From an uncultured Curvibacter sp. (GTDB taxonomy: Bacteria > Pseudomonadota > Gammaproteobacteria > Burkholderiales > Burkholderiaceae_C), in contig CAIKMN010000003.1 of the NCBI GenBank assembly GCA_903828535.1, forward strand, positions 186,001 to 250,000: 64,000 nt of DNA, read 5' to 3'. Shown piece after piece: positions 1-64,000 of the stretch. The position numbers and the translations under genes are program-made. The notes under the pieces are model-generated. The model ran no database searches. It was not told the origin of the DNA and worked only from the letters and a program-made list of their open reading frames with translations. Position 1 is the first letter of the stretch. The number at the start of each line of letters is the position of its first letter.

Positions 1-1553
1 TGACAACCCCGACTCAAAATTCCAACCTGTTCAACGCCATCCGTTCCGCCTTCCCTGAAGACCTCAGCGCCGTGGCGGTGGAGGCTGACAACGGCAAAAC
101 CTACAGCTGGGCCGACTTGGATGCACAGTCCGCGCAAATGGCCAATTTACTGGCTTCTTTGAACCTGCCGGCGGGCTCTCGGGTCGCGGTGCAGGTTGAA
201 AAATCGGTCGAGGCCATGATGTTGTACTTGGCGACTTTGCGAACCGGTTTGGTTTTTTTGCCCCTTAACACCGCCTATCAAAGCGCTGAAATGGCTTATT
301 TCATTGGCAACGCGGAGCCCGGAGTGCTGGTCTGCACGTCGAAGAATTTACCTTGGGTCAGTGAGTTGGCAAAGGCGGCCGGTACGCAACACGTCTGGAC
401 CCTGGACGACAACCAAACCGGCACTTTGCTGGAATCGGCCAAAGCACAAAGCCCCGTTCACACCCCGGTCGTCAGTGCCTCAGAAGAACTGGCCGCCATC
501 CTCTACACCAGTGGCACGACAGGTCGCAGCAAAGGCGCGATGCTCAGCCATGGCAACTTGCTCAGCAATGCACAAACTTTGAAGCACTATTGGGGTTGGC
601 AACAGGGTGATGTGCTGATCCATGCACTGCCGATTTTTCACGTGCATGGCTTGTTTGTGGCCATTCATGGCGCTTTGTTGAATGGCAGCAAGATGATTTG
701 GTTGTCAAAGTTTGACCCCAAGGTCGTCCTCGCGCATCTGCCCAATGCGACCGTGTTCATGGGCGTCCCCACGCTCTATGTCCGCTTACTTGGTGAAGCC
801 GGTTTGACCCGTGAAGCCACTCAAAACATGCGCCTGTTTGTGGCCGGCTCGGCCCCGTTATTGACCGAAACGTTCAAAGAATGGCAAGACCGCACCGGCC
901 ACACCATTTTGGAGCGCTACGGCATGAGCGAAACGGGCATGCTGACCTCCAACCCCTATGCCTTGGACGACCGATACGCCGAGTCCGAGCGCCGTGGGGG
1001 CACGGTGGGCTTTCCGTTGCCCGGCGTGACTTTGCGCGTACAGGACGACGAGGGCGCCACCTTGGGCGTCGATGACATTGGGGGCATTCAGGTCAAAGGC
1101 CCGAATGTGTTCCAAGGCTATTGGCGCATGCCCGAAAAAACCGCCGAAGAATTCACTTCAGACGGGTATTTCAAAACCGGTGACGTGGGCAAGGTCGACG
1201 CCCGGGGCTATGTGCAAATTGTTGGCCGCGCCAAAGACTTGATCATCAGCGGGGGCTACAACGTTTACCCCGCTGAAATTGAAAGTTACATGAACGACAT
1301 GCCCGGCGTGGCTGAAAGCGCCTTGGTTGGCGTTCCACACCCTGATTTCGGAGAAGTCGGCGTGGCCGTGGTGATCGCCAAACCCGGCGCTGACTTGCAA
1401 GCCGATGCGTTGATTGGGGCCCTCAAATCGCAAGTGGCAAACTTCAAAGTGCCTAAAAAATGCTTCGTCCTCAATGAGTTGCCCCGCAATGCCATGGGCA
1501 AGGTGCAAAAGAACCTGCTGCGTGATCAATACAAAGGGTTGTTCCAAATTTAA
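1..1553 (+). CDS. matB: Malonyl-CoA synthetase MatB (5' end just outside window)
   Basis: ANL-superfamily acyl-CoA ligase that makes malonyl-CoA (or methylmalonyl-CoA) from the free diacid, ATP and CoA in the cytosol. The frame is open from the first base: the first two bases (TG) would complete an ATG whose A is one base before the window, adding 24 residues (MTTPTQNSNL...) before the internal GTG at 72 and giving about 517 residues. The AMP-binding motif YTSGTTGRSKGA is near residue 170, the ERYGMSETGM adenylation motif lies mid-protein, and the C-terminal hinge GRAKDLIISGGYNVYP and PRNAMGKVQK (catalytic Lys) are intact. The segment KGPNVFQGYWRMPEKT is typical of MatB, which separates it from general fatty-acyl ligases. 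Its operon partners lie upstream, out of view. Confidence 0.88.
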   Translation, partial: TTPTQNSNLFNAIRSAFPEDLSAVAVEADNGKTYSWADLDAQSAQMANLLASLNLPAGSRVAVQVEKSVEAMMLYLATLRTGLVFLPLNTAYQSAEMAYFIGNAEPGVLVCTSKNLPWVSELAKAAGTQHVWTLDDNQTGTLLESAKAQSPVHTPVVSASEELAAILYTSGTTGRSKGAMLSHGNLLSNAQTLKHYWGWQQGDVLIHALPIFHVHGLFVAIHGALLNGSKMIWLSKFDPKVVLAHLPNATVFMGVPTLYVRLLGEAGLTREATQNMRLFVAGSAPLLTETFKEWQDRTGHTILERYGMSETGMLTSNPYALDDRYAESERRGGTVGFPLPGVTLRVQDDEGATLGVDDIGGIQVKGPNVFQGYWRMPEKTAEEFTSDGYFKTGDVGKVDARGYVQIVGRAKDLIISGGYNVYPAEIESYMNDMPGVAESALVGVPHPDFGEVGVAVVIAKPGADLQADALIGALKSQVANFKVPKKCFVLNELPRNAMGKVQKNLLRDQYKGLFQI

Positions 1554-1577
1554 GAGGTCATCGCCTATAGTTGTTTT

Positions 1578-1913
1578 GTGATTCAACGTCTTGGCCTCTT
1601 TCTTCTGTTGACTTTTTCTTTGCTGTTCTCCCAGCAAGGCTTGGTTTTGCACGAGTTGAAGCACCATGATCATCTGTCTTCGAACTCACTTCAAACACAA
1701 ACCAAGCGTTTTGAGATAGAACAACCCAATTCAACATTGGGGGCCCTTTGTGATCTTTGCTTGGCCTTTGCGACTCTGGCATCCGGGCTGCTGCCCAGCG
1801 GGACAGGCGTTTGCATTCAGCTGCCCTCTGAGGTCCTTCAACAAGCATTTTCTTTGCCATGGCCGCTTGACAATTCAAGACACCCCCCTAACCGAGGTCC
1901 CCCGAATTCCTGA
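1578..1913 (+). CDS. Small His/Cys-motif membrane or exported protein
   Basis: 111 residues, with a GTG start as the only reasonable in-frame start. The N-terminus (residues 4-24) is a strongly hydrophobic helix that could be a signal peptide or anchor. It is followed at once by HELKHHDH (H25, H29, H30, H32) and later by CDLC (C58, C61) inside a second hydrophobic stretch. This looks like the small metal-associated proteins (DUF2946-like) often found beside outer-membrane receptors, but I cannot assign a named family with certainty. The C-terminal 35 residues are Pro/Ser-rich and uninformative. It sits 24 bases after matB and 64 bases before a TonB receptor with similar low GC, so a shared role in metal or metallophore uptake is an inference. 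Confidence 0.62.
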   Translation: MIQRLGLFLLLTFSLLFSQQGLVLHELKHHDHLSSNSLQTQTKRFEIEQPNSTLGALCDLCLAFATLASGLLPSGTGVCIQLPSEVLQQAFSLPWPLDNSRHPPNRGPPNS

Positions 1914-1931
1914 AACCCCATGAGGACTGTT

Positions 1932-1967
1932 CAAGCGTTCCTGGCATCGCTTGTTTCATCTTTTTTT
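1932..1967 (+). terminator. Hairpin plus T-run between the small His/Cys gene and the TonB receptor
   Basis: CAAGCG (1932-1937) pairs perfectly with CGCTTG (1948-1953) across a 10-base loop. It is followed by TTT, CATC, then seven T residues (1961-1967). The form is that of an intrinsic terminator or attenuator. It lies in the 64-base gap and ends directly before the AGG that serves as ribosome binding site for the receptor. The 6-bp stem is short, so efficiency may be partial. Confidence 0.5.
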
Positions 1968-1977
1968 AGGAATCAGA

Positions 1978-4095
1978 ATGCCCCTGTTTTCAAAGCGCAG
2001 TTTGTCCCTGTGTTTGCTGGCTGCAGTGCCTCTTTTTTCTGAGGCACAAACTTTAAACCCCAACGATTCGTCGACTGAGTTGACGTCGATTGCCGTCACT
2101 GCGAAAAAGTTAGACGCTGCCCGCAACAGCCTCTCTCCTTCCATTGGCAGTTCTCAATTCACTTTTGATCAGTCCGATTTGGAGGCCCTTCCATTGGGGG
2201 CCAGCACCCCTCTCAATCAAGTCCTGCTTCAAGCACCTGGGGTCGTTCAAGATGCCTATGGCCAACTCCACATTCGAGGGGATCATGCCAATGTGCAATA
2301 CCGAATCGACGGCGTGATGATCCCAGAGCCCATTACAGGATTTGGTCCCGCGCTGGATACTCGATTTGCCAATCAAATCGAATTGTTAACGGGGGCCCTT
2401 CCGGCTCAATACGGCTATCGAACTGCAGGGGTTATCAACATCACGACCCAAGGACTTGAGAGTGAGCCTGGCGGAGAGGTGGGCGCCGTATTCGGAACCG
2501 TCAAGCACCAAGAGCTCAATGGCACTCTTAGCGGGGGTGAAGCAGGATGGCATTATTTTGTTTCGGCTTCTGCCCTACAGAATAACTTAGGCATTGAAAA
2601 CCCCACTGCCAGCAAATATCCTTTGCATGATCACACGGTTCAAGACAAAGAATTTGGCTATTTGTCCTATGTCATCGACCCCACCAGTCGGCTCAGCTTC
2701 GTGGCGGGCTATTCAGAATCCAGCTTTCAAATTCCAAACCTGCAGGGTCAAGTCCCAGCGTTCAAACTGCTCAACAGCGGCCCGCTCGCCTCTGCTTTTT
2801 TAAATGCCAACCAAAACGAATTGAATCAGTTCGAGGTCATGACCTACCAACGTACCCGATGGGGCGACTGGGATTTTCAAGCGTCGCTTTTTCACAGGCG
2901 CAGTGAAGTGAATTACGCGCCTGATCCAGTGGGTGACCTGACCTACTTTGGCATTGCAAGTCAGATTCACCACCAAGACGAGGTGATTGGCACTCAGATT
3001 GACAGCCGTTATGCCTTGAATCAGCACCACACCTTCAGAGCCGGGTTGTTCGCTCAACGAGACCAGATGCGAATTAACAACAACTCTGCGGTTTTTCCGG
3101 CTGATGTGAATGGCCATCAAACCAGTTTGGTGCCGATGTCTCTGGTCGATAACGCCTCTGTTAATGGCTATCTGGCGGGCGTCTATCTCCAAGATGAATG
3201 GAAATTACGCCCAGAACTCACGTTGAATTACGGGGTCCGATACGACCAAGTCAACACAGTGACCCACGAGCAACAATGGAGCCCCCGTTTGGGGGCCGTT
3301 TACGATTTAACCGAATCCACGCGACTCCATGCAGGTTTTGCCCGCTATTTCACCCCGCCTCCAACAGAAAAAATCAGCACCACCTCTGTCGCCTTGTTTG
3401 CCAACACAACCAATGCCCTTCCCTCAGATGCCAACACAACTGTCAAAGCGGAGCGGTCCAACTACTTTGATATTGGCATTTCTTCCGTTCTCTTGCCCCA
3501 CTTAACGGTTGGTTTAGACGCTTATGGACGCGAAGTTAAAAACCTCCAGGATGAAGGCCAATTTGGCAATGCCCTCATTTATTCGGCATTTAACTATGCG
3601 CAAGGCAAAGTGACTGGGATCGAGTTAACAGCCCATTACCACCAAAAAGATTTTTCAGCTTATGCGAATTTGTCTCGCTCTCAGGCCATGGGCAAAAATG
3701 TGTCGACAGGTCAGTTTAATTTTTCTTCAGAAAAACTGGACTACATTTCTCAAAACTGGGTTCACCTAGACCACGACCAATCGGTGACGGGTTCGGGGGG
3801 CATCAGCTACAAGAAAAGTGGCGTCAGCTACTTTCTCGATGCGATTTTCGGCACTGGATTGCGAAATGGCTTTGCAAACACGGGGCATTTGCCCGCTTAT
3901 ACGCAGGTGAATTTGGCTTTAGCCAACCCTTGGGAAAGTCGATTTTTAGGAAAACTGGACACACGCGTCTCGGTCTTAAATGCCTTTGACCGTGTTTACC
4001 AACTCCGGGATGGCTCAGGCATTGGCCTGGGGGCACCGCAATTTGGCCAGCGAAGGACGCTGTATTTGAGTTTGTCCAGGTCTTTCAGCTCATGA
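1978..4095 (+). CDS. TonB-dependent outer-membrane receptor
   Basis: 705 residues. I chose ATG 1978 because an AGGAA lies about 5 bases upstream and the product then opens with a clean signal peptide (MPLFSKRSLSLCLLAAVPLFSEAQ). A TonB-box-like LTSIAVTA follows, then the plug domain (RGDHANVQYRIDGV, QYGYRTAGVINITT) and a long beta-barrel ending in aromatic/Ser residues. The mature protein carries several His clusters (LHDHTVQ, HYHQKD, HLDHDQ). The substrate is unknown; the adjacent His/Cys protein suggests a metal or metal chelate. Base composition is lower in GC than its neighbours: hand counts of lines 2581 and 2641 give 25/60 and 29/60 G+C, against 39/60 at 15421. This is compatible with acquisition by transfer. 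Confidence 0.85.
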   Translation: MPLFSKRSLSLCLLAAVPLFSEAQTLNPNDSSTELTSIAVTAKKLDAARNSLSPSIGSSQFTFDQSDLEALPLGASTPLNQVLLQAPGVVQDAYGQLHIRGDHANVQYRIDGVMIPEPITGFGPALDTRFANQIELLTGALPAQYGYRTAGVINITTQGLESEPGGEVGAVFGTVKHQELNGTLSGGEAGWHYFVSASALQNNLGIENPTASKYPLHDHTVQDKEFGYLSYVIDPTSRLSFVAGYSESSFQIPNLQGQVPAFKLLNSGPLASAFLNANQNELNQFEVMTYQRTRWGDWDFQASLFHRRSEVNYAPDPVGDLTYFGIASQIHHQDEVIGTQIDSRYALNQHHTFRAGLFAQRDQMRINNNSAVFPADVNGHQTSLVPMSLVDNASVNGYLAGVYLQDEWKLRPELTLNYGVRYDQVNTVTHEQQWSPRLGAVYDLTESTRLHAGFARYFTPPPTEKISTTSVALFANTTNALPSDANTTVKAERSNYFDIGISSVLLPHLTVGLDAYGREVKNLQDEGQFGNALIYSAFNYAQGKVTGIELTAHYHQKDFSAYANLSRSQAMGKNVSTGQFNFSSEKLDYISQNWVHLDHDQSVTGSGGISYKKSGVSYFLDAIFGTGLRNGFANTGHLPAYTQVNLALANPWESRFLGKLDTRVSVLNAFDRVYQLRDGSGIGLGAPQFGQRRTLYLSLSRSFSS

Positions 4096-4220
4096 ACCCA
4101 CTCCCAGTTCGCTTCGAGGTGGTTGGCGTGGCCGATTTTGATTGGCTTGATTAGTACAATGCAAAGTCTTTGCCAGCGGGGGGCGTTTGCACCTGGGGGC
4201 TTGATTTACTAGGAATTTTT

Positions 4221-5315
4221 ATGAGCCTCCAATGTGGCATCGTGGGTTTGCCCAACGTCGGCAAATCCACCCTTTTTAATGCGCTGACCAAGGCGGGTAT
4301 TGCCGCTGAAAACTACCCTTTTTGCACCATTGAACCGAATGTAGGCACTGTGGAAGTGCCTGATCCGCGCCTAGATCAACTGGCCAAAATCATCTCGCCC
4401 GAGCGCATTGTTCCGGCCATTGTGGAGTTTGTTGACATCGCCGGTTTGGTGGCCGGTGCCAGTCAAGGTGAAGGGTTGGGCAACCAGTTTTTGGCGCACA
4501 TCCGAGAAACCGATGCCATCGTCAACGTGGTGAGGTGCTTTGAAGACGACAACGTGATTCATGTGGCGGGCAAGGTCGATCCGATTGCGGACATCGAAGT
4601 CATCCAAACCGAGTTGTGTTTGGCCGACATGACCACCGTTGAAAAAAGCCTGCACCGCTACAACAAAGCGGCTCGTTCGGGCAACGACAAAGAAGCCGCC
4701 AAGCTGGTGGCCTTGCTGACCCGTTTGCAAGCGGTGTTGGACCAAGGTAAACCCGCCCGCAGTTTGGAGTTCAGTAAAGAAGAGCAAGTGTTGCTCAAGC
4801 CCTTGTGCCTGATCACTGCCAAACCCGCCATGTTCGTCGGGAATGTGAGTGAGGACGGTTTTGAAAATAACCCTTTGCTCGAGCGTCTGAAAGAATATGC
4901 AGCGGGCCAGAATGCGCCCGTGGTGGCCATTTGCGCCAAGATGGAAGCCGACATGGCGGACATGGAAGACGATGACAAAGCCATGTTCTTGGCCGAGCTC
5001 GGTCAAGACGAACCTGGCCTGAACCGTTTGATTCGCGCCGCCTTCCGCTTGCTGGGCTTGCAAACCTACTTCACTGCCGGCGTGAAAGAAGTGCGCGCCT
5101 GGACCATCCGCATCGGAGACACCGCCCCGCAAGCCGCCGGCGTGATTCACGGTGATTTTGAGCGTGGCTTCATTCGCGCTCAAACCATTGCATTTGAAGA
5201 CTTCATTGCGCTCGGGGGTGAACAAGCCGCCAAAGACGCCGGCAAGATGCGTGCCGAAGGCAAGGAATACGTCGTCAAAGACGGCGATGTGCTGAATTTC
5301 TTATTCAACGTTTAA
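4221..5315 (+). CDS. ychF: Redox-regulated ATPase YchF (OLA1/Obg-like)
   Basis: 364 residues, the usual family length. ATG 4221 was chosen over the upstream in-frame start at 4170 because the family begins directly with the P-loop: [17 protein letters not shown] (residues 1-17). The G-domain is interrupted by a helical insertion, and the TGS domain is at the C-terminus, ending [13 protein letters not shown]. YchF proteins bind ATP in preference to GTP and associate with ribosomes; the bacterial forms dampen oxidative-stress responses. Upstream, TACAAT at 4155-4160 could be a -10 element, but no convincing -35 is visible. Confidence 0.95.
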
Positions 5316-5384
5316 GCGGCCTTTTCGCTGTAAACCACGTCACTGAGGCGCGCGCTTCGAGCGATACAATCGTGCCTCTTTTTT

Positions 5385-6446
5385 ATGCAAATCGGTCAGC
5401 ACACCCTTCCCAATAACCTGTTTGTCGCGCCCATGGCGGGCGTGACCGACCGGCCTTTTCGCATGCTTTGCAAGCGCTTGGGCGCGGGCTATGCGGTCAG
5501 CGAAATGGTGACTTCGCGCCCCGATTTGTGGCACAGCCTCAAGACCTCACGTCGCGCCAATCATGCGGGCGAATCCGCGCCGATCGCGGTGCAAATCGCC
5601 GGTACCGAGGCGCAGATGATGGCCGATGCGGCACGTCATAACATCGACAACGGGGCCCAGATCATCGACATCAACATGGGCTGTCCCGCCAAAAAAGTTT
5701 GTAATAAATGGGCCGGGTCGGCCTTGATGCAAGACGAAGCGTTGGCGGTTTCCATCGTCGCCGCCGTGGTGGAAGCCTGCGCGCCGCACGGTGTTCCAGT
5801 CACCTTGAAGATGCGCACGGGTTGGTGTCAAGCCCATCAAAACGCCTTGACCTTGGCTTTGGCCTTTGAGCAGGTAGGGGTGCAAATGCTGACCGTGCAT
5901 GGCCGCACCCGAGAGCAGGGCTACAGCGGTCAAGCCGAATACAACACCATCGCGGCGGTGAAAGCGGCCGTCCGTATTCCCGTGGTCGCCAATGGGGACA
6001 TCGATTCCCCGCAAAAAGCCCAGCAGGTGTTGGCCGAGACCGGCGCCGACGCCATCATGGTGGGCCGGGCGGCGCAAGGGCGCCCTTGGATTTTTCGGGA
6101 AATCGACCACTTTTTACAGCACGGCACCGTCATGGCGCCGCCCTTGGTGGCGGAGGTGCGTCGATTGCTGTTGGAACATTTGCAAGACCACTACAGTCTC
6201 TACGGCGAATCGGTGGGCGTGCGCAGCGCGCGCAAGCACATTGGCTGGTATGTCCACGCCCTGCCAGGATGCCAAGCCTTTAGAGCGCGCATGAATGCCC
6301 TCGACAGCACGGTAAAGCAATGGGCAGCAGTGGCCGACTATTTTGATGAATTGAGTCAGTGCATGGACCGATTGCCCAAGCCCGACCAAAGCGATATCCT
6401 TCACAAAAAAACAACGAGACATGCCCCTTCGGCGACCCTTTCATGA
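5385..6446 (+). CDS. dusB: tRNA-dihydrouridine synthase B
   Basis: 353 residues. FMN- and NADPH-dependent enzyme that reduces specific uridines in the tRNA D-loop. It shows the N-terminal VAPMAGVTDRPFR, the catalytic-Cys motif NMGCPAKKV, the LTVHGRTREQGYSG and NGDI motifs, and the flavin phosphate site IMVGRAAQGRPW of the TIM barrel, then a helical C-terminal RNA-binding domain. The gene overlaps fis by four bases (ATGA, 6443-6446). The dusB-fis arrangement is the classical one known from enterobacteria, where both are cotranscribed. The C-terminal 15 or so residues are divergent and probably unstructured. Confidence 0.95.
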   Translation: MQIGQHTLPNNLFVAPMAGVTDRPFRMLCKRLGAGYAVSEMVTSRPDLWHSLKTSRRANHAGESAPIAVQIAGTEAQMMADAARHNIDNGAQIIDINMGCPAKKVCNKWAGSALMQDEALAVSIVAAVVEACAPHGVPVTLKMRTGWCQAHQNALTLALAFEQVGVQMLTVHGRTREQGYSGQAEYNTIAAVKAAVRIPVVANGDIDSPQKAQQVLAETGADAIMVGRAAQGRPWIFREIDHFLQHGTVMAPPLVAEVRRLLLEHLQDHYSLYGESVGVRSARKHIGWYVHALPGCQAFRARMNALDSTVKQWAAVADYFDELSQCMDRLPKPDQSDILHKKTTRHAPSATLS

Positions 6447-6679
6447 CCCCCCAAAACATTGAAACTTGCATCCGCGAAAAATTAGAAAACTACTTTCGCG
6501 ATCTGGAGGGTGAAACCCCCCATCACCTGCATGACATGGTGATTCGCCTGGTCGAAAAACCCGTGCTCGAATTGGTCATGCAAAAGGCCGACAACAACCA
6601 GTCACGCGCTGCCGAATGGTTGGGCCTGAACCGAAATACCCTGCGCAAGAAGTTGGTCGAACACGGACTGATTGCCTAA
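6443..6679 (+). CDS. fis: Fis-family DNA-binding protein
   Basis: 78 residues starting at the ATG that overlaps the dusB stop. The C-terminal helix-turn-helix AAEWLGLNRNTLRKKLVEHGL is nearly identical in pattern to Fis and to the NtrC C-terminal domain. The N-terminal half is the short dimerising arm typical of the compact betaproteobacterial Fis. It is a nucleoid-associated protein that bends DNA and tunes growth-dependent promoters. The purH gene follows after 21 bases, so dusB-fis-purH probably form one transcript. Confidence 0.92.
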   Translation: MTPQNIETCIREKLENYFRDLEGETPHHLHDMVIRLVEKPVLELVMQKADNNQSRAAEWLGLNRNTLRKKLVEHGLIA

Positions 6680-6700
6680 ATTTATTTTTCATTTATAGCC

Positions 6701-8323
6701 ATGAACGCACTTCTATCCGTCTCTGACAAAACCGGCATTGTTGAACTGGCCAAGCGCCTGAACGCCTTGGGTATTCGCTTGCTGTCCACGGGCGGCACCG
6801 CCAAATTGCTGGCTGAACAAGGCTTGCCGGTGACGGAAGTGGCCGAAGTCACGGGCTTCCCAGAAATGCTCGACGGCCGCGTCAAAACCCTGCACCCCAA
6901 GGTGCATGGCGGCTTGTTGGCGCGCCGCGATTTGCCCGAGCACATGGCGGCTTTGGCGACGCACGGCATTGACACCATTGACATCTTGGTGGTCAACCTC
7001 TATCCCTTTGAGGCGACAGTTGCCAAGCCGGGCTGCACCTTGGCCGATGCGATTGAAAACATCGACATTGGTGGCCCCGCCATGGTTCGCAGCGCCGCTA
7101 AAAATTGGCAAGATGTGGCGGTCTTGACCGACGCGTCGCAATACGCTGGCGTCATCGCCGAGTTGCAGCAGGGGCAAAAAATCAGCGACGCCACCCGCTT
7201 CGTTTTGTCGGTAGCTGCCTTCAACCGCATCAGCCAATACGATGGGGCCATCAGCGACTATTTGTCCTCGATTCAATTGAGCGCGGAGGTGTTGAATGGC
7301 GCTGCCCTTGAATCTGAAAAAGCCCCCGAACGATCGGTCTTTCCCAGTCAAAGCAATGGCCGTTTCATCAAGCTGCAAGACCTGCGCTACGGCGAAAACC
7401 CGCACCAAGCCGCCGCTTATTACCGCGACCTTCACCCCGCCCCCGGCTCTTTGGTGACCGGCCAGCAAGTGCAAGGAAAAGAACTGAGCTACAACAACCT
7501 CGCCGATGCCGACGCGGCCTGGGAGTGCGTGAAGAGTTTTGACGCGCCCGCCTGCGTCATCGTGAAGCATGCCAATCCTTGCGGCGTTGCTGTGGGGGCC
7601 AACCCCTTGGAGGCCTACAGCAAGGCCTTTCAAACCGACCCGACTTCTGCCTTTGGCGGCATCATCGCTTTCAACCGGGTGGTGGACGGCCTCGCCGCTC
7701 AAGAAGTGGCGAAACAATTTGTCGAAGTGTTAATGGCTCCCGACTTCACGATTGAGGCCTTGGAGGTATTCAAAAACAAGGCCAATGTGCGTTTGCTCAA
7801 AATTGAATTGCCGGCATCGCTCAAGTCGGGTGCCACGCCTTGGGACCGTGGTCAGAACGCGACCGATATCAAACGCATTGGGTCAGGGCTTTTGATCCAA
7901 ACCGCCGATGACCACGAATTGTCTTTGGGCGACTTGAAGGTCGTGACCCAGCTTCATCCCAGCCCCGAACAGTTGCAGGATTTGCTGTTCGCATGGAAAG
8001 TGGCCAAGTTCGTCAAGAGCAACGCCATTGTGTTTTGCAAAGACGGCATGACCATGGGCGTCGGCGCTGGCCAAATGAGCCGCTTGGATTCGGCCCGCAT
8101 TGCCAGCATCAAGGCCGGCCATGCCCACCTGAGTTTGCAAGGCACGGTGGTGGCCAGCGACGCCTTCTTCCCTTTCCGCGATGGCCTGGATGTGGTGGTC
8201 GATGCGGGGGCCACTTGCGTCATTCAACCGGGCGGCTCCCTGCGGGACCCAGAAGTCATTGACGCCGCCAATGAGCGCGGTGTGGCGATGGTTTTCAGTG
8301 GCGTTCGCCACTTCCGACATTAA
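6701..8323 (+). CDS. purH: Bifunctional AICAR formyltransferase/IMP cyclohydrolase
   Basis: 540 residues. It carries out the last two steps of de novo IMP synthesis. The N-terminal IMP cyclohydrolase (MGS-like) domain begins [18 protein letters not shown] and carries [15 protein letters not shown]. The C-terminal transformylase domain carries the AICAR-binding [18 protein letters not shown] and the C-terminal [11 protein letters not shown]. It closes the dusB-fis-purH group. It converges with hemL, with a 32-base gap. Confidence 0.97.
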
Positions 8324-8326
8324 GGC

Positions 8327-8367
8327 CAAATGACCAAAACCAAGGCGCTGCTTTTTTAGGCCATTTG
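8327..8367. other. Dyad between convergent purH and hemL
   Basis: CAAATGACC (8327-8335) can pair with GGCCATTTG (8359-8367) over nine positions with one G-U pair; the loop holds TTTTTT (8352-8357). It spans the hemL stop codon. It may act as a bidirectional transcript end, but the T-run lies in the loop rather than after the stem, so this is not a canonical intrinsic terminator. Confidence 0.3.
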
Positions 8368-9666
8368 CTCAAACACGACTTTGGCGGCTGCAATGGTTTC
8401 TTCGATGTCGGCGGCGGTGTGGGCGCTGCTCACGAACCCGGCTTCATATAAAGCAGGGGCAATGTAGACCCCCCGCTCGAGCAGGCCATGGAAAAGGGCG
8501 TTGAACTTCGCGCCGTCGCTTTTCATGACTTCGCCGTAATTGGTGGGCAGTTGATTCAGCAAGAAAAAGCCAAACATGCCGCCTTGGCAATCCGCACTGA
8601 AGGGCACGCCCGCGGCGTCTGCAGCGGCCTTCAGGCCGTCGACCAGGCTTTGGGTGCGCGCCGACAAGGCGTCAAAGAAACCCGGTTTTTTGATTTCACG
8701 CAGGGTGGCCAATCCGCAAGCCGTGGCCACGGGGTTGCCTGACAGCGTGCCCGCTTGGTAAACCGGTCCGAGTGGCGCCAGCTGCTCCATCACCGCACGA
8801 GAGCCCCCAAATGCCGCCAGTGGCATGCCGCCACCAATCACCTTGCCCAGCACGGTGACGTCGGGTTTGAAACCAGGAAGCGATTGTGCATAAAGGCTTT
8901 GCGCACTGCCCAGCGCCACGCGGAAACCGGTCATGACTTCATCGAACACCAACAGCGCGCCGTACTCGGTGCACAACTCGCGGGCCCGCTTCATGAAGGC
9001 CACGCTGGTGCGCACCAAATTCATGTTGCCTGCAATCGGCTCGATCATCACGCACGCCAGTTTGCGGCCATGCAGGGCGAAGGCTTCCTCAAGTTGGGCG
9101 ATGTTGTTGTATTCCAGCACCAAAGTGTCGCGCACCACTTCGGCGGGCACGCCGGCGCTGGTGGGGTTGCCAAAGGTGGCCAGCCCCGATCCGGCTTTCA
9201 CCAACAAGGCATCGGCGTGGCCGTGGTAGCAGCCTTCAAATTTGATGAATTTGGTGCGGCCGGTGGCACCGCGTGCCAGGCGAATGGCCGTCATGCCGGC
9301 TTCGGTGCCGGAGCTGACCAAACGCACCATGTCCATGGAGGGCACGAGGCTCAAAATTTCTTCAGCGAGTTCAATTTCTCGCTCGGTCGGAGCGCCAAAA
9401 GAAAAACCATCGAGGGCTGCTTTTTGTACGGCTTCCATCACCGCGGGGTGGCCGTGGCCCAAAATCATGGGGCCCCAAGAGCCGATGTAATCAATGAAAC
9501 GTTGGTCGTTGGCGTCCCAAAAGTGCGCCCCTTGGGCGCGTTGCACAAAACGCGGCGTGCCGCCCACGGCGCGGAAAGCCCGAACGGGCGAGTTCACGCC
9601 ACCGGGAATCACGCGCTTGGCTCGTTCGAAAAGGGGAAGATTCAGGTCGGTCAAAACGGGCTCCAT
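8356..9666 (-). CDS. hemL: Glutamate-1-semialdehyde 2,1-aminomutase
   Basis: 436 residues from the ATG at 9666; an in-frame TTG at 9690 overlaps the previous stop and is less likely. It is a PLP-dependent enzyme converting glutamate-1-semialdehyde to 5-aminolevulinate, the first committed haem precursor in the C5 pathway. Diagnostic segments are [41 protein letters not shown] and the PLP-Lys segment [16 protein letters not shown]. It follows the ThiD-like kinase on the same strand by about 20 bases, so the two are probably cotranscribed. Confidence 0.96.
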
Positions 9667-9686
9667 TCCAGTGAAGTCAATGGGGT

Positions 9687-10610
9687 TCAATGTTGAATGT
9701 CATGCGGTGGCAAAACGAAACCCGCCAAAGGGTCCACACCTGAAGCCTCGGCTTCTTCGGTGGCTTCAGCGTCTTCGTCGGGTTCGGCCCAGAAGAAACG
9801 GTCTGGGATGACGTGGCCCATGCCAGGCCGAAAACCGTCGTGCAGGCAACGGTCCAAGTAACTCAGGGCTTCGGTGCTGGCTTCGGTCAAGTCCATGCCG
9901 GTTGCCAGCAAGGCGGCGAGGGCGGCAGACAGCGTGTCGCCCGCGCCGGTGAAGACCGCGTCAAAAAGTTCAAACGGCACATGGGCCAAAATGGTTTCTG
10001 GGCTGGCCAGCACGTTGTCCACGTGTTGGTTGGGCAGGGCCATGCCAGTCACCAAGGTGTAAGGGGCCCCTTTTTCAGCGGCGGCTGCAGCAATGTCGCG
10101 CGCGCTCGGCGCTCGTTGTTGAGACCAGTTCGGCAAAAGCCAGCGGGCGAGGGTACTGTGATTGCCCACCAACACCGAGGTCTGCGGCAAGAGCAGTTCC
10201 TCAAAGGCATCCAGGTAGTTTTCGATCGCGTCGTCGTTCCACCAAGACAGGTTGGGCATGTAGGCAACGACCGGAATGTCGGGGTAATCGGAGCTGATTT
10301 CGGCCACGGCCGCAATGTTTTCTGGGTTGCCCACAAACCCCACTTTAAAAATCTGCACCGGGACATCTTCCAAGGCCATGCGGGCTTGTTCGGTGACAGC
10401 TTCTTCGTCGAGCGAAAAATGCTCAAAGACTTGGGAGGTGTCTCGCACATAGGTGCCCGTCATGATCGACAAGGCGTGCCCACCGACGGAGGAGATGGTC
10501 GCAATGTCGGCGGACAGACCGCCCGCGCCGCTGGGGTCGTTGGCGTTGAAAGCCATGACACAAGCCGGGCTGGAGTCTTCAGGGTCTTCGAGAGGCGAGG
10601 GGGTGGTCAT
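9687..10610 (-). CDS. thiD: ThiD/PdxK-family kinase, divergent (annotated type: phosphomethylpyrimidine kinase)
   Basis: 307 residues with the ribokinase-like ThiD fold: an N-terminal glycine loop ([13 protein letters not shown], residues 24-36), [11 protein letters not shown] mid-chain and the anion-hole motif [14 protein letters not shown] (residues 222-235). Family ThiD enzymes phosphorylate hydroxymethylpyrimidine and its phosphate for thiamin synthesis. Here the catalytic position is Asp (D225, GAGD) where ThiD usually has Cys (GTGC), and the substrate-pocket strand reads TGTYVRDTS rather than the usual TALTAQNT. No other thi gene is near; hemL and a rubredoxin are. The symbol is a family label only; the real substrate may differ. 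The C-terminal 25 residues are acidic. Confidence 0.7.
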
Positions 10611-10664
10611 GGGCTATTACAATCTTTTTTTATTCTAATTGGCGCCGTTGGCGCGTGACGACAA

Positions 10665-10838
10665 GTGACTGACTATAAAACCTGGATGTGTCTGATTTGC
10701 GGTTGGATGTACGACGAGGCCCTCGGCTGTCCTGAAGACGGTATTGCCCCCGGTACTTTGTGGGCCGACGTGCCAATGAACTGGGTTTGCCCAGAATGTG
10801 GCGCGCGCAAAGAAGACTTTGAAATGGTTCAAATTTAA
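10665..10838 (+). CDS. Rubredoxin
   Basis: 57 residues beginning at GTG 10665 (MTDYKTWMCL). Two CxxC knuckles, CLIC (C9, C12) and CPEC (C42, C45), with the conserved aromatic and glycine residues between them (GTLWADVP, NWVCPECG) define a single mononuclear iron site. Rubredoxins are small one-electron carriers. It is transcribed divergently from the ThiD-like kinase across a 54-base gap and overlaps the 3' end of convergent phrB by four bases. The redox partner is not visible nearby. It is easy to miss because of its size. Confidence 0.93.
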   Translation: MTDYKTWMCLICGWMYDEALGCPEDGIAPGTLWADVPMNWVCPECGARKEDFEMVQI

Positions 10839-12442
10839 AGTCCCTCGCTTTTTGAGTTTTTGACCACCGCGTAGCGGGCCAGTGTGCGCTCGCGGGCTTC
10901 TGCGTGGTCCACCAGGGGCAAAGGGTATTGACCTTCCTCATGACCGAACACCACCCCCGCCGCCTGCAGCTCCAACGGGGCCGCCAGCCAGGGCGCATGG
11001 ATGGCCTTGTCTGAGAGGCCCGCCAATACCGGGATGTAGCGCCGAATGAATTGCCCCTTGGGGTCGAACTTTTCACTTTGGCTGATTGGGTTGAAGATGC
11101 GAAAGTACGGCTGAGCATCGCATCCACTGGAGGAGGCCCACTGCCAGCCGCCATTGTTGGCGCTCAAATCAAAGTCATTCAGTTGGCGGGCAAAATAGGC
11201 CTCCCCCCAACGCCAATCAATCCCCAAGTCTTTCACCAAAAAGCTGGCCACCACCATGCGCAGGCGGTTGTGCATGTAGCCACTGTGGTTGAGTTGGTTC
11301 ATGGCAGCGTCCACCAAGGGGTAGCCTGTGCGTCCTTCGCACCAACGCCTGAAATTTTGTTCAGCTTGGGGGCCTTGCTCCCATTCAATGGCGTCGTATT
11401 CGCGCTTGTAACTCTGGCCAACCACTTGCGGATGGTTGGCCAATATCTGCGCATAAAAATCTCGCCAAATGAGTTCACTGAGCCAAGTGGCCGCGCCGGG
11501 ATTTGTCGTGGCCAGTTGGCTGGCACGAGCGGGTTGGTTGTCCAAGGCCGCACGGGCCAAGGCGCGAATGCTGATCGTGCCAAAACGCAAATGGACGCTC
11601 AAATAACTGGGTCCTTTAATGGCCGGATAGTTACGCGCCTCCTCGTAGGCGTTCAGCCGCGGCAGAAAGTCTTGCAGCAAGCGTTGCGCGGCCAAGGCGC
11701 CGCCGTGGATCCCCAGTGCACTGAGTTCGGTGGGCTCAAAGCCCAGTTCGGCCAAAGGGGGCAAGTGGGTTTGATGAGGAAAGTGAGGAATTTGGGAAAT
11801 TTCGGGAATTTCGGGAAACGGGGTTGGTTGTGTTGATTGTGTGGGCTGAGCGCGAGGCGCCAAGCGCACGCTGTTGGCCGGCGTCAACCCCCCCCGATCG
11901 GCCAAAGCGGATTCGTCCAGTTTTTTAAGCCAGGCGTTTTTGTAAGGCGTGAAGACACCGTAAACACCGCCGCTTTGGGTCAATATTTCGCGTCGCTCAA
12001 ACACGACATGGTCTTTGAAGGTGAAAAAGTCTTGACCTTGTTGAGACAGGTGGGTGCGCACTTGGGCGTCACGCGCCAAGGCGGCGGGCTCATCGTCGTG
12101 GTTGGTGAACACCGCTTGGACGCCCAATTGCTGGGACAACTGGCGGATTTCATCGGCCGCCACACCGTGCAACACCCACAAGCCCGTGTTTGGGTTTTGG
12201 CTGCGCGCCCGAATCTGCTCGTCCAGCTCTTGGAGGCTTTGCCAGATGAATTCGACACGCCGGTCTCGACGTGGCAGTTGCGCCAAGAGGACGGTGTCAA
12301 AAACAAACACCAAATGCACTTGCTTGCAGCGCGCCAAGGCCTGGGCCAAGCCGGTGTTGTCGTCGAGGCGCAAGTCACGGCGGAACCAAAACAGGCCACT
12401 GGAAAATTCAGACTGAAGTTCAGGATGCAAAGGAGCGTTCAT
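10835..12442 (-). CDS. phrB: Deoxyribodipyrimidine photolyase
   Basis: 535 residues. Light-driven repair of cyclobutane pyrimidine dimers using FADH- and an antenna pigment. The N-terminal alpha/beta domain (LFWFRRDLRLDDNTGL) is followed by the FAD-binding helical domain with the family signatures WRDFYAQIL, GRTGYPLVDAAMNQL, YMHNRLRMVVASFLVKDL and WGEAYFARQLNDFDLSANNGGWQWASSSG-type core. The linker near residue 200 is a Pro/Gln/Thr/His-rich spacer, longer than usual (PTQSTQPTPFPEIPEISQIP). It ends by overlapping the rubredoxin gene tail. Confidence 0.96.
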   Translation of the reverse strand: MNAPLHPELQSEFSSGLFWFRRDLRLDDNTGLAQALARCKQVHLVFVFDTVLLAQLPRRDRRVEFIWQSLQELDEQIRARSQNPNTGLWVLHGVAADEIRQLSQQLGVQAVFTNHDDEPAALARDAQVRTHLSQQGQDFFTFKDHVVFERREILTQSGGVYGVFTPYKNAWLKKLDESALADRGGLTPANSVRLAPRAQPTQSTQPTPFPEIPEISQIPHFPHQTHLPPLAELGFEPTELSALGIHGGALAAQRLLQDFLPRLNAYEEARNYPAIKGPSYLSVHLRFGTISIRALARAALDNQPARASQLATTNPGAATWLSELIWRDFYAQILANHPQVVGQSYKREYDAIEWEQGPQAEQNFRRWCEGRTGYPLVDAAMNQLNHSGYMHNRLRMVVASFLVKDLGIDWRWGEAYFARQLNDFDLSANNGGWQWASSSGCDAQPYFRIFNPISQSEKFDPKGQFIRRYIPVLAGLSDKAIHAPWLAAPLELQAAGVVFGHEEGQYPLPLVDHAEARERTLARYAVVKNSKSEGL

Positions 12443-12450
12443 GTTGAGTA

Positions 12451-12482
12451 ATGGGGTCTTGGATGGGGTCTTGAATGGGGAT
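12451..12482. repeat. 12-bp tandem repeat in the phrB/yqgE gap
   Basis: ATGGGGTCTTGG (12451-12462) is followed directly by ATGGGGTCTTGA (12463-12474) and a third partial copy ATGGGGATC. It lies in the 74-base divergent gap. A TTAAAAT at about 12504-12510 may be the -10 element for yqgE. Confidence 0.6.
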
Positions 12483-12516
12483 CGGCGGGCTGTAAGCGGG
12501 GCGTTAAAATAAGCGC

Positions 12517-13125
12517 ATGGCTGCCGATTCTGCCCCGATCAACCTCACCAATCATTTTTTGATCGCCATGCCCCGTTTGGAGGATGAGCAATTTTCCCGC
12601 AGTGTGGTCTATTTGTGCGACCACAGCGAGCGAGGTGCTTTGGGGCTCATCATCAATCGGCCCAGCGACATCAACCTCCAATCTCTGTTCCAAAAAGTCG
12701 ACTTGAACTTAGGTCGAGGCGACTTGGTCGACGCCCCGGTGTTCCACGGCGGTCCGGTGCAAACGGAGCGCGGCTTTGTGCTGCACGAGGCGGTCAAAGG
12801 CCAGTCAAGCGAGGGGCAAGAAGCCAGCGACGCGGTCTATGCCTCGACCATGACCATCCCCGGTGGCCTCGAAATGACCACCTCGCGCGATGTGTTGGAA
12901 GCCTTGTCGCACGGCGGTGGCCCGCAGCGTGTCATCGTGACCCTGGGCTACGCCTCTTGGGGCGGCGGTCAACTCGAATCTGAGATTGCGGAAAACGCGT
13001 GGCTCACCGTCGGCGCCGACAAGCGCTTGATCTTCGACACCCCTGTCGCCGATCGATGGGATCAGGCCTTGGCCTTGCTCGGCCTGCAAAGCTGGATGTT
13101 GTCGCCCGATGTGGGGCATTCATGA
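12517..13125 (+). CDS. yqgE: YqgE/AlgH family protein (UPF0301)
   Basis: 202 residues. Characteristic segments are LTNHFLIAMPRLEDEQFSRSVVYLCDHSERGALGLIINRPS near the start and VFHGGPVQTERGFVLH in the middle. The molecular function is not established; the family was linked to alginate regulation (AlgH) and is almost always next to ruvX. The stop overlaps the ruvX ATG (ATGA). Confidence 0.94.
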   Translation: MAADSAPINLTNHFLIAMPRLEDEQFSRSVVYLCDHSERGALGLIINRPSDINLQSLFQKVDLNLGRGDLVDAPVFHGGPVQTERGFVLHEAVKGQSSEGQEASDAVYASTMTIPGGLEMTTSRDVLEALSHGGGPQRVIVTLGYASWGGGQLESEIAENAWLTVGADKRLIFDTPVADRWDQALALLGLQSWMLSPDVGHS

Positions 13126-13577
13126 GCCTCATCTCGAGCGCAGGCCTGATCACCAGCACGATGTCCCCCCCTTCCTTGGCGGCCGTGCCCGCTCATTTCA
13201 AAACCTTTTTGGCCTTTGATTATGGTCAGAAGCGCACTGGCGTGGCGGTGGGCAATCGGCTCACCAAAACCGCTACGCCGCAATCCACGCTGGTGGCCGA
13301 GGGCGACAAACGCTTTGCCTTGGTTCAGCAGCGCATCCAAGAATGGGACCCCGATGCCCTGGTCGTCGGTGTGCCTTTTCACCCCGATGGGGTGGCCCAT
13401 GAAAACACCTTGCGTGCCCGCAAATTTGCCCGTCAATTGAATGGCCGGTTTGGCCTGACGGTGTTTGAGGTCGACGAGCGTTACAGCACCACCGAGGCCC
13501 ATTCTCAAGGGGCTCGGGATGCCGATGCCGCCTCGGCTTGCATTATCTTGGAGCAATTTTTAAGGAGCTTGCCATGA
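13122..13577 (+). CDS. ruvX: Putative pre-16S rRNA nuclease / Holliday junction resolvase-like YqgF
   Basis: 151 residues from the ATG overlapping the yqgE stop. RNase H-like fold with FLAFDYGQKRTGVAVG (first acidic residue), VVGVPFHPDG and VFEVDERYSTTEA. YqgF matures the 5' end of 16S rRNA in E. coli. The first 20 residues before the core are unusual and could be trimmed if the ATG at 13161 is used instead. The stop overlaps pyrR by ATGA. Confidence 0.93.
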   Translation: MSLISSAGLITSTMSPPSLAAVPAHFKTFLAFDYGQKRTGVAVGNRLTKTATPQSTLVAEGDKRFALVQQRIQEWDPDALVVGVPFHPDGVAHENTLRARKFARQLNGRFGLTVFEVDERYSTTEAHSQGARDADAASACIILEQFLRSLP

Positions 13578-14179
13578 GCAACCGCCAAGAATCAGGGCCT
13601 TCATCTTCATTTGCACCCCCTTCCTCTGCAACACCTTCACCCGCCTTGGATGCAGAAGCCTTGTACCCAGCGTTGCTGCAAGGTGTACGGGCCCTGTTGA
13701 CAAATTCAAGCGTCCCCACCGAATCAAAAACTCGGCCCCATTTGGTGGGCATCGCCAGCGGCGGGGTTTGGTTGGCCGATCGATTGCAAGCCGATTTGAA
13801 AGACCTCGTGGCTGCTGGCCAACTCGGCGGGCAGGGCGTGATTTCTTCGACGATGCACCGCGATGACTTTGCGCAACGCGGCCTGTCCTCGAACGCCCAA
13901 ACCACCTTGCCCTTTGATGTGGACGGCGCCGACCTCATTTTGGTGGACGATGTGCTCTACACCGGCCGCACCTTGCGGGCCGTTCTCAACGAGTTGTTTG
14001 ACTACGGCCGACCCCGTCGGGTTCGCTTGGCCGTGCTGGTCGACCGCGGCGGGCGTCAATTGCCCATTCAAGCCGATGTGGTGGCGGCCAGTCTCAACTT
14101 GCATGCCGAACTGTCTTTGCGGTTTTTACGTGACGAAGAAGGCCGCTTCAGTTTCAGTTTTAATTCTGGAGTTCAATGA
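13574..14179 (+). CDS. pyrR: PyrR-type phosphoribosyltransferase / pyrimidine regulator
   Basis: 201 residues from the ATG overlapping the ruvX stop, with AAGGAG about 9 bases upstream. The PRPP-binding loop [21 protein letters not shown] is exact for PyrR, and the C-terminus [17 protein letters not shown] is also typical. PyrR is a uracil phosphoribosyltransferase; in Gram-positive bacteria it also regulates pyr mRNA attenuation. In proteobacteria its regulatory role is less clear. I saw no obvious anti-antiterminator structure before pyrB, since the genes overlap (ATGA, 14176-14179). The N-terminal 25 residues are Ser/Pro-rich. Confidence 0.9.
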
Positions 14180-15147
14180 CCATGCGCTACAAACGCAATC
14201 CCCAATTGAACAGCCACGGCGAATTGGTTCACTTGTTGTCGATCGAAGGGCTGCCCAAAGACACCCTGACCCACCTCTTGGACACGGCCGCTAACTTTGT
14301 CAGCGTGAACGACCGCGAGGTCAAAAAAGTCCCCTTGTTGCGTGGCAAAAGTGTTTTCAATTTGTTTTTTGAAAACTCCACCCGCACCCGCACCACCTTT
14401 GAAATTGCAGCCAAGCGCTTGTCGGCGGACGTCATCAATTTGGACATCGCCAAGTCGTCGGCGGCCAAGGGGGAGTCCTTGTTGGACACCATCGCCAACC
14501 TGTCGGCGATGGCCGCTGATTTGTTTGTGGTGCGCCACAGCGAGTCGGGCGCTCCCTATCTGATCGCGCAGCATGTGGCTCCCCATGTGCATGTCATCAA
14601 CGCCGGCGACGGCCGCCATGCCCACCCGACACAGGGCTTGCTGGACATGTACACCATCCGTCACTACAAGAAAGACTTCGCCAACCTGACGGTGGCCATC
14701 GTCGGAGACGTCTTGCATTCGCGGGTGGCGCGTTCTGACATTCACGGTTTGACGACGCTGGGTTGTGCCGAGGTGCGCGTGGTCGGCCCCAAAACCCTGG
14801 TGCCTACGGACATGGCGCAAATGGGTGTGCGGGTTTGCCACAGCTTGGAAGAAGGCCTCAAAGGCTGTGATGTGGTCATCATGCTGCGCCTGCAAAACGA
14901 GCGCATGAGCGGGGCCATGCTGCCCTCCAGTCAAGAATTTTTCAAGAGTTTTGGCTTGACGCCGGAAAAGTTGCAGCTGGCCAAACCCGACGCCATAGTC
15001 ATGCACCCCGGGCCCATTAACCGCGGGGTCGAAATTGACTCCGCCGTGGTCGACGGCGCTCAATCGGTGATCTTGCCGCAAGTGACCTTTGGCATCGCTG
15101 TTCGCATGGCGGCGATGAGCATCGTGGCTGGCAACGAGGCCAATTGA
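14176..15147 (+). CDS. pyrB: Aspartate carbamoyltransferase catalytic chain
   Basis: 323 residues. Condenses carbamoyl phosphate and aspartate, the committed step of pyrimidine synthesis. The carbamoyl phosphate site [10 protein letters not shown], the active-site loop [12 protein letters not shown] and the C-terminal [12 protein letters not shown] are all present. No pyrI regulatory chain is visible. Instead an inactive dihydroorotase-like partner follows, as in pseudomonads, where the two form a dodecamer. Translation is probably coupled to pyrR by the ATGA overlap. Confidence 0.97.
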
Positions 15148-15170
15148 GTTTGATGAAAGCAAGGTAAACC

Positions 15171-16499
15171 ATGAATTTGCTGATCAAAAATGGCCGCGTT
15201 GTTTGCCCCACAACGGCCTTGGACCAACTGGCCGATGTGGCCATTGCCTACGGGAAAATCCTCGCCATCGTTCCTGCGGGCGAGGTGCCCAAAGGCTTTG
15301 TCGCCAATCGAACGCTCGACGCCACCGGTCTGATCGTTGCCCCTGGTTTGGTCGATTTGGCGGTGCGCCTGCGGGAGCCAGGCCAAGAACACGAAGGCAT
15401 GCTGGCCTCTGAGCTGGCGGCTGCCGTCGCCGGCGGTGTGACCAGTTTGGTTTGCTTGCCCGACACCGACCCGGTATTGGACGAGCCCGGTTTGGTGGAG
15501 ATGTTGAAGTTTCGTGCTGAAAAACTCCACCAATCGCGCATCCTGCCGCTCGGGGCTTTGACGCGGCAATTGGCCGGCGAGGTGTTGACCGAAATGGCCG
15601 CTTTGACCGACGCCGGTTGCGTGGGTTTCACGCAAGCCGAAGTGCCCATTGCCAGCACCCAAGTGTTGCAACGTGCCATGCAGTACGCCAGCACCTTTGG
15701 TTACACGCTGTGGCTGCGCCCACAAGAACTGAACTTGGGCAAGGGCGTCGCCGCCAGTGGCCCGCTGGCGACCCGGATGGGCCTCAGTGGTGTGCCGGTG
15801 GCCGCCGAAACGATTGCTCTGCACACGATTTTTGAATTGCAGCGCGCCACCCAAGCCCGTGTGCACCTTTGTCGCATCAGCAGCGCGCAGGGCGTGGCTT
15901 TGGTACGACAGGCCAAGGCCGAGGGTTTGGCGGTGACGGCCGATGTGAGCATCAACTCCTTGCATTTGACCGATGCCGACATTGGCTTCTTTGACAGCCG
16001 CGCCCGGTTGAACCCGCCCTTGCGCCAACAGCGTGACCGCGACGCTTTGCGCGCAGGTTTGCAAGACGGCACGCTAGACGCCTTGGTGTCTGACCACAAC
16101 CCAGTCGATGCCGACGCCAAAGACCTGCCTTTTGCCGAAAGCGAGCCCGGTGCCACCGGCCTGGAGTTGTTGCTCAGCTTGGCCCTGAAATGGGGACAAG
16201 ACCAAGGGTTGGGGCTGGCCGCTACGCTGGCCACCGTCACTCAGGGTCCCGCTCAAGTGTTGGGGCTCTCCGTGGGGCCCGCCTTGCAAGCATCGCTTGG
16301 GCGTTTGAGTGTGGGCGGCGTGGCCGACCTTTGCTTGTTTGACCCGGCGGCGCAATGGTCGGTCAACGCCACCGAATGGGTCAGCCAAGGCCGCCACACG
16401 CCTTTCGACTTTGATTTGACCGGCACTTGGTTACCAGGCCGCGTGATGGCGACCGTGGTCGGCGGGGCGCTTGCTTATGAGCGAACGCCTCAAGCGTAA
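15171..16499 (+). CDS. Pseudo-dihydroorotase PyrC' (non-catalytic ATCase partner)
   Basis: 442 residues with the dihydroorotase amidohydrolase fold, but the zinc ligands are gone. Where active type-I enzymes have D-x-H-x-H-L-R this protein has DLAVRLREPG (A64 and R66 in place of the two His). The EVTPHH motif is replaced by DVSINSL, and the TDHAPH motif by VSDHNP. In pseudomonads such a PyrC' is required structurally for ATCase activity but does not make dihydroorotate. By inference this one does the same, and the real dihydroorotase must be elsewhere. It begins 23 bases after pyrB and overlaps plsC by 23 bases. Confidence 0.88.
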   Translation: MNLLIKNGRVVCPTTALDQLADVAIAYGKILAIVPAGEVPKGFVANRTLDATGLIVAPGLVDLAVRLREPGQEHEGMLASELAAAVAGGVTSLVCLPDTDPVLDEPGLVEMLKFRAEKLHQSRILPLGALTRQLAGEVLTEMAALTDAGCVGFTQAEVPIASTQVLQRAMQYASTFGYTLWLRPQELNLGKGVAASGPLATRMGLSGVPVAAETIALHTIFELQRATQARVHLCRISSAQGVALVRQAKAEGLAVTADVSINSLHLTDADIGFFDSRARLNPPLRQQRDRDALRAGLQDGTLDALVSDHNPVDADAKDLPFAESEPGATGLELLLSLALKWGQDQGLGLAATLATVTQGPAQVLGLSVGPALQASLGRLSVGGVADLCLFDPAAQWSVNATEWVSQGRHTPFDFDLTGTWLPGRVMATVVGGALAYERTPQA

Positions 16500-17226
16500 A
16501 AGCCTCGCCGCGGTGCGGGTGCTGCTGGCGGTTTGGCATGTGTTGATGGGGGCTTGGGAAGTTTGGCGCGACTTTGGGCCGCTCGACCCCAACCAACGCA
16601 TGCACCGCGCCCACCTCTGGGCCCAGCGTTTCTTTAAGCGCTTGCACTTGGAACTGCAGGTCGAAGGGCGGCCCCAATCGGCCCCAACCCTGTGGGTGGC
16701 GAACCACATTTCTTGGCTCGATATCCTGGTTTTGTTGGCCGCGGCGCCTTGCCGCTTGGTGTCTAAATCCGACGTGAAGGCTTGGCCGGTGATTGGCCAC
16801 TTGGCCGATTCTGCCGGCACCTTGTTCATAGAGCGCCGGCAACGACGAGACGCGATGCGGGTCGTGCACGACATGGCGGCGGCCTTGACGGAGGGGCAGG
16901 TTTTGGCGGTGTTCCCCGAAGGCACCACCAGCAATGGCGAAGCATTGTTGCCTTTTCACGCCAATTTGTTGCAGTCGGCCATTCATGCCCAAGTGCCGGT
17001 GCAACCGGTCGCCATCACGTATTGGGATTTGGAGCACAAAAAACGGTCCTTGGCGCCTGCCTACGTCGGCGATGACACCTTGGTGACTTCGCTTTGGCGC
17101 TGCATGCAACTGCCCCGATTGGGGGTGAAGGTTCGCTTCTTACCGCCTGAAACCCAGCAAGGACGCGACCGACGGGCTTGGTCGGTCGATTTGCACCAGC
17201 GCTTGGCGCAGGCGCTGGCCGACTGA
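16477..17226 (+). CDS. plsC: 1-acyl-sn-glycerol-3-phosphate acyltransferase
   Basis: 249 residues from ATG 16477, inside the 3' end of pyrC'; an in-frame TTG lies two codons upstream. A membrane-associated enzyme adding the second acyl chain in phosphatidic acid synthesis. The catalytic NHxxxxD motif is NHISWLD, and the substrate motif FPEGTTSNGE is present. There is one hydrophobic N-terminal helix. The 23-base overlap with pyrC' suggests coupled translation. Confidence 0.93.
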   Translation: MSERLKRKSLAAVRVLLAVWHVLMGAWEVWRDFGPLDPNQRMHRAHLWAQRFFKRLHLELQVEGRPQSAPTLWVANHISWLDILVLLAAAPCRLVSKSDVKAWPVIGHLADSAGTLFIERRQRRDAMRVVHDMAAALTEGQVLAVFPEGTTSNGEALLPFHANLLQSAIHAQVPVQPVAITYWDLEHKKRSLAPAYVGDDTLVTSLWRCMQLPRLGVKVRFLPPETQQGRDRRAWSVDLHQRLAQALAD

Positions 17227-17307
17227 GCTTGTGAGAATGCGTAGTTTCCACCGCATCGAATCCGTCCCATCAAGCTAGAGCAGACGTAGAATACGGGTGG
17301 ATTTTAA

Positions 17308-17326
17308 CATTATCTTTTTGATAATG
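17308..17326. promoter_or_regulatory. Perfect 7-bp dyad in AT-rich gap before the MarR-like gene
   Basis: CATTATC (17308-17314) and GATAATG (17320-17326) are exact inverted copies around TTTTT. The gap 17227-17379 is strikingly AT-rich at this point. The half-sites resemble the GATAAT elements of Fur boxes and also suit a generic dimeric operator. It ends about 53 bases before the ATG at 17380, so autoregulation is possible. The binding protein cannot be told from sequence. Confidence 0.4.
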
Positions 17327-17379
17327 ATTTAAATTTAGACTCCTTTTCATCGGCTCAACCTCTCTCTGAAATACCCAAA

Positions 17380-17736
17380 ATGGAAAAACAAGCGGGTGCT
17401 TACATGCGGTTTCTTAATCTGGTTCATGCCCTGCGCGGTTTGCCCAGCTTTATCGCCATGGACGCGACCGAAGAGCGGTTGATGAACCAATTGGCGGTGT
17501 TGTGGCATGAAGGCCGAAAAGTGCCGGTTTTGGAGGCCATGAAAATGTCCCCTGACGCCTCGCCGACCACCGTCCACCGCCGGCTGAAAACCCTGCGCAA
17601 AAAGGGTCTGATTGACCTGTTGCCGGATGAAACCGACAACCGCATTCGCTACATCGTTCCGACCGCTGAAACTGATCGTTACTTTTCCGAAATGGGCCAA
17701 TGCTTGTCGAACGCCCTCGACCCGGTGAAGGTTTAA
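17380..17736 (+). CDS. MarR-like winged-helix protein
   Basis: 118 residues. The central part (VLEAMKMSPDASPTTVHRRLKTLRKKGLIDLLPDETDNRIRYIVPTAET) has the helix-turn-helix plus wing layout of MarR proteins, with the charged wing DETDNR. Flanking helices could dimerise. The ligand and targets are unknown. The start could also be the Met at codon 9 (17404). It is monocistronic: plsC lies 153 bases upstream and hslR converges downstream. Confidence 0.75.
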   Translation: MEKQAGAYMRFLNLVHALRGLPSFIAMDATEERLMNQLAVLWHEGRKVPVLEAMKMSPDASPTTVHRRLKTLRKKGLIDLLPDETDNRIRYIVPTAETDRYFSEMGQCLSNALDPVKV

Positions 17737-17758
17737 ATCCTCGGCTTGGTCAGGCTGC

Positions 17759-17776
17759 TGAGGTTGAGGTTGAGGT
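17759..17776. repeat. Short TGAGGT hexamer repeat
   Basis: Three exact tandem copies of TGAGGT (17759-17776), followed by degenerate TGAGTTGACGTTG, fill the 60-base gap between the convergent MarR-like and hslR genes. I see no clear terminator stem here. Confidence 0.6.
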
Positions 17777-17796
17777 TGAGTTGACGTTGTGGGGGG

Positions 17797-18189
17797 TTAG
17801 ATTTCGGCCCGCCAGCGGGCGTCCCAATCCACTCGGTCTAAATCTCGGCGCTGGCGTTTGGTGGGGCGTCCTTGCGTGATCCCCAAGGCGGGTTCGGGTG
17901 CCAGTCGCAGCTGTTCCCTGGATTGTTGGGCCAAGGCCAAGCTTTCAGCCGTTTCCTCGTAAAGCGTTTGCGCTTGAACCGCTGGCCCGCGCTGGGCGCT
18001 GAGGCCCAAAACGCGCACGGTTCGGGGAAGGCTCTGGTGTCTCAAAACCAACTCGTCTCCTGGCTTGACTTCACGCGAGGCTTTGGCGACAGCCCCATTC
18101 ACTTGAACCCGGCCTTTGCCAATTTCTTCGCTGGCGAGGCTCCTGGTTTTGTAAAACCGGGCCGCCCAAAGCCATTTGTCCAAGCGCAT
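17797..18189 (-). CDS. hslR: Hsp15-type S4 RNA-binding heat-shock protein
   Basis: 130 residues from the ATG at 18189; a TTG at 18240 would overlap the upstream reductase by 38 bases, while 18189 lies 13 bases after its stop. The N-terminal S4 domain MRLDKWLWAARFYKTRSLA is diagnostic, and the C-terminus is basic (GRPTKRQRRDLDR). Hsp15 rescues 50S subunits that carry a stalled peptidyl-tRNA after heat shock. Probably cotranscribed with the ferredoxin-reductase gene upstream. Confidence 0.92.
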   Translation of the reverse strand: MRLDKWLWAARFYKTRSLASEEIGKGRVQVNGAVAKASREVKPGDELVLRHQSLPRTVRVLGLSAQRGPAVQAQTLYEETAESLALAQQSREQLRLAPEPALGITQGRPTKRQRRDLDRVDWDARWRAEI

Positions 18190-18202
18190 GCGGGGCTCTG
18201 CG

Positions 18203-19270
18203 TTATTGTTTGTCGGCTTCGCTGGTGAACGAATCGGCAAAAAATTCGTCCTCTGGCAAACCGCGTTGGGCGGTGAAACTGCTTTGCGCCGAGTTCACCA
18301 CGATGGGGGCGCCGCAGGCATAAACCTGGTGGCCCGACAAGTCGGCAAAATCGTCCAGCACCGCTTGGTGCACAAAGCCCGTGCGGCCCTGCCAAGCGTC
18401 CTCAGTCAACGCATCGGACACCACGGGGATGTAGTGCAGTTGGGGCATTTTGGGCAGTTGGGCTTTCACCCAATCGTCCAAGTACAAGTCGCTGGGGCGC
18501 CGTCCACCCCAATAAAAATGGATGGGACGCAAAGCCTGTGCGGCCCCCAGCGCCGGGTCGGCCGAGTGTTCGGCGACGTATTGAATGTGCTCCAACAAGG
18601 CCTTGATCGGCGCAAAGCCGGTGCCGGACGCGACGAAAACCATCGGTTTGAGGGAGTCTTCGCGCAAATAAAAGCTGCCAAATGGCCCTTCAATCCGTTG
18701 TATTTCTTTTTCCTTCATGGCGCCAAACACATGGTCGGTGAACTTGCCGCCGGGCAGGTGTCGGATGTGCAAATCAAGGCCAGGGGTTTGGACTTGGGTG
18801 TGCGGTGCGTTGGCCATCGAGTAGGCGCGGCGTGAACCATCGCGCAAGATGAATTCAATGTACTGACCGGCGTGGTAACGGAATTGCTCGGTTGCGGGCA
18901 ATTGCAGTCGAACGGCCATGACGTCGGCCGACTTCTTTTCCAAACCCGCAACCCGTGCGGGCATTTTCTTGATGGGGAATGCACTCGCGTCGGTCACTTG
19001 GCGCGACTCCAAGGTCACATCGCTTTGGGCCACGGCGCAGCAGGTCAGTATGAAGCCATTGGCCTCTTCCTCGGGTGACAGTGCCTTGGCTTGATGTTCG
19101 CCGTGAACCACCGTGCCGCTGATTTTTTTGCATTTGCAAGAGCCACAGGCACCGTCTTTGCAGCCGTAGGGCAGGCCGACGCCGGCGCGGATGCCGGCGC
19201 TCAAAATGGTTTCTTCGGCTTCAGTGGCAAATTGGCGACCGCTGGGTTGAACCGTGATTTGGTAGGTCAT
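18203..19270 (-). CDS. ascD: [2Fe-2S]/FAD/NAD(P)H reductase, AscD (CDP-6-deoxy-glucoseen reductase) type
   Basis: 355 residues in three domains. A plant-type ferredoxin occupies residues 1-95, with the cluster cysteines in GCKDGACGSC plus a later CC pair. A FAD domain follows (RAYSMANAP is the flavin motif R-x-Y-S). Then an NAD(P)H domain (FVASGTGFAPIKALL, and the terminal YACGAP). In Burkholderiales this family is routinely annotated as CDP-6-deoxy-delta-3,4-glucoseen reductase, but no sugar-modifying genes are nearby. The real acceptor is therefore open; it may be a general oxygenase-type reductase. Confidence 0.82.
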   Translation of the reverse strand: MTYQITVQPSGRQFATEAEETILSAGIRAGVGLPYGCKDGACGSCKCKKISGTVVHGEHQAKALSPEEEANGFILTCCAVAQSDVTLESRQVTDASAFPIKKMPARVAGLEKKSADVMAVRLQLPATEQFRYHAGQYIEFILRDGSRRAYSMANAPHTQVQTPGLDLHIRHLPGGKFTDHVFGAMKEKEIQRIEGPFGSFYLREDSLKPMVFVASGTGFAPIKALLEHIQYVAEHSADPALGAAQALRPIHFYWGGRRPSDLYLDDWVKAQLPKMPQLHYIPVVSDALTEDAWQGRTGFVHQAVLDDFADLSGHQVYACGAPIVVNSAQSSFTAQRGLPEDEFFADSFTSEADKQ

Positions 19271-19332
19271 GTCTGGTCTTCGCTCTCTAAACGTTATCCT
19301 AGGGGCTTCGGTTTTTTACAACAACGTCAATT

Positions 19333-20298
19333 TTGCCTTCAAACCAGACCCCTCTTGGCGCTTTGCCGGCTCGCTTCCGGCGGGAACGTGTTTTGATCGT
19401 GGGTTGCGGTGATGTGGGGCTGCGCGCGGCGCGCCGACTTTCGGGCGTGAAATTGATCGCTTTGACCTCTTCACCCGATCGAATCGCTGACTTGCGGCGT
19501 GCGGGCATCACCCCGCTGGTGGGGCAGTTGGACCAACCCAAGACTTTGCAGCGTTTGGCCGGAATTGCCCAACGGGTGTTGCATCTGGCCCCGCCGCCCG
19601 GTGAAGGGCGCGCCGATTGGTGGCGTGACCCGCGCACGCACGCGCTGCTGCAGGTGTTGCGCAAACGGTCTGCGCCCCAAACCTTGGTTTACGGCAGCAC
19701 CAGCGGTGTTTATGGTGACTGCGATGGGGCTTGGGTCAACGAATCCCAGTCGCTTCAACCCAGCACCCACCGGGCCCAACGGCGCGTCGATGCCGAGAAC
19801 CGTGTGCGGCATTTCGGGCGACAAAGCGCCGGTCGTTCGGCGCAGGGCGCTGCGGTGAGAACCTGCATTTTGCGAATCCCCGGCATCTACGCCCCCGACC
19901 GTGTCGGCGGCACACCACGGGAACGCCTGCAGCGAGGCACACCCGTGCTGCGGCGTGAAGACGATGTGTTCACGAACCACATCCATGCCGACGACTTGGC
20001 CAGGGCCTGTGTTTTAGCGCTCTGGCGCGGAAAAGCCCAGCGGGTCTACAACGTGAATGACGACACCGAGTTGCGCATGGGGGATTACGTGGACTTGGCC
20101 GCCGCCCTCTACGGCATGGCCAAGCCGCCCAGATTGTCGAGAGCCGAGGCTCAGAAAACCTTGCCTTTGAATTTGTTGAGCTTCATGGGCGAGTCACGCC
20201 GCTTGGTCAACACCCGCATGAAAAAAGAACTTCGATTGGTTTTGCACTTTCCGACGGTTCGGGAAGGCCTGCAACCGCAAGTGGGACTTGATTTGTGA
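19333..20298 (+). CDS. NAD-dependent epimerase/dehydratase-like protein (YeeZ type)
   Basis: 321 residues. A Rossmann fold with an early GCGDVGLRAARRL nucleotide loop, followed by VYGSTSGVYGDCDG with the Ser/Tyr typical of extended SDRs, and RIPGIYAPDR. No ATG lies near the start. TTG 19333 is the earliest, but a later TTG before VLIVGCG is possible, so the first 15 residues are uncertain. The substrate is unknown. It overlaps the glycerate kinase by GTGA (20295-20298). Confidence 0.78.
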   Translation: MPSNQTPLGALPARFRRERVLIVGCGDVGLRAARRLSGVKLIALTSSPDRIADLRRAGITPLVGQLDQPKTLQRLAGIAQRVLHLAPPPGEGRADWWRDPRTHALLQVLRKRSAPQTLVYGSTSGVYGDCDGAWVNESQSLQPSTHRAQRRVDAENRVRHFGRQSAGRSAQGAAVRTCILRIPGIYAPDRVGGTPRERLQRGTPVLRREDDVFTNHIHADDLARACVLALWRGKAQRVYNVNDDTELRMGDYVDLAAALYGMAKPPRLSRAEAQKTLPLNLLSFMGESRRLVNTRMKKELRLVLHFPTVREGLQPQVGLDL

Positions 20299-21749
20299 CC
20301 GCCAACGCTTCCATGCCAGCCACCTCCGCAACGCCAACGAATGCGATGGCCAAAGACAAACGGTTCGATCCCCAGCAACCCCAGGCGTTTTTGCGCTACC
20401 TGTTCGACGTGGCCGTGGCCCGCGCTCAACCCTTGTTGACCCTGCCTGATTACTTGCCCCCGCCCCCCAAGGGCCGCACCTTGGTGCTGGGTGCTGGCAA
20501 GGCCGCCGGGGCCATGGCACAGGCGCTTGAAAAATGGTGGCCAGCGGAGGCCCCCCTTTCCGGTTTGGTGGTGACGCGCTATGGCCACACGCCGCCGCGT
20601 GAAGCGCCCGTTTCTGAAGCTGAAGAGGGCCTTGCGGCGCTTCCTCGAACGCCGCGAATTGACATCGTGGAAGCCGCTCACCCCGTGCCGGATGCAAATG
20701 GCTTGGCGGCTGCCGAGCGCATCTTGGCTTTAACCCAAGGACTGACCGCCGATGATTTGGTCATCTGCCTCATGTCGGGCGGCGCCTCGTCGTTGCTGAC
20801 CTTGCCGGCCGAGGGATTGAGCTTGGCCGATAAACAGGCGGTGAACCAAGCCCTGTTGGCCAGCGGCGCACACATCGCAGAAATGAATTGCGTTCGCAAA
20901 CATTTGTCTCGCATCAAGGGCGGGCGATTGGCGGCGGCCTGTGCGCCTGCCAGGGTGCTGACCTTGGCCATCAGCGACGTGCCAGGCGATGACCCTTCCG
21001 TGATCGGCAGCGGCCCGACCGTGCCCGACGCCACCACCTGTGCCGATGCCTTGGCTATTTTGAAGCGCTACCAAATTGAACTGCCGCCAGTGGCTTGGGC
21101 GGCTCTGGAAAGTGGTGCCCGCAAAACGGGCGCTTGGGAAACGCCAAAACCCAGCGACCCCTGCTTTGTCCACAACCAAGTGCAGTTGATGGCCACGCCC
21201 CGCGCGTCTTTGTTGGCGGCCGCCGCGGCGGCCGAGGCGGCGGGGGTGACGGCCTATGTCTTGTCCGATGAAATTGAAGGGGAATCGCGCGAGGTCGGCA
21301 AGGTGCATGCGGCTTTGGCCAAGAGTGTGGCGCGCCATGGACAGCCTTTTGCCAAACCCGCCCCGGGAAAGGCCTGCGTGATTTTGTCGGGGGGCGAAAC
21401 GACGGTGACCCTGCGCCCCCGTCAACCCGGTGCAGCCAAAGGGCGGGGCGGGCGAGCAGGGGAGTTTTGCATGGGTTTGGCACAGGCGCTGCAAGGCGAA
21501 GCGGGCCTTTGGGCATTGGCCGCGGACACCGATGGCATTGATGGGGTCGAGGACAACGCGGGCGCTTTTGTCATGCCGGACACCTTGGCTCGGGCCGAGG
21601 CCATGGGCCTGAAGGTGGCCGATTTCCTGGACCGCAACGACGCCTATGGGTTCTTTCAAGCATTGGACGACTTGCTGGTGACGGGTCCTACCCACACGAA
21701 TGTGAACGATTTTCGGGCGATGCTGGTACAAACCCCTGGTCCGTTATAA
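20295..21749 (+). CDS. ttuD: Glycerate 2-kinase (MOFRL family)
   Basis: 484 residues from a GTG overlapping the previous stop. The N-terminal domain shows VLGAGKAAGAMAQAL, LMSGGASSLLTLPAEGL and MNCVRKHLSRIKGGRLA. The C-terminal MOFRL domain shows LSGGETTVTLR, GRGGRAGEFCMGLA and DTDGIDG. These enzymes make 2-phosphoglycerate and link glyoxylate, tartronate or serine breakdown to glycolysis. Older annotations call such proteins hydroxypyruvate reductase (TtuD). The N-terminal 20 residues are Ala/Thr-rich and probably disordered. Confidence 0.88.
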   Translation: MTANASMPATSATPTNAMAKDKRFDPQQPQAFLRYLFDVAVARAQPLLTLPDYLPPPPKGRTLVLGAGKAAGAMAQALEKWWPAEAPLSGLVVTRYGHTPPREAPVSEAEEGLAALPRTPRIDIVEAAHPVPDANGLAAAERILALTQGLTADDLVICLMSGGASSLLTLPAEGLSLADKQAVNQALLASGAHIAEMNCVRKHLSRIKGGRLAAACAPARVLTLAISDVPGDDPSVIGSGPTVPDATTCADALAILKRYQIELPPVAWAALESGARKTGAWETPKPSDPCFVHNQVQLMATPRASLLAAAAAAEAAGVTAYVLSDEIEGESREVGKVHAALAKSVARHGQPFAKPAPGKACVILSGGETTVTLRPRQPGAAKGRGGRAGEFCMGLAQALQGEAGLWALAADTDGIDGVEDNAGAFVMPDTLARAEAMGLKVADFLDRNDAYGFFQALDDLLVTGPTHTNVNDFRAMLVQTPGPL

Positions 21750-21951
21750 GTCCTTTGTAGGGGCCTCATGGGCCATTAAGGGGGGCGGGGTCAGCCAATC
21801 GTCAGCAGATGTGTCAACAATTCGTGGCAGAATGCCAAGTGCAATCAGGCCCTCTCACAGCCACTGTCGCATCCGCTAACCGGTCCAGCCGTGTCGCGGG
21901 AGGTTATCCACCAACTTATGCTTTCTGAAGGAAAGCGGAGGTCAGCGTAAT
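21750..21951 (+). promoter_or_regulatory. sucA upstream region with strong ribosome binding site
   Basis: 202 bases without a gene. A GGAGGT lies about 9 bases before the ATG at 21952, a strong Shine-Dalgarno. I see no confident -35/-10 pair or terminator; the promoter is presumably here because sucA starts a new operon. No further structure is recognised. Confidence 0.45.
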
Positions 21952-24819
21952 ATGAGCAGCCCGTCAACGGTCTACACCGCCTACCAAGGCAACACCTATC
22001 TCTTCGGGGGCAACGCGCCTTATGTGGAAGAGATGTATGAAAACTACTTGGCCAACCCCGGTAGCGTGCCCACCAATTGGCGCGAGTATTTCGATGCCCT
22101 GCAACACGTGCCCGCCGTCGACGGCTCTCAAGCCCGCGATGTGCCGCACTTGCCGGTCATCAATGCTTTTGCCGAGCGCGCCAAACAAGGTCAAACGAAG
22201 GTGGTGGTCGCCAGCGCCGACGCGGAGTTGGGCCGCAAACGCACCGCCGTACAACAGCTGATCGCTGCCTACCGCAACGTGGGCACCCGCTGGGCCAACC
22301 TGGACCCGCTGCAACGCACCGAGCGCGCCCACATTCCCCAGCTTGAAACGTCTTACTACGGTTTCACCGACGCTGACCAAGAAACCATATTCAACATCAG
22401 CAACACCTTCTTTGGCAAGGACACGATGCCCTTGCGCGAGGTGTTGAATGCGCTGCGTGAAACTTATTGCGGCACCATTGGCGCCGAGTTCATGCACACC
22501 ACCGACCAAGACCAAAAGGCTTGGTGGCAAAAGAAGCTGGAAAGCATTCGCAGCAAACCCAACTTCACCGCCGATAAAAAGAAGCAAATTCTGGACCGCC
22601 TGACGGCCGCCGAAGGCTTGGAGCGTTACTTGCACACCAAGTACGTGGGTCAAAAACGCTTCTCGCTCGAAGGGGGCGAAAGCTTCATTGCCGCCATGGA
22701 CGAACTGATCCAAGCAGCTGGCACCCAAGGCGTGCAAGAAATTGTGATCGGCATGGCCCACCGGGGCCGCTTGAATGTGTTGGTGAATACCCTGGGCAAG
22801 AAACCCGGTGATTTGTTTGCCGAGTTCGACCACACCGCCCCCGAAGACCTGCCTTCTGGCGACGTGAAGTACCACCAAGGTTTCAGCTCGGACGTCGCCA
22901 CCCCCGGCGGCCCGGTCCACTTGAGTTTGGCGTTCAATCCGTCGCACTTGGAGATTGTGAACCCCGTGGTTGAAGGCTCGGTGCGTTCGCGCATGGACCG
23001 CCGCGGTGACCCCCAAGGCAAACAAGTGTTGCCCGTGTTGGTCCACGGCGACGCGGCCTTTGGCGGCCAGGGTGTGAACCAAGAAACCTTGGCCTTGGCC
23101 CAAACCCGCGGTTACACCACCGGCGGCACGGTGCACATCATCATCAACAACCAAATTGGCTTCACCACCAGCGATCCCCGCGACATGCGCTCCAGCGCCT
23201 ATTGCACCGACATCGTGAAAATGGTCGAAGCACCGGTGTTGCACGTCAATGGCGACGACCCTGAAGCCGTGGTGTTGTGCATGCAACTCGCCCTCGAGTT
23301 CCGCATGACCTTCAGCCAAGACATCGTGGTCGACATCACTTGCTTCCGCAAACTGGGGCACAACGAGCAAGACACCCCGAGCCTGACCCAGCCGCTGATG
23401 TACAAAAAAATCGCTGCTCACCCAGGTACCCGCAGGCTCTACGCCGACAAGCTGGCCGCGCAAGGCTTGGGCGCCACGTTGGGCGATGACATGGTCAAGG
23501 CCTACCGCGCAGCCCTCGAGGAGGGCCGTCACACGGTGGACCCCGTGGTGGCGAATTTCCAAAGCAAATTTGCGGTAGATTGGTCGCCTTATTTGGGCAA
23601 AAAGTGGACCGATGCGGGCGACACGTCGATTCCGTTGTCCGAGTGGCACCGCTTGGCCAAGAGCGTCACCACTTTGCCTGAGGGCTTGACACCGCATCAG
23701 TTGGTGAAAAAGGTGTATGACGACCGCGCCGCCATGGGCCGGGGTGACCTGCCGGTCGATTGGGGCATGGGCGAGTTGATGGCCTTCGCCTCTTTGGTCG
23801 CCAGTGGCTACCCTGTGCGCTTGTCGGGCGAAGACTCGGGTCGTGGCACCTTCACCCACCGCCACTCGGTGATTCACGATCAGAACCGTGAAAAATGGGA
23901 CATCGGCACCTACGTGCCTTTGCAAAACGTGGCCCCGAACCAAGCCCCGTTTGTGGTGATTGACTCCATCTTGTCCGAAGAAGCGGTGCTGGGTTTTGAG
24001 TACGGCTACGCTTCCAACGACCCCACCACGCTGGTGATTTGGGAAGCCCAGTTTGGTGACTTCGCCAACGGCGCTCAAGTGGTGATTGACCAGTTCATTG
24101 CCTCTGGAGAAGTGAAGTGGGGTCGTGTCAATGGCCTGACTTTGATGCTGCCGCACGGCTATGAAGGACAAGGCCCAGAGCACAGCTCGGCGCGTTTGGA
24201 GCGTTTCATGCAATTGGCCGCGGACACCAATATGCAGATCGTCCAACCCACCACGGCCAGCCAGATCTTCCACGTGTTGCGTCGTCAAATGGTGCGCAAT
24301 TTGCGCAAGCCGTTGATCATCATGACGCCCAAGTCCTTGTTGCGCAACAAGGATGCGACATCGCCTTTGTCTGAGTTCACCAAAGGCTCTTTCCAGACCA
24401 TCATTCCTGAGACCAAAGAACTCAAGGCCGACAAAGTCAAGCGCGTTTTGGCCTGCTCTGGCAAGGTCTATTACGACTTGGTCAAGAAGCGCGAAGAAAA
24501 AGGCCATGACGACACCGCCATTTTGCGGGTTGAACAGCTCTACCCCTTCCCGCACAAGGCCTTTGCCGCTGAACTCAAAAAATACCCGAACGCCACCGAA
24601 GTGGTTTGGGTACAAGACGAGCCTCAAAACCAAGGCGCTTGGTTCTTCGTGCAGCACTACATCCACGAAAACATGGCTGAAGGCCAAAAACTGGGCTACT
24701 CAGGCCGTGCCGCCTCGGCGTCGCCTGCAGTGGGTTATTCGCACCTGCACCAAGAGCAACAAAAAGCCTTGGTCGACGGCGCGTTCGCCAAGCTCAAAGG
24801 CTTTGTGTTGACCAAATAA
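21952..24819 (+). CDS. sucA: 2-oxoglutarate dehydrogenase E1 component
   Basis: 955 residues. Thiamin-diphosphate-dependent decarboxylase of the TCA-cycle complex that transfers the succinyl group to SucB. The N-terminal binding segment YVEEMYENYLANPGSVPTNWREYF contacts E2. Further marks are GMAHRGRLNVLVNTLGK, HGDAAFGGQGVNQE, the ThDP motif IIINNQIGFTTSDP and PHGYEGQGPEHSSARLERF. It heads the sucA-sucB-lpd operon (39- and 19-base gaps), with zapE possibly attached. Confidence 0.97.
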   Translation: MSSPSTVYTAYQGNTYLFGGNAPYVEEMYENYLANPGSVPTNWREYFDALQHVPAVDGSQARDVPHLPVINAFAERAKQGQTKVVVASADAELGRKRTAVQQLIAAYRNVGTRWANLDPLQRTERAHIPQLETSYYGFTDADQETIFNISNTFFGKDTMPLREVLNALRETYCGTIGAEFMHTTDQDQKAWWQKKLESIRSKPNFTADKKKQILDRLTAAEGLERYLHTKYVGQKRFSLEGGESFIAAMDELIQAAGTQGVQEIVIGMAHRGRLNVLVNTLGKKPGDLFAEFDHTAPEDLPSGDVKYHQGFSSDVATPGGPVHLSLAFNPSHLEIVNPVVEGSVRSRMDRRGDPQGKQVLPVLVHGDAAFGGQGVNQETLALAQTRGYTTGGTVHIIINNQIGFTTSDPRDMRSSAYCTDIVKMVEAPVLHVNGDDPEAVVLCMQLALEFRMTFSQDIVVDITCFRKLGHNEQDTPSLTQPLMYKKIAAHPGTRRLYADKLAAQGLGATLGDDMVKAYRAALEEGRHTVDPVVANFQSKFAVDWSPYLGKKWTDAGDTSIPLSEWHRLAKSVTTLPEGLTPHQLVKKVYDDRAAMGRGDLPVDWGMGELMAFASLVASGYPVRLSGEDSGRGTFTHRHSVIHDQNREKWDIGTYVPLQNVAPNQAPFVVIDSILSEEAVLGFEYGYASNDPTTLVIWEAQFGDFANGAQVVIDQFIASGEVKWGRVNGLTLMLPHGYEGQGPEHSSARLERFMQLAADTNMQIVQPTTASQIFHVLRRQMVRNLRKPLIIMTPKSLLRNKDATSPLSEFTKGSFQTIIPETKELKADKVKRVLACSGKVYYDLVKKREEKGHDDTAILRVEQLYPFPHKAFAAELKKYPNATEVVWVQDEPQNQGAWFFVQHYIHENMAEGQKLGYSGRAASASPAVGYSHLHQEQQKALVDGAFAKLKGFVLTK

Positions 24820-24858
24820 GTCAACCTTCCTCTCCAACGTATTTATTGAAAGAATCCC

Positions 24859-26124
24859 ATGGCAATCGTAGAAGTCAAAGTTCCTCAGCTGTCTGAATCC
24901 GTGGCCGAAGCCACCATGATGAACTGGAAGAAAAAAGTCGGCGAAGCGGTCAAAGAAGACGAAATCCTGATTGAAATTGAAACCGACAAAGTGGTGCTTG
25001 AAGTGCCTGCTCCCGCCGCTGGCGTGTTGGCTGAGTTGGTGGTGGGCGACGGTGGCACTGTGGCCTCCGATCAATTGATCGCCCGCATCGACACCGAAGG
25101 CAAGGCCGGCGCCAGCGTCTCTGCTTCGGCTTCTGCCCCCGCTGCAGCACCGGCAGCCGTAGCCAGCACCGCCGTCAATGCGGTGGGTTCCGCCAGTGGC
25201 TCTAAAGGCGACGTCGCAATGCCTGCGGCCGCCAAGCTGCTGGCTGACAACGGTTTGTCTGTGTCGGCGGTGAGCGGCTCTGGCAAAGACGGCCGCGTTA
25301 CCAAGGGCGATGTCTTGGCGGCGGTGGCAGGTGGTGCCAAGCCCGCCACTGCGGTGAGCATCCCAACGGGTACGCCCACGCAGTCGTTGCCTCAAGTGGC
25401 GGCGCCCAGCGTCGACTTGGGCGATCGTCCTGAACAACGTGTGCCCATGACCCGACTGCGCGCCCGCATTGCCGAGCGCCTGTTGCAATCGCAATCCACC
25501 AACGCCATCCTGACCACGTTCAATGAAGTCAACATGGCCCCGGTAATGGAAATGCGCAAGCGCTTCCAAGAAAAGTTTGAAAAAGAACACGGTGTGAAGA
25601 TTGGCTTCATGAGCTTCTTCGTCAAAGCCGCAGTCCATGCGCTGAAGAAATACCCCGTCTTGAACGCCTCGGTGGACGGCAACGACATTGTTTACCACGG
25701 CTACTTTGACATCGGTATTGCCGTGGGTTCTCCCCGTGGTTTGGTGGTGCCGATTTTGCGCAACGCCGATCAAATGAGCTTTGCCGACATCGAAAAGAAA
25801 ATTGCCGAATACGGCGCCAAAGCCCGTGACGGCAAGTTGGGCATTGAAGAAATGACCGGCGGCACGTTCTCGATTTCCAATGGGGGCACCTTCGGCTCCA
25901 TGCTGTCGACCCCCATCATCAACCCGCCACAGTCGGCCATTTTGGGCGTGCATGCGACCAAAGACCGCGCGGTGGTGGAGAACGGTCAAATCGTGATCCG
26001 ACCCATGAATTACCTCGCCATGTCTTATGACCACCGCATCATCGACGGCCGCGAAGCCGTGCTGGGCTTGGTGGCCATGAAAGAAGCGCTGGAAGACCCC
26101 GCACGCTTGTTGTTCGAAATCTGA
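24859..26124 (+). CDS. sucB: Dihydrolipoamide succinyltransferase (E2 of 2-oxoglutarate dehydrogenase)
   Basis: 421 residues. One N-terminal lipoyl domain, with the lipoylated Lys in ETDKVVLEV (K44), then an Ala/Ser-rich linker, a peripheral-subunit-binding domain ([30 protein letters not shown]) and the catalytic domain ending in the active-site motif [12 protein letters not shown] (H392). It forms the core of the complex between SucA and Lpd. The domain count is that of a 2-oxoglutarate rather than a pyruvate complex E2. Confidence 0.96.
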
Positions 26125-26143
26125 TTTTTAAAGGCTGAACAAC

Positions 26144-27571
26144 ATGAGTCAACAATTTGATGTGGTCGTCATCGGTGGCGGCCCCGGCGGTTATGTGGCG
26201 GCCATTCGGGCGTCCCAATTGGGCTTCAAAGTCGCATGTATCGACGAGTGGAAGAATGCGGCCGGGGGCCCTGCGCCCGGCGGCACTTGCACCAACGTGG
26301 GTTGCATTCCTTCGAAGGCCTTGCTGCAATCGAGTGAACACTATGAGCAAGCAAATCACCACTTTGCCGAACACGGCATCACGGTGAAGGGCCTGGGCCT
26401 CGATGTGGGCACCATGATCGGTCGCAAAGACACCGTCGTGAAGCAAAACAACGACGGCATCTTGTATTTGTTTAAAAAGAACAAAATTGCTTTCTTCCAT
26501 GGCCGTGGCTCATTCGTGAAAGCGGTTGAAGGCGGCTACGAAATTCAGGTGGCGGGCGCCTCTGAAGAAACCCTGGTCGGCAAACAAATCATCATCGCCA
26601 CGGGCTCCAATGCCCGCGCATTACCGGGCACGCCATTCGACGAAGTGAATGTGCTGTCCAACGATGGCGCTTTGCGTTTGGGCGCGGTGCCCAAGAAGCT
26701 GGGCCTGATTGGCTCGGGTGTGATTGGCTTGGAGATGGGCTCGGTTTGGCGTCGTTTGGGCGCCGAGGTCACCATCCTCGAAGGGTTGCCCACCTTCTTG
26801 GGCGCGGTTGACGAACAAATTGCCAAGGAAGCCAAAAAAGCCTTTGACAAGCAAGGTTTGAAGATTGAACTCGGCGTCAAAGTCGGCGAGATCAAGACGA
26901 GCAAAAAAGGCGTTAGCGTGGCTTACACCAATGCCAAGGGCGAGGCCATTGACTTGGAAGTCGATAAGCTGATTGTCTCGATTGGCCGTGTGCCCAACAC
27001 CATTGGCCTCAACACCGAAGCCGTTGGGTTGCAACTCGACGAGCGCGGCGCGATTGTGGTTGACGCCGATTGCAAGACCAATTTGCCCGGCGTCTGGGCC
27101 GTGGGCGATGTGGTGCGTGGCCCCATGTTGGCCCACAAGGCCGAGGAAGAGGGCGTTGCAGTGGCCGAACGCATTGCCGGCCAGCACGGGCACGTTAATT
27201 TCAACACCATTCCTTGGGTCATTTACACCAGCCCCGAAATCGCTTGGGTCGGCCGCACGGAGCAGCAGCTCAAGGCGGACGGCGTCGCCTACAAGGCCGG
27301 CACATTCCCTTTCTTGGCGAATGGCCGCGCCCGTGCTTTGGGCGACACGACCGGCATGGTTAAATTTTTGGCCGATGCCACGACCGATGAAATCTTGGGC
27401 GTCCACATCGTCGGCCCGATGGCCAGCGAGTTGATTGCCGAGGCTGTGGTGGCGATGGAGTTCAAGGCCAGTGCTGAAGACATCGCCCGCATCTGCCACG
27501 CGCACCCCTCGTTGTCTGAAGCCACCAAGGAAGCCGCTTTGGCGGTGGACAAACGCACTTTGAATTTCTAA
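26144..27571 (+). CDS. lpdA: Dihydrolipoamide dehydrogenase (E3)
   Basis: 475 residues. A flavoprotein that reoxidises the dihydrolipoyl arm of SucB and reduces NAD+. FAD loop [14 protein letters not shown], redox disulfide [13 protein letters not shown] (C49/C54), NAD loop [12 protein letters not shown], and the C-terminal His-Glu pair in [13 protein letters not shown]. The insertion [14 protein letters not shown] before the disulfide is usual for betaproteobacterial E3s. It is third in the operon. Confidence 0.97.
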
Positions 27572-27574
27572 TTC

Positions 27575-28723
27575 ATGGTGAATCCAGCGGGCGCGCCTGC
27601 CGATTCAAGGGCCTCAGAGGTTCAGGGGGCGGTGCGTCAAGCCTACGAGGCAGAGCTGCAAGCACGCGGCTTCGAGAGCGACCCCGCGCAGCGGCAGGCC
27701 GTCGAGGCGTTGCAGCGCTGTGCTGACGATTGGGCGGCTTACAAATCGAAGCGTTCGAGCCCGCTAAAAAAACTCCTGAACCGCCCCGAGGTGCCCAAAG
27801 GGGTTTATCTTTATGGCGGCGTTGGACGGGGCAAAAGCTTTTTGATGGATTGCTTTTTCAATGCAGTGCCCATCAAGCGCAAGGTGCGTTTGCATTTCCA
27901 TGAATTCATGCGCGAGGTGCACCGCGAACTGCGCGCCTTGCAAGGCACGCAAAACCCGTTAAGCGTTTTGGGCGCCCAAATCGCCAAACGCTACAAGTTG
28001 ATTTGCTTTGACGAGTTCCACGTGGCAGACATCACCGACGCGATGATTTTGCACCGCTTGCTTGAGGCCTTGTTCGCCAATGGGGTTGGCCTGGTGACCA
28101 CGTCCAATTTCAAGCCCGACGCGCTGTACCCCAATGGCCTGCACCGCGACCGCATCTTGCCCGCCATTGCCTTGTTGAACCAAAAGATGGCAGTCTTGAA
28201 CGTCGATCACGGCGTGGACTACCGACGACGTACGTTGGAGCAAGTCCCCACCTACCTCACCCCTTGGGGCCCCGAGGCCACCGCCACCTTGGATGCCACC
28301 TTCACTCGGTTGGCTGAAACGGCCGACGAGTCGCCCCTTCTCAAGATTGAAAACCGCGAAATTCAGGCCCTGCGCCGGGCTGGCGGGGTGGTCTGGTTTG
28401 ACTTCAAGACCTTGTGCGGCGGCCCCCGCTCGCAAAATGACTACCTGGAATTGGCGAGCCAATTTCACACGATTGTGCTCAGCGATGTACCGCACATGCC
28501 GGTGAGCAAGGCCTCAGAGGCCCGCCGCTTTACGTGGCTGGTTGATGTGCTCTACGACCGCCGAGTTAAGCTCATTTTGTCGGCCGAAGTGCCACCGGAA
28601 GCCCTCTATACCGAAGGCCCTTTGGCCCATGAATTCCCGCGCACCGTGTCGCGTTTGCAAGAGATGCAATCGGCCGAATTTTTGGCGCTGGAGCGACGCA
28701 CCGTCGACACCGGGTTGACCTGA
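27575..28723 (+). CDS. zapE: Cell division protein ZapE (AFG1-like ATPase)
   Basis: 382 residues beginning 3 bases after lpd, so probably cotranscribed. Walker A YLYGGVGRGKSF, followed by the metazoan/bacterial AFG1 segment KVRLHFHEFM, and Walker B LICFDEFHVADITDA. ZapE interacts with FtsZ and is needed for division under stress and low oxygen in E. coli. The start is ATG 27575; the first 15 residues are poorly conserved. It overlaps the next gene by one base. Confidence 0.94.
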   Translation: MVNPAGAPADSRASEVQGAVRQAYEAELQARGFESDPAQRQAVEALQRCADDWAAYKSKRSSPLKKLLNRPEVPKGVYLYGGVGRGKSFLMDCFFNAVPIKRKVRLHFHEFMREVHRELRALQGTQNPLSVLGAQIAKRYKLICFDEFHVADITDAMILHRLLEALFANGVGLVTTSNFKPDALYPNGLHRDRILPAIALLNQKMAVLNVDHGVDYRRRTLEQVPTYLTPWGPEATATLDATFTRLAETADESPLLKIENREIQALRRAGGVVWFDFKTLCGGPRSQNDYLELASQFHTIVLSDVPHMPVSKASEARRFTWLVDVLYDRRVKLILSAEVPPEALYTEGPLAHEFPRTVSRLQEMQSAEFLALERRTVDTGLT

Positions 28724-29409
28724 TGCTGCACTTTAAAAGGCAAGCCCCGCTGTCAAACCCGGAAAGATCAGGAAGTCTAAGGCGTTTTTCTTGGCCTTTG
28801 CTGCTGTGCTTGTCGGTCGCGCCGAGTTGGCTTTGGGCGCAGGCGCCTTCGATTTCGACCTCTCCTTTTGAAGTCATTGCCGCCACCCGTGAATCGCTGC
28901 GACTTCAACAAATTCAGCTCGAAGCCGAGTGTTACCAGCGGTTTGCCGTGAACGATTGCTTGGAAGCCCGTCGACTGAATTACCGCGCGCAACTGAACGA
29001 TTTAAAACGCCAAGAAAACAGTTTGAAAGCGGAGCAACGGCGCACCCTTGGCGCGCTTGAGTTGGAGCGCTTGGACGCCCATTTTTCCAGCGACCTGCTA
29101 GACCATGAGCAAGCCCACCGGCAGCAAAAAGCAGACGCCAATGGGGCTCATCTATTGGAATTAGAGCAATCGCATGGGGCCGACGAGATCGCCCGTGAAC
29201 AGGCCAGGTTACAGCGCCAAGCCCAAGCGGAAGCCCGACAAAAACAGCATGAACAGGTGTTGAGTGATTTGCGCGCTCGGCAGGCGGATGAGGCCAAACA
29301 GCGAGCAGCCTATCAAGAAAAGCGGGAAGCCGCTGCCAAAAGACAAGCCGAGCAAGTGGCCAAAGACGGCGATAAAAAAGGGGCTGTCGCCCCTTTGTTG
29401 CCTAAGTAA
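28723..29409 (+). CDS. Exported coiled-coil protein of unknown function
   Basis: 228 residues. The ATG shares its first base with the zapE stop. A signal peptide (basic RRF, hydrophobic WPLLLCLSVAP, cleavage after WAQA near residue 41) is followed by a long charged helix rich in Arg, Gln, Glu and Ala (about residues 50-215) that is probably a coiled coil. A conserved-looking Cys pair stands at CYQRFAVNDCLEARR, suggesting a disulfide near the start of the helix. I recall similar small Burkholderiales proteins without a role. A transcription terminator for bamD lies within the last codons. Confidence 0.72.
   Translation: MLHFKRQAPLSNPERSGSLRRFSWPLLLCLSVAPSWLWAQAPSISTSPFEVIAATRESLRLQQIQLEAECYQRFAVNDCLEARRLNYRAQLNDLKRQENSLKAEQRRTLGALELERLDAHFSSDLLDHEQAHRQQKADANGAHLLELEQSHGADEIAREQARLQRQAQAEARQKQHEQVLSDLRARQADEAKQRAAYQEKREAAAKRQAEQVAKDGDKKGAVAPLLPK
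29374..29396 (-). terminator. Intrinsic terminator for bamD
   Basis: AAAGGGGC (29377-29384) and GCCCCTTT (29389-29396) form a perfect 8-bp stem with loop TGTC. On the minus strand the stem runs straight into six T residues (complement of 29374-29379). It lies 37 bases past the bamD stop and inside the 3' coding end of the convergent coiled-coil gene. On the plus strand only TTT follows, so it is mainly a minus-strand terminator. Confidence 0.8.
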
Positions 29410-29432
29410 CGCCGTCAGCCCGGCCCACGAAC

Positions 29433-30269
29433 TTACCAAATTTTCCACCACGCGGATTTTTGGGGGCGCAGGCTGGTCAGGTAGGGGCTGTTGGGGTAGT
29501 TGAGTTCCAAGACGCGCAAGGCGTCATCGCGCATCTGGGGCATGGCCAAAGCGTCGTAAGACTTGACCATCAGGCTCAGGGCTTCTTCGGTGGCGGGCAC
29601 ATTCGGGAATTCCGTCACCGCATACTGAGCCCGGTTGATCGCCGCCACATAGGCCCCGCGGGTGAAGTAGTAACGCGCCACATGCACCTCAGATTGCGCC
29701 AGAGAATTCACAATGTAATTCATGCGCAACCTGGCGTCAGACGCGTAAATGGAGTCGGGGAAACGACTGACCAATTCTTTGAAAGCGTCAAAAGAATCTT
29801 TGGCCGCCTTTTGATCGCGCTCCGACAAATCTTGCTGAATGATGCTGGCAAATAAGCCCAGGTTATCGTTGAAGTTCACCACCCCTTTGAGGTAAAGCGC
29901 ATAGTCCATGCCCGGACTGCTGGGGTGCAAACGGATGAACCGGTCGAGTGTGGTGACGGCCTGAGTGGGTTCGCCGGATTTGTATTGGGCGTAGGCTTTT
30001 TCAATTTCCGCTTGCTGGGCCAAAGGGGTGCCCGCTGCGCGACCCTCGAGTTTTTCAAACAGGGGAATGGCCTTGTCGTAGGCGCCACTCTTGGCTTCGT
30101 CTTTGGCTTCGGCGTAAAGTTTTTCGTTCGACCATTTGGCGGTGGAGTCGGTGGCGCCGCCATCGGCACAACCACTCAGGACAACCAGGGAGCCCGCACC
30201 GAAGGCAAGCCAAAATGCGTTGCCCCACGAACTGAATGCAAACGCGGATAATTTGGCACGAACGGTCAA
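29433..30269 (-). CDS. bamD: Outer-membrane assembly lipoprotein BamD
   Basis: 278 residues from a TTG at 30269, chosen because AAGGGG (complement of 30276-30281) sits six bases upstream and a perfect -10 hexamer overlaps the only upstream ATG (30299). The lipobox LVVLSGC puts the lipidated Cys at residue 34. Five TPR-like helical hairpins follow (KLYAEAKDEAKSGAYDKAIPLFEKLE, and so on), the YfiO/BamD fold. BamD is the essential lipoprotein of the BAM complex that inserts beta-barrels. It is divergent from rluD, as in many proteobacteria. Confidence 0.93.
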   Translation of the reverse strand: MTVRAKLSAFAFSSWGNAFWLAFGAGSLVVLSGCADGGATDSTAKWSNEKLYAEAKDEAKSGAYDKAIPLFEKLEGRAAGTPLAQQAEIEKAYAQYKSGEPTQAVTTLDRFIRLHPSSPGMDYALYLKGVVNFNDNLGLFASIIQQDLSERDQKAAKDSFDAFKELVSRFPDSIYASDARLRMNYIVNSLAQSEVHVARYYFTRGAYVAAINRAQYAVTEFPNVPATEEALSLMVKSYDALAMPQMRDDALRVLELNYPNSPYLTSLRPQKSAWWKIW

Positions 30270-30279
30270 TGGAAGCCCC

Positions 30280-31380
30280 TTGAAACAAAGCAAAAACATT
30301 ATATCGACGCTCAACCCTGAGCCCTCCGAATCCAGTCCTGAATTGTTGGACCTGAGTGAACCCAGCGAGCCCAATGAAGAGGAGGGTGAGCACCGCTCTT
30401 GGCGCGTGGATGCAGCTGGCCATGGCCAGCGCTTAGACAAGGTGTTGACTCAGGCCTTGCAGGAATTTTCTCGTAATTATTTGCAACAGTTGATCGAGGA
30501 GGGCGCTGTGACCTGGCGCGGGGCGGTGGTCACCAAGCCCGCCAGCAAGGTGCTGGCGGGCGATGAACTGGCCATCCACATTCGACCGACACCGCAAAGC
30601 CAAGCCTTTAAACCCGAAGCCATGTCCTTGGCCATCGTTTTTGAAGATGAACACCTGATGGTCATCAACAAACCCGCTGGGCTGGTGGTTCACCCGGCGC
30701 CGGGGCACTGGAGTGGCACCTTGTTGAATGGCCTGCTGGCCCACCACGCCGGGGCAGCCCAGATGCCTCGTGCGGGCATCGTCCACCGCTTGGACCGTGA
30801 CACCAGTGGCTTGATGGTGGTGGCCAAAACCCGGGCCAGCATGGATCGGTTGGTGCAACAGATCGCCGCCCGCGAGGTGAGTCGTCAGTATTTGGCCTTG
30901 GCCCATCACACTTGGGAAGGCGGCAAAAAAGCCACGGTCGAAGCCCCCATTGGTCGAGACCCTCGACAGCGCTTGCGCATGGCCGTGGTGGATTTGGAGC
31001 ACCATGCCGGCAAAACGGCCAAAACGGACATTTATTTCTTGGCCAACAGCCACGAAGTCAGCCCCTTGGTGACCCTGAAAGCCAGTCATGCGGCCCTCAG
31101 CAAATCGTTCAAGGACGAATCGGTTTGCTCGGTGCGCTGCGTGTTGCACACCGGACGCACCCACCAGATTCGGGTCCACATGGCCAGCTTGGGCCACCCC
31201 TTGGTGGGCGATGCGCTGTATGGAGGCCAACCGGCCGGTGGCTTGAATCGTCAGGCTTTACACGCCTGGCGCTTGGCATTTGTTCACCCCATCACCCAAG
31301 AACCCCTGTCATTTGAAGCCGCTGTCCCCGAAGATTTTCAGGCTGGCTTGGCGTTCTGGCAGTTCGAAACTGAAACTTGA
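30280..31380 (+). CDS. rluD: Ribosomal large subunit pseudouridine synthase D
   Basis: About 366 residues from TTG 30280 (GGAAG at 30271-30275 upstream); TTG 30343 or GTG 30406 are alternatives because the first 40 residues (Pro/Glu/Ser-rich) are not conserved. The S4 domain begins near GQRLDKVLTQAL. The catalytic segment is RAGIVHRLDRDTSGLMVVAK (active Asp), followed by RTHQIRVHMASLGHPLVGD. RluD makes the pseudouridines of helix 69 of 23S rRNA. It is divergent from bamD with almost no gap. Confidence 0.92.
   Translation: MKQSKNIISTLNPEPSESSPELLDLSEPSEPNEEEGEHRSWRVDAAGHGQRLDKVLTQALQEFSRNYLQQLIEEGAVTWRGAVVTKPASKVLAGDELAIHIRPTPQSQAFKPEAMSLAIVFEDEHLMVINKPAGLVVHPAPGHWSGTLLNGLLAHHAGAAQMPRAGIVHRLDRDTSGLMVVAKTRASMDRLVQQIAAREVSRQYLALAHHTWEGGKKATVEAPIGRDPRQRLRMAVVDLEHHAGKTAKTDIYFLANSHEVSPLVTLKASHAALSKSFKDESVCSVRCVLHTGRTHQIRVHMASLGHPLVGDALYGGQPAGGLNRQALHAWRLAFVHPITQEPLSFEAAVPEDFQAGLAFWQFETET
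30298..30303 (-). promoter_or_regulatory. Perfect -10 element (TATAAT) upstream of bamD
   Basis: The minus strand reads TATAAT at 30303-30298. It is followed 16 bases later by AAGGGG and then the TTG start. The expected -35 window holds no good TTGACA match. The ATG at 30299 lies within this hexamer and is therefore unlikely to be the start codon. Confidence 0.5.
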
Positions 31381-31564
31381 TTGGTTTCAAGGACTCGGCT
31401 GTGGGGCAAGGCCGGGTAAATCGAGCGGTCTAAGCTAGAATCGCACCCACTGCAGGGGGCTCGCCGCTTGACTTCAAGCCGTTTTAAGGTCGTCCTGTTT
31501 TTAATCGCCATGAACCGCCCGGTCAAACCGGGGCGGGGCCCATGGGCCTTCTGGATCCTGAACC
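31381..31564 (+). promoter_or_regulatory. Structured leader upstream of scpB
   Basis: 184 bases without a supported gene. TAGAAT at 31436-31441 may be a -10 element. Near the 3' end CCGCCCGG (31515-31522) pairs with CCGGGGCGG (31528-31536) with one bulge. A perfect 12-base palindrome GGCCCATGGGCC follows at 31537-31548, 16 bases before the ATG. The start region is therefore likely to be folded. Confidence 0.4.
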
Positions 31565-32272
31565 ATGAATACGACACATGCACGGCGCATTCTGGAAACC
31601 GCTCTGATTTGTGCCAGCCAACCTTTGTCCATCCGAGACATGCGGGTGCTGTTCAACGACGAGTTGGGTGCCGATACTTTGAAAACTTTGCTTGCCGAAC
31701 TGCAAGCCGAATGGGCCCATCGTGGCGTCGAGTTGGTCATGATTGCCTCGGGTTGGCGCTTCCAAAGCCGCCCCGAGATGCGCCCTTACCTCGACCGGCT
31801 GAACCCAGAAAAACCACCCCGCTACACCCGCGCGGTGTTGGAGACCTTGGCCATCGTGGCTTACCGACAGCCGGTGACCCGGGGCGATATTGAAGACATC
31901 CGTGGTGTGACAGTCAACGCCTTGATCATCAAACAACTGGAAGACCGGGGCTGGATTGAGGTCATCGGCCACAGAGAAACAGTGGGACGCCCCGCCTTGT
32001 TTGCGACCACGCAACAGTTTTTAGACGATCTGGGCTTGGCTGCGCTGGATCAATTGCCGGCCTTGACCTCGCCAGAACCTTCGGACCAATTGCGCCAGGC
32101 CATGGCCGACGCCGCTGACCCCGAGTCGGCGGCGTTTCCTTTTGATGAACCTGAATTGCCCTTGGACCAGGTTTTTACCTTGCCTGCAGTGGAATCCCAC
32201 GCCGTAGTCCCAGAATGGTCTGAGGTAGAGACCGAACCTGTCCCGAAAGAGCCGCCCCATGACCCAGAATGA
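31565..32272 (+). CDS. scpB: Segregation and condensation protein B
   Basis: 235 residues. Two winged-helix domains, with [21 protein letters not shown] at the start and the conserved [23 protein letters not shown] mid-protein. ScpB forms the kleisin-associated part of the SMC-ScpAB condensin; scpA and smc are not in this window. The C-terminal 60 residues are acidic and variable. It overlaps rluB by 14 bases, so translation is probably coupled, an arrangement common in many phyla. Confidence 0.93.
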
Positions 32273-33617
32273 CAACCCCTTAAATCCCGAAGCGACTCAG
32301 TCCGCCCTCGTTCCAGACCCCCTAAACCTTCAGGCCAAGCGGGTCAACCCGTCTGGCGTCGAGCCGGGCAGTGAATCCCAATCGTCCCAATCGCTGCGAT
32401 TTGAGGACGTGGTGTCGGGGCAGTTCGATGCTGACGAGGCCTCACCCGATGTCTTGCCTTTGAAGCGCGTGCTGTTGCCGCAAGTTGAAACCCCCAAATT
32501 ACACAAAGTGCTGGCCCAAGCGGGCTTGGGGTCGCGTCTGGAGATGGAGCAACTGATTTTGGAAGGCCGAATTTCGGTCAATAACGAGCCGGCTCACATT
32601 GGCCAACGCGTGCAATATGGTGACCAGGTCAAGGTCAATGGAAAGCCCATTCGCTACCGCATTGACCCGCCGCCGCCGCGTGTCATCGCTTACCACAAGC
32701 CCGCCGGCGAAGTGGTGACCCACGACGACCCCCAAAATCGCCCCACGGTGTTTCGTCGCTTGCCCCGTTTGGCCCAAGGCAAATGGCAGTCGGTTGGTCG
32801 CCTGGACTTGAACACCGAAGGCCTGTTGCTTTTCACCAGCTCGGGCGAATTGGCCAATCAACTGATGCACCCGCGCTTTGGTTTGGAGCGTGAATATGCG
32901 GTTCGCGTTTTGGGCGCTTTGAGCGCTGAAGAAAAACAACGCCTGTTATCGGGCGTCCAACTTGACGATGGTTTGGCCCAATTTGGTTCGATCGAAGAGG
33001 GCGGTGGCGAAGGTTCTAACTGCTGGTACCGCGTCACCATTTCCGAAGGCCGTAACCGCGAAGTGCGTCGCATGATGGAGGCGGTGGGCCATGCGGTGAG
33101 CCGACTGATCCGCATTCGTTACGGCGCCATGATGCTGCCCCGTGGCCTCAAGCGGGGTGCCTTTATGGAGTTGGACGAGCGCGACATTCAAGCCCTCATG
33201 CGGGCTGCCCGAGCCCCTCGTGAAGACAATCATTTCAAGGGCGTGGAGGGGGGCGATGGTGATACCAGCATGGGCGCAACCCCCGGCCAAGATCACCGCC
33301 GTGCTGGACCCAGCCGCAGCGATGCCAACCGCCGACGTCGACCCGCAGGGCCTGGGCCGCGGGGTGATGGCGCACGAGCCCGACAGCCCGACCCGCTCAA
33401 AACCAATGTGTCGGCGGGCGGCTTGGGCACCGGCCCAGGCCGTCGCAAACCGAAAGCCACCGGGCAACCTGACCCCATGCGCACCTCTTTGGGCTACATT
33501 GGGGGCGACAGTTTGTCTCGCCAGCGTCAAAGCCAGAAACAAAACAAAGGCCCAAGGCGAGGGGGGGGTGGATTCAGTGGGGGGGGATCGTTCGGCGGTG
33601 GCGGTCGATCCCGCTAA
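32259..33617 (+). CDS. rluB: Ribosomal large subunit pseudouridine synthase B, long C-terminal tail
   Basis: 452 residues. A variable acidic N-terminus (about 80 residues) precedes the S4 domain ([29 protein letters not shown]) and the catalytic domain with the active Asp in [21 protein letters not shown] and [15 protein letters not shown]. After residue about 330 comes a basic, Gly/Arg/Pro-rich tail of some 120 residues containing two QPDPxxT motifs (QPDPLKT, QPDPMRT) and ending [15 protein letters not shown]. RluB modifies a 23S rRNA uridine near the peptidyl-transferase centre. The tail may bind RNA. Confidence 0.92.
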
Positions 33618-33729
33618 GCCGAACCCAGCCCAATCGATCCCATAACCTGATCTTTATTCGAGGGAGATCGAATTCTCACGGGTTAGAATAACGGGCTTTT
33701 TTTAGTATTTTTACTGTCCAGGAAATCAC

Positions 33730-34155
33730 ATGGCAATCGAACGCACTCTCTCCATCATCAAACCCGACGCCGTTGCTAAGAACGTCATCGGTCAAATTTA
33801 TGCCCGTTTTGAAGCCGCTGGCCTGAAAATCGCCGCCGCTCGCATGGTTCACCTGTCCCGCGCTGACGCTGAACAGTTTTACGCCGTCCACGCTGCCCGT
33901 CCTTTCTTTAAAGACCTGGTCGATTTCATGATTTCTGGCCCCGTCATGGTGCAAGTGCTCGAAGGCGAAGGCGCGATTCTGAAGAACCGTGACCTGATGG
34001 GCGCCACCGACCCCAAGAAGGCAGCCCCCGGCACCATCCGTGCCGACTTCGCCGACAGCATCGACGCCAACGCCGTGCACGGTTCTGACGCCGCTGAAAC
34101 AGCTGCCGTTGAAATCGCCACCTTCTTCCCCGCTTTGAACGTCTACGCACGTTGA
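33730..34155 (+). CDS. ndk: Nucleoside diphosphate kinase
   Basis: 141 residues, exactly the family length. Catalytic His in VHGSD (H117), with the N-terminal [17 protein letters not shown] and ARM. Transfers the gamma-phosphate between nucleotides via phospho-His. The 112-base upstream gap contains TAGAAT (33684-33689), a possible -10, then a T-run and CAGGAA as ribosome binding site. The gap is notably AT-rich. It is followed by rlmN after 4 bases. Confidence 0.97.
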
Positions 34156-34159
34156 GTCG

Positions 34160-35332
34160 GTGACCTCCAGCGCCACCAACCTGCTCGAATTTGACCTCGA
34201 CGGTCTGGCGGGTTTTTGTGAGCGCTTGGGGGAAAAACGCTTTCGCGCCACGCAACTGTTTCGTTGGATTCACCAGCGCGGAGAATCCGATTTTGATGGC
34301 ATGAGCGACTTGGCCAAGTCGCTGCGCGAAAAGCTCAAAACCACCGCCGTGATTCAAGCCTTGCCGGTTTTGAGTCAGCATGAATCAGCCGACGGTACGA
34401 TCAAGTGGTTGTTTGATGTGGGCAACGGGGACGCCGTCGAGGCCGTTTTCATCCCTGAGGACGACCGAGGCACTTTGTGTGTTTCATCACAAGCCGGTTG
34501 TGCCGTGGGCTGCCGTTTTTGCGCCACCGGTCACCAAGGCTTTAGCCGAAATCTAACGACCGCTGAAATCCTGGCCCAGCTCTGGTTTGCCGAGCATTTT
34601 TTGCGGCGTCATTTGAATCGCAGTGGCAAAAATGCCGACGAGCGCGTGATCTCCAACGTGGTCATGATGGGCATGGGCGAGCCTTTGCAAAATTACAGCG
34701 CCTTGGTGCCTGCCCTGCGCACCATGCTGGACGACCACGCTTACGGCCTCTCTCGCCGACGTGTGACGGTGTCCACCTCCGGTGTGGTGCCGATGATGGA
34801 CCGCCTCTCTCAAGAAGTGCCTGTGGCCTTGGCTGTTTCGCTGCACGCCCCCAACGACAGCTTGCGCGACGGGCTGGTGCCTTTGAATAAAAAATACCCC
34901 TTGGCCGAACTGATGTCGGCTTGTCAGCGTTATTTGGAATTCGCACCGCGCGACTTCATCACCTTCGAATACTGCATGCTCGATGGCGTGAACGACAGCC
35001 CCGAACAGGCGCGCCAGTTGATTGACTTGGTTTCGTCCTTTGTGCCCACCCAATCGGGTCGGCGTGATTGGTGCAAGTTCAATCTGATCCCCTTTAACCC
35101 TTTCGCCGCCTCGGGGCTGCACCGATCTTCCGCCGCGGCCGTCCAGCAATTTAGCCAGGTCTTGATTGAAGCCGGCTGGGTCACCACGGTGCGCAAGACC
35201 CGGGGCGATGACATTGACGCCGCGTGCGGTCAGTTGGCCGGCGATGTGAAGGACCGTACGCGAGCCCAAGACCGCATGGCCGCGCTGCGTCAAAACGGCG
35301 TCATCCCCCTTCACCCTGTCACGGACTTATAG
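34160..35332 (+). CDS. rlmN: Dual-specificity 23S rRNA/tRNA A methyltransferase RlmN
   Basis: 390 residues from a GTG four bases after ndk. Radical-SAM enzyme that methylates C2 of A2503 in 23S rRNA and A37 in tRNAs. Cluster motif [12 protein letters not shown], then [10 protein letters not shown] and [10 protein letters not shown]; the C-terminal domain carries the conserved Cys of the reaction ([11 protein letters not shown]). Together with pilW and the rodZ-ispG-hisS group this matches the conserved proteobacterial cluster. Confidence 0.96.
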
Positions 35333-35340
35333 GCCGCTTC

Positions 35341-36192
35341 ATGGGCGCAGAATCATTCAAGCGCGCTGGGTCCCTCGTTGCCTCTTGTGTCCGGCGAGCG
35401 GCGGCTCCTTGGCGGACTTTTTCCTTGGCATTGGGCTTTGTGCTTTTTTTGTCAGGGCCTGAATTCAGTTCGGCCGCCCCGGTGGAACTGAGCAGGGGAG
35501 CCCAGCCAGCAGATTTGCACTTGGCCCTGGCGGTTCATTACTTCACAGCCGGGCAAAACTCGGTCGCTCTTGAAGAAGTCGATCGCTCCTTGCATGCCAA
35601 CCCCCACCCCGCGGAGGCCCACAGTCTGCGTGGGCTGATCGAATGGCATTTGCGCCACTATCCCTCGGCGGCTGCCAGTTTCCAGACGTCGTTGGCGTTG
35701 GAGCCGAGCAACCCCAACGTCTTGCAAAATGCGGCTTGGTGGCAATGCCAGCAAGGCCATTTAGCGCAGGCATTGCCTTTTTACGAAGCGGCTTTGGCGC
35801 TCAGCGATGGCGTTGATGCCCTGCGTTTGGGGAGTGCCAAAGCGGCTTGCCAACGGCAAGCTCGTCAATTTGAGGCGGCACAAGCCAGTTATTTGAGCGT
35901 TTTGGCCCTTGCAGCCGACCAGCCAGTGGACCAAAGACCCTCCAATGAGGCGCAAAACAGATTGATTTGGGAGGCAAATCGGGCTTTAGCAGAGATAATG
36001 TTCAACCGGGGTGCATTTGCTGAAGCAAACCCCTATATTCGCCAAGTGAACCAGTCGCGATGGGCCGATGCAGGCACCTTGTGGTTAGGGGTTCAAATCG
36101 AACGAGGCCTGGGCGTGAACGAAGCGAGTGGTGTGTGGTTAGACCGTTTAAAACGTCAGTTTCCTGAATCCAGGGAATCTGCAAAGCCGTAA
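35341..36192 (+). CDS. PilW/PilF-like TPR protein (type IV pilus biogenesis)
   Basis: 283 residues from ATG 35341, 8 bases after rlmN. A signal peptide or signal anchor (residues 24-46, FSLALGFVLFLSGPEF, then SSAAP) is followed by TPR motifs: HLALAVHYFTAGQNSVALEEVDRSL, AEAHSLRGLIEWHLRHYPSAAASFQTSLALEPSNPNV, and later repeats. PilW-type pilotins localise the secretin PilQ. The position between rlmN and a rodZ-like gene is the standard place for this protein. Pilus function is an inference from position and TPRs. Confidence 0.8.
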   Translation: MGAESFKRAGSLVASCVRRAAAPWRTFSLALGFVLFLSGPEFSSAAPVELSRGAQPADLHLALAVHYFTAGQNSVALEEVDRSLHANPHPAEAHSLRGLIEWHLRHYPSAAASFQTSLALEPSNPNVLQNAAWWQCQQGHLAQALPFYEAALALSDGVDALRLGSAKAACQRQARQFEAAQASYLSVLALAADQPVDQRPSNEAQNRLIWEANRALAEIMFNRGAFAEANPYIRQVNQSRWADAGTLWLGVQIERGLGVNEASGVWLDRLKRQFPESRESAKP

Positions 36193-36212
36193 TAAAGCGA
36201 ACGAGGTACTGA

Positions 36213-37049
36213 ATGACTGAGGATGTCAAAAGCGCAGAGACAGCCGGCAGCTTGCTCCGATCGGCCCGTCAGGCCTCTGGGGTGCACATCTCCGTCTTGG
36301 CGATGCGACTCAAAGTCCCCGTCAGCAAAATTGAGTGCTTGGAAAACAACCAGTGGGATCTGTTCGCTGATCTTGTTTTTGCCCGGACTTTGGCCATCAG
36401 TACCTGCAAACAACTTCGCATCGACCCCGCTCCCGTTTTGGCTTTGTTGCCTAAGGCTGCCCCACCTCGGCTGAATGTAGAAGAATCGGGTTTAAACCAA
36501 CGTTTTCTGAACGCAACGATCAAGCGGGATCGGCCTTGGTGGTTGGTATTCAAAACCCCCTTGGGCTTGGCGGTGCCGATCCTCGTCATCGCGGCCTTTT
36601 TGCTTTATTTCTGGGGGACATGGTTTCCCAGTCAACCCGCTCCTGAAGAGCCGGCGATGCCGCCCGATAGTCCCTTGCAAATGGAGGCGCCCAAAGAGGC
36701 CGGCGGACCAGACGCCGCACCTGCTGCACCGCCAACCGTCGCAGCGCCATCCATTTCACCGCCATCGGCTTCGCCCAAAGCGCCTCCGCCCCCTTTAGCC
36801 ACAGCCAATTCGGCCGCGGTCGCTTTTACCGCCACGGCGACCAGTTGGATTCAAGTCAGTGACGCCACGGGCCAGGTTGTTTTTTCAAAAACGCTGCAAG
36901 CCGGTGAGACTGCCGATGCCCAAGGACAAGCCCCCCTCAAGGTGGTGTTGGGTAATGCGGGCGGAACGCATGTTTTGGTTAAAAACCAGGCTTTCGATAC
37001 CCAACCCTTTGTGGTCAACAACGTCGCTCGTTTTGAGATTCAGCCATGA
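36213..37049 (+). CDS. rodZ: RodZ-like HTH/transmembrane cytoskeletal protein
   Basis: 278 residues. N-terminal HTH domain ([39 protein letters not shown], residues 13-51), one transmembrane helix ([19 protein letters not shown], about residues 113-131), a Pro/Ala-rich periplasmic linker (about 140-195) and the C-terminal DUF4115 beta domain ([22 protein letters not shown]). RodZ links MreB to the wall machinery and shapes rods. It overlaps ispG by 4 bases (ATGA, 37046-37049). Confidence 0.85.
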
Positions 37050-38326
37050 TTGATCCACCCGCCTCCGAATTGTTGTCGTCTTCTCCCGTGGCGATCCCCC
37101 AACCGGCCCGAAGTCAAACCCTTCAAGCCCGCGTTGTATGGGGCGATCAAGTCGTGACCGTGGGCGGTAATGCGCCGGTGCGCGTTCAGTCCATGACCAA
37201 CACCGACACCGTCGACGTGATTGGCACGGCCATCCAAGTGAAAGAACTGGCGCTGTCGGGCTCTGAAATGGTGCGCCTGACCGTGAATACCCTGGAGGCG
37301 GCACAAGCCGTCCCGCACATCCGTGATCAGATCGACAAAATGGGCATTTCGGTCCCTTTGATTGGCGACTTCCATTACAACGGCCACCGTTTGCTGACGG
37401 AAGTGCCGGCCTGTGCGCAGGCCTTGTCCAAATACCGCATCAATCCCGGCAATGTGGGCAAGGGCGACAAACACGACGTCCAATTCGGCCAGATGATTGA
37501 GGCGGCTTTGCGCTTCGATAAACCGGTGCGGATCGGCGTCAACTGGGGCAGCTTGGATCAGGAACTGTTGGCCGATTTGATGGATCAAAACAGCCAGCGG
37601 GCCCAACCTTGGGAGGCGCGTCAAGTCATGTACGAAGCCTTGATGGCTTCTGCCTTGCAATCGGCCCAGTTGGCCGAAAGCATGGGCATGGCCCCCAATC
37701 AAATCATTTTGTCTTGCAAAGTCAGCGGCGTGCAAGACCTGATCGCGGTCTACCAATCCTTGTCAAAACGCTGTCATTACCCTTTGCATTTGGGCTTGAC
37801 AGAGGCCGGTATGGGCACCAAGGGCACCGTGGCTTCAAGCACCGCGCTGGGCATTTTGTTGCAGCAAGGCATCGGCGACACCATCCGCGTTTCCTTGACG
37901 CCGCAGCCCGGCGAATCGCGTACCCAAGAGGTGGTGATTGCCAACGAAATTTTGCAGTCGCTGGGCCTGCGCGTGTTTGTGCCCAGCGTCACGGCCTGCC
38001 CCGGTTGCGGCCGAACCACCAGCACCACTTTCCAAGAGTTGGCCAAACAAATTGACGACCATTTGCGGGCCCAAATGCCGGTCTGGCGCGTGAAGTACCC
38101 CGGCGTTGAGAACTTGAAACTGGCGGTGATGGGTTGCATCGTGAACGGCCCCGGTGAGAGCAAACACGCCGACATCGGTATCAGTTTGCCTGGCACGGGT
38201 GAAGCGCCTGCCGCCCCGGTCTTCATTGACGGCGAAAAAGCGTTGACCTTGCGCGGCGAGAACATCGCCCAAGAATTCCACCAAATCGTGGAAAACTACA
38301 TTCAAAAACGTTTTGCGCCGGCCTGA
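37046..38326 (+). CDS. ispG: 4-hydroxy-3-methylbut-2-en-1-yl diphosphate synthase
   Basis: 426 residues. MEP-pathway enzyme with a [4Fe-4S] cluster that reduces methylerythritol cyclodiphosphate to HMBPP. N-terminal [35 protein letters not shown] and the C-terminal cluster residues in [12 protein letters not shown] and [10 protein letters not shown]. Start ATG overlaps rodZ. Precedes hisS by 31 bases. Confidence 0.97.
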
Positions 38327-38357
38327 TTGGCTTTGGGCATTCGTTTTTTCCAGAGAT

Positions 38358-39668
38358 ATGACTGAAAAGAAATTTGAGAAGTTGACTGCCGTTAAAGGCA
38401 TGAACGACATTTTGCCGCCCGAATCTGCCCGCTGGGAGTGGTTGGAGGGCAAGGTGCGGGGATTGATGGCCCGTTATGCTTACCACAACATTCGCACGCC
38501 CATCGTCGAACACACGCCCTTGTTTGTGCGGGGGTTGGGTGAGGTGACGGATGTGGTTGAAAAGGAGATGTACTCTTTTGAAGACCGTTTGAATGGCGAA
38601 GCACTCACTTTGCGCCCTGAAAACACTGCGGGCGTGGTCCGAGCGGTGGCCGAGCACTCGCTGCTTTACGACGGCGGCAAGCGCCTTTATTACATGGGCC
38701 CGATGTTCCGCCATGAGCGGCCTCAACGAGGACGATACCGGCAGTTTCATCAAATTGGCGCCGAAGCCTTGGGTTTTCCGGGCCCCGAAGTCGATGCAGA
38801 ACTGATTTTGCTCGCGCACCACCTGTGGCAAGAGTTGGCGCTGAAGGACGTGAGGCTGGAGCTGAACAGCTTGGGGCAGCCGCCCGAGCGCCAGGCGCAC
38901 CGCGTCGCCTTGATTGCTTACCTAGAAGCCCATGCCGATCAGCTCGATGAGGATGCCAAACGACGACTTCACAGCAACCCGCTGCGCATTTTGGACACCA
39001 AGAACCCCGCCATGAAATCCTTGGTGGAAGGTGCGCCGCGTTTGTTGGATTACTTGGGTGAAGCTTCTTTGGCGCATTTAAATGCTTTAAGGGCTATTTT
39101 GGATGCCAATGGCGTTACTTACACCATCAATCCCCGCTTGGTGCGTGGCCTGGACTACTACAACCTGACCGTCTTTGAATTCATCACCGACAGTTTGGGG
39201 TCGCAAGGCACCCTTTGCGCGGGCGGCCGTTACGACGACTTGATTGCCCAAATTGGCGGCAAGGCAGCCCCGGCGGTGGGCTGGGCGTTTGGCGTTGAAC
39301 GCGTGCTGGAGTTGCTCAAAGAGCAGGCGTCCATCCCGGAGCCCCTGCCTTTGGTCTATGCCATCGCGCCCGATGCGCAGGCGATGCCCCAAGTGATGCG
39401 CGCCTTAAACGAGGTGCGTCGCGCCGGCATTGCAGTCCAAATGCACGCGGGATCAGCAGACGCTTGGGGCAGCATGAAATCGCAATTTAAGAAAGCCGAC
39501 GCCAGCGGGGCCGTGTGGGCATTGATTTTTGGAGCCGATGAAATGGCCCGCGGCGAGCTCACCCTCAAAGCGCTGCGTGACGGTGTTGGCGCGCAAAGTA
39601 CCTTGCCTTTGACCGGCTTGGCGGCTTGGGCCAGCGCACTGAGCCCCGCAGCGCCAAGCCCTGCGTGA
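38358..39668 (+). CDS. hisS: Histidyl-tRNA synthetase
   Basis: 436 residues from ATG 38358. Class II aminoacyl-tRNA synthetase: [22 protein letters not shown], motif 2 [26 protein letters not shown], the [15 protein letters not shown] His-specific segment, motif 3 [15 protein letters not shown], and the C-terminal anticodon-binding domain. Distinct from hisZ at 47031, which lacks the catalytic pattern. Separated from the yfgM-like gene by 66 bases. Confidence 0.97.
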
Positions 39669-39734
39669 ACCTTGGCCTGAACCTTGACAGGACATCAGTC
39701 AACCTACAATCACCCCAAATCATCACGGAATCCC

Positions 39735-40394
39735 ATGGCGCATCTCGACCTCGAAGAACAAGAACAGCTCGACCAGCTGAAGCATTTTTGGAAACAATAC
39801 GGCAACGCCATCTCTTGGGTGGTGACGGCTGCTTTGGTGTTGGTCGCCGGCTGGAATGCTTATCAGTACTGGCAAAACAAGCAAGCGGTTCAAGCTTCCG
39901 CCCTGTTTGATCAATTGGATCAAGCCAGCCAGGCCAAGGACGTGGCCAAAACCAGCCGAATGGCGCTGGATCTGAATGGCCAATTTGGATCAACCGCCTA
40001 TGCGGCCCAAGCCCAATTATTGGCCGCTGAAGTCTTGGTGAACAAGGGCGATTTGTCTGCCGCCTCCACCGCTTTGCAATCGTTGGTCGAACACAGTGCA
40101 GACAAAGGCCTTCAATCGGTCGCTCGTTTGCGCTTGGCCTCTTTGCAGGCAGAAAGCAAGGCCTTTGACGTCGCTTTGAACACGCTCCAAGCCAGTTTCC
40201 CCAAAGAATTTGAAGCCTTGGCGGCCGACCGCCGTGGTGATTTGTGGATGTTGCAAAACAAGCCCGATCAAGCGCAAGCGGAATACCAAAAAGCCTACGA
40301 CGGCTTGACCGAACGTTCTGAGTTGCGTCGCTTGGTTGAGGTCAAACTCAATGCCTTGGGTGTCAAGCCAGCGCCCGCAGGAGCTGCCTCTTGA
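39735..40394 (+). CDS. yfgM: YfgM-like TPR membrane protein (UPF0070)
   Basis: 219 residues. Cytoplasmic start MAHLDLEEQEQLDQLKHFWKQYG, one membrane helix (AISWVVTAALVLVAGW, about 25-40), then a periplasmic helical repeat domain. E. coli YfgM is a SecYEG-associated periplasmic chaperone partner. The place between hisS and bamB is the same as in E. coli. Its TGA stop shares bases with the TTG start of bamB. Confidence 0.9.
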   Translation: MAHLDLEEQEQLDQLKHFWKQYGNAISWVVTAALVLVAGWNAYQYWQNKQAVQASALFDQLDQASQAKDVAKTSRMALDLNGQFGSTAYAAQAQLLAAEVLVNKGDLSAASTALQSLVEHSADKGLQSVARLRLASLQAESKAFDVALNTLQASFPKEFEALAADRRGDLWMLQNKPDQAQAEYQKAYDGLTERSELRRLVEVKLNALGVKPAPAGAAS

Positions 40395-41533
40395 ATCGAT
40401 CCACATTCCGATTGGCCGGTCTTCTGACCGCCTTGACCTTGGCCCTGTCTGCCTGCAGCACCGACAACGCGCCCAAGCCCTCGCCTTTGCAAACGCTGAC
40501 GCCCGCCTTCGAGGTCAAATCGATTTGGGCGGTCCCCGTGGGCGAGGTGGGCTTTCCTCTGATGGTGCCAACGACCAGCAACACGCTGGCGGTGGCCAAT
40601 GACAAAGGGCAAATGGCTGTTTTGGCCTTGAACAACGGCAACGCCTTGCTGCGCGCTGATGTGGCCAAACACCTGACCGCTGGGGTGGGCTTGGGTGCGG
40701 CGCAAAACCAAGCCGGCGAAACCCGTTTGGCCGTGGTAAACGACGCCAATCAACTGGTTGTTTTGGAGGGTGAGCGAGAAATTTGGCGCAAAACCTTGCC
40801 AGCCACCACCTACACCCCCCCCTTGGTCGCAGGCGGTCGGGTCTTTATTTTGACGGGCGAACGCACCGTGATGGCCTTTGATGGCCAAAAAGGCTTTCAG
40901 CTCTGGACCCAGCAACGCCCCAGCGAGGCCTTGACCTTGAAATTGCCCGGGGTCTTGATGGCCGTGGGCGACACTTTGGTGGTTGGTTTTTCGGGGCGCT
41001 TGGTCGGCTTAAACCCGGACAACGGGAGTGGCCGCTGGGAGGCGCCGATTGGCACCCCTCGGGGGGTTAACGACGTCGAGCGATTGGTCGACTTGGTGGG
41101 CCACGTCTCCCGTCAACCCGACACACTTTGTGCGCGTGCCTATTCTTCAGCGGTGGGTTGTGTGAACGTGGCCAGTGGCCGAACGACCTGGAGCCATGCG
41201 GCTAATGGATTCACCGGTTTGGCGGGTGACGCCAATGCCGTTTATGGCACCGAGGCCGATGGCAAAGTGGTGGCTTGGCGTCGGGGCGACGGCGAAGCCA
41301 TTTGGACCTCTGACCAGTTCAAATACCGCCAATTAACGGCGCCAGTCCGGCTCGGTCAAGCGGTGGTCTTTGGTGACGCTGAAGGCTATTTGCACTTCTT
41401 GGCCAGCGACGATGGTCGGACGCTCAACCGGTTGAGCACCGATGGCTCGGGTTTTGCAGCGCCGCCCGTGGTTCAAGGACAAACTTTGTTGGTGGTGACG
41501 CGCAAGGGCAATGTGATGGCGTTTTCAATCTAA
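40391..41533 (+). CDS. bamB: Outer-membrane assembly lipoprotein BamB
   Basis: 380 residues from TTG 40391 (TTGA overlap with the previous gene). Lipobox LALSAC gives the lipidated Cys C22. Eight-bladed beta-propeller of PQQ/WD-like repeats, for example [31 protein letters not shown] and [11 protein letters not shown]. Scaffold of the BAM complex. The next gene, der, overlaps by one base. Confidence 0.94.
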
Positions 41534-42870
41534 TGAAACCCGTTATTGCCTTGGTTGGCCGACCCAATGTCGGCAAATCCACCTTGTTCAATCGCCTGAC
41601 CAAATCACGCGATGCGATTGTGGCTGACTTCGCCGGACTGACGCGCGACCGCCACTATGGCAACGGCAAGCAAGGTCGCTACGAGTACATCGTCATCGAT
41701 ACAGGCGGCTTTGAGCCGGACGCCAGCAGCGGCATTTACAAAGAAATGGCCAAGCAAACCCAGCAGGCGGTGGCCGAAGCGGACGTGGTGGTGTTTGTGG
41801 TTGACGCTCGCGCTGGTTTGTCGGGCCAAGACCACGACATCGCCAATTACCTGCGTCGCCTGGGTAAACCCACCTTGCTGGTCGCCAACAAGGCCGAGGG
41901 CATGGTGGAAGGCGTTCAACTCAGCGAGTTTTACGAACTCGGCTTGGGGGACGTGACGCCGGTTTCAGCGGCCCACGGCCAAGGCATTCGCAGCTTGGTC
42001 GAGCTGGCCTTGGATCCATTGAACTTGCCTGAAGACGACGAGGTTGTTGAAGAAAATTCAGCGATCAAATTGGCCGTGGCAGGGCGCCCGAATGTGGGCA
42101 AATCCACCCTGATCAACACCTGGCTGGGCGAAGAGCGCTTGGTCGCTTTTGACATGCCCGGCACCACCCGCGATGCCATCAGTGTGCCCTTTGAGCGCAA
42201 TGGACAGCGCTTCGAGCTGATTGACACAGCGGGTCTGCGCCGCAAGGGCAAGGTCTTTGAGGCCATTGAAAAATTCTCGGTGGTCAAAACCCTGCAAGCC
42301 ATTGAATCGGCCAATGTGGTGCTGCTGCTGTTGGACGCCACCCAAGGCATCACCGACCAAGACGCCCACATTGCGGGCTACATTTTGGAAAGTGGCCGTG
42401 CCGTGGTGATCGCGATCAACAAATGGGACGCGGTCGACGATTACCAGCGCCAATTGGTCGAGCGCGCCATCGAAACCCGTTTGTCATTCTTGAAGTTCGC
42501 GTCGGTCCACTTCATTTCTGCCAAAAAACGCCAAGGCTTGGGCCCACTCTGGACGTCGATTGCCGAAGCCCATCGCTCGGCGACGGTCAAAATGCCGACC
42601 CCCATTTTGACGCGCTTGCTCCTAGAAGCGGTTCAGTTCCAAACCCCCAAGAAAACAGGCATGTACCGTCCGAAGTTGCGCTATGCCCACCAAGGCGGCA
42701 TGAACCCGCCTTTGATCGTGGTTCATGGCAATTCTTTGGAACATGTGACCGAAGCCTACAAACGCTTTTTGGAAGGCCGCTTCCGCAAAGAGTTCAAACT
42801 GGTGGGCACGCCATTGCGCATTGAAATGAAGACTTCTGAGAACCCTTTCGCGGACAGGGAGTCTCGTTGA
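41533..42870 (+). CDS. der: Ribosome biogenesis GTPase Der (EngA)
   Basis: 445 residues with two consecutive G-domains, each with the P-loop GRPNVGKST (residues 8-16 and near 183), the hallmark of Der. The second domain has [11 protein letters not shown] and NKWD. The C-terminal KH-like domain ends [23 protein letters not shown]. Acts on 50S subunit assembly. Probably last gene of the rodZ-der group; a stem-loop follows. Confidence 0.97.
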
Positions 42871-42872
42871 GA

Positions 42873-42894
42873 AGCGCCTTTGAGGCGTTTGTAT
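42873..42894 (+). terminator. Probable terminator after der
   Basis: AAGCGCCT (42873-42880) and AGGCGTTT (42884-42891) form an 8-bp stem (one G-U pair) with loop TTG; T-richness after the stem is limited (TTTGTATGTG). A modest intrinsic terminator separating der from hfq. Confidence 0.5.
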
Positions 42895-42952
42895 GTGTTA
42901 TGTTCTCGGCTTATTTACTTAGAATATTTTTATTCAGAACACGGAGAATATC
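42895..42952 (+). promoter_or_regulatory. hfq promoter region with AT-rich dyad
   Basis: TAGAAT around 42918 is a likely -10, with a weak TTATGT about 16 bases upstream. GAATATTTTTATTC forms a perfect 5-bp inverted repeat directly at it, and CGGAGAA precedes the GTG start at 42953. Confidence 0.45.
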
Positions 42953-43201
42953 GTGAGCAACAAAGGTCAACTTCTGCAGGACCCCTTCTTAAACGCACTG
43001 CGCCGTGAGCATGTCCCGGTCTCCATCTACTTGGTCAACGGCATCAAGCTGCAGGGTCAAATTGAGTCGTTCGACCAGTACGTGGTGTTGCTGCGCAACA
43101 CGGTCACGCAGATGGTCTACAAGCACGCCATTTCAACCATCGTGCCAGGCCGAGCCGTCAACTTTTCTGCCGGTGATGCGGCCGAAACCGAAACCCCTTG
43201 A
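42953..43201 (+). CDS. hfq: RNA chaperone Hfq
   Basis: 82 residues from a GTG with CGGAG upstream. Sm1 motif [28 protein letters not shown] and Sm2 motif [12 protein letters not shown] are standard. Hexameric protein that pairs small RNAs with mRNAs. The C-terminal tail is short (about 15 residues, acidic). The TGA stop shares bases with the TTG start of hflX. Confidence 0.98.
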
Positions 43202-44406
43202 TTGCTGACGAACCCTCCAAGACCAACCGTGTTTTGTTGGTGGGCGTTGATCTGGGGCTGCCGCACTTTGACGCCGAGTTAGAAGAGTTGGGGCAACTCG
43301 CCCTGACCGCTGGTTTGAACCCGGTGCATCGCCTGACTTGCAAGCGCAAAGCGCCCGATGCGGCCCTGTTCGTGGGCAGCGGCAAAGCCGATGAAATCAA
43401 GTTTTTGGCCGAGCAATACGAAGCCGCTGAAGTCTTGTTTGACCAGTCCTTGAGCCCGGCCCAGCAACGCAATTTAGAGCGACATTTGGGATTGCCGGTG
43501 AACGACCGGACTTTGCTGATTCTGGAGATTTTTGCCCAACGCGCCCGCAGTTTTGAGGGCAAGTTGCAAGTGGAATTGGCCCGCCTTCAATACCTCAGTA
43601 CCCGCCTGGTCAGGCGATGGTCCCACTTAGAAAGACAACGCGGGGGCATTGGCGCACGCGGGGGCCCTGGTGAAACCCAAATTGAGTTGGACCGTCGCAT
43701 GATCAACGAGTCCATCAAGCGCACCAAAGAACGGTTAATCAAGGTGAAACGCCAGCGCGGCACCCAGCGGCGTCAGCGAGAGCGGCGTGAGACCTTCAAT
43801 ATTTCTTTGGTGGGTTACACCAATGCCGGCAAGTCGAGCTTGTTCAATGCCTTGGTCAAAGCCCGCACCTATGCGGCCGACCAGTTGTTCGCCACCCTAG
43901 ACACCACCACCCGCCAGTTGTATTTGGGCGAGGCCGGGCGAACCGTCTCGTTGTCGGACACCGTGGGTTTTATTCGCGACCTGCCGCACGGCTTGGTTGA
44001 GGCCTTTGAGTCCACCTTGCAAGAATCCATAGAAGCCGACTTGCTGCTGCATGTGATCGACGCCGCCAACCCCGATTACCCCGAGCAAATGGTCCAAGTG
44101 CAAAAGGTTTTGGCCGACATCGGGGCCGACCAAGTCCCCCAGATTTTGGTCTTCAACAAGTTGGACGCGGTGCCTACCGAGTCGCGTCCTCTCAAAATGG
44201 TTGACACCCTCGAAATGGCCGGCCACCAAATTCCACGCCTCTTTGTCAGCGCCCGCGAGGGAGACGGTTTGCCCGCCTTGCGCTCGGCTTTGGCCGAACG
44301 TGTTCAGTCGGCGGTACCCCAATTGACGGCCGATGAACAAGCGCTTGCCAGTTTTGGGCACAATCTAGGGCAGCATGAAAATGAGCTGAAAGAGCCATCC
44401 GAATGA
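43198..44406 (+). CDS. hflX: Ribosome-associated GTPase HflX
   Basis: 402 residues from TTG 43198 (TTGA overlap with hfq). N-terminal HflX domain ([63 protein letters not shown] region), then a coiled linker ([17 protein letters not shown]) and the G-domain with [12 protein letters not shown] and [13 protein letters not shown]. Splits ribosomes under heat stress. The hflX stop overlaps the hflK ATG by four bases (44403-44406, ATGA). Confidence 0.96.
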
Positions 44407-45803
44407 ATTTCTCAAATTTCTCAACAAAATGGGGCGTTCAAGCCCAACGCGCTCAACGCGCCCTGCGTTCTCTGAGCGTGGCACGCGCATGGGGCCGGGT
44501 TTTCAATCAAGGCCAGCAACCGCCTGACTTGGAAGAAATCTGGCGGGACTTGAACCGCAAGTGGGGTCAGTGGTTTGGCGGAAAAGGCACGGGCACCGCC
44601 TCCGGGGCCTCTGAACCGCCCCAAGGTCCAGGCCCCAACGGGGGAGGAGGAAATGGGGGTGGCCCTGGTAGTCCCTTTGGCTCGCCCGGCAAGCGGGGTC
44701 CTTTGCAAGGCGCTTTCATGGTGGTTTTGTTGGTGGCGGTTTTGATTTGGTTGGGGACGGGCTTCTTCATTGTTCAAGAAGGCCAACAAGCGGTCATCAC
44801 CCAATTCGGACGCTACAAAGAAACCGTCGGAGCGGGCTTCAATTGGCGACTGCCTTATCCCATTCAACGCCATGAACTCGTCTTTGTGACCCAGGTTCGT
44901 TCGGTCGATGTGGGGCATGACACCATCATCAAGGCCACGGGCCTGCGTGATTCGGCCATGCTCACGCAGGACGAAAACATTGTGGAAATCAAGTTTGCGG
45001 TTCAATACCGTTTGAACGATGCGCGGGCGTGGTTGTTTGAAAGCCGCAACCCCAGTGAAGCCGTGGTGCAAGCCGCTGAGACCGCCGTGCGCGAAGTGGT
45101 CGGCAAGATGCGCATGGACTCGGCCTTGGCAGAAGAGCGCGATCAAATTGCCCCGCGCATCCGTGCCTTGATGCAAACCATCCTGGACCGCTACAAAGTC
45201 GGCGTTGAAATCGTCGGCATCAATTTACAACAAGGGGGTGTTCGCCCCCCTGAGCCAGTGCAAGCCGCCTTTGACGATGTGCTGAAGGCCGGTCAAGAGC
45301 GTGAACGCACCAAGAATGAAGCCGAAGCCTACGCCAATGATGTGGTGCCCCGCGCGGTCGGTTCGGCCTCGCGTTTGAAGCAAGAAGCCGATGCATACAA
45401 GGCGCGAATTGTGGCGCAGGCCACGGGGGACGCCGACCGCTTTAAATCGGTGCTCACTGAATACCAAAAAGCCCCACAAGTGACGCGGGACCGCATGTAC
45501 ACCGACACCATGCAGCAAATCTACTCCAATGTCGGCAAGGTCTTGGTGGATTCACGTCAAGGCAGCAATTTGCTTTATTTGCCTTTGGACAAATTAATGG
45601 CCGCTTCTGCCGCCGCCAATTCAGCGAACAATGCGGCGAATAATTCAGCCAATGCCTCGGCGTCCAATGCCACCACGCCCACCGGCAATGATGCGGCTGC
45701 GGGCTCTGTCAACAACGCCTCAAACAACGGTTCCGCGAATGCGCCCCCCATGGATATCCGCAACCGCGACCTGAGTCGCAGCCGAGACCGAGACGGTCGT
45801 TGA
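44403..45803 (+). CDS. hflK: HflK, FtsH-modulating membrane protein
   Basis: 466 residues. Gly/Pro-rich N-terminal cytoplasmic segment (about residues 50-100), one transmembrane helix (GAFMVVLLVAVLIWLGTGFFIV, about 101-122), then the SPFH/band-7 domain (EGQQAVITQFGRYKE, ..., VVGKMRMDSALAEERDQI). The tail from about residue 403 is an Asn/Ala/Ser low-complexity stretch of about 50 residues ending RNRDLSRSRDRDGR. With HflC it forms a large cage around FtsH at the periplasmic face. Confidence 0.94.
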   Translation: MNFSNFSTKWGVQAQRAQRALRSLSVARAWGRVFNQGQQPPDLEEIWRDLNRKWGQWFGGKGTGTASGASEPPQGPGPNGGGGNGGGPGSPFGSPGKRGPLQGAFMVVLLVAVLIWLGTGFFIVQEGQQAVITQFGRYKETVGAGFNWRLPYPIQRHELVFVTQVRSVDVGHDTIIKATGLRDSAMLTQDENIVEIKFAVQYRLNDARAWLFESRNPSEAVVQAAETAVREVVGKMRMDSALAEERDQIAPRIRALMQTILDRYKVGVEIVGINLQQGGVRPPEPVQAAFDDVLKAGQERERTKNEAEAYANDVVPRAVGSASRLKQEADAYKARIVAQATGDADRFKSVLTEYQKAPQVTRDRMYTDTMQQIYSNVGKVLVDSRQGSNLLYLPLDKLMAASAAANSANNAANNSANASASNATTPTGNDAAAGSVNNASNNGSANAPPMDIRNRDLSRSRDRDGR

Positions 45804-45826
45804 TCGAATAGCTTAGGAGTTCTTTC

Positions 45827-46795
45827 GTGAACAAAATTGGTTTTGTGGTTTCTTCGGTGCTGGTGGTCGTCGTGCTGCTCAGTTCCATGTTGTTCGTGGT
45901 CGACCAGCGCCAATTTGGTGTGGTTTTTTCCTTGGGTCAAATCAAAGAAGTGATCACTGAACCCGGGTTGAATTTCAAACTTCCCCCGCCTTTCCAGAAT
46001 GTTCGATACGTCGACAAACGGTTATTGACTTTGGACAGCCCGGACTCGGAATCCATGCTCACAGCCGAGAAGCAGCGGGTGGTGATTGATTGGTATTTGC
46101 GTTGGCGCATTTCCAACCCCAGCCAGTACATTCGCAACGTGGGCACCGATGAAGCGTCTGGGGCCACTCAGCTCAGCCGGGTGGTACGCAATGCTTTTCA
46201 AGTAGAAATCAACAAGCACACGTTGGCGGAGCTGTTGGATACCCGTCGTGAAGAATTAATGGCCGATGTGCTGCGCAGCGTTCAAGCGTTTGTGAACGGC
46301 GAAAAGCCTTGGGGCATCGACGTGGTCGACGTGCGCATCACCCGCGTCGACTATGTGGAGGCCATCACCGAGTCGGTCTATCGCCGCATGGAAGCCGAAC
46401 GCAAACGGGTCGCCAACGAGCTGCGCTCCACGGGGGCTGCAGAAGGAGAAAAAATTCGTGCCGACGCCGACCGCCAGCGCGAAGTGACGATTGCCAACGC
46501 CTACCGAGATGCCCAAAACATCAAGGGCGAAGGCGATGCAGAGGCGGCCCACATCTATGCCCAAGCCTTCGGACGCGACCCTCAGTTTGCGCAGTTTTAT
46601 CGTAATTTGGACGCCTACAAATCCACCTTCTCCAAAAAGGGCGACTTGATGGTGGTGGATCCCAATTCGAGCGAATTTTTCCGCATTTTCCGTAATGGTG
46701 GCGGCAATGGCGGCAATGGCGGCAATGGCGGCGCTGGCGGAAATGGCGGCGCTGGTGGCTCTGGTGGTCCTGTTTCTGCGCCTGCTCACAAATAA
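45827..46795 (+). CDS. hflC: HflC, FtsH-modulating membrane protein
   Basis: 322 residues from GTG 45827 with AGGAG upstream. N-terminal transmembrane helix (IGFVVSSVLVVVVLLSSMLFVV) and SPFH domain (DQRQFGVVFSLGQIKEVI, ..., GIDVVDVRITRVDYVEAI). The C-terminus (from about residue 288) is a Gly/Asn repeat built by eight 9-base units at 46700-46771. Partner of HflK. Confidence 0.95.
   Translation: MNKIGFVVSSVLVVVVLLSSMLFVVDQRQFGVVFSLGQIKEVITEPGLNFKLPPPFQNVRYVDKRLLTLDSPDSESMLTAEKQRVVIDWYLRWRISNPSQYIRNVGTDEASGATQLSRVVRNAFQVEINKHTLAELLDTRREELMADVLRSVQAFVNGEKPWGIDVVDVRITRVDYVEAITESVYRRMEAERKRVANELRSTGAAEGEKIRADADRQREVTIANAYRDAQNIKGEGDAEAAHIYAQAFGRDPQFAQFYRNLDAYKSTFSKKGDLMVVDPNSSEFFRIFRNGGGNGGNGGNGGAGGNGGAGGSGGPVSAPAHK
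46700..46771 (+). repeat. 9-bp repeat encoding a Gly-Gly-Asn tail in HflC
   Basis: Eight consecutive 9-base units of the form GGC-GGC-AAT (with GCT, TCT or CCT in the third codon of later units), in frame with hflC. The first three units are identical, which suggests recent slippage. Confidence 0.85.
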
Positions 46796-46802
46796 GACCG
46801 CT

Positions 46803-46991
46803 GTGCAAGCCGATGATTTCTGGTGTGCGCTGGCCTTGGTCTTGGTGATCGAAGGGCTGCTGCCCTTCGTGGCGCCGGCGGTTTGGCGAGAAACCTTCAC
46901 CAAAATTTTGGCCCTTCAAGACGGCCAAATTCGGTTCATTGGCTTGGTGGCCGTGGCGCTCGGCTTGGGCGCCATTTGGCTGCTGAGCTGA
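46803..46991 (+). CDS. DUF2065 (YjeT-like) small membrane protein
   Basis: 62 residues from GTG 46803, seven bases after hflC. The sequence DDFWCALALVLVIEGLLPFVAP, WRETFTKILALQDGQIRFIGLVAVALGLGAIWLLS gives two membrane helices with a short polar loop, as in E. coli YjeT. Its role is unknown, but it is conserved between hflC and the hisZ/purA pair. It has a weak ribosome binding site and is probably cotranscribed with hflKC. Confidence 0.87.
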   Translation: MQADDFWCALALVLVIEGLLPFVAPAVWRETFTKILALQDGQIRFIGLVAVALGLGAIWLLS

Positions 46992-47030
46992 AGCCTTTAA
47001 AATCTCTGTTTTAACCCCCCTCCATTGACC

Positions 47031-50853
<3,823 letters not shown>

Positions 50854-50877
<24 letters not shown>

Positions 50878-51489
50878 TTTCTGAATTTCTGGCCACACAT
50901 TGGCCAGCATTTGGGGGTGTTCTGAGGCTTTCGGATGGATGCCATCGGCCTGGAAATGCGCGGCGGCTTGTGGCACGTCGGCCACACCTTTCAACAAAAA
51001 AGGCACCAAGCCACTGTGCGTGCTTTGCGCCACTTGAACAAAGAGTTTGGCGAATTGCTCGGTGTAAGGGCGCCCATAGTTGGGGGGCACTTGCATCCCA
51101 ATCAGCAGCACTTGGGCCCCTGCCTCTTGGCCCAGCGCCACCATGGCGCGCAGATTGTCTTCGGTGGCTTTCAGGGGTAACCCCCGCAGGGCGTCATTGC
51201 CGCCGAGTTCAATGATCAGCAAGGTGGGCGGGTGTTGCGCCAAAACGGCGGGCAGGCGCGAGCGTCCGCCGGCGGTCGTGTCACCGCTGATGCTGGCGTT
51301 GACGACTTCTTCGGTCCGGTGTGCTGCTTGAAGTTTTTGTTCTAGCAGCGCCACCCAGCCTTGCCCGTGGGCCAAGCCATATTCAGCGCTCAAAGAGTCG
51401 CCCAAGACCACGATGCGGGGCGTTTTGTTGGGGGGGCTGGCAGAGTGGGCTGGGCTGGTGCTGAGTGCACAGATCAAAAAAACATTCAC
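50854..51489 (-). CDS. tesA: Periplasmic SGNH esterase/lysophospholipase (TesA-like)
   Basis: 211 residues from a GTG at 51489, chosen because AGGGGAGGGG lies about 11 bases upstream and the product then opens with a compact signal peptide (NVFLICALSTSPAHSA). An ATG at 51660 would add 57 residues of Arg/Trp-rich, non-signal-like sequence. The SGNH blocks are complete: VLGDSLSAEYG, ISGDTTAG, ELGGNDALRG and DGIHP. Hydrolyses acyl-CoA or arylesters in the periplasm. Divergent from the ABC ATPase. Confidence 0.87.
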
Positions 51490-51686
51490 CGCGAAAGCAG
51501 CCCCTCCCCTGCAAAACCGATAGAAAAATCGCACACCCCACCAGAGACCAAAGGGCCATCCAAAAGCACACCGCCTCAAAAGGGCGGCAGCCAGTCCCAG
51601 TCTCGTTATGATCCACTCGTGTTTTGAGTTCGTTTCTTGACGGCAGTTCCTATTTCTCATTGCTGATTTCTCTTTCCTCTTTCCTC
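51490..51686. promoter_or_regulatory. Divergent gap between the esterase and ABC ATPase genes
   Basis: 197 bases. It holds the purine-rich esterase ribosome binding site just upstream of 51489, and on the plus strand a C/T-rich tract (TTTCTCTTTCCTCTTTCCTC) before the ATG at 51687, where no Shine-Dalgarno is visible. I cannot place convincing -35/-10 pairs. Confidence 0.35.
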
Positions 51687-52385
51687 ATGCCATCCTTATC
51701 GTCGTCCCTGGTGATCCAAGTGGATCATGTGTTCAAAAGCGTCACCGATGCCACCGGCACGTTGACCATTTTGAAGGACATTCACTTCAATTTGTTGGCG
51801 GGTGAGACCGTTGCCATTGTCGGCGCATCGGGCTCGGGCAAAAGCACCTTGTTGGCGATCATGGCGGGTTTGGATGTGCCCACGCAAGGGACGGTCTGGC
51901 TGCAGGGGCAAAACATTTTTTCTCTGAACGAAGACCAGCGTGCCGCCCTCAGAGCGGGTCATGTCGGTTTTGTCTTTCAAAGCTTTCAGTTGATGGCCAA
52001 CCTGACCGCCTTGGAAAACGTCATGCTGCCATTGGAATTGGCGGGCAGGCGCGATGCACGCCAAACCGCCAAAGCCATGTTGGAGCGGGTGGGCTTGGGG
52101 CAACGTCTCGGGCATTACCCCAAACTCTTGTCAGGTGGAGAGCAGCAAAGGGTGGCTTTGGCGCGGGCCTTTGTCGTCAAACCAGCCCTCTTGTTGGCCG
52201 ATGAGCCCACCGGCAGCTTGGACTTTGCGACCGGCCAAGCCATCATGGATTTGATGTTTGAACTGAACCGTGAACAAGGCACCACCTTGGTTTTGGTCAC
52301 GCACGACCCCGGTATTGCAGTGCGCTGTGAGCGCGTCATCACCATTGAGGCGGGGCAAGCGCGGTCAGCCAAGCAGAAGGAATAA
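51687..52385 (+). CDS. ABC transporter ATP-binding protein, LolD/YbbA type
   Basis: 232 residues. Walker A VGASGSGKSTLL, signature LSGGEQQRVALARA, Walker B LLLADEPTGSLD and the H-loop VTHD. This class (MacB/LolD/YbbA) pairs with a FtsX-like permease, which is not encoded next to it: suhB converges immediately downstream. Divergent pairing with a TesA-like esterase matches E. coli tesA-ybbA, where the permease ybbP follows. It is preceded by a pyrimidine tract rather than a Shine-Dalgarno. Confidence 0.88.
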   Translation: MPSLSSSLVIQVDHVFKSVTDATGTLTILKDIHFNLLAGETVAIVGASGSGKSTLLAIMAGLDVPTQGTVWLQGQNIFSLNEDQRAALRAGHVGFVFQSFQLMANLTALENVMLPLELAGRRDARQTAKAMLERVGLGQRLGHYPKLLSGGEQQRVALARAFVVKPALLLADEPTGSLDFATGQAIMDLMFELNREQGTTLVLVTHDPGIAVRCERVITIEAGQARSAKQKE

Positions 52386-52428
52386 GAAGGAGAAGGCTAA
52401 CCAGGTAAACTCCCTCATTGGGTCTGGC

Positions 52429-52452
52429 GACTGTGCTTAGGACTGTGCTTAT
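52429..52452. repeat. 12-bp tandem duplication in the ABC/suhB gap
   Basis: GACTGTGCTTAG (52429-52440) is followed directly by GACTGTGCTTAT (52441-52452); the second copy covers the suhB stop codon. Confidence 0.6.
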
Positions 52453-53327
52453 TCCTGCGCCTTGAGGCGCAATTTCACCGATTCAACCGCTTCGCGCGCC
52501 TCTGCCTTGTCGGCCACACTGGCAAACTGGCTGTATTTGCTGAGCAATGGCACCAACTGGGCGTAGACCTTGGGGCTGGCGGCCAAACATTCTTTTTGGT
52601 AGAGGTAATCGGCTTCGCCTGTGAAGTTGCCGACCAAACCACCCGCCTCGGTGACCAACAAGGTGCCGGCGGCCATGTCCCAGGCTTGCAAACCGGTTTC
52701 AAAGAAACCATCGGTGTAACCAGCGGCCACGTAGGCCAAATCAAGCGCGGCAGCCCCTGGGCGGCGCAGGCCAGCGGTCTTGGGCATGATCTCGGCCATC
52801 AGCGCCAAGTAGCGGTTGAAGTTGTCATCGGGGCGGAAGGGAAAGCCGGTGCTCAATAAACATTCGTTCAAGCGAATGCGTTTGCTGACGCGAATGCGGC
52901 GGTCGTTCAAGAAAGCGCCGCGCCCCTTGGTGGCCGTGAACAAGTCGTTGCGGGTGGGGTCGTAAACGACAGCGTGTTCCACTTTTCCGCGCACTTCCAG
53001 CGCGATGCTGACGCAGTAAACCGGAAAACCGTGGATGAAATTGGTGGTGCCGTCCAGCGGATCGATGATCCAAACGAATTCGGAATTTTTGGCGCCGTGT
53101 TCTTGGCCCGATTCTTCGGCCAGAATGCCGTGTCCGGGGTAGGCGGTCAACAAGGTTTCGATGATGGCCATCTCGGCACCTTTGTCCACCTCGGTCACAA
53201 AATCGTTGGCTTGCTTTTGTGAAACCCGGACCGATTCCACATCGAGGGCCGCGCGGTTGATGATGCTGCCAGCAGCGCGAGCGGCCTTGATGGCCACGTT
53301 GATCATGGGATGCAGAGTAGAGGACAT
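52449..53327 (-). CDS. suhB: Inositol-1-monophosphatase SuhB
   Basis: 292 residues from ATG 53327 (the family start [16 protein letters not shown] follows after five residues). Mg-dependent phosphatase motifs: [32 protein letters not shown] (metal-binding DPLDGT) and the C-terminal [15 protein letters not shown]. In E. coli SuhB also acts in rRNA transcription antitermination. Divergent from trmJ across 98 bases. Confidence 0.95.
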
Positions 53328-53425
53328 TGAAGGGTGATGAAAGAGCGTGGCCCTGAAGCCGGAGCCTAAGACACGGGCCAACGAGAGCCCGTGAACGGCG
53401 ACAATATGGCCATTTTACCCGTCCC

Positions 53426-54208
53426 ATGAAGACCCGTTTTGTTTTAATTCAAACCAGCCATGCCGGCAATGTGGGTGCGGTTGCCCGTGCCATGAAGGTC
53501 ATGGGGTTTGACGATTTGGTCTTGGTCGCACCGCGTTGGCCCAACGTGTTGCGCAAAGAGGAAACCATTCAGCGCGCCAGCGGGGCCTTGGATGTGCTCA
53601 AAAACGCCCGCGTGGTCGAAACCGTGGAAGAAGCCTTGGATGGCATGACCCACCTCTGCGCCACCGCCATGACGCCACGCGACTTTGGCCCCCCTTTAAC
53701 GACCCCGCGTGCGCATTTTTCGGCCTTGACCCATCCGGTTCATGAACAGGCGGTTCCAAAGGCGGGCGGCGTTGCCTTTCTTTTTGGCTCCGAGCGCTTT
53801 GGCATGCAAAACGAAGACGTTTACCGTTGCCATACGTGCTTGTCGATCCCGACCAACCCCCAATTTGGCTCTCTGAATCTGGCCGCGGCGGTGCAGGTCA
53901 TCGCCTATGAATGGCGGATGGCACTGGGAGGATTTCAGGGATTAAGCGGCTCCGAGGGCATTCCCGCCGAACGAGCCGCAAAAGCCACTCAAGCCGAACT
54001 CGCGGATGCCCAGCAAATCAGCGGCATGTTGCAACATTGGCAAGAAGCCTTGGTAGCGATCGAATTTTTAGACCCCGAAGCCCCCAAAAAACTCATGCCC
54101 CGCTTGAATCAACTCTTCAACCGAGCCCAACTCACTGAAGAAGAAATCCACATTTTGCGTGGGGTCGCCAAAGCCATGTTGAGGTCGGCCGCGAAAGATC
54201 AAGCTTAG
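53426..54208 (+). CDS. trmJ: tRNA (cytidine/uridine-2'-O)-methyltransferase TrmJ
   Basis: 260 residues. SPOUT fold with the three SpoU motifs: [36 protein letters not shown], and [18 protein letters not shown]. TrmJ methylates position 32 of several tRNAs. The C-terminal helical extension ([26 protein letters not shown]) is usual. Adjacent suhB-trmJ-cysE order is common in gamma- and betaproteobacteria. Confidence 0.94.
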
Positions 54209-54282
54209 ACTTCATGACTTCATGCTTTCATCCAAGGCTAGACTGTCTTCTTTATAACAATTCCAAGGAATGGGCCAACCCC

Positions 54283-54990
54283 ATGTTCAAGCGACTCCGC
54301 TCTGATATTCAATGCATTTTGGACCGCGACCCAGCGGCCCGCACCGGCTGGGAAGTGTTGACTTGCTATCCCGGCTTGCACGCGGTCATCCTGCACCGCC
54401 CCGCGCACTGGTTTTGGAACCACCGCTTGAAGTGGGTAGGGCGCTTTATTTCCTACCTTTCACGCTTTTTCACCGGCATTGAAATTCACCCCGGCGCCAA
54501 AATTGGTGACCGTGTTTTTTTTGACCATGCCATGGGCGTGGTGGTCGGTGAAACCGCCGAAATCGGCGACGGCTGCACCATTTACCAAGGCGTGACCTTA
54601 GGGGGGACATCGCTCTACAAAGGCACCAAACGCCACCCCACACTGGGCAAGAACGTGGTGGTCAGCGCAGGCGCCAAGGTGTTGGGCGGCTTTACAGTGG
54701 GCGACGGCGCGAAAATTGGCTCGAACGCAGTGGTCATCAAGCCCGTGCCGGCAGGGGCGACGGCGGTGGGCATTCCAGCGCGCATCTTGCCTTCTAAAAA
54801 CGGCAGCAGCGCCGACGCGATGCAAGACGCTTCGCGTTTCACGGCCTACGGCATCTCCTCCGACCCTTCTGCCGATGAAGCCTTTAACCCCGAGTGGGTG
54901 AATCAAACCTTGAAAACACTGCAAGCCACGGTGGCCGCTCAAGAGGCCGAAATTAAAAGCCTGCGAGACGCACAGACCCAGGTCAGCTGA
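54283..54990 (+). CDS. cysE: Serine acetyltransferase
   Basis: 235 residues from ATG 54283 with AAGGAA about 14 bases upstream. Makes O-acetylserine for cysteine synthesis. The C-terminal left-handed beta-helix of hexapeptide repeats ([32 protein letters not shown]) with the catalytic His-Asp and the GGTS loop is clear. Shorter than E. coli CysE at the N-terminus, like the plastid/Gram-positive (EpsC) form. The tail after residue 175 is Ser/Ala-rich and variable. Stands alone. Confidence 0.93.
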
Positions 54991-55073
54991 ACACAAACGC
55001 CAGCATCGCCGCGTCATCCAACAGGCTCATGGTGAGTGTCCAGCTGATTTGATGGACCCAAAAAAGCCCCTGC

Positions 55074-55478
55074 TCAGCACGCATCCGTGCCATGGCCCGG
55101 GGCGGCTTGGGTAGGGACAGCGTGGCGTAACGCCACTTGCTGGTTCTTTTCGTCTACAAACACCAATTGAGGCTCATGGGTCGCGACTTGGTCTTCATGG
55201 ACTTGGGCAAAAGCGGCGATGATGAGCAAATCGCCGACGGCGGCGCGGCGGGCGGCCGAGCCGTTGACCGAAATCATGCCCGAGCCGCGCTCGCCCTTGA
55301 TGGCGTAAGTGACAAAGCGTTCGCCGTTGTCGACGTTCCAAATGTGGACTTGCTCGTTGGCGCAGATGTTGGCGGCTTCAAGCAGGTTTTCGTCAATCGC
55401 ACAAGAGCCTTCGTAGTGAAGCTCACACTGGGTGGTTTTGACGCGGTGAATTTTTGATTTGAGCAGGGTACGGAACAC
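55074..55478 (-). CDS. panD: Aspartate 1-decarboxylase proenzyme
   Basis: 134 residues from GTG 55478 with GAGGA upstream. Pyruvoyl enzyme making beta-alanine for pantothenate. The self-cleavage site is Y22-E-G24-S25, with the upstream KIHRVKTT and the downstream [16 protein letters not shown] intact. Alone on the minus strand between cysE (convergent) and the EamA transporter. Confidence 0.96.
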
Positions 55479-55536
55479 AACGGAATCCTCAAAACCGCTA
55501 TGGTAGCCGAGACGACGGTTGCCTGCCGCCGGCCCG

Positions 55537-56412
55537 TTACAAAGAGATGACCAAAGCGATGCCCCCGAGCACGGCGAGGCCGCAGAGGACCAACTGGTCG
55601 CTCAAAGGCTCTCCCAGCAACAAGACCCCCCCCAAGGCGGCCAACACGGGCGCGCTGAGTTGGAGTGTGGCCGCCGTGGTGGCTTTGAGGTGGCCCATCG
55701 CCATGTACCAAAGCGCATAACCACAACCCGAGGCGAGCGCGCCTGAGGCGATCGCGAAGTAAACCCCTTCGGCGGGGCTGCGCACCGGGTTCACACCGTC
55801 GAGCAGGCTCATGGCCAGCAAAAGCAAACTGCCCAAAACAGCGGCGCGTGCAAAATTACCCGCTGTGACTTGGGTGGGGTCACCTGCCTTTTTGCCCAGC
55901 AAGGTGTAAGCGGCCCAAGCCATCCCCGCCAGAATCATGGCGACGCAAGCCCAAAGCGGGGGCGCCTGCAGGCCCGGCAACAGCAGTCCGATCAAGCCCA
56001 ACAGCGCCGTCACAAAGCCCACTGTCTGGCCTTTGCTGAAACGTTCGCCACGCCAAAAGGCGTAGCTCAACATGGTTATTTGGACGGCAGCAAAGAGGAT
56101 CAGGGCCCCGGTGGCTGTGCTGAGTTGGAGGTAGGCCCAAGAAAAGCCCGCCGCATAAATGAACAAGGCCCATGCCGAGCGCCAACCGCCTTTGCCAAAG
56201 CCCGCTGGGCCGTCTCGACGCCAGACCAAAAAGTTCAACATCAAGGCCCCGGACAACAGTCGAATCCACGTGAACGTGGTGGGGTCGATGGGCGTGGTTT
56301 TAAGCGCCAAGCGGCACAGCAGTGAATTGCCGGCGAAGCAAATCAGGGCCATCGCCGTGACCGCCCCCAATTGATGGCGTGTCAAACTGGGCAGGGCGTT
56401 GGGTGCCGACAT
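55537..56412 (-). CDS. EamA/DMT family transporter
   Basis: 291 residues with about ten hydrophobic segments arranged as two EamA repeats (first [34 protein letters not shown], second beginning [27 protein letters not shown]). Probably an exporter of an amino acid or metabolite; substrate unknown. It begins 10 bases after the DUF1348 stop, so these three minus-strand genes (56895, 56422, 55537) probably form one operon. Confidence 0.85.
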
Positions 56413-56421
56413 GGAATGGCC

Positions 56422-56898
56422 TTACAAGCCCAAGTCGGACAGGCTGGGGTGATCGTCCGGGCGCCTTCCGGCCCGGTCCATGGGCCAGTGAAACAAACGT
56501 TCTTTTTCTTGAATCGGCAGGTCGTTGATGCTGGCAAAGCGCTGTTGCATATAGCCTTCGGCGTTAAACGCCCAGTTTTCGTTGCCGTAGCTTCGAAACC
56601 ATTGCCCTGAATCGTCGTGCCACTCATAGGCAAAGCGCACCGCAATGCGGTTCTCCGTGAAGGCCCAGAGTTCTTTAATGAGCCGGTAGTCCAGTTCTTT
56701 GGTCCACTTGCGCTGCAAAAATGCTTTGACTTGTTCACGGCCTTTGGGGAATTCGGCGCGGTTGCGCCACAGCGTGTCTTCGGTGTAAACCAGCGAGACG
56801 CGCTCGGGGTCGCGAGAATTCCAGGCGTCCTCCGCCATGCGCACCTTTTGAGCAGCCGATTCGGCGGTGAAAGGGGGGAGTGGGGGCTTGGGGGTCAT
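56422..56898 (-). CDS. DUF1348 (NTF2-like) protein
   Basis: 158 residues with the DUF1348 pattern: [48 protein letters not shown], then [28 protein letters not shown] and [26 protein letters not shown]2-fold proteins of this type are small cytosolic barrels; the function is not known. Start ATG overlaps the stop of the upstream DMT gene (ATGA), so translation is coupled. Confidence 0.88.
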
Positions 56899-57506
56899 GG
56901 TTTATTCAATTCGCTCGGCGTGGAAGGCGGGTTGGTTTCGCCCGAAGTGGGGGGGGATGAGTTGGGCGATGAATCGGGTAGGGTGTTGGACGTGGCGTGG
57001 GGTGTTGTATTGGCAGTCGCATTGGCAGTCGTATTCGCAGTCGTATTCGCAGTCGTGCTCACGCTGAGTTGGGTGATGACCAAGCCCAGAATCAAAATGG
57101 CAATACCGCCAATTCGGACCCCATCGGCTGGCCGAACCGGCGCCCCAAACAAGCCCAACTGATCCACCAAAGTGGCACAAACAATCTGAGCGACGACGGC
57201 AAACAAAATAAAGTTACCGACGCCCATGCGCGGTGCGACGAGGGTCGCGCTCAGCACATAAAAGCCCACGATCAAACCACCAGCGAAGTCGATGGGTTGG
57301 GCTTGGCTCAATTTAGAGAGGTTCGGCAACGTCGAGGTCAGGGACAAAGCAGCGAACAGCAACGCCACAAAACCCACGCTGAAGAGCACCACCGGCGCGT
57401 GAAGGGGTTCACCCAAAGCACGGCCCAGCCGGGCATTCAAGACCGCCATGATCGGAATCAAAGCGCCCGCTGCTGCTGCCCACAAAGCCAAACGTATAGA
57501 TAACAT
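56895..57506 (-). CDS. DUF606-type DMT membrane protein with tandem-repeat tail
   Basis: 203 residues. The first about 148 residues are five hydrophobic helices of the DUF606/small DMT family ([48 protein letters not shown]). The last about 55 residues are a Thr/Asn/Ala then Ser/Pro-rich hydrophilic tail ([20 protein letters not shown]), which family members normally lack. Four 12-bp units encode part of it. Substrate unknown. First gene of a probable three-gene minus-strand operon. Confidence 0.78.
57007..57054. repeat. Four-copy 12-bp tandem repeat inside the DMT gene
   Basis: GTATTGGCAGTC, GCATTGGCAGTC, GTATTCGCAGTC, GTATTCGCAGTC in direct succession (plus-strand reading), in frame with the minus-strand gene, encoding the TTAN-like repeats. 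The last two copies are identical. Confidence 0.85.
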
Positions 57507-57562
57507 GGTTTATCAAAAAAAGGAGAGAGAAGCGATCTGACCGAAGCGGGGGCCGCGTTCTT

Positions 57563-58870
57563 TTAGTTGGCCTTGCTTGGCATTGTTTTGGCGGTGACGA
57601 TGCCCCGGTAAATGAGGGTCGTGGCGATGAGGCCAAAGGCCCCGGCCATGCCCATCCAGTAGCCGGGAGCGGCTTTGTCACCCGTGGTTTCGATCAGCCA
57701 TGTGACCACCAAAGGCGTCAGTCCGCCGAACAAGGCGGTGGCCAAGCTGTAAGCCAACGAAAAACCGGTGGTGCGGATTTTCAGCGGAATGATTTCTGTC
57801 AGCGCCGCGATGGTGGCGCCGTTGTAGCTGGCGTATAAAAACGACAACCAGAGCTCGACCCCCAGCATGCGCTCAAAGCTGGGTTCGCTGACCAACCAAG
57901 ACAACAGGGGATAGGCCGTCACCAAGGTGAGGCCGGAGCTCGTGGCCATGATGGGCCAGCGACCCACCCGATCAGACAGGGCGCCAAAAATGGGCAACCA
58001 AGCAAAGTTGGAAACCCCAACACACAAAGTCACCAAGAGGCTGTCCAAGGTGCTGAGTTTCAGCACGCTTTTGCCAAAAGTGGGTGTGTAAACCGTGATC
58101 AGGTAAAAAGACACGGTGGTCATCACAATCAGCATCATGCCGGTCAAGACCAAGCGCCAATTCAGGGTCAACGCCGACAGCATTTCGCGGGTGCTCGGGT
58201 GTGATTTTTGACTCAAAAATTCATCGGTTTCTTGCAGCGATTTTCGAATGTAAAAAACGATGGGGATGATCATGCAGCCGATGTAAAAGGGAATTCTCCA
58301 ACCCCAATCGGCAATCTCGGCTTTGCTCATGTGGTCGTTGATCAGGTAACCCAACAGGGCCGCAAAAATGATGGCCACTTGCTGGCTGGCCGATTGCCAA
58401 CTGGTGTAGAAGCCCTTGTGGCCCGGGGTCGCCATTTCGGACAAATAAACCGACACGCCGCCCAGTTCAACGCCCGCCGAAAAGCCTTGTAGCAAGCGAC
58501 CGATCAACACCAAAAAAGGCGCTGCCAAACCAATTGAGGCGTAACTGGGCACAAAGGCCATCAGCGCTGTGCCAGAGGCCATGATGCTCAGCGTCAGCAC
58601 CAAGCCTTTGCGTCGCCCAATGCGGTCGATGTAACTCCCCAAAATGATGGCGCCCAGCGGCCGCATCAAAAAGCCGGCGCCAAAGGTGGCGAAGGTGAGC
58701 ATCAGCGATGCGTATTCGCTGTCGGTCGGAAAAAACGCCTTGGAAATGTAGGTGGCGTAAAAACCGAACAAGAAAAAATCGAACATCTCGATGAAGTTGC
58801 CACTGGTCACGCGGATCACGGCGTTGAACTTCGAGTGAGGGGTCGTTGGGGCGAGGTCGGGTCTACTCAT
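57563..58870 (-). CDS. MFS transporter, metabolite:H+ symporter (citrate/dicarboxylate type)
   Basis: 435 residues with twelve predicted membrane helices. The MHS-type signatures are [63 protein letters not shown] and DRVGRW. The family takes up citrate, 2-oxoglutarate, tricarballylate, proline or similar compounds; CitA-like citrate uptake is the nearest guess. Monocistronic; 57 bases separate it from the DMT operon. Confidence 0.87.
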
Positions 58871-58967
58871 CAGCCCATCTTAGGCCAGAGCCCAGCCCAG
58901 TGGCATGGGGATTAACACTCAGAGCGAGGCAAAATTCGGCGCTGTGTTCTCTGATGCCGCGAGGGCT

Positions 58968-59972
58968 TTAGGCGCGTCGTTCTAAAAGCTGAGAGGCCAA
59001 TTGCCAGAGCGCTTGAGTGAAGGCGTTTTGTGGCAGCGGGCTCAAAGCTTGCATTGCGCGTTCCGCCTCTTGGTGCGCCGCCGCTTGCGAAGCCTGCAGT
59101 GCGCCGGAGCTTTGGACGATTTGAACAATTTGCGACAACTTGCTGGTGTCGCCATTTTCAATCGCACTGCGGATCATGGCGGCTTCTTCCGCGTTACCGC
59201 GTTGCATGCCAATGATCAGGGGCAAGGTGGCTTTGCCTTCGCGCAAATCGTCGCCCACATTTTTGCCCATTTCTTCGGGGTTGCCCGCATAGTCAAGCAC
59301 GTCGTCGATCACTTGAAACGCGGTGCCCAAAGCCTGTCCATAGGTGGCGCAGGCGGCTTCGATGGCCGGCGATGCGTTCACCAACAAAGCGGCAAGGCGG
59401 CTACTGGCCTCAAACAATTTGGCGGTTTTGGAGCGGATCACATACAAGTAGCCCGCTTCATCTAGAGAAGCGTCGTGCATGTTCATCAACTGCTGCACTT
59501 CGCCTTCGGCGATGACGTTGGTGGCATCGGCCAAGGTTTGCATGATGCGCATGTTGTCGGCGTCGACCATCATTTGGAAGGCGCGGGAATACAAAAAGTC
59601 GCCCACCAAAACGCTCGCTGGATTGCCGAAGGCTTCATTCGCAGTCGCTCGCCCGCGGCGCAAGGTGGATTCGTCGACCACGTCGTCGTGCAGCAGCGTG
59701 GCGGTGTGGATGAACTCGACCACGGCCGCTAAGTTGTGGTGCTGTCGGCCGATGTAGCCCAAGGCATTTGCCATCAAGAGCAAGACCACGGGGCGCAAAC
59801 GCTTGCCACCGGCGGCAATGATGTAGTGAGAAATTTGGCCGACCAAGGGCACCCCGGAAGACAGGCGCTGTGCAATCACCGTGTCCACCGCCTGCAGGTC
59901 TGGTGCGACCAAAGCCAATGGATTGGGGGGATCCATGGGGGCGTTGATCGTGGACAGAATGGGGCTGGACAT
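58968..59972 (-). CDS. ispB: Octaprenyl diphosphate synthase
   Basis: 334 residues. The two Asp-rich motifs are LLHDDVVDES (first) and VIDDVLDYAG (second), with GGKRLRPVVLLL near the start. Makes the side chain of ubiquinone. ATG 59972 has no Shine-Dalgarno; the mRNA directly upstream is a repeated pyrimidine tract. In most betaproteobacteria rplU-rpmA lie upstream in the opposite direction; here ureG does instead. Confidence 0.95.
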   Translation of the reverse strand: MSSPILSTINAPMDPPNPLALVAPDLQAVDTVIAQRLSSGVPLVGQISHYIIAAGGKRLRPVVLLLMANALGYIGRQHHNLAAVVEFIHTATLLHDDVVDESTLRRGRATANEAFGNPASVLVGDFLYSRAFQMMVDADNMRIMQTLADATNVIAEGEVQQLMNMHDASLDEAGYLYVIRSKTAKLFEASSRLAALLVNASPAIEAACATYGQALGTAFQVIDDVLDYAGNPEEMGKNVGDDLREGKATLPLIIGMQRGNAEEAAMIRSAIENGDTSKLSQIVQIVQSSGALQASQAAAHQEAERAMQALSPLPQNAFTQALWQLASQLLERRA

Positions 59973-59980
59973 GAAGCTAG

Positions 59981-60044
59981 GGGAAGCTAAAGGAAAGGCT
60001 AAAAGGGAAGGCTAAAAGGAAAGGCTAAAAGGAAAGGCTCAAAA
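59981..60044. repeat. 13-bp tandem repeat in the ispB leader
   Basis: Plus-strand units GGAAAGGCTAAAA (59992-60004), GGGAAGGCTAAAA (60005-60017), GGAAAGGCTAAAA (60018-60030) and GGAAAGGCTCAAAA (60031-60044), with a shortened copy at 59981-59991. On the ispB mRNA this reads as repeated CCTTTCC/TTTTAGC pyrimidine tracts immediately before the start codon. A second pair, CTAGAAAGAAC twice, lies at 60178-60199. Confidence 0.85.
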
Positions 60045-60069
60045 GGAATGTTCAAAACGGCTGAATCAC

Positions 60070-60109
60070 AAAAAAGCGCCGGGGCGTTTGAAAAACTCGG
60101 CCGATTATA
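60070..60109 (-). promoter_or_regulatory. Candidate ispB promoter (-10 TATAAT) and early hairpin
   Basis: The minus strand carries a perfect TATAAT (complement of 60104-60109); a -35 is only weakly matched. About 25 bases downstream a short GC hairpin (around ACGCCCCGGCGC) runs into six T residues (complement of about 60070-60075), which could attenuate transcription. The leader from there to the ATG would be about 100 bases. The rest of the 288-base gap (59973-60260) shows no gene. Confidence 0.45.
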
Positions 60110-60260
60110 GGGGCCTCGGCAAAAACAAAAGGTCCAAAAAAGGCAGAAAAAAGGCTCAACAGAGCCCTTAAAAGTACCTAGAAAGAACCTAGAAAGAACC
60201 TCAAAAGGGCCACATTGGGCCACTGCTCGAGGCGACTTCCGATGGTTTTGAAGCAGAAGA

Positions 60261-60911
60261 TCAGGCGGCATTTAACAAGCCCTTGGTTTCAATAAAAGAC
60301 ACGACCTCTTGCAGTCCTGTGAGCGTTTTGAGGTTGGTCATGACAAAAGGCTTGGCCCCGCGCATGCGCAAGGTGTCGCTGCGCATGACTTCCAAATTCG
60401 CGCCGACATGCGGGGCCAGGTCGGTTTTGTTGATGACAAACAAATCGCTCTTGGTGATGCCAGGACCGCCTTTACGGGGGATCTTTTCGCCAGCCGCCAC
60501 ATCAATCACATAGATCGTTAAATCGCTCAACTCAGGGCTGAAGGTGGCGGCCAAGTTGTCGCCGCCCGATTCGATGAAGACGATGTCGGCATTGGGGAAC
60601 TGAGCCAGCATGCGATCGATGGCCTCCAAGTTGATGGAAGCGTCTTCGCGAATCGCCGTGTGGGGACACCCACCGGTTTCGACGCCCAAGATGCGCTCAG
60701 CGGGTAACGCGCCGCTGACGGTCAGCAGACGCTGGTCTTCTTTGGTGTAGATGTCGTTGGTGATTGCAATCAGGTCGTACTGCTCGCGCATGGCTTTGCA
60801 CAGCATTTCGAGCAAGGTGGTTTTGCCGGAACCCACAGGGCCGCCAATGCCCACCCGCAGGGGAGGTAGTTTTTTAGAACGGCCAGGAATATGGTGCAGT
60901 GCTGAGGTCAT
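60261..60911 (-). CDS. ureG: Urease accessory GTPase UreG
   Basis: 216 residues. P-loop [18 protein letters not shown], switch segment [18 protein letters not shown] (Cys-Pro-His metal site), [17 protein letters not shown], and the NKTD motif. Drives nickel delivery with UreE, UreF and UreD. Starts 2 bases after ureF, last gene of the operon in view. Confidence 0.97.
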
Positions 60912-60913
60912 GG

Positions 60914-61666
60914 TTAGCTCCGAAAGAGTCGTGAATATTGTTGTTCGTGTTGGGCCGAGAGAATGGCCAAGCGGGGTGTAAAAGCTTGTCTTTCCTCATC
61001 CTTCAAAGCGCAAGCGAGGGCCACGGCTTCAGGAATTTCGCGAGCCAGGCGCAACAAGATTCGCTGACCCGCACTTTGCCCCAAGGGAATGGATTTAACC
61101 GCTGTTTGACTCATGTTTTCACACCAAGCAAAGGCGTAGGCGCTGACGGTTTGGTGCCCGTCGGCCTCGCCGCTTGGGTGATGCAGCCCCTGGTTTTGCA
61201 GCCCTTGGTTTTGTAGGGCCCATGCGGCTATCGCAAACGCCACGGGGTAAGTGGCCTTCCAATGGTGGGGCAGGTCGAGTGACTTGGCGGCTTCAGGGGC
61301 CAAGTTACGCAACCAATCCATCAGCGAGCGACCCATTTGCAAACTTTGTAAACGAAATTCTGCGGTTTCACGGGTTTGTAAAACCCAATCATTCAGTGCG
61401 CTGAGGCGCTGAATATCGACTGTGGCCATGGCCAAGGCCTTGGCTGAGGCCGCCACCACCGACAAATCGCCGCGCGCCAAACTGAAAATCAATTGGTCGC
61501 TCAGCCATTCCGCCGCGTTGGCTTCGGTGGTCACCCCCGCCCATTCGGTCGCTGCTTCGAATCCTTCTGAATAAGAAAACCCGCCCACCGGCAAAGCAGG
61601 CGAGGCCAGCCAAAGCAGGTGCAAAAGGGATTGCGATTGCGAAGTATTTTCAGTGGGCGTGATCAT
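60914..61666 (-). CDS. ureF: Urease accessory protein UreF
   Basis: 250 residues from the ATG at 61666 ([13 protein letters not shown]). The core [32 protein letters not shown] is diagnostic. All-helical GTPase-activating partner of UreG in apo-urease maturation. The start lies inside the 3' end of ureE (17-base overlap). A 15-base duplication around 61184-61216 encodes the repeated LQNQG of residues in the middle helix. The segment upstream in the same frame is a His-tail shadow and was left out. Confidence 0.93.
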
Positions 61667-62180
61667 GCGAATGACCGTGACCGTGATCGTGATCGTGACC
61701 CTGTGAATGCCCATGTGAATGCCCATGATGACCATAGGCGCCGTTCTCGGGCTCAAAGGATTCGTTGACGGCCTTCACAATCAGGTGCATGGCGCGCAGC
61801 ATGTCGGCCAGCACATGGTCGGGTTCAATTTTTAAATGGTCCGGCTTGAGCTCAATCGGCACATGTCGATTGCCCAAGTGGTAGGCCGCGCGCACCAAGT
61901 CAAAGGGACTGCCGTGTTGTGGGCAGGGCGTGATGCGCAGAACGGCTTGTGGCGCGGCGATCACACGCACCATCGAGCCGTCCTCGGCCACCAACACATC
62001 GCCGCCGCGCACCACTTGGCCGCGTGTCAAGAAAATACCCAAATGGCGTCCCTGAGAATCGGTGGCGTCAAAGCGGCTTTTTTGGCGCACATCCCAATCC
62101 AATTCGACAGTGGCCGCGCGCTTCAACAGCACGGCGGCCAAGCCTTGGCCTTGGGGCAACAGCTTAGAAATTTGCAACAT
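61650..62180 (-). CDS. ureE: Urease accessory nickel chaperone UreE, His-rich tail
   Basis: 176 residues from ATG 62180. The N-terminal UreE domain ([44 protein letters not shown]) and the C-terminal domain ([14 protein letters not shown], metal-binding His) are intact. The last 27 residues hold 13 His in GH/SH/DH dipeptides, a nickel-storage tail like that of Klebsiella UreE. It follows ureC by 20 bases. Confidence 0.95.
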
Positions 62181-62200
62181 GGGCTCTGATCTGTCCTGAT

Positions 62201-63931
62201 TTAAAACAAGAAATAGCGCTGCGCCATGGGCAGGCTGGTGGCCGGTTCGCAAACCAACAACTGGCCGTCGGCGCGCACTTGGTAAGTTTGCGCGTCGACT
62301 TCCATGCGCGGTGCGTAGTGGTTAAGCACCATGTCGCGCTTGCCGATGTTGCGGGTGTTTTTGACCACAGCCAAGGTTTTCTTCAAGCCCATTTTTTGAC
62401 CCACCCCCTGCGCCATGCCGGCTTGCGAGATGAAGGTCAAAGAGCTGTGACTGAGCGAGCCACCAAAGGCGCCAAACATCGGCCGGTAATGCACCGGTTG
62501 TGGCGTCGGGATGGAGGCATTGGGGTCTCCCATCGCGGCCATGGCAATCGTGCCGCCTTTCAAAATCAGGGCGGGTTTGACGCCGAAAAAGGCCGGTTTC
62601 CAAATCACCAAGTCGGCCCATTTGCCGGCTTCAATGCTGCCCACTTCGTGGCTGATGCCGTGGGTAATTGCGGGGTTAATGGTGTATTTGGCAACGTAGC
62701 GGCGTGCGCGAAAGTTGTCGTTGCGCTCGGTGTCTGCGCCTTCCACGTCGTTCAATTTGCCGCGTTGTTGTTTCATCTTGTGGGCCGTTTGCCAGCAACG
62801 CAAAATGACCTCGCCAACGCGGCCCATGGCTTGGCTGTCTGAGCTAAAGAGACTGATGGCACCAAGGTCATGCAAGATGTCTTCAGCGGCAATGGTCTCT
62901 TTGCGGATGCGACTTTCTGCGAATGCCAGGTCTTCGGCGATGGACGGATCCAAATGGTGGCAGACCATGAGCATGTCCACATGCTCGTCCAAGGTGTTGA
63001 TGGTGTAGGGCCGGGTTGGGTTGGTGGAACTCGGCAGCACATTGGCTTCCCCGACCACTTTCAAAATGTCAGGGGCATGGCCACCGCCCGCGCCTTCGGT
63101 GTGAAAGGTGTGGATGGTGCGTCCCTTGAAGGCGGCCACGGTGTCTTCGACAAAGCCCGACTCGTTCAAGGTGTCGGTGTGGATGGCCACTTGCGTGTCA
63201 GTGGCCTCGGCCACATTCAAACAGTTGTCGATCGCCGCCGGGGTGGTGCCCCAGTCTTCATGGAGTTTTAAGCCAATCGCACCGGCCTCAATTTGTTCGT
63301 GCAAGGCGCCCGGCAAACTCGCGTTGCCCTTGCCCAAAAATCCCAGGTTCATTGGAAAAGCGTCGGCGGCTTGCAGCATGCGTTCAAGGTGCCAAGGTCC
63401 AGGTGTGCAGGTGGTGGCAAAGGTGCCCGTTGCAGGGCCGGTGCCGCCGCCAATCATGGTGGTGACGCCGCTGCACAGGGCTTCTTCAATTTGTTGCGGC
63501 GCGATGAAGTGAATGTGCGTGTCGATGCCATCCGCGGTGACGATGTTGCCTTCGCAACTGATGACTTCGGTGCCAGGGCCAATCACGATGTCCACGCCCG
63601 GTTGCGTGTCGGGGTTGCCCGCTTTGCCAATTTTGACAATGCGCCCCCCTTTCAAACCAATGTCGGCTTTCACGATGCCCCAATGGTCCAGGATGACGGC
63701 GTTGGTGAGGACGGTGTCGACGGCACCTTCAGCGCGGCTGAATTGGCTTTGGGCCATGCCATCACGGATGGTTTTGCCGCCACCAAACTTGACTTCTTCG
63801 CCGTAACTGCCCGCCGCGAGGGTGAAGTCTTTTTCAATTTCAATGACCAAATCGGTATCGGCCAGGCGCAGGCGGTCACCCACGGTGGGGCCAAAAATTT
63901 CGGCATAAGCACGGCGTGAAATGCTGCTCAT
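62201..63931 (-). CDS. ureC: Urease alpha subunit
   Basis: 576 residues from ATG 63931. All catalytic residues are seen: nickel ligands H139 and H141 (DTHIHFIAP), carbamylated K222 with H224 (GLKLHEDWG), H251, H277, D365 (SSDSQAMGR), and the flap C324-H325 (MVCHHLD). Urea hydrolysis gives ammonia and carbamate in the cytosol. The ATG overlaps the stop of ureB by one base (TGATG). Confidence 0.98.
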
Positions 63932-64000
63932 CACAAGGCCCCTTGAACCAGGCCGCGAAAGCCAAAAATGCGGCGGTCTCCGCCAATCTCCACCAACGTC
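63931..64000 (-). CDS. ureB: Urease beta subunit, C-terminal fragment (continues outside window)
   Basis: The last 22 codons in this window read [22 protein letters not shown], then TGA at 63933-63931. The pattern with VFGFRG and the GPL/GAL end is that of UreB C-termini. The rest lies beyond base 64000; the ureB-ureC overlap (TGATG) matches the usual urease operon order. Confidence 0.85.

Follow-up and report, generated by a model that had tools for sequence, protein, structure and literature searches.

A tandem array in the ispB leader of a small-genome Curvibacter relative, one of many short intergenic arrays and ordinary in kind

The 5′ leader of ispB in a small-genome Curvibacter relative carries a pyrimidine-rich tandem array that is real and extreme, and that is ordinary in kind. 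We consider it probable that this array is a slippage-born minisatellite located in the ispB leader, in combination with ordinary initiation at an open start that does not depend on a Shine-Dalgarno (SD) sequence. According to this scheme, the repeat would have arisen by tandem duplication within the leader, presumably through replication slippage, and would be one among the more than 100 short tandem arrays of the intergenic DNA analysed in this genome. Transcription would start from a TATAAT promoter whose conservation is observed among relatives, and translation would use an SD-less ATG in a region predicted to be open. The effect of the repeat on ispB translation would be a mild modulation at most, and probably close to neutral. 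Among the features that count against this reading are the extreme pyrimidine content and openness of the leader, the preservation of the ladder of unit lengths in a sister species, and the fact that the lack of SD is not uniform among relatives.

The DNA under study is a stretch of 64,000 nucleotides (the window) from a freshwater bacterium whose genome (G000) amounts to 2.34 Mb in 36 contigs; the genome-wide counts given below refer to the analysed portion of 2,016,584 out of 2,337,972 bases, the intergenic part of which is 116,220 bases. In the window, ispB occupies positions 58968–59972 on the minus strand and encodes a polyprenyl (octaprenyl-type) diphosphate synthase of 334 residues, as assigned from the ORF and from NCBIfam, where the best model (NF008140, octaprenyl diphosphate synthase) gives 374.5 bits, under its curated cut-off of 412. 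Close IspB matches are present in all nine genomes of the genus. The upstream neighbor, ureG (60261–60911, minus strand), encodes a urease accessory GTPase (TIGR00101, 325.8 bits, above the cut-off of 204.2). Both genes adjoin in G000 and in the sister species (G008), they are found on separate contigs in the congener G003, and in E. coli ispB is annotated as divergent from rplU. Read in the sense of the mRNA, the ureG-ispB spacer displays successively an 11-nt array within a pyrimidine-rich stretch, a TATAAT, a weak inverted repeat, the 13-nt-type array, and the ATG.

The array itself (59973–60039, minus strand) is made of units of 13-13-13-12-10-6 nt of the AGCCTTTCCTTTT type, with repeated AGCC/TAGC cores, and it abuts the ATG as the original prediction, made from the letters of this DNA, had described; a degenerate partial unit (60040–60048, minus strand) forms its 5′ edge. 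Tandem Repeats Finder reports it at 59989–60048 with a period of 13, 4.5 copies, 93% matches, and a score of 104, as well as in a version with a 26-nt period at 59981–60048 with a score of 106, these two being the top scores of the window. The array is far beyond chance, the highest score in 10 sets of dinucleotide-shuffled G000 intergenic DNA being 54, and among the 131 arrays counted in G000 spacers its score places it fourth. A second, 11-nt array (60166–60207, minus strand) lies in the same spacer upstream of the ispB promoter and is shorter in the sister species (31 nt versus 9 nt); given its position, it cannot serve ispB translation from that promoter.

Comparison with the sister species indicates that the array is probably older than the split between both lineages. 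Indeed, its counterpart in G008 (score 54) follows the ladder 13-13-12-10-6, one unit fewer than in G000, and retains the TAGC cores and the succession of unit lengths despite diverged letters. Unit identity is 0.96 within G000, 0.57 within G008, and 0.63 between them, which points to a recent turnover in which the G000 copies would have been homogenized after the split. The congener G003, whose IspB is 87% identical, has no array and possesses a leader of 62 nt with no SD at its ATG. The number of repeats, which the original prediction had singled out for comparison among relatives, is thus not fixed, one genome per species having been compared. Length differences extend to other loci: 11 of the 131 G000 arrays, three of them from the ureG-ispB spacer, had both flanks in the sampled DNA of G008 (about 179 kb), and the length between matched flanks differs at 10 of these 11. 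When the arrays were chosen in G008 instead, 8 of 11 differed in length from G000, with the two lists sharing some loci and the compared lengths including some non-array bases between the flank ends. When the ispB leader was searched against 399 genomes drawn from the family, evidently not including G008, matches were returned in three genomes besides that of the window, each over 23–33 nt.

A perfect TATAAT, also announced by the original prediction, is located at 60104–60109 on the minus strand, 131 nt from the ispB ATG, and is the presumed −10 element. Of 54 ispB loci, 51 of them from relatives other than the three small-genome Curvibacter, 43 carry a TATAAT in the 320 nt that precede the conserved N-terminal region, which makes a genuine promoter element probable. 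The −10 profile was built from the 43 loci aligned on TATAAT, the 11 loci devoid of it being dropped, and features a C at −1 in 39 of the 43 and a T at −4 in 34. No −35 element is recognizable at ispB in the window and no −35 signal emerges from the 43 aligned loci. Downstream of the TATAAT and before the array, inside the presumed leader, lies the inverted repeat CGCC-CC-GGCG (4+2+4) followed by six T (60077–60086, minus strand). The short GC hairpin with its T run was therefore correctly noticed at the outset, but it is weak and was not called as a terminator in a scan of positions 59600–60300, which returned no site. A terminator or attenuator before ispB was rejected on these grounds, together with the lack of any Rfam match up to an E value of 1 and a leader no more stable than its shuffled versions. 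As a whole, the leader folds with a z-score of 0.51, and 134 of 200 shuffles fold at least as well, which means that its openness is compositional. In G008, the inverted repeat reads CACC-CA-GGTG, that is, a G-C pair has been replaced by an A-T pair through changes on both sides so that pairing is preserved, while the T run is broken.

Translation of ispB is expected to start at the ATG at positions 59972–59970 (minus strand), and the start codon is also an ATG in G008 and G003. As initially proposed, this ATG lacks an SD: the in-frame start codons as far as residue 30 or so, five in number, are all without an upstream match of at least 4 nt, and when the survey is extended to codon 50, giving eight candidates in all, the best match reaches 4 nt and belongs to a later internal codon only. 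A downstream start with its own ribosome binding site, considered from the beginning as the alternative, was hence discarded as far as those first five candidates are concerned. The absence of a 4-nt match at the first ATG is common in G000, as it concerns 279 of the 563 ORFs that have an ATG as first candidate and a leader no shorter than 30 nt, a rough count given that ORFs were called mechanically as the longest open frame of at least 100 residues (150 residues for leaders) and that some starts are wrong. Among the 54 ispB loci, 29 have no SD match of at least 4 nt at any listed candidate start and 25 have one at some candidate; loci that are SD-less at every candidate amount to 27 of the 43 with a TATAAT and 2 of the 11 without. 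The first in-frame start codon located more than 20 nt past the TATAAT is a TTG or a GTG in 36 of the 43 loci, at a distance of 24–66 nt.

The pyrimidine fraction of the ispB leader reaches 0.825 in the last 40 nt, the second highest value of 563 ORFs (and the highest of 241 in a smaller set), and the start region is predicted to be among the 54 least structured of the 563. A pyrimidine-rich and open leader fits SD-independent initiation, and it is plausible that ispB is translated in this way, possibly with the assistance of ribosomal protein S1; the start would be usable without an SD because its surroundings are open and rich in pyrimidines. One may go further and regard the array as a platform on which S1 loads the ribosome, selected because ispB is SD-less, and its copy number as a translation rheostat. 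The missing SD, the composition and predicted openness of the leader, and the retention of the array in G008, where it counts one unit less, are all in line with this idea, as is the occurrence of GAAAG before a TTG at ispB in five of the six large-genome congeners, from which it may be surmised that this lineage swapped an SD-like element for the present leader. We nevertheless hold it to be doubtful, because G003 combines a nearly related IspB and an SD-less ATG with a short leader devoid of any array, and because arrays in G000 are not concentrated before starts (see below). ispB does display the traits of an S1-dependent SD-less mRNA (no SD and a pyrimidine-rich, open leader), its leader folding as a whole like its shuffles. 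Within the preferred reading of a slippage-born minisatellite, the array may still tune translation slightly, by way of the length of the leader or of ribosome loading by S1. A combined scenario, in which small-genome Curvibacter would harbor an unusual mutational process adding and removing intergenic copies of 8–14 nt and the copies in the ispB leader would have been recruited to load ribosomes on an SD-less, pyrimidine-rich platform, with expression tuned by its length, appears unlikely to us.

An argument for a minisatellite comes from the population to which the array belongs. Using a period of at least 5 and a score of at least 36 as thresholds, 131 arrays were identified in the 116,220 intergenic bases of G000, 65 of which have a score of at least 50. 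When spacers were scanned alone, 112 arrays were obtained versus a mean of 7.0 in shuffled sequences, and 55 versus 0.3 at scores of at least 50. The period is 8–14 nt in 100 of the 131 arrays and 9–14 nt in 96. By comparison, the intergenic DNA of E. coli K-12 holds 2 arrays in 26,075 bases, none with a score of at least 50, so that the array density of G000 is about 15 times higher, a ratio that depends on just 2 arrays in E. coli. The large-genome congener G004 (160 kb sampled) has 2 arrays in 11.6 kb of intergenic DNA, none with a score of at least 50, and the sister species has 11 in 19.2 kb, including 2 at or above this score; these last figures exclude its own ispB array, left out because ispB is cut there at the end of the stretch, and become 12 and three when it is counted. 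The ispB array is beyond chance, differs in copy number between species, and sits in a genome-wide population that shows no clear regard for gene orientation, as would be the case for an intergenic minisatellite born by slippage.

The arrays of G000 do not seek start codons. Their density per kb is 1.50 in convergent spacers, 1.12 in tandem ones, and 0.91 in divergent ones (p = 0.10 for convergent versus the rest), and bases in arrays represent 2.4% of the 1–20 nt before starts versus 6.0% of the 1–20 nt after stops. A start lies no farther than 60 nt from 74 of the arrays; read in the sense orientation, 14 of these are at least 70% pyrimidine and 9 at most 30% (p = 0.40), and no significant strand bias of these start-proximal arrays was found. 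A class of repeats specific to leaders, to which the inventory of arrays near starts had pointed, was consequently rejected once these arrays were compared with those of convergent spacers and examined for orientation. Two counts run against the minisatellite reading: leaders very rich in pyrimidines are more numerous than those rich in purines (16 versus 6 of 759, p = 0.05), and TTTAGCC, a core of the arrays of ispB and of some other leaders, occurs in 11 leaders in sense and in 4 in antisense; a leader motif was not retained, these strand asymmetries being weak.

These data bear on two other proposals for the ispB array. Firstly, its repeated AGCC/TAGC cores could serve as a set of sites bound by a regulatory protein or a small RNA, and a similar 13-nt unit indeed precedes another gene (C16:17729–17778). 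This seems very unlikely, as a 15-nt unit pattern allowing up to 2 mismatches hits 4 sites at ispB and 2 elsewhere in the genome, as many as the 2 returned by the backward control, arrays in the leaders of different genes have different units, and the Rfam search mentioned above is negative up to the same E value. Secondly, the original prediction had envisaged a phase-like control of quinone synthesis, that is, a contingency locus where slippage of the array would switch ispB on and off. A tandem array close to a start codon that differs in copy number between species is what one would look for in such a locus. Nonetheless, the array lies between the −10 element and the ATG, so that gain or loss of a unit alters neither the reading frame nor the promoter spacing; its copies are few and imperfect, and IspB is expected to be essential. 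Considering also the abundance of SD-less ATGs and of arrays in all types of spacers, we give almost no credence to a switch. Of the initial interpretation, the pyrimidine-rich, SD-less leader and the variable copy number are supported, and special or phase-like control is not. As a slippage-born minisatellite, the repeat would instead be tolerated at this site because it lies outside the frame, downstream of the promoter and ahead of the start codon, and because the leader remains unstructured.

Exact tandem duplications with a unit of 9–40 nt number 45 in G000 spacers versus about 2 in simulations, none in the sampled spacers of G008 and 1 in those of G004, and a unit longer than 14 nt is seen in only 2 of the 45. 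In coding DNA, the period is divisible by 3 in 428 of 517 arrays versus 53 of 131 in intergenic DNA of G000, the pattern that tandem duplication would leave once screened by the reading frame, although codon structure also favors such periods. The density of arrays per kb of coding DNA is 0.29 in G000, 0.54 in G008, and 0.28 in G004; the excess in G008 (L185–L196, L106) is not explained by a purely intergenic picture. Loss of repair genes was dismissed as a cause of duplication: the repair search covered mutS, mutL, polA, and recJ, all nine genomes of the genus have model matches for them, and in G000 each match is above the curated cut-off. With these four genes present, the excess of spacer duplications in G000 is not readily accounted for.

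Among known systems, the ispB array comes closest, on the tests applied in this analysis, to the long simple sequence repeats and minisatellites of bacteria (Mrazek et al. 2007, as summarized in PMC4679880). According to that summary, long simple sequence repeats have units of 1–11 nt, 7 nt being the most abundant, are attributed to slippage (as a proposal) with multiples of three in coding DNA, and are plentiful in certain genomes, including those of Burkholderia, a member of the Betaproteobacteria. The resemblance lies in the short tandem units, the proposed slippage, and the multiples of three in coding DNA, while the G000 arrays mostly have longer periods (96 of 131 at 9–14 nt) and units that vary from locus to locus. 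The same source describes uspA2 of Moraxella catarrhalis, where an AGAT repeat of 6–23 copies in the 5′ UTR of a surface protein gene has a measured copy effect. Here as there, a repeat of variable copy number is placed between promoter and start codon, the ispB promoter being deduced from the conservation of TATAAT, and the likeness is one of position only: uspA2 has a 4-nt unit, a surface protein, and a measured effect, whereas ispB has a 13-nt unit, about five copies, and a biosynthetic enzyme. Finally, PMC4679880 reports 169 sets of TAACTGA repeats in marine Beggiatoaceae, most of them directly before starts in the sense orientation, these starts being mostly SD-less and S1 being among the proposed readers. 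Like the ispB array, they adjoin an SD-less start and have a unit that is not a multiple of 3, with a stop codon in several frames. However, a single unit is there linked to the starts of many genes, whereas each G000 locus has its own unit, no shared unit precedes many genes (with 4 sites at ispB and 2 elsewhere), and arrays are not start-specific. Among the matches listed in a literature search, no title dealt with the ispB leader or with repeats in Curvibacter, which is no proof of absence.

The tandem duplication process acting across the spacers of this lineage thus constitutes a better lead than a switch at ispB. The high density of spacer arrays in G000 makes the minisatellite origin testable on many parallel loci, as well as the question of when minisatellites become part of a translation leader. 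Had the array been a switch, quinone supply would have depended on the length of the repeat, and the evidence does not lead that way. Several further arrays deserve mention. At C16:17729–17778 in G000 lies a 13-nt array of the TTTTAGCCCTTTC type, with a unit similar to that of ispB; about 10 nt separate the end of this array from the first start codon of an ORF encoding, we presume, a protein that resembles an S46-type peptidase. At C11:57708–57778, ten copies of ACCTTTT are located between two divergent ORFs, one of which presumably resembles a ModA-type binding protein and the other of which, we assume, has an FKBP-type domain. In the window, a 12-nt array at 57007–57056 lies within the part of the ORF at 56895–57506 that encodes the C-terminal region and gives rise to a protein repeat of the TANTTAN type. 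Another 12-nt repeat, at 61702–61727, encodes MGIHMGIH at the predicted N terminus of the ORF at 60914–61756, which is possibly ureF by position and whose true start may lie downstream of this repeat.
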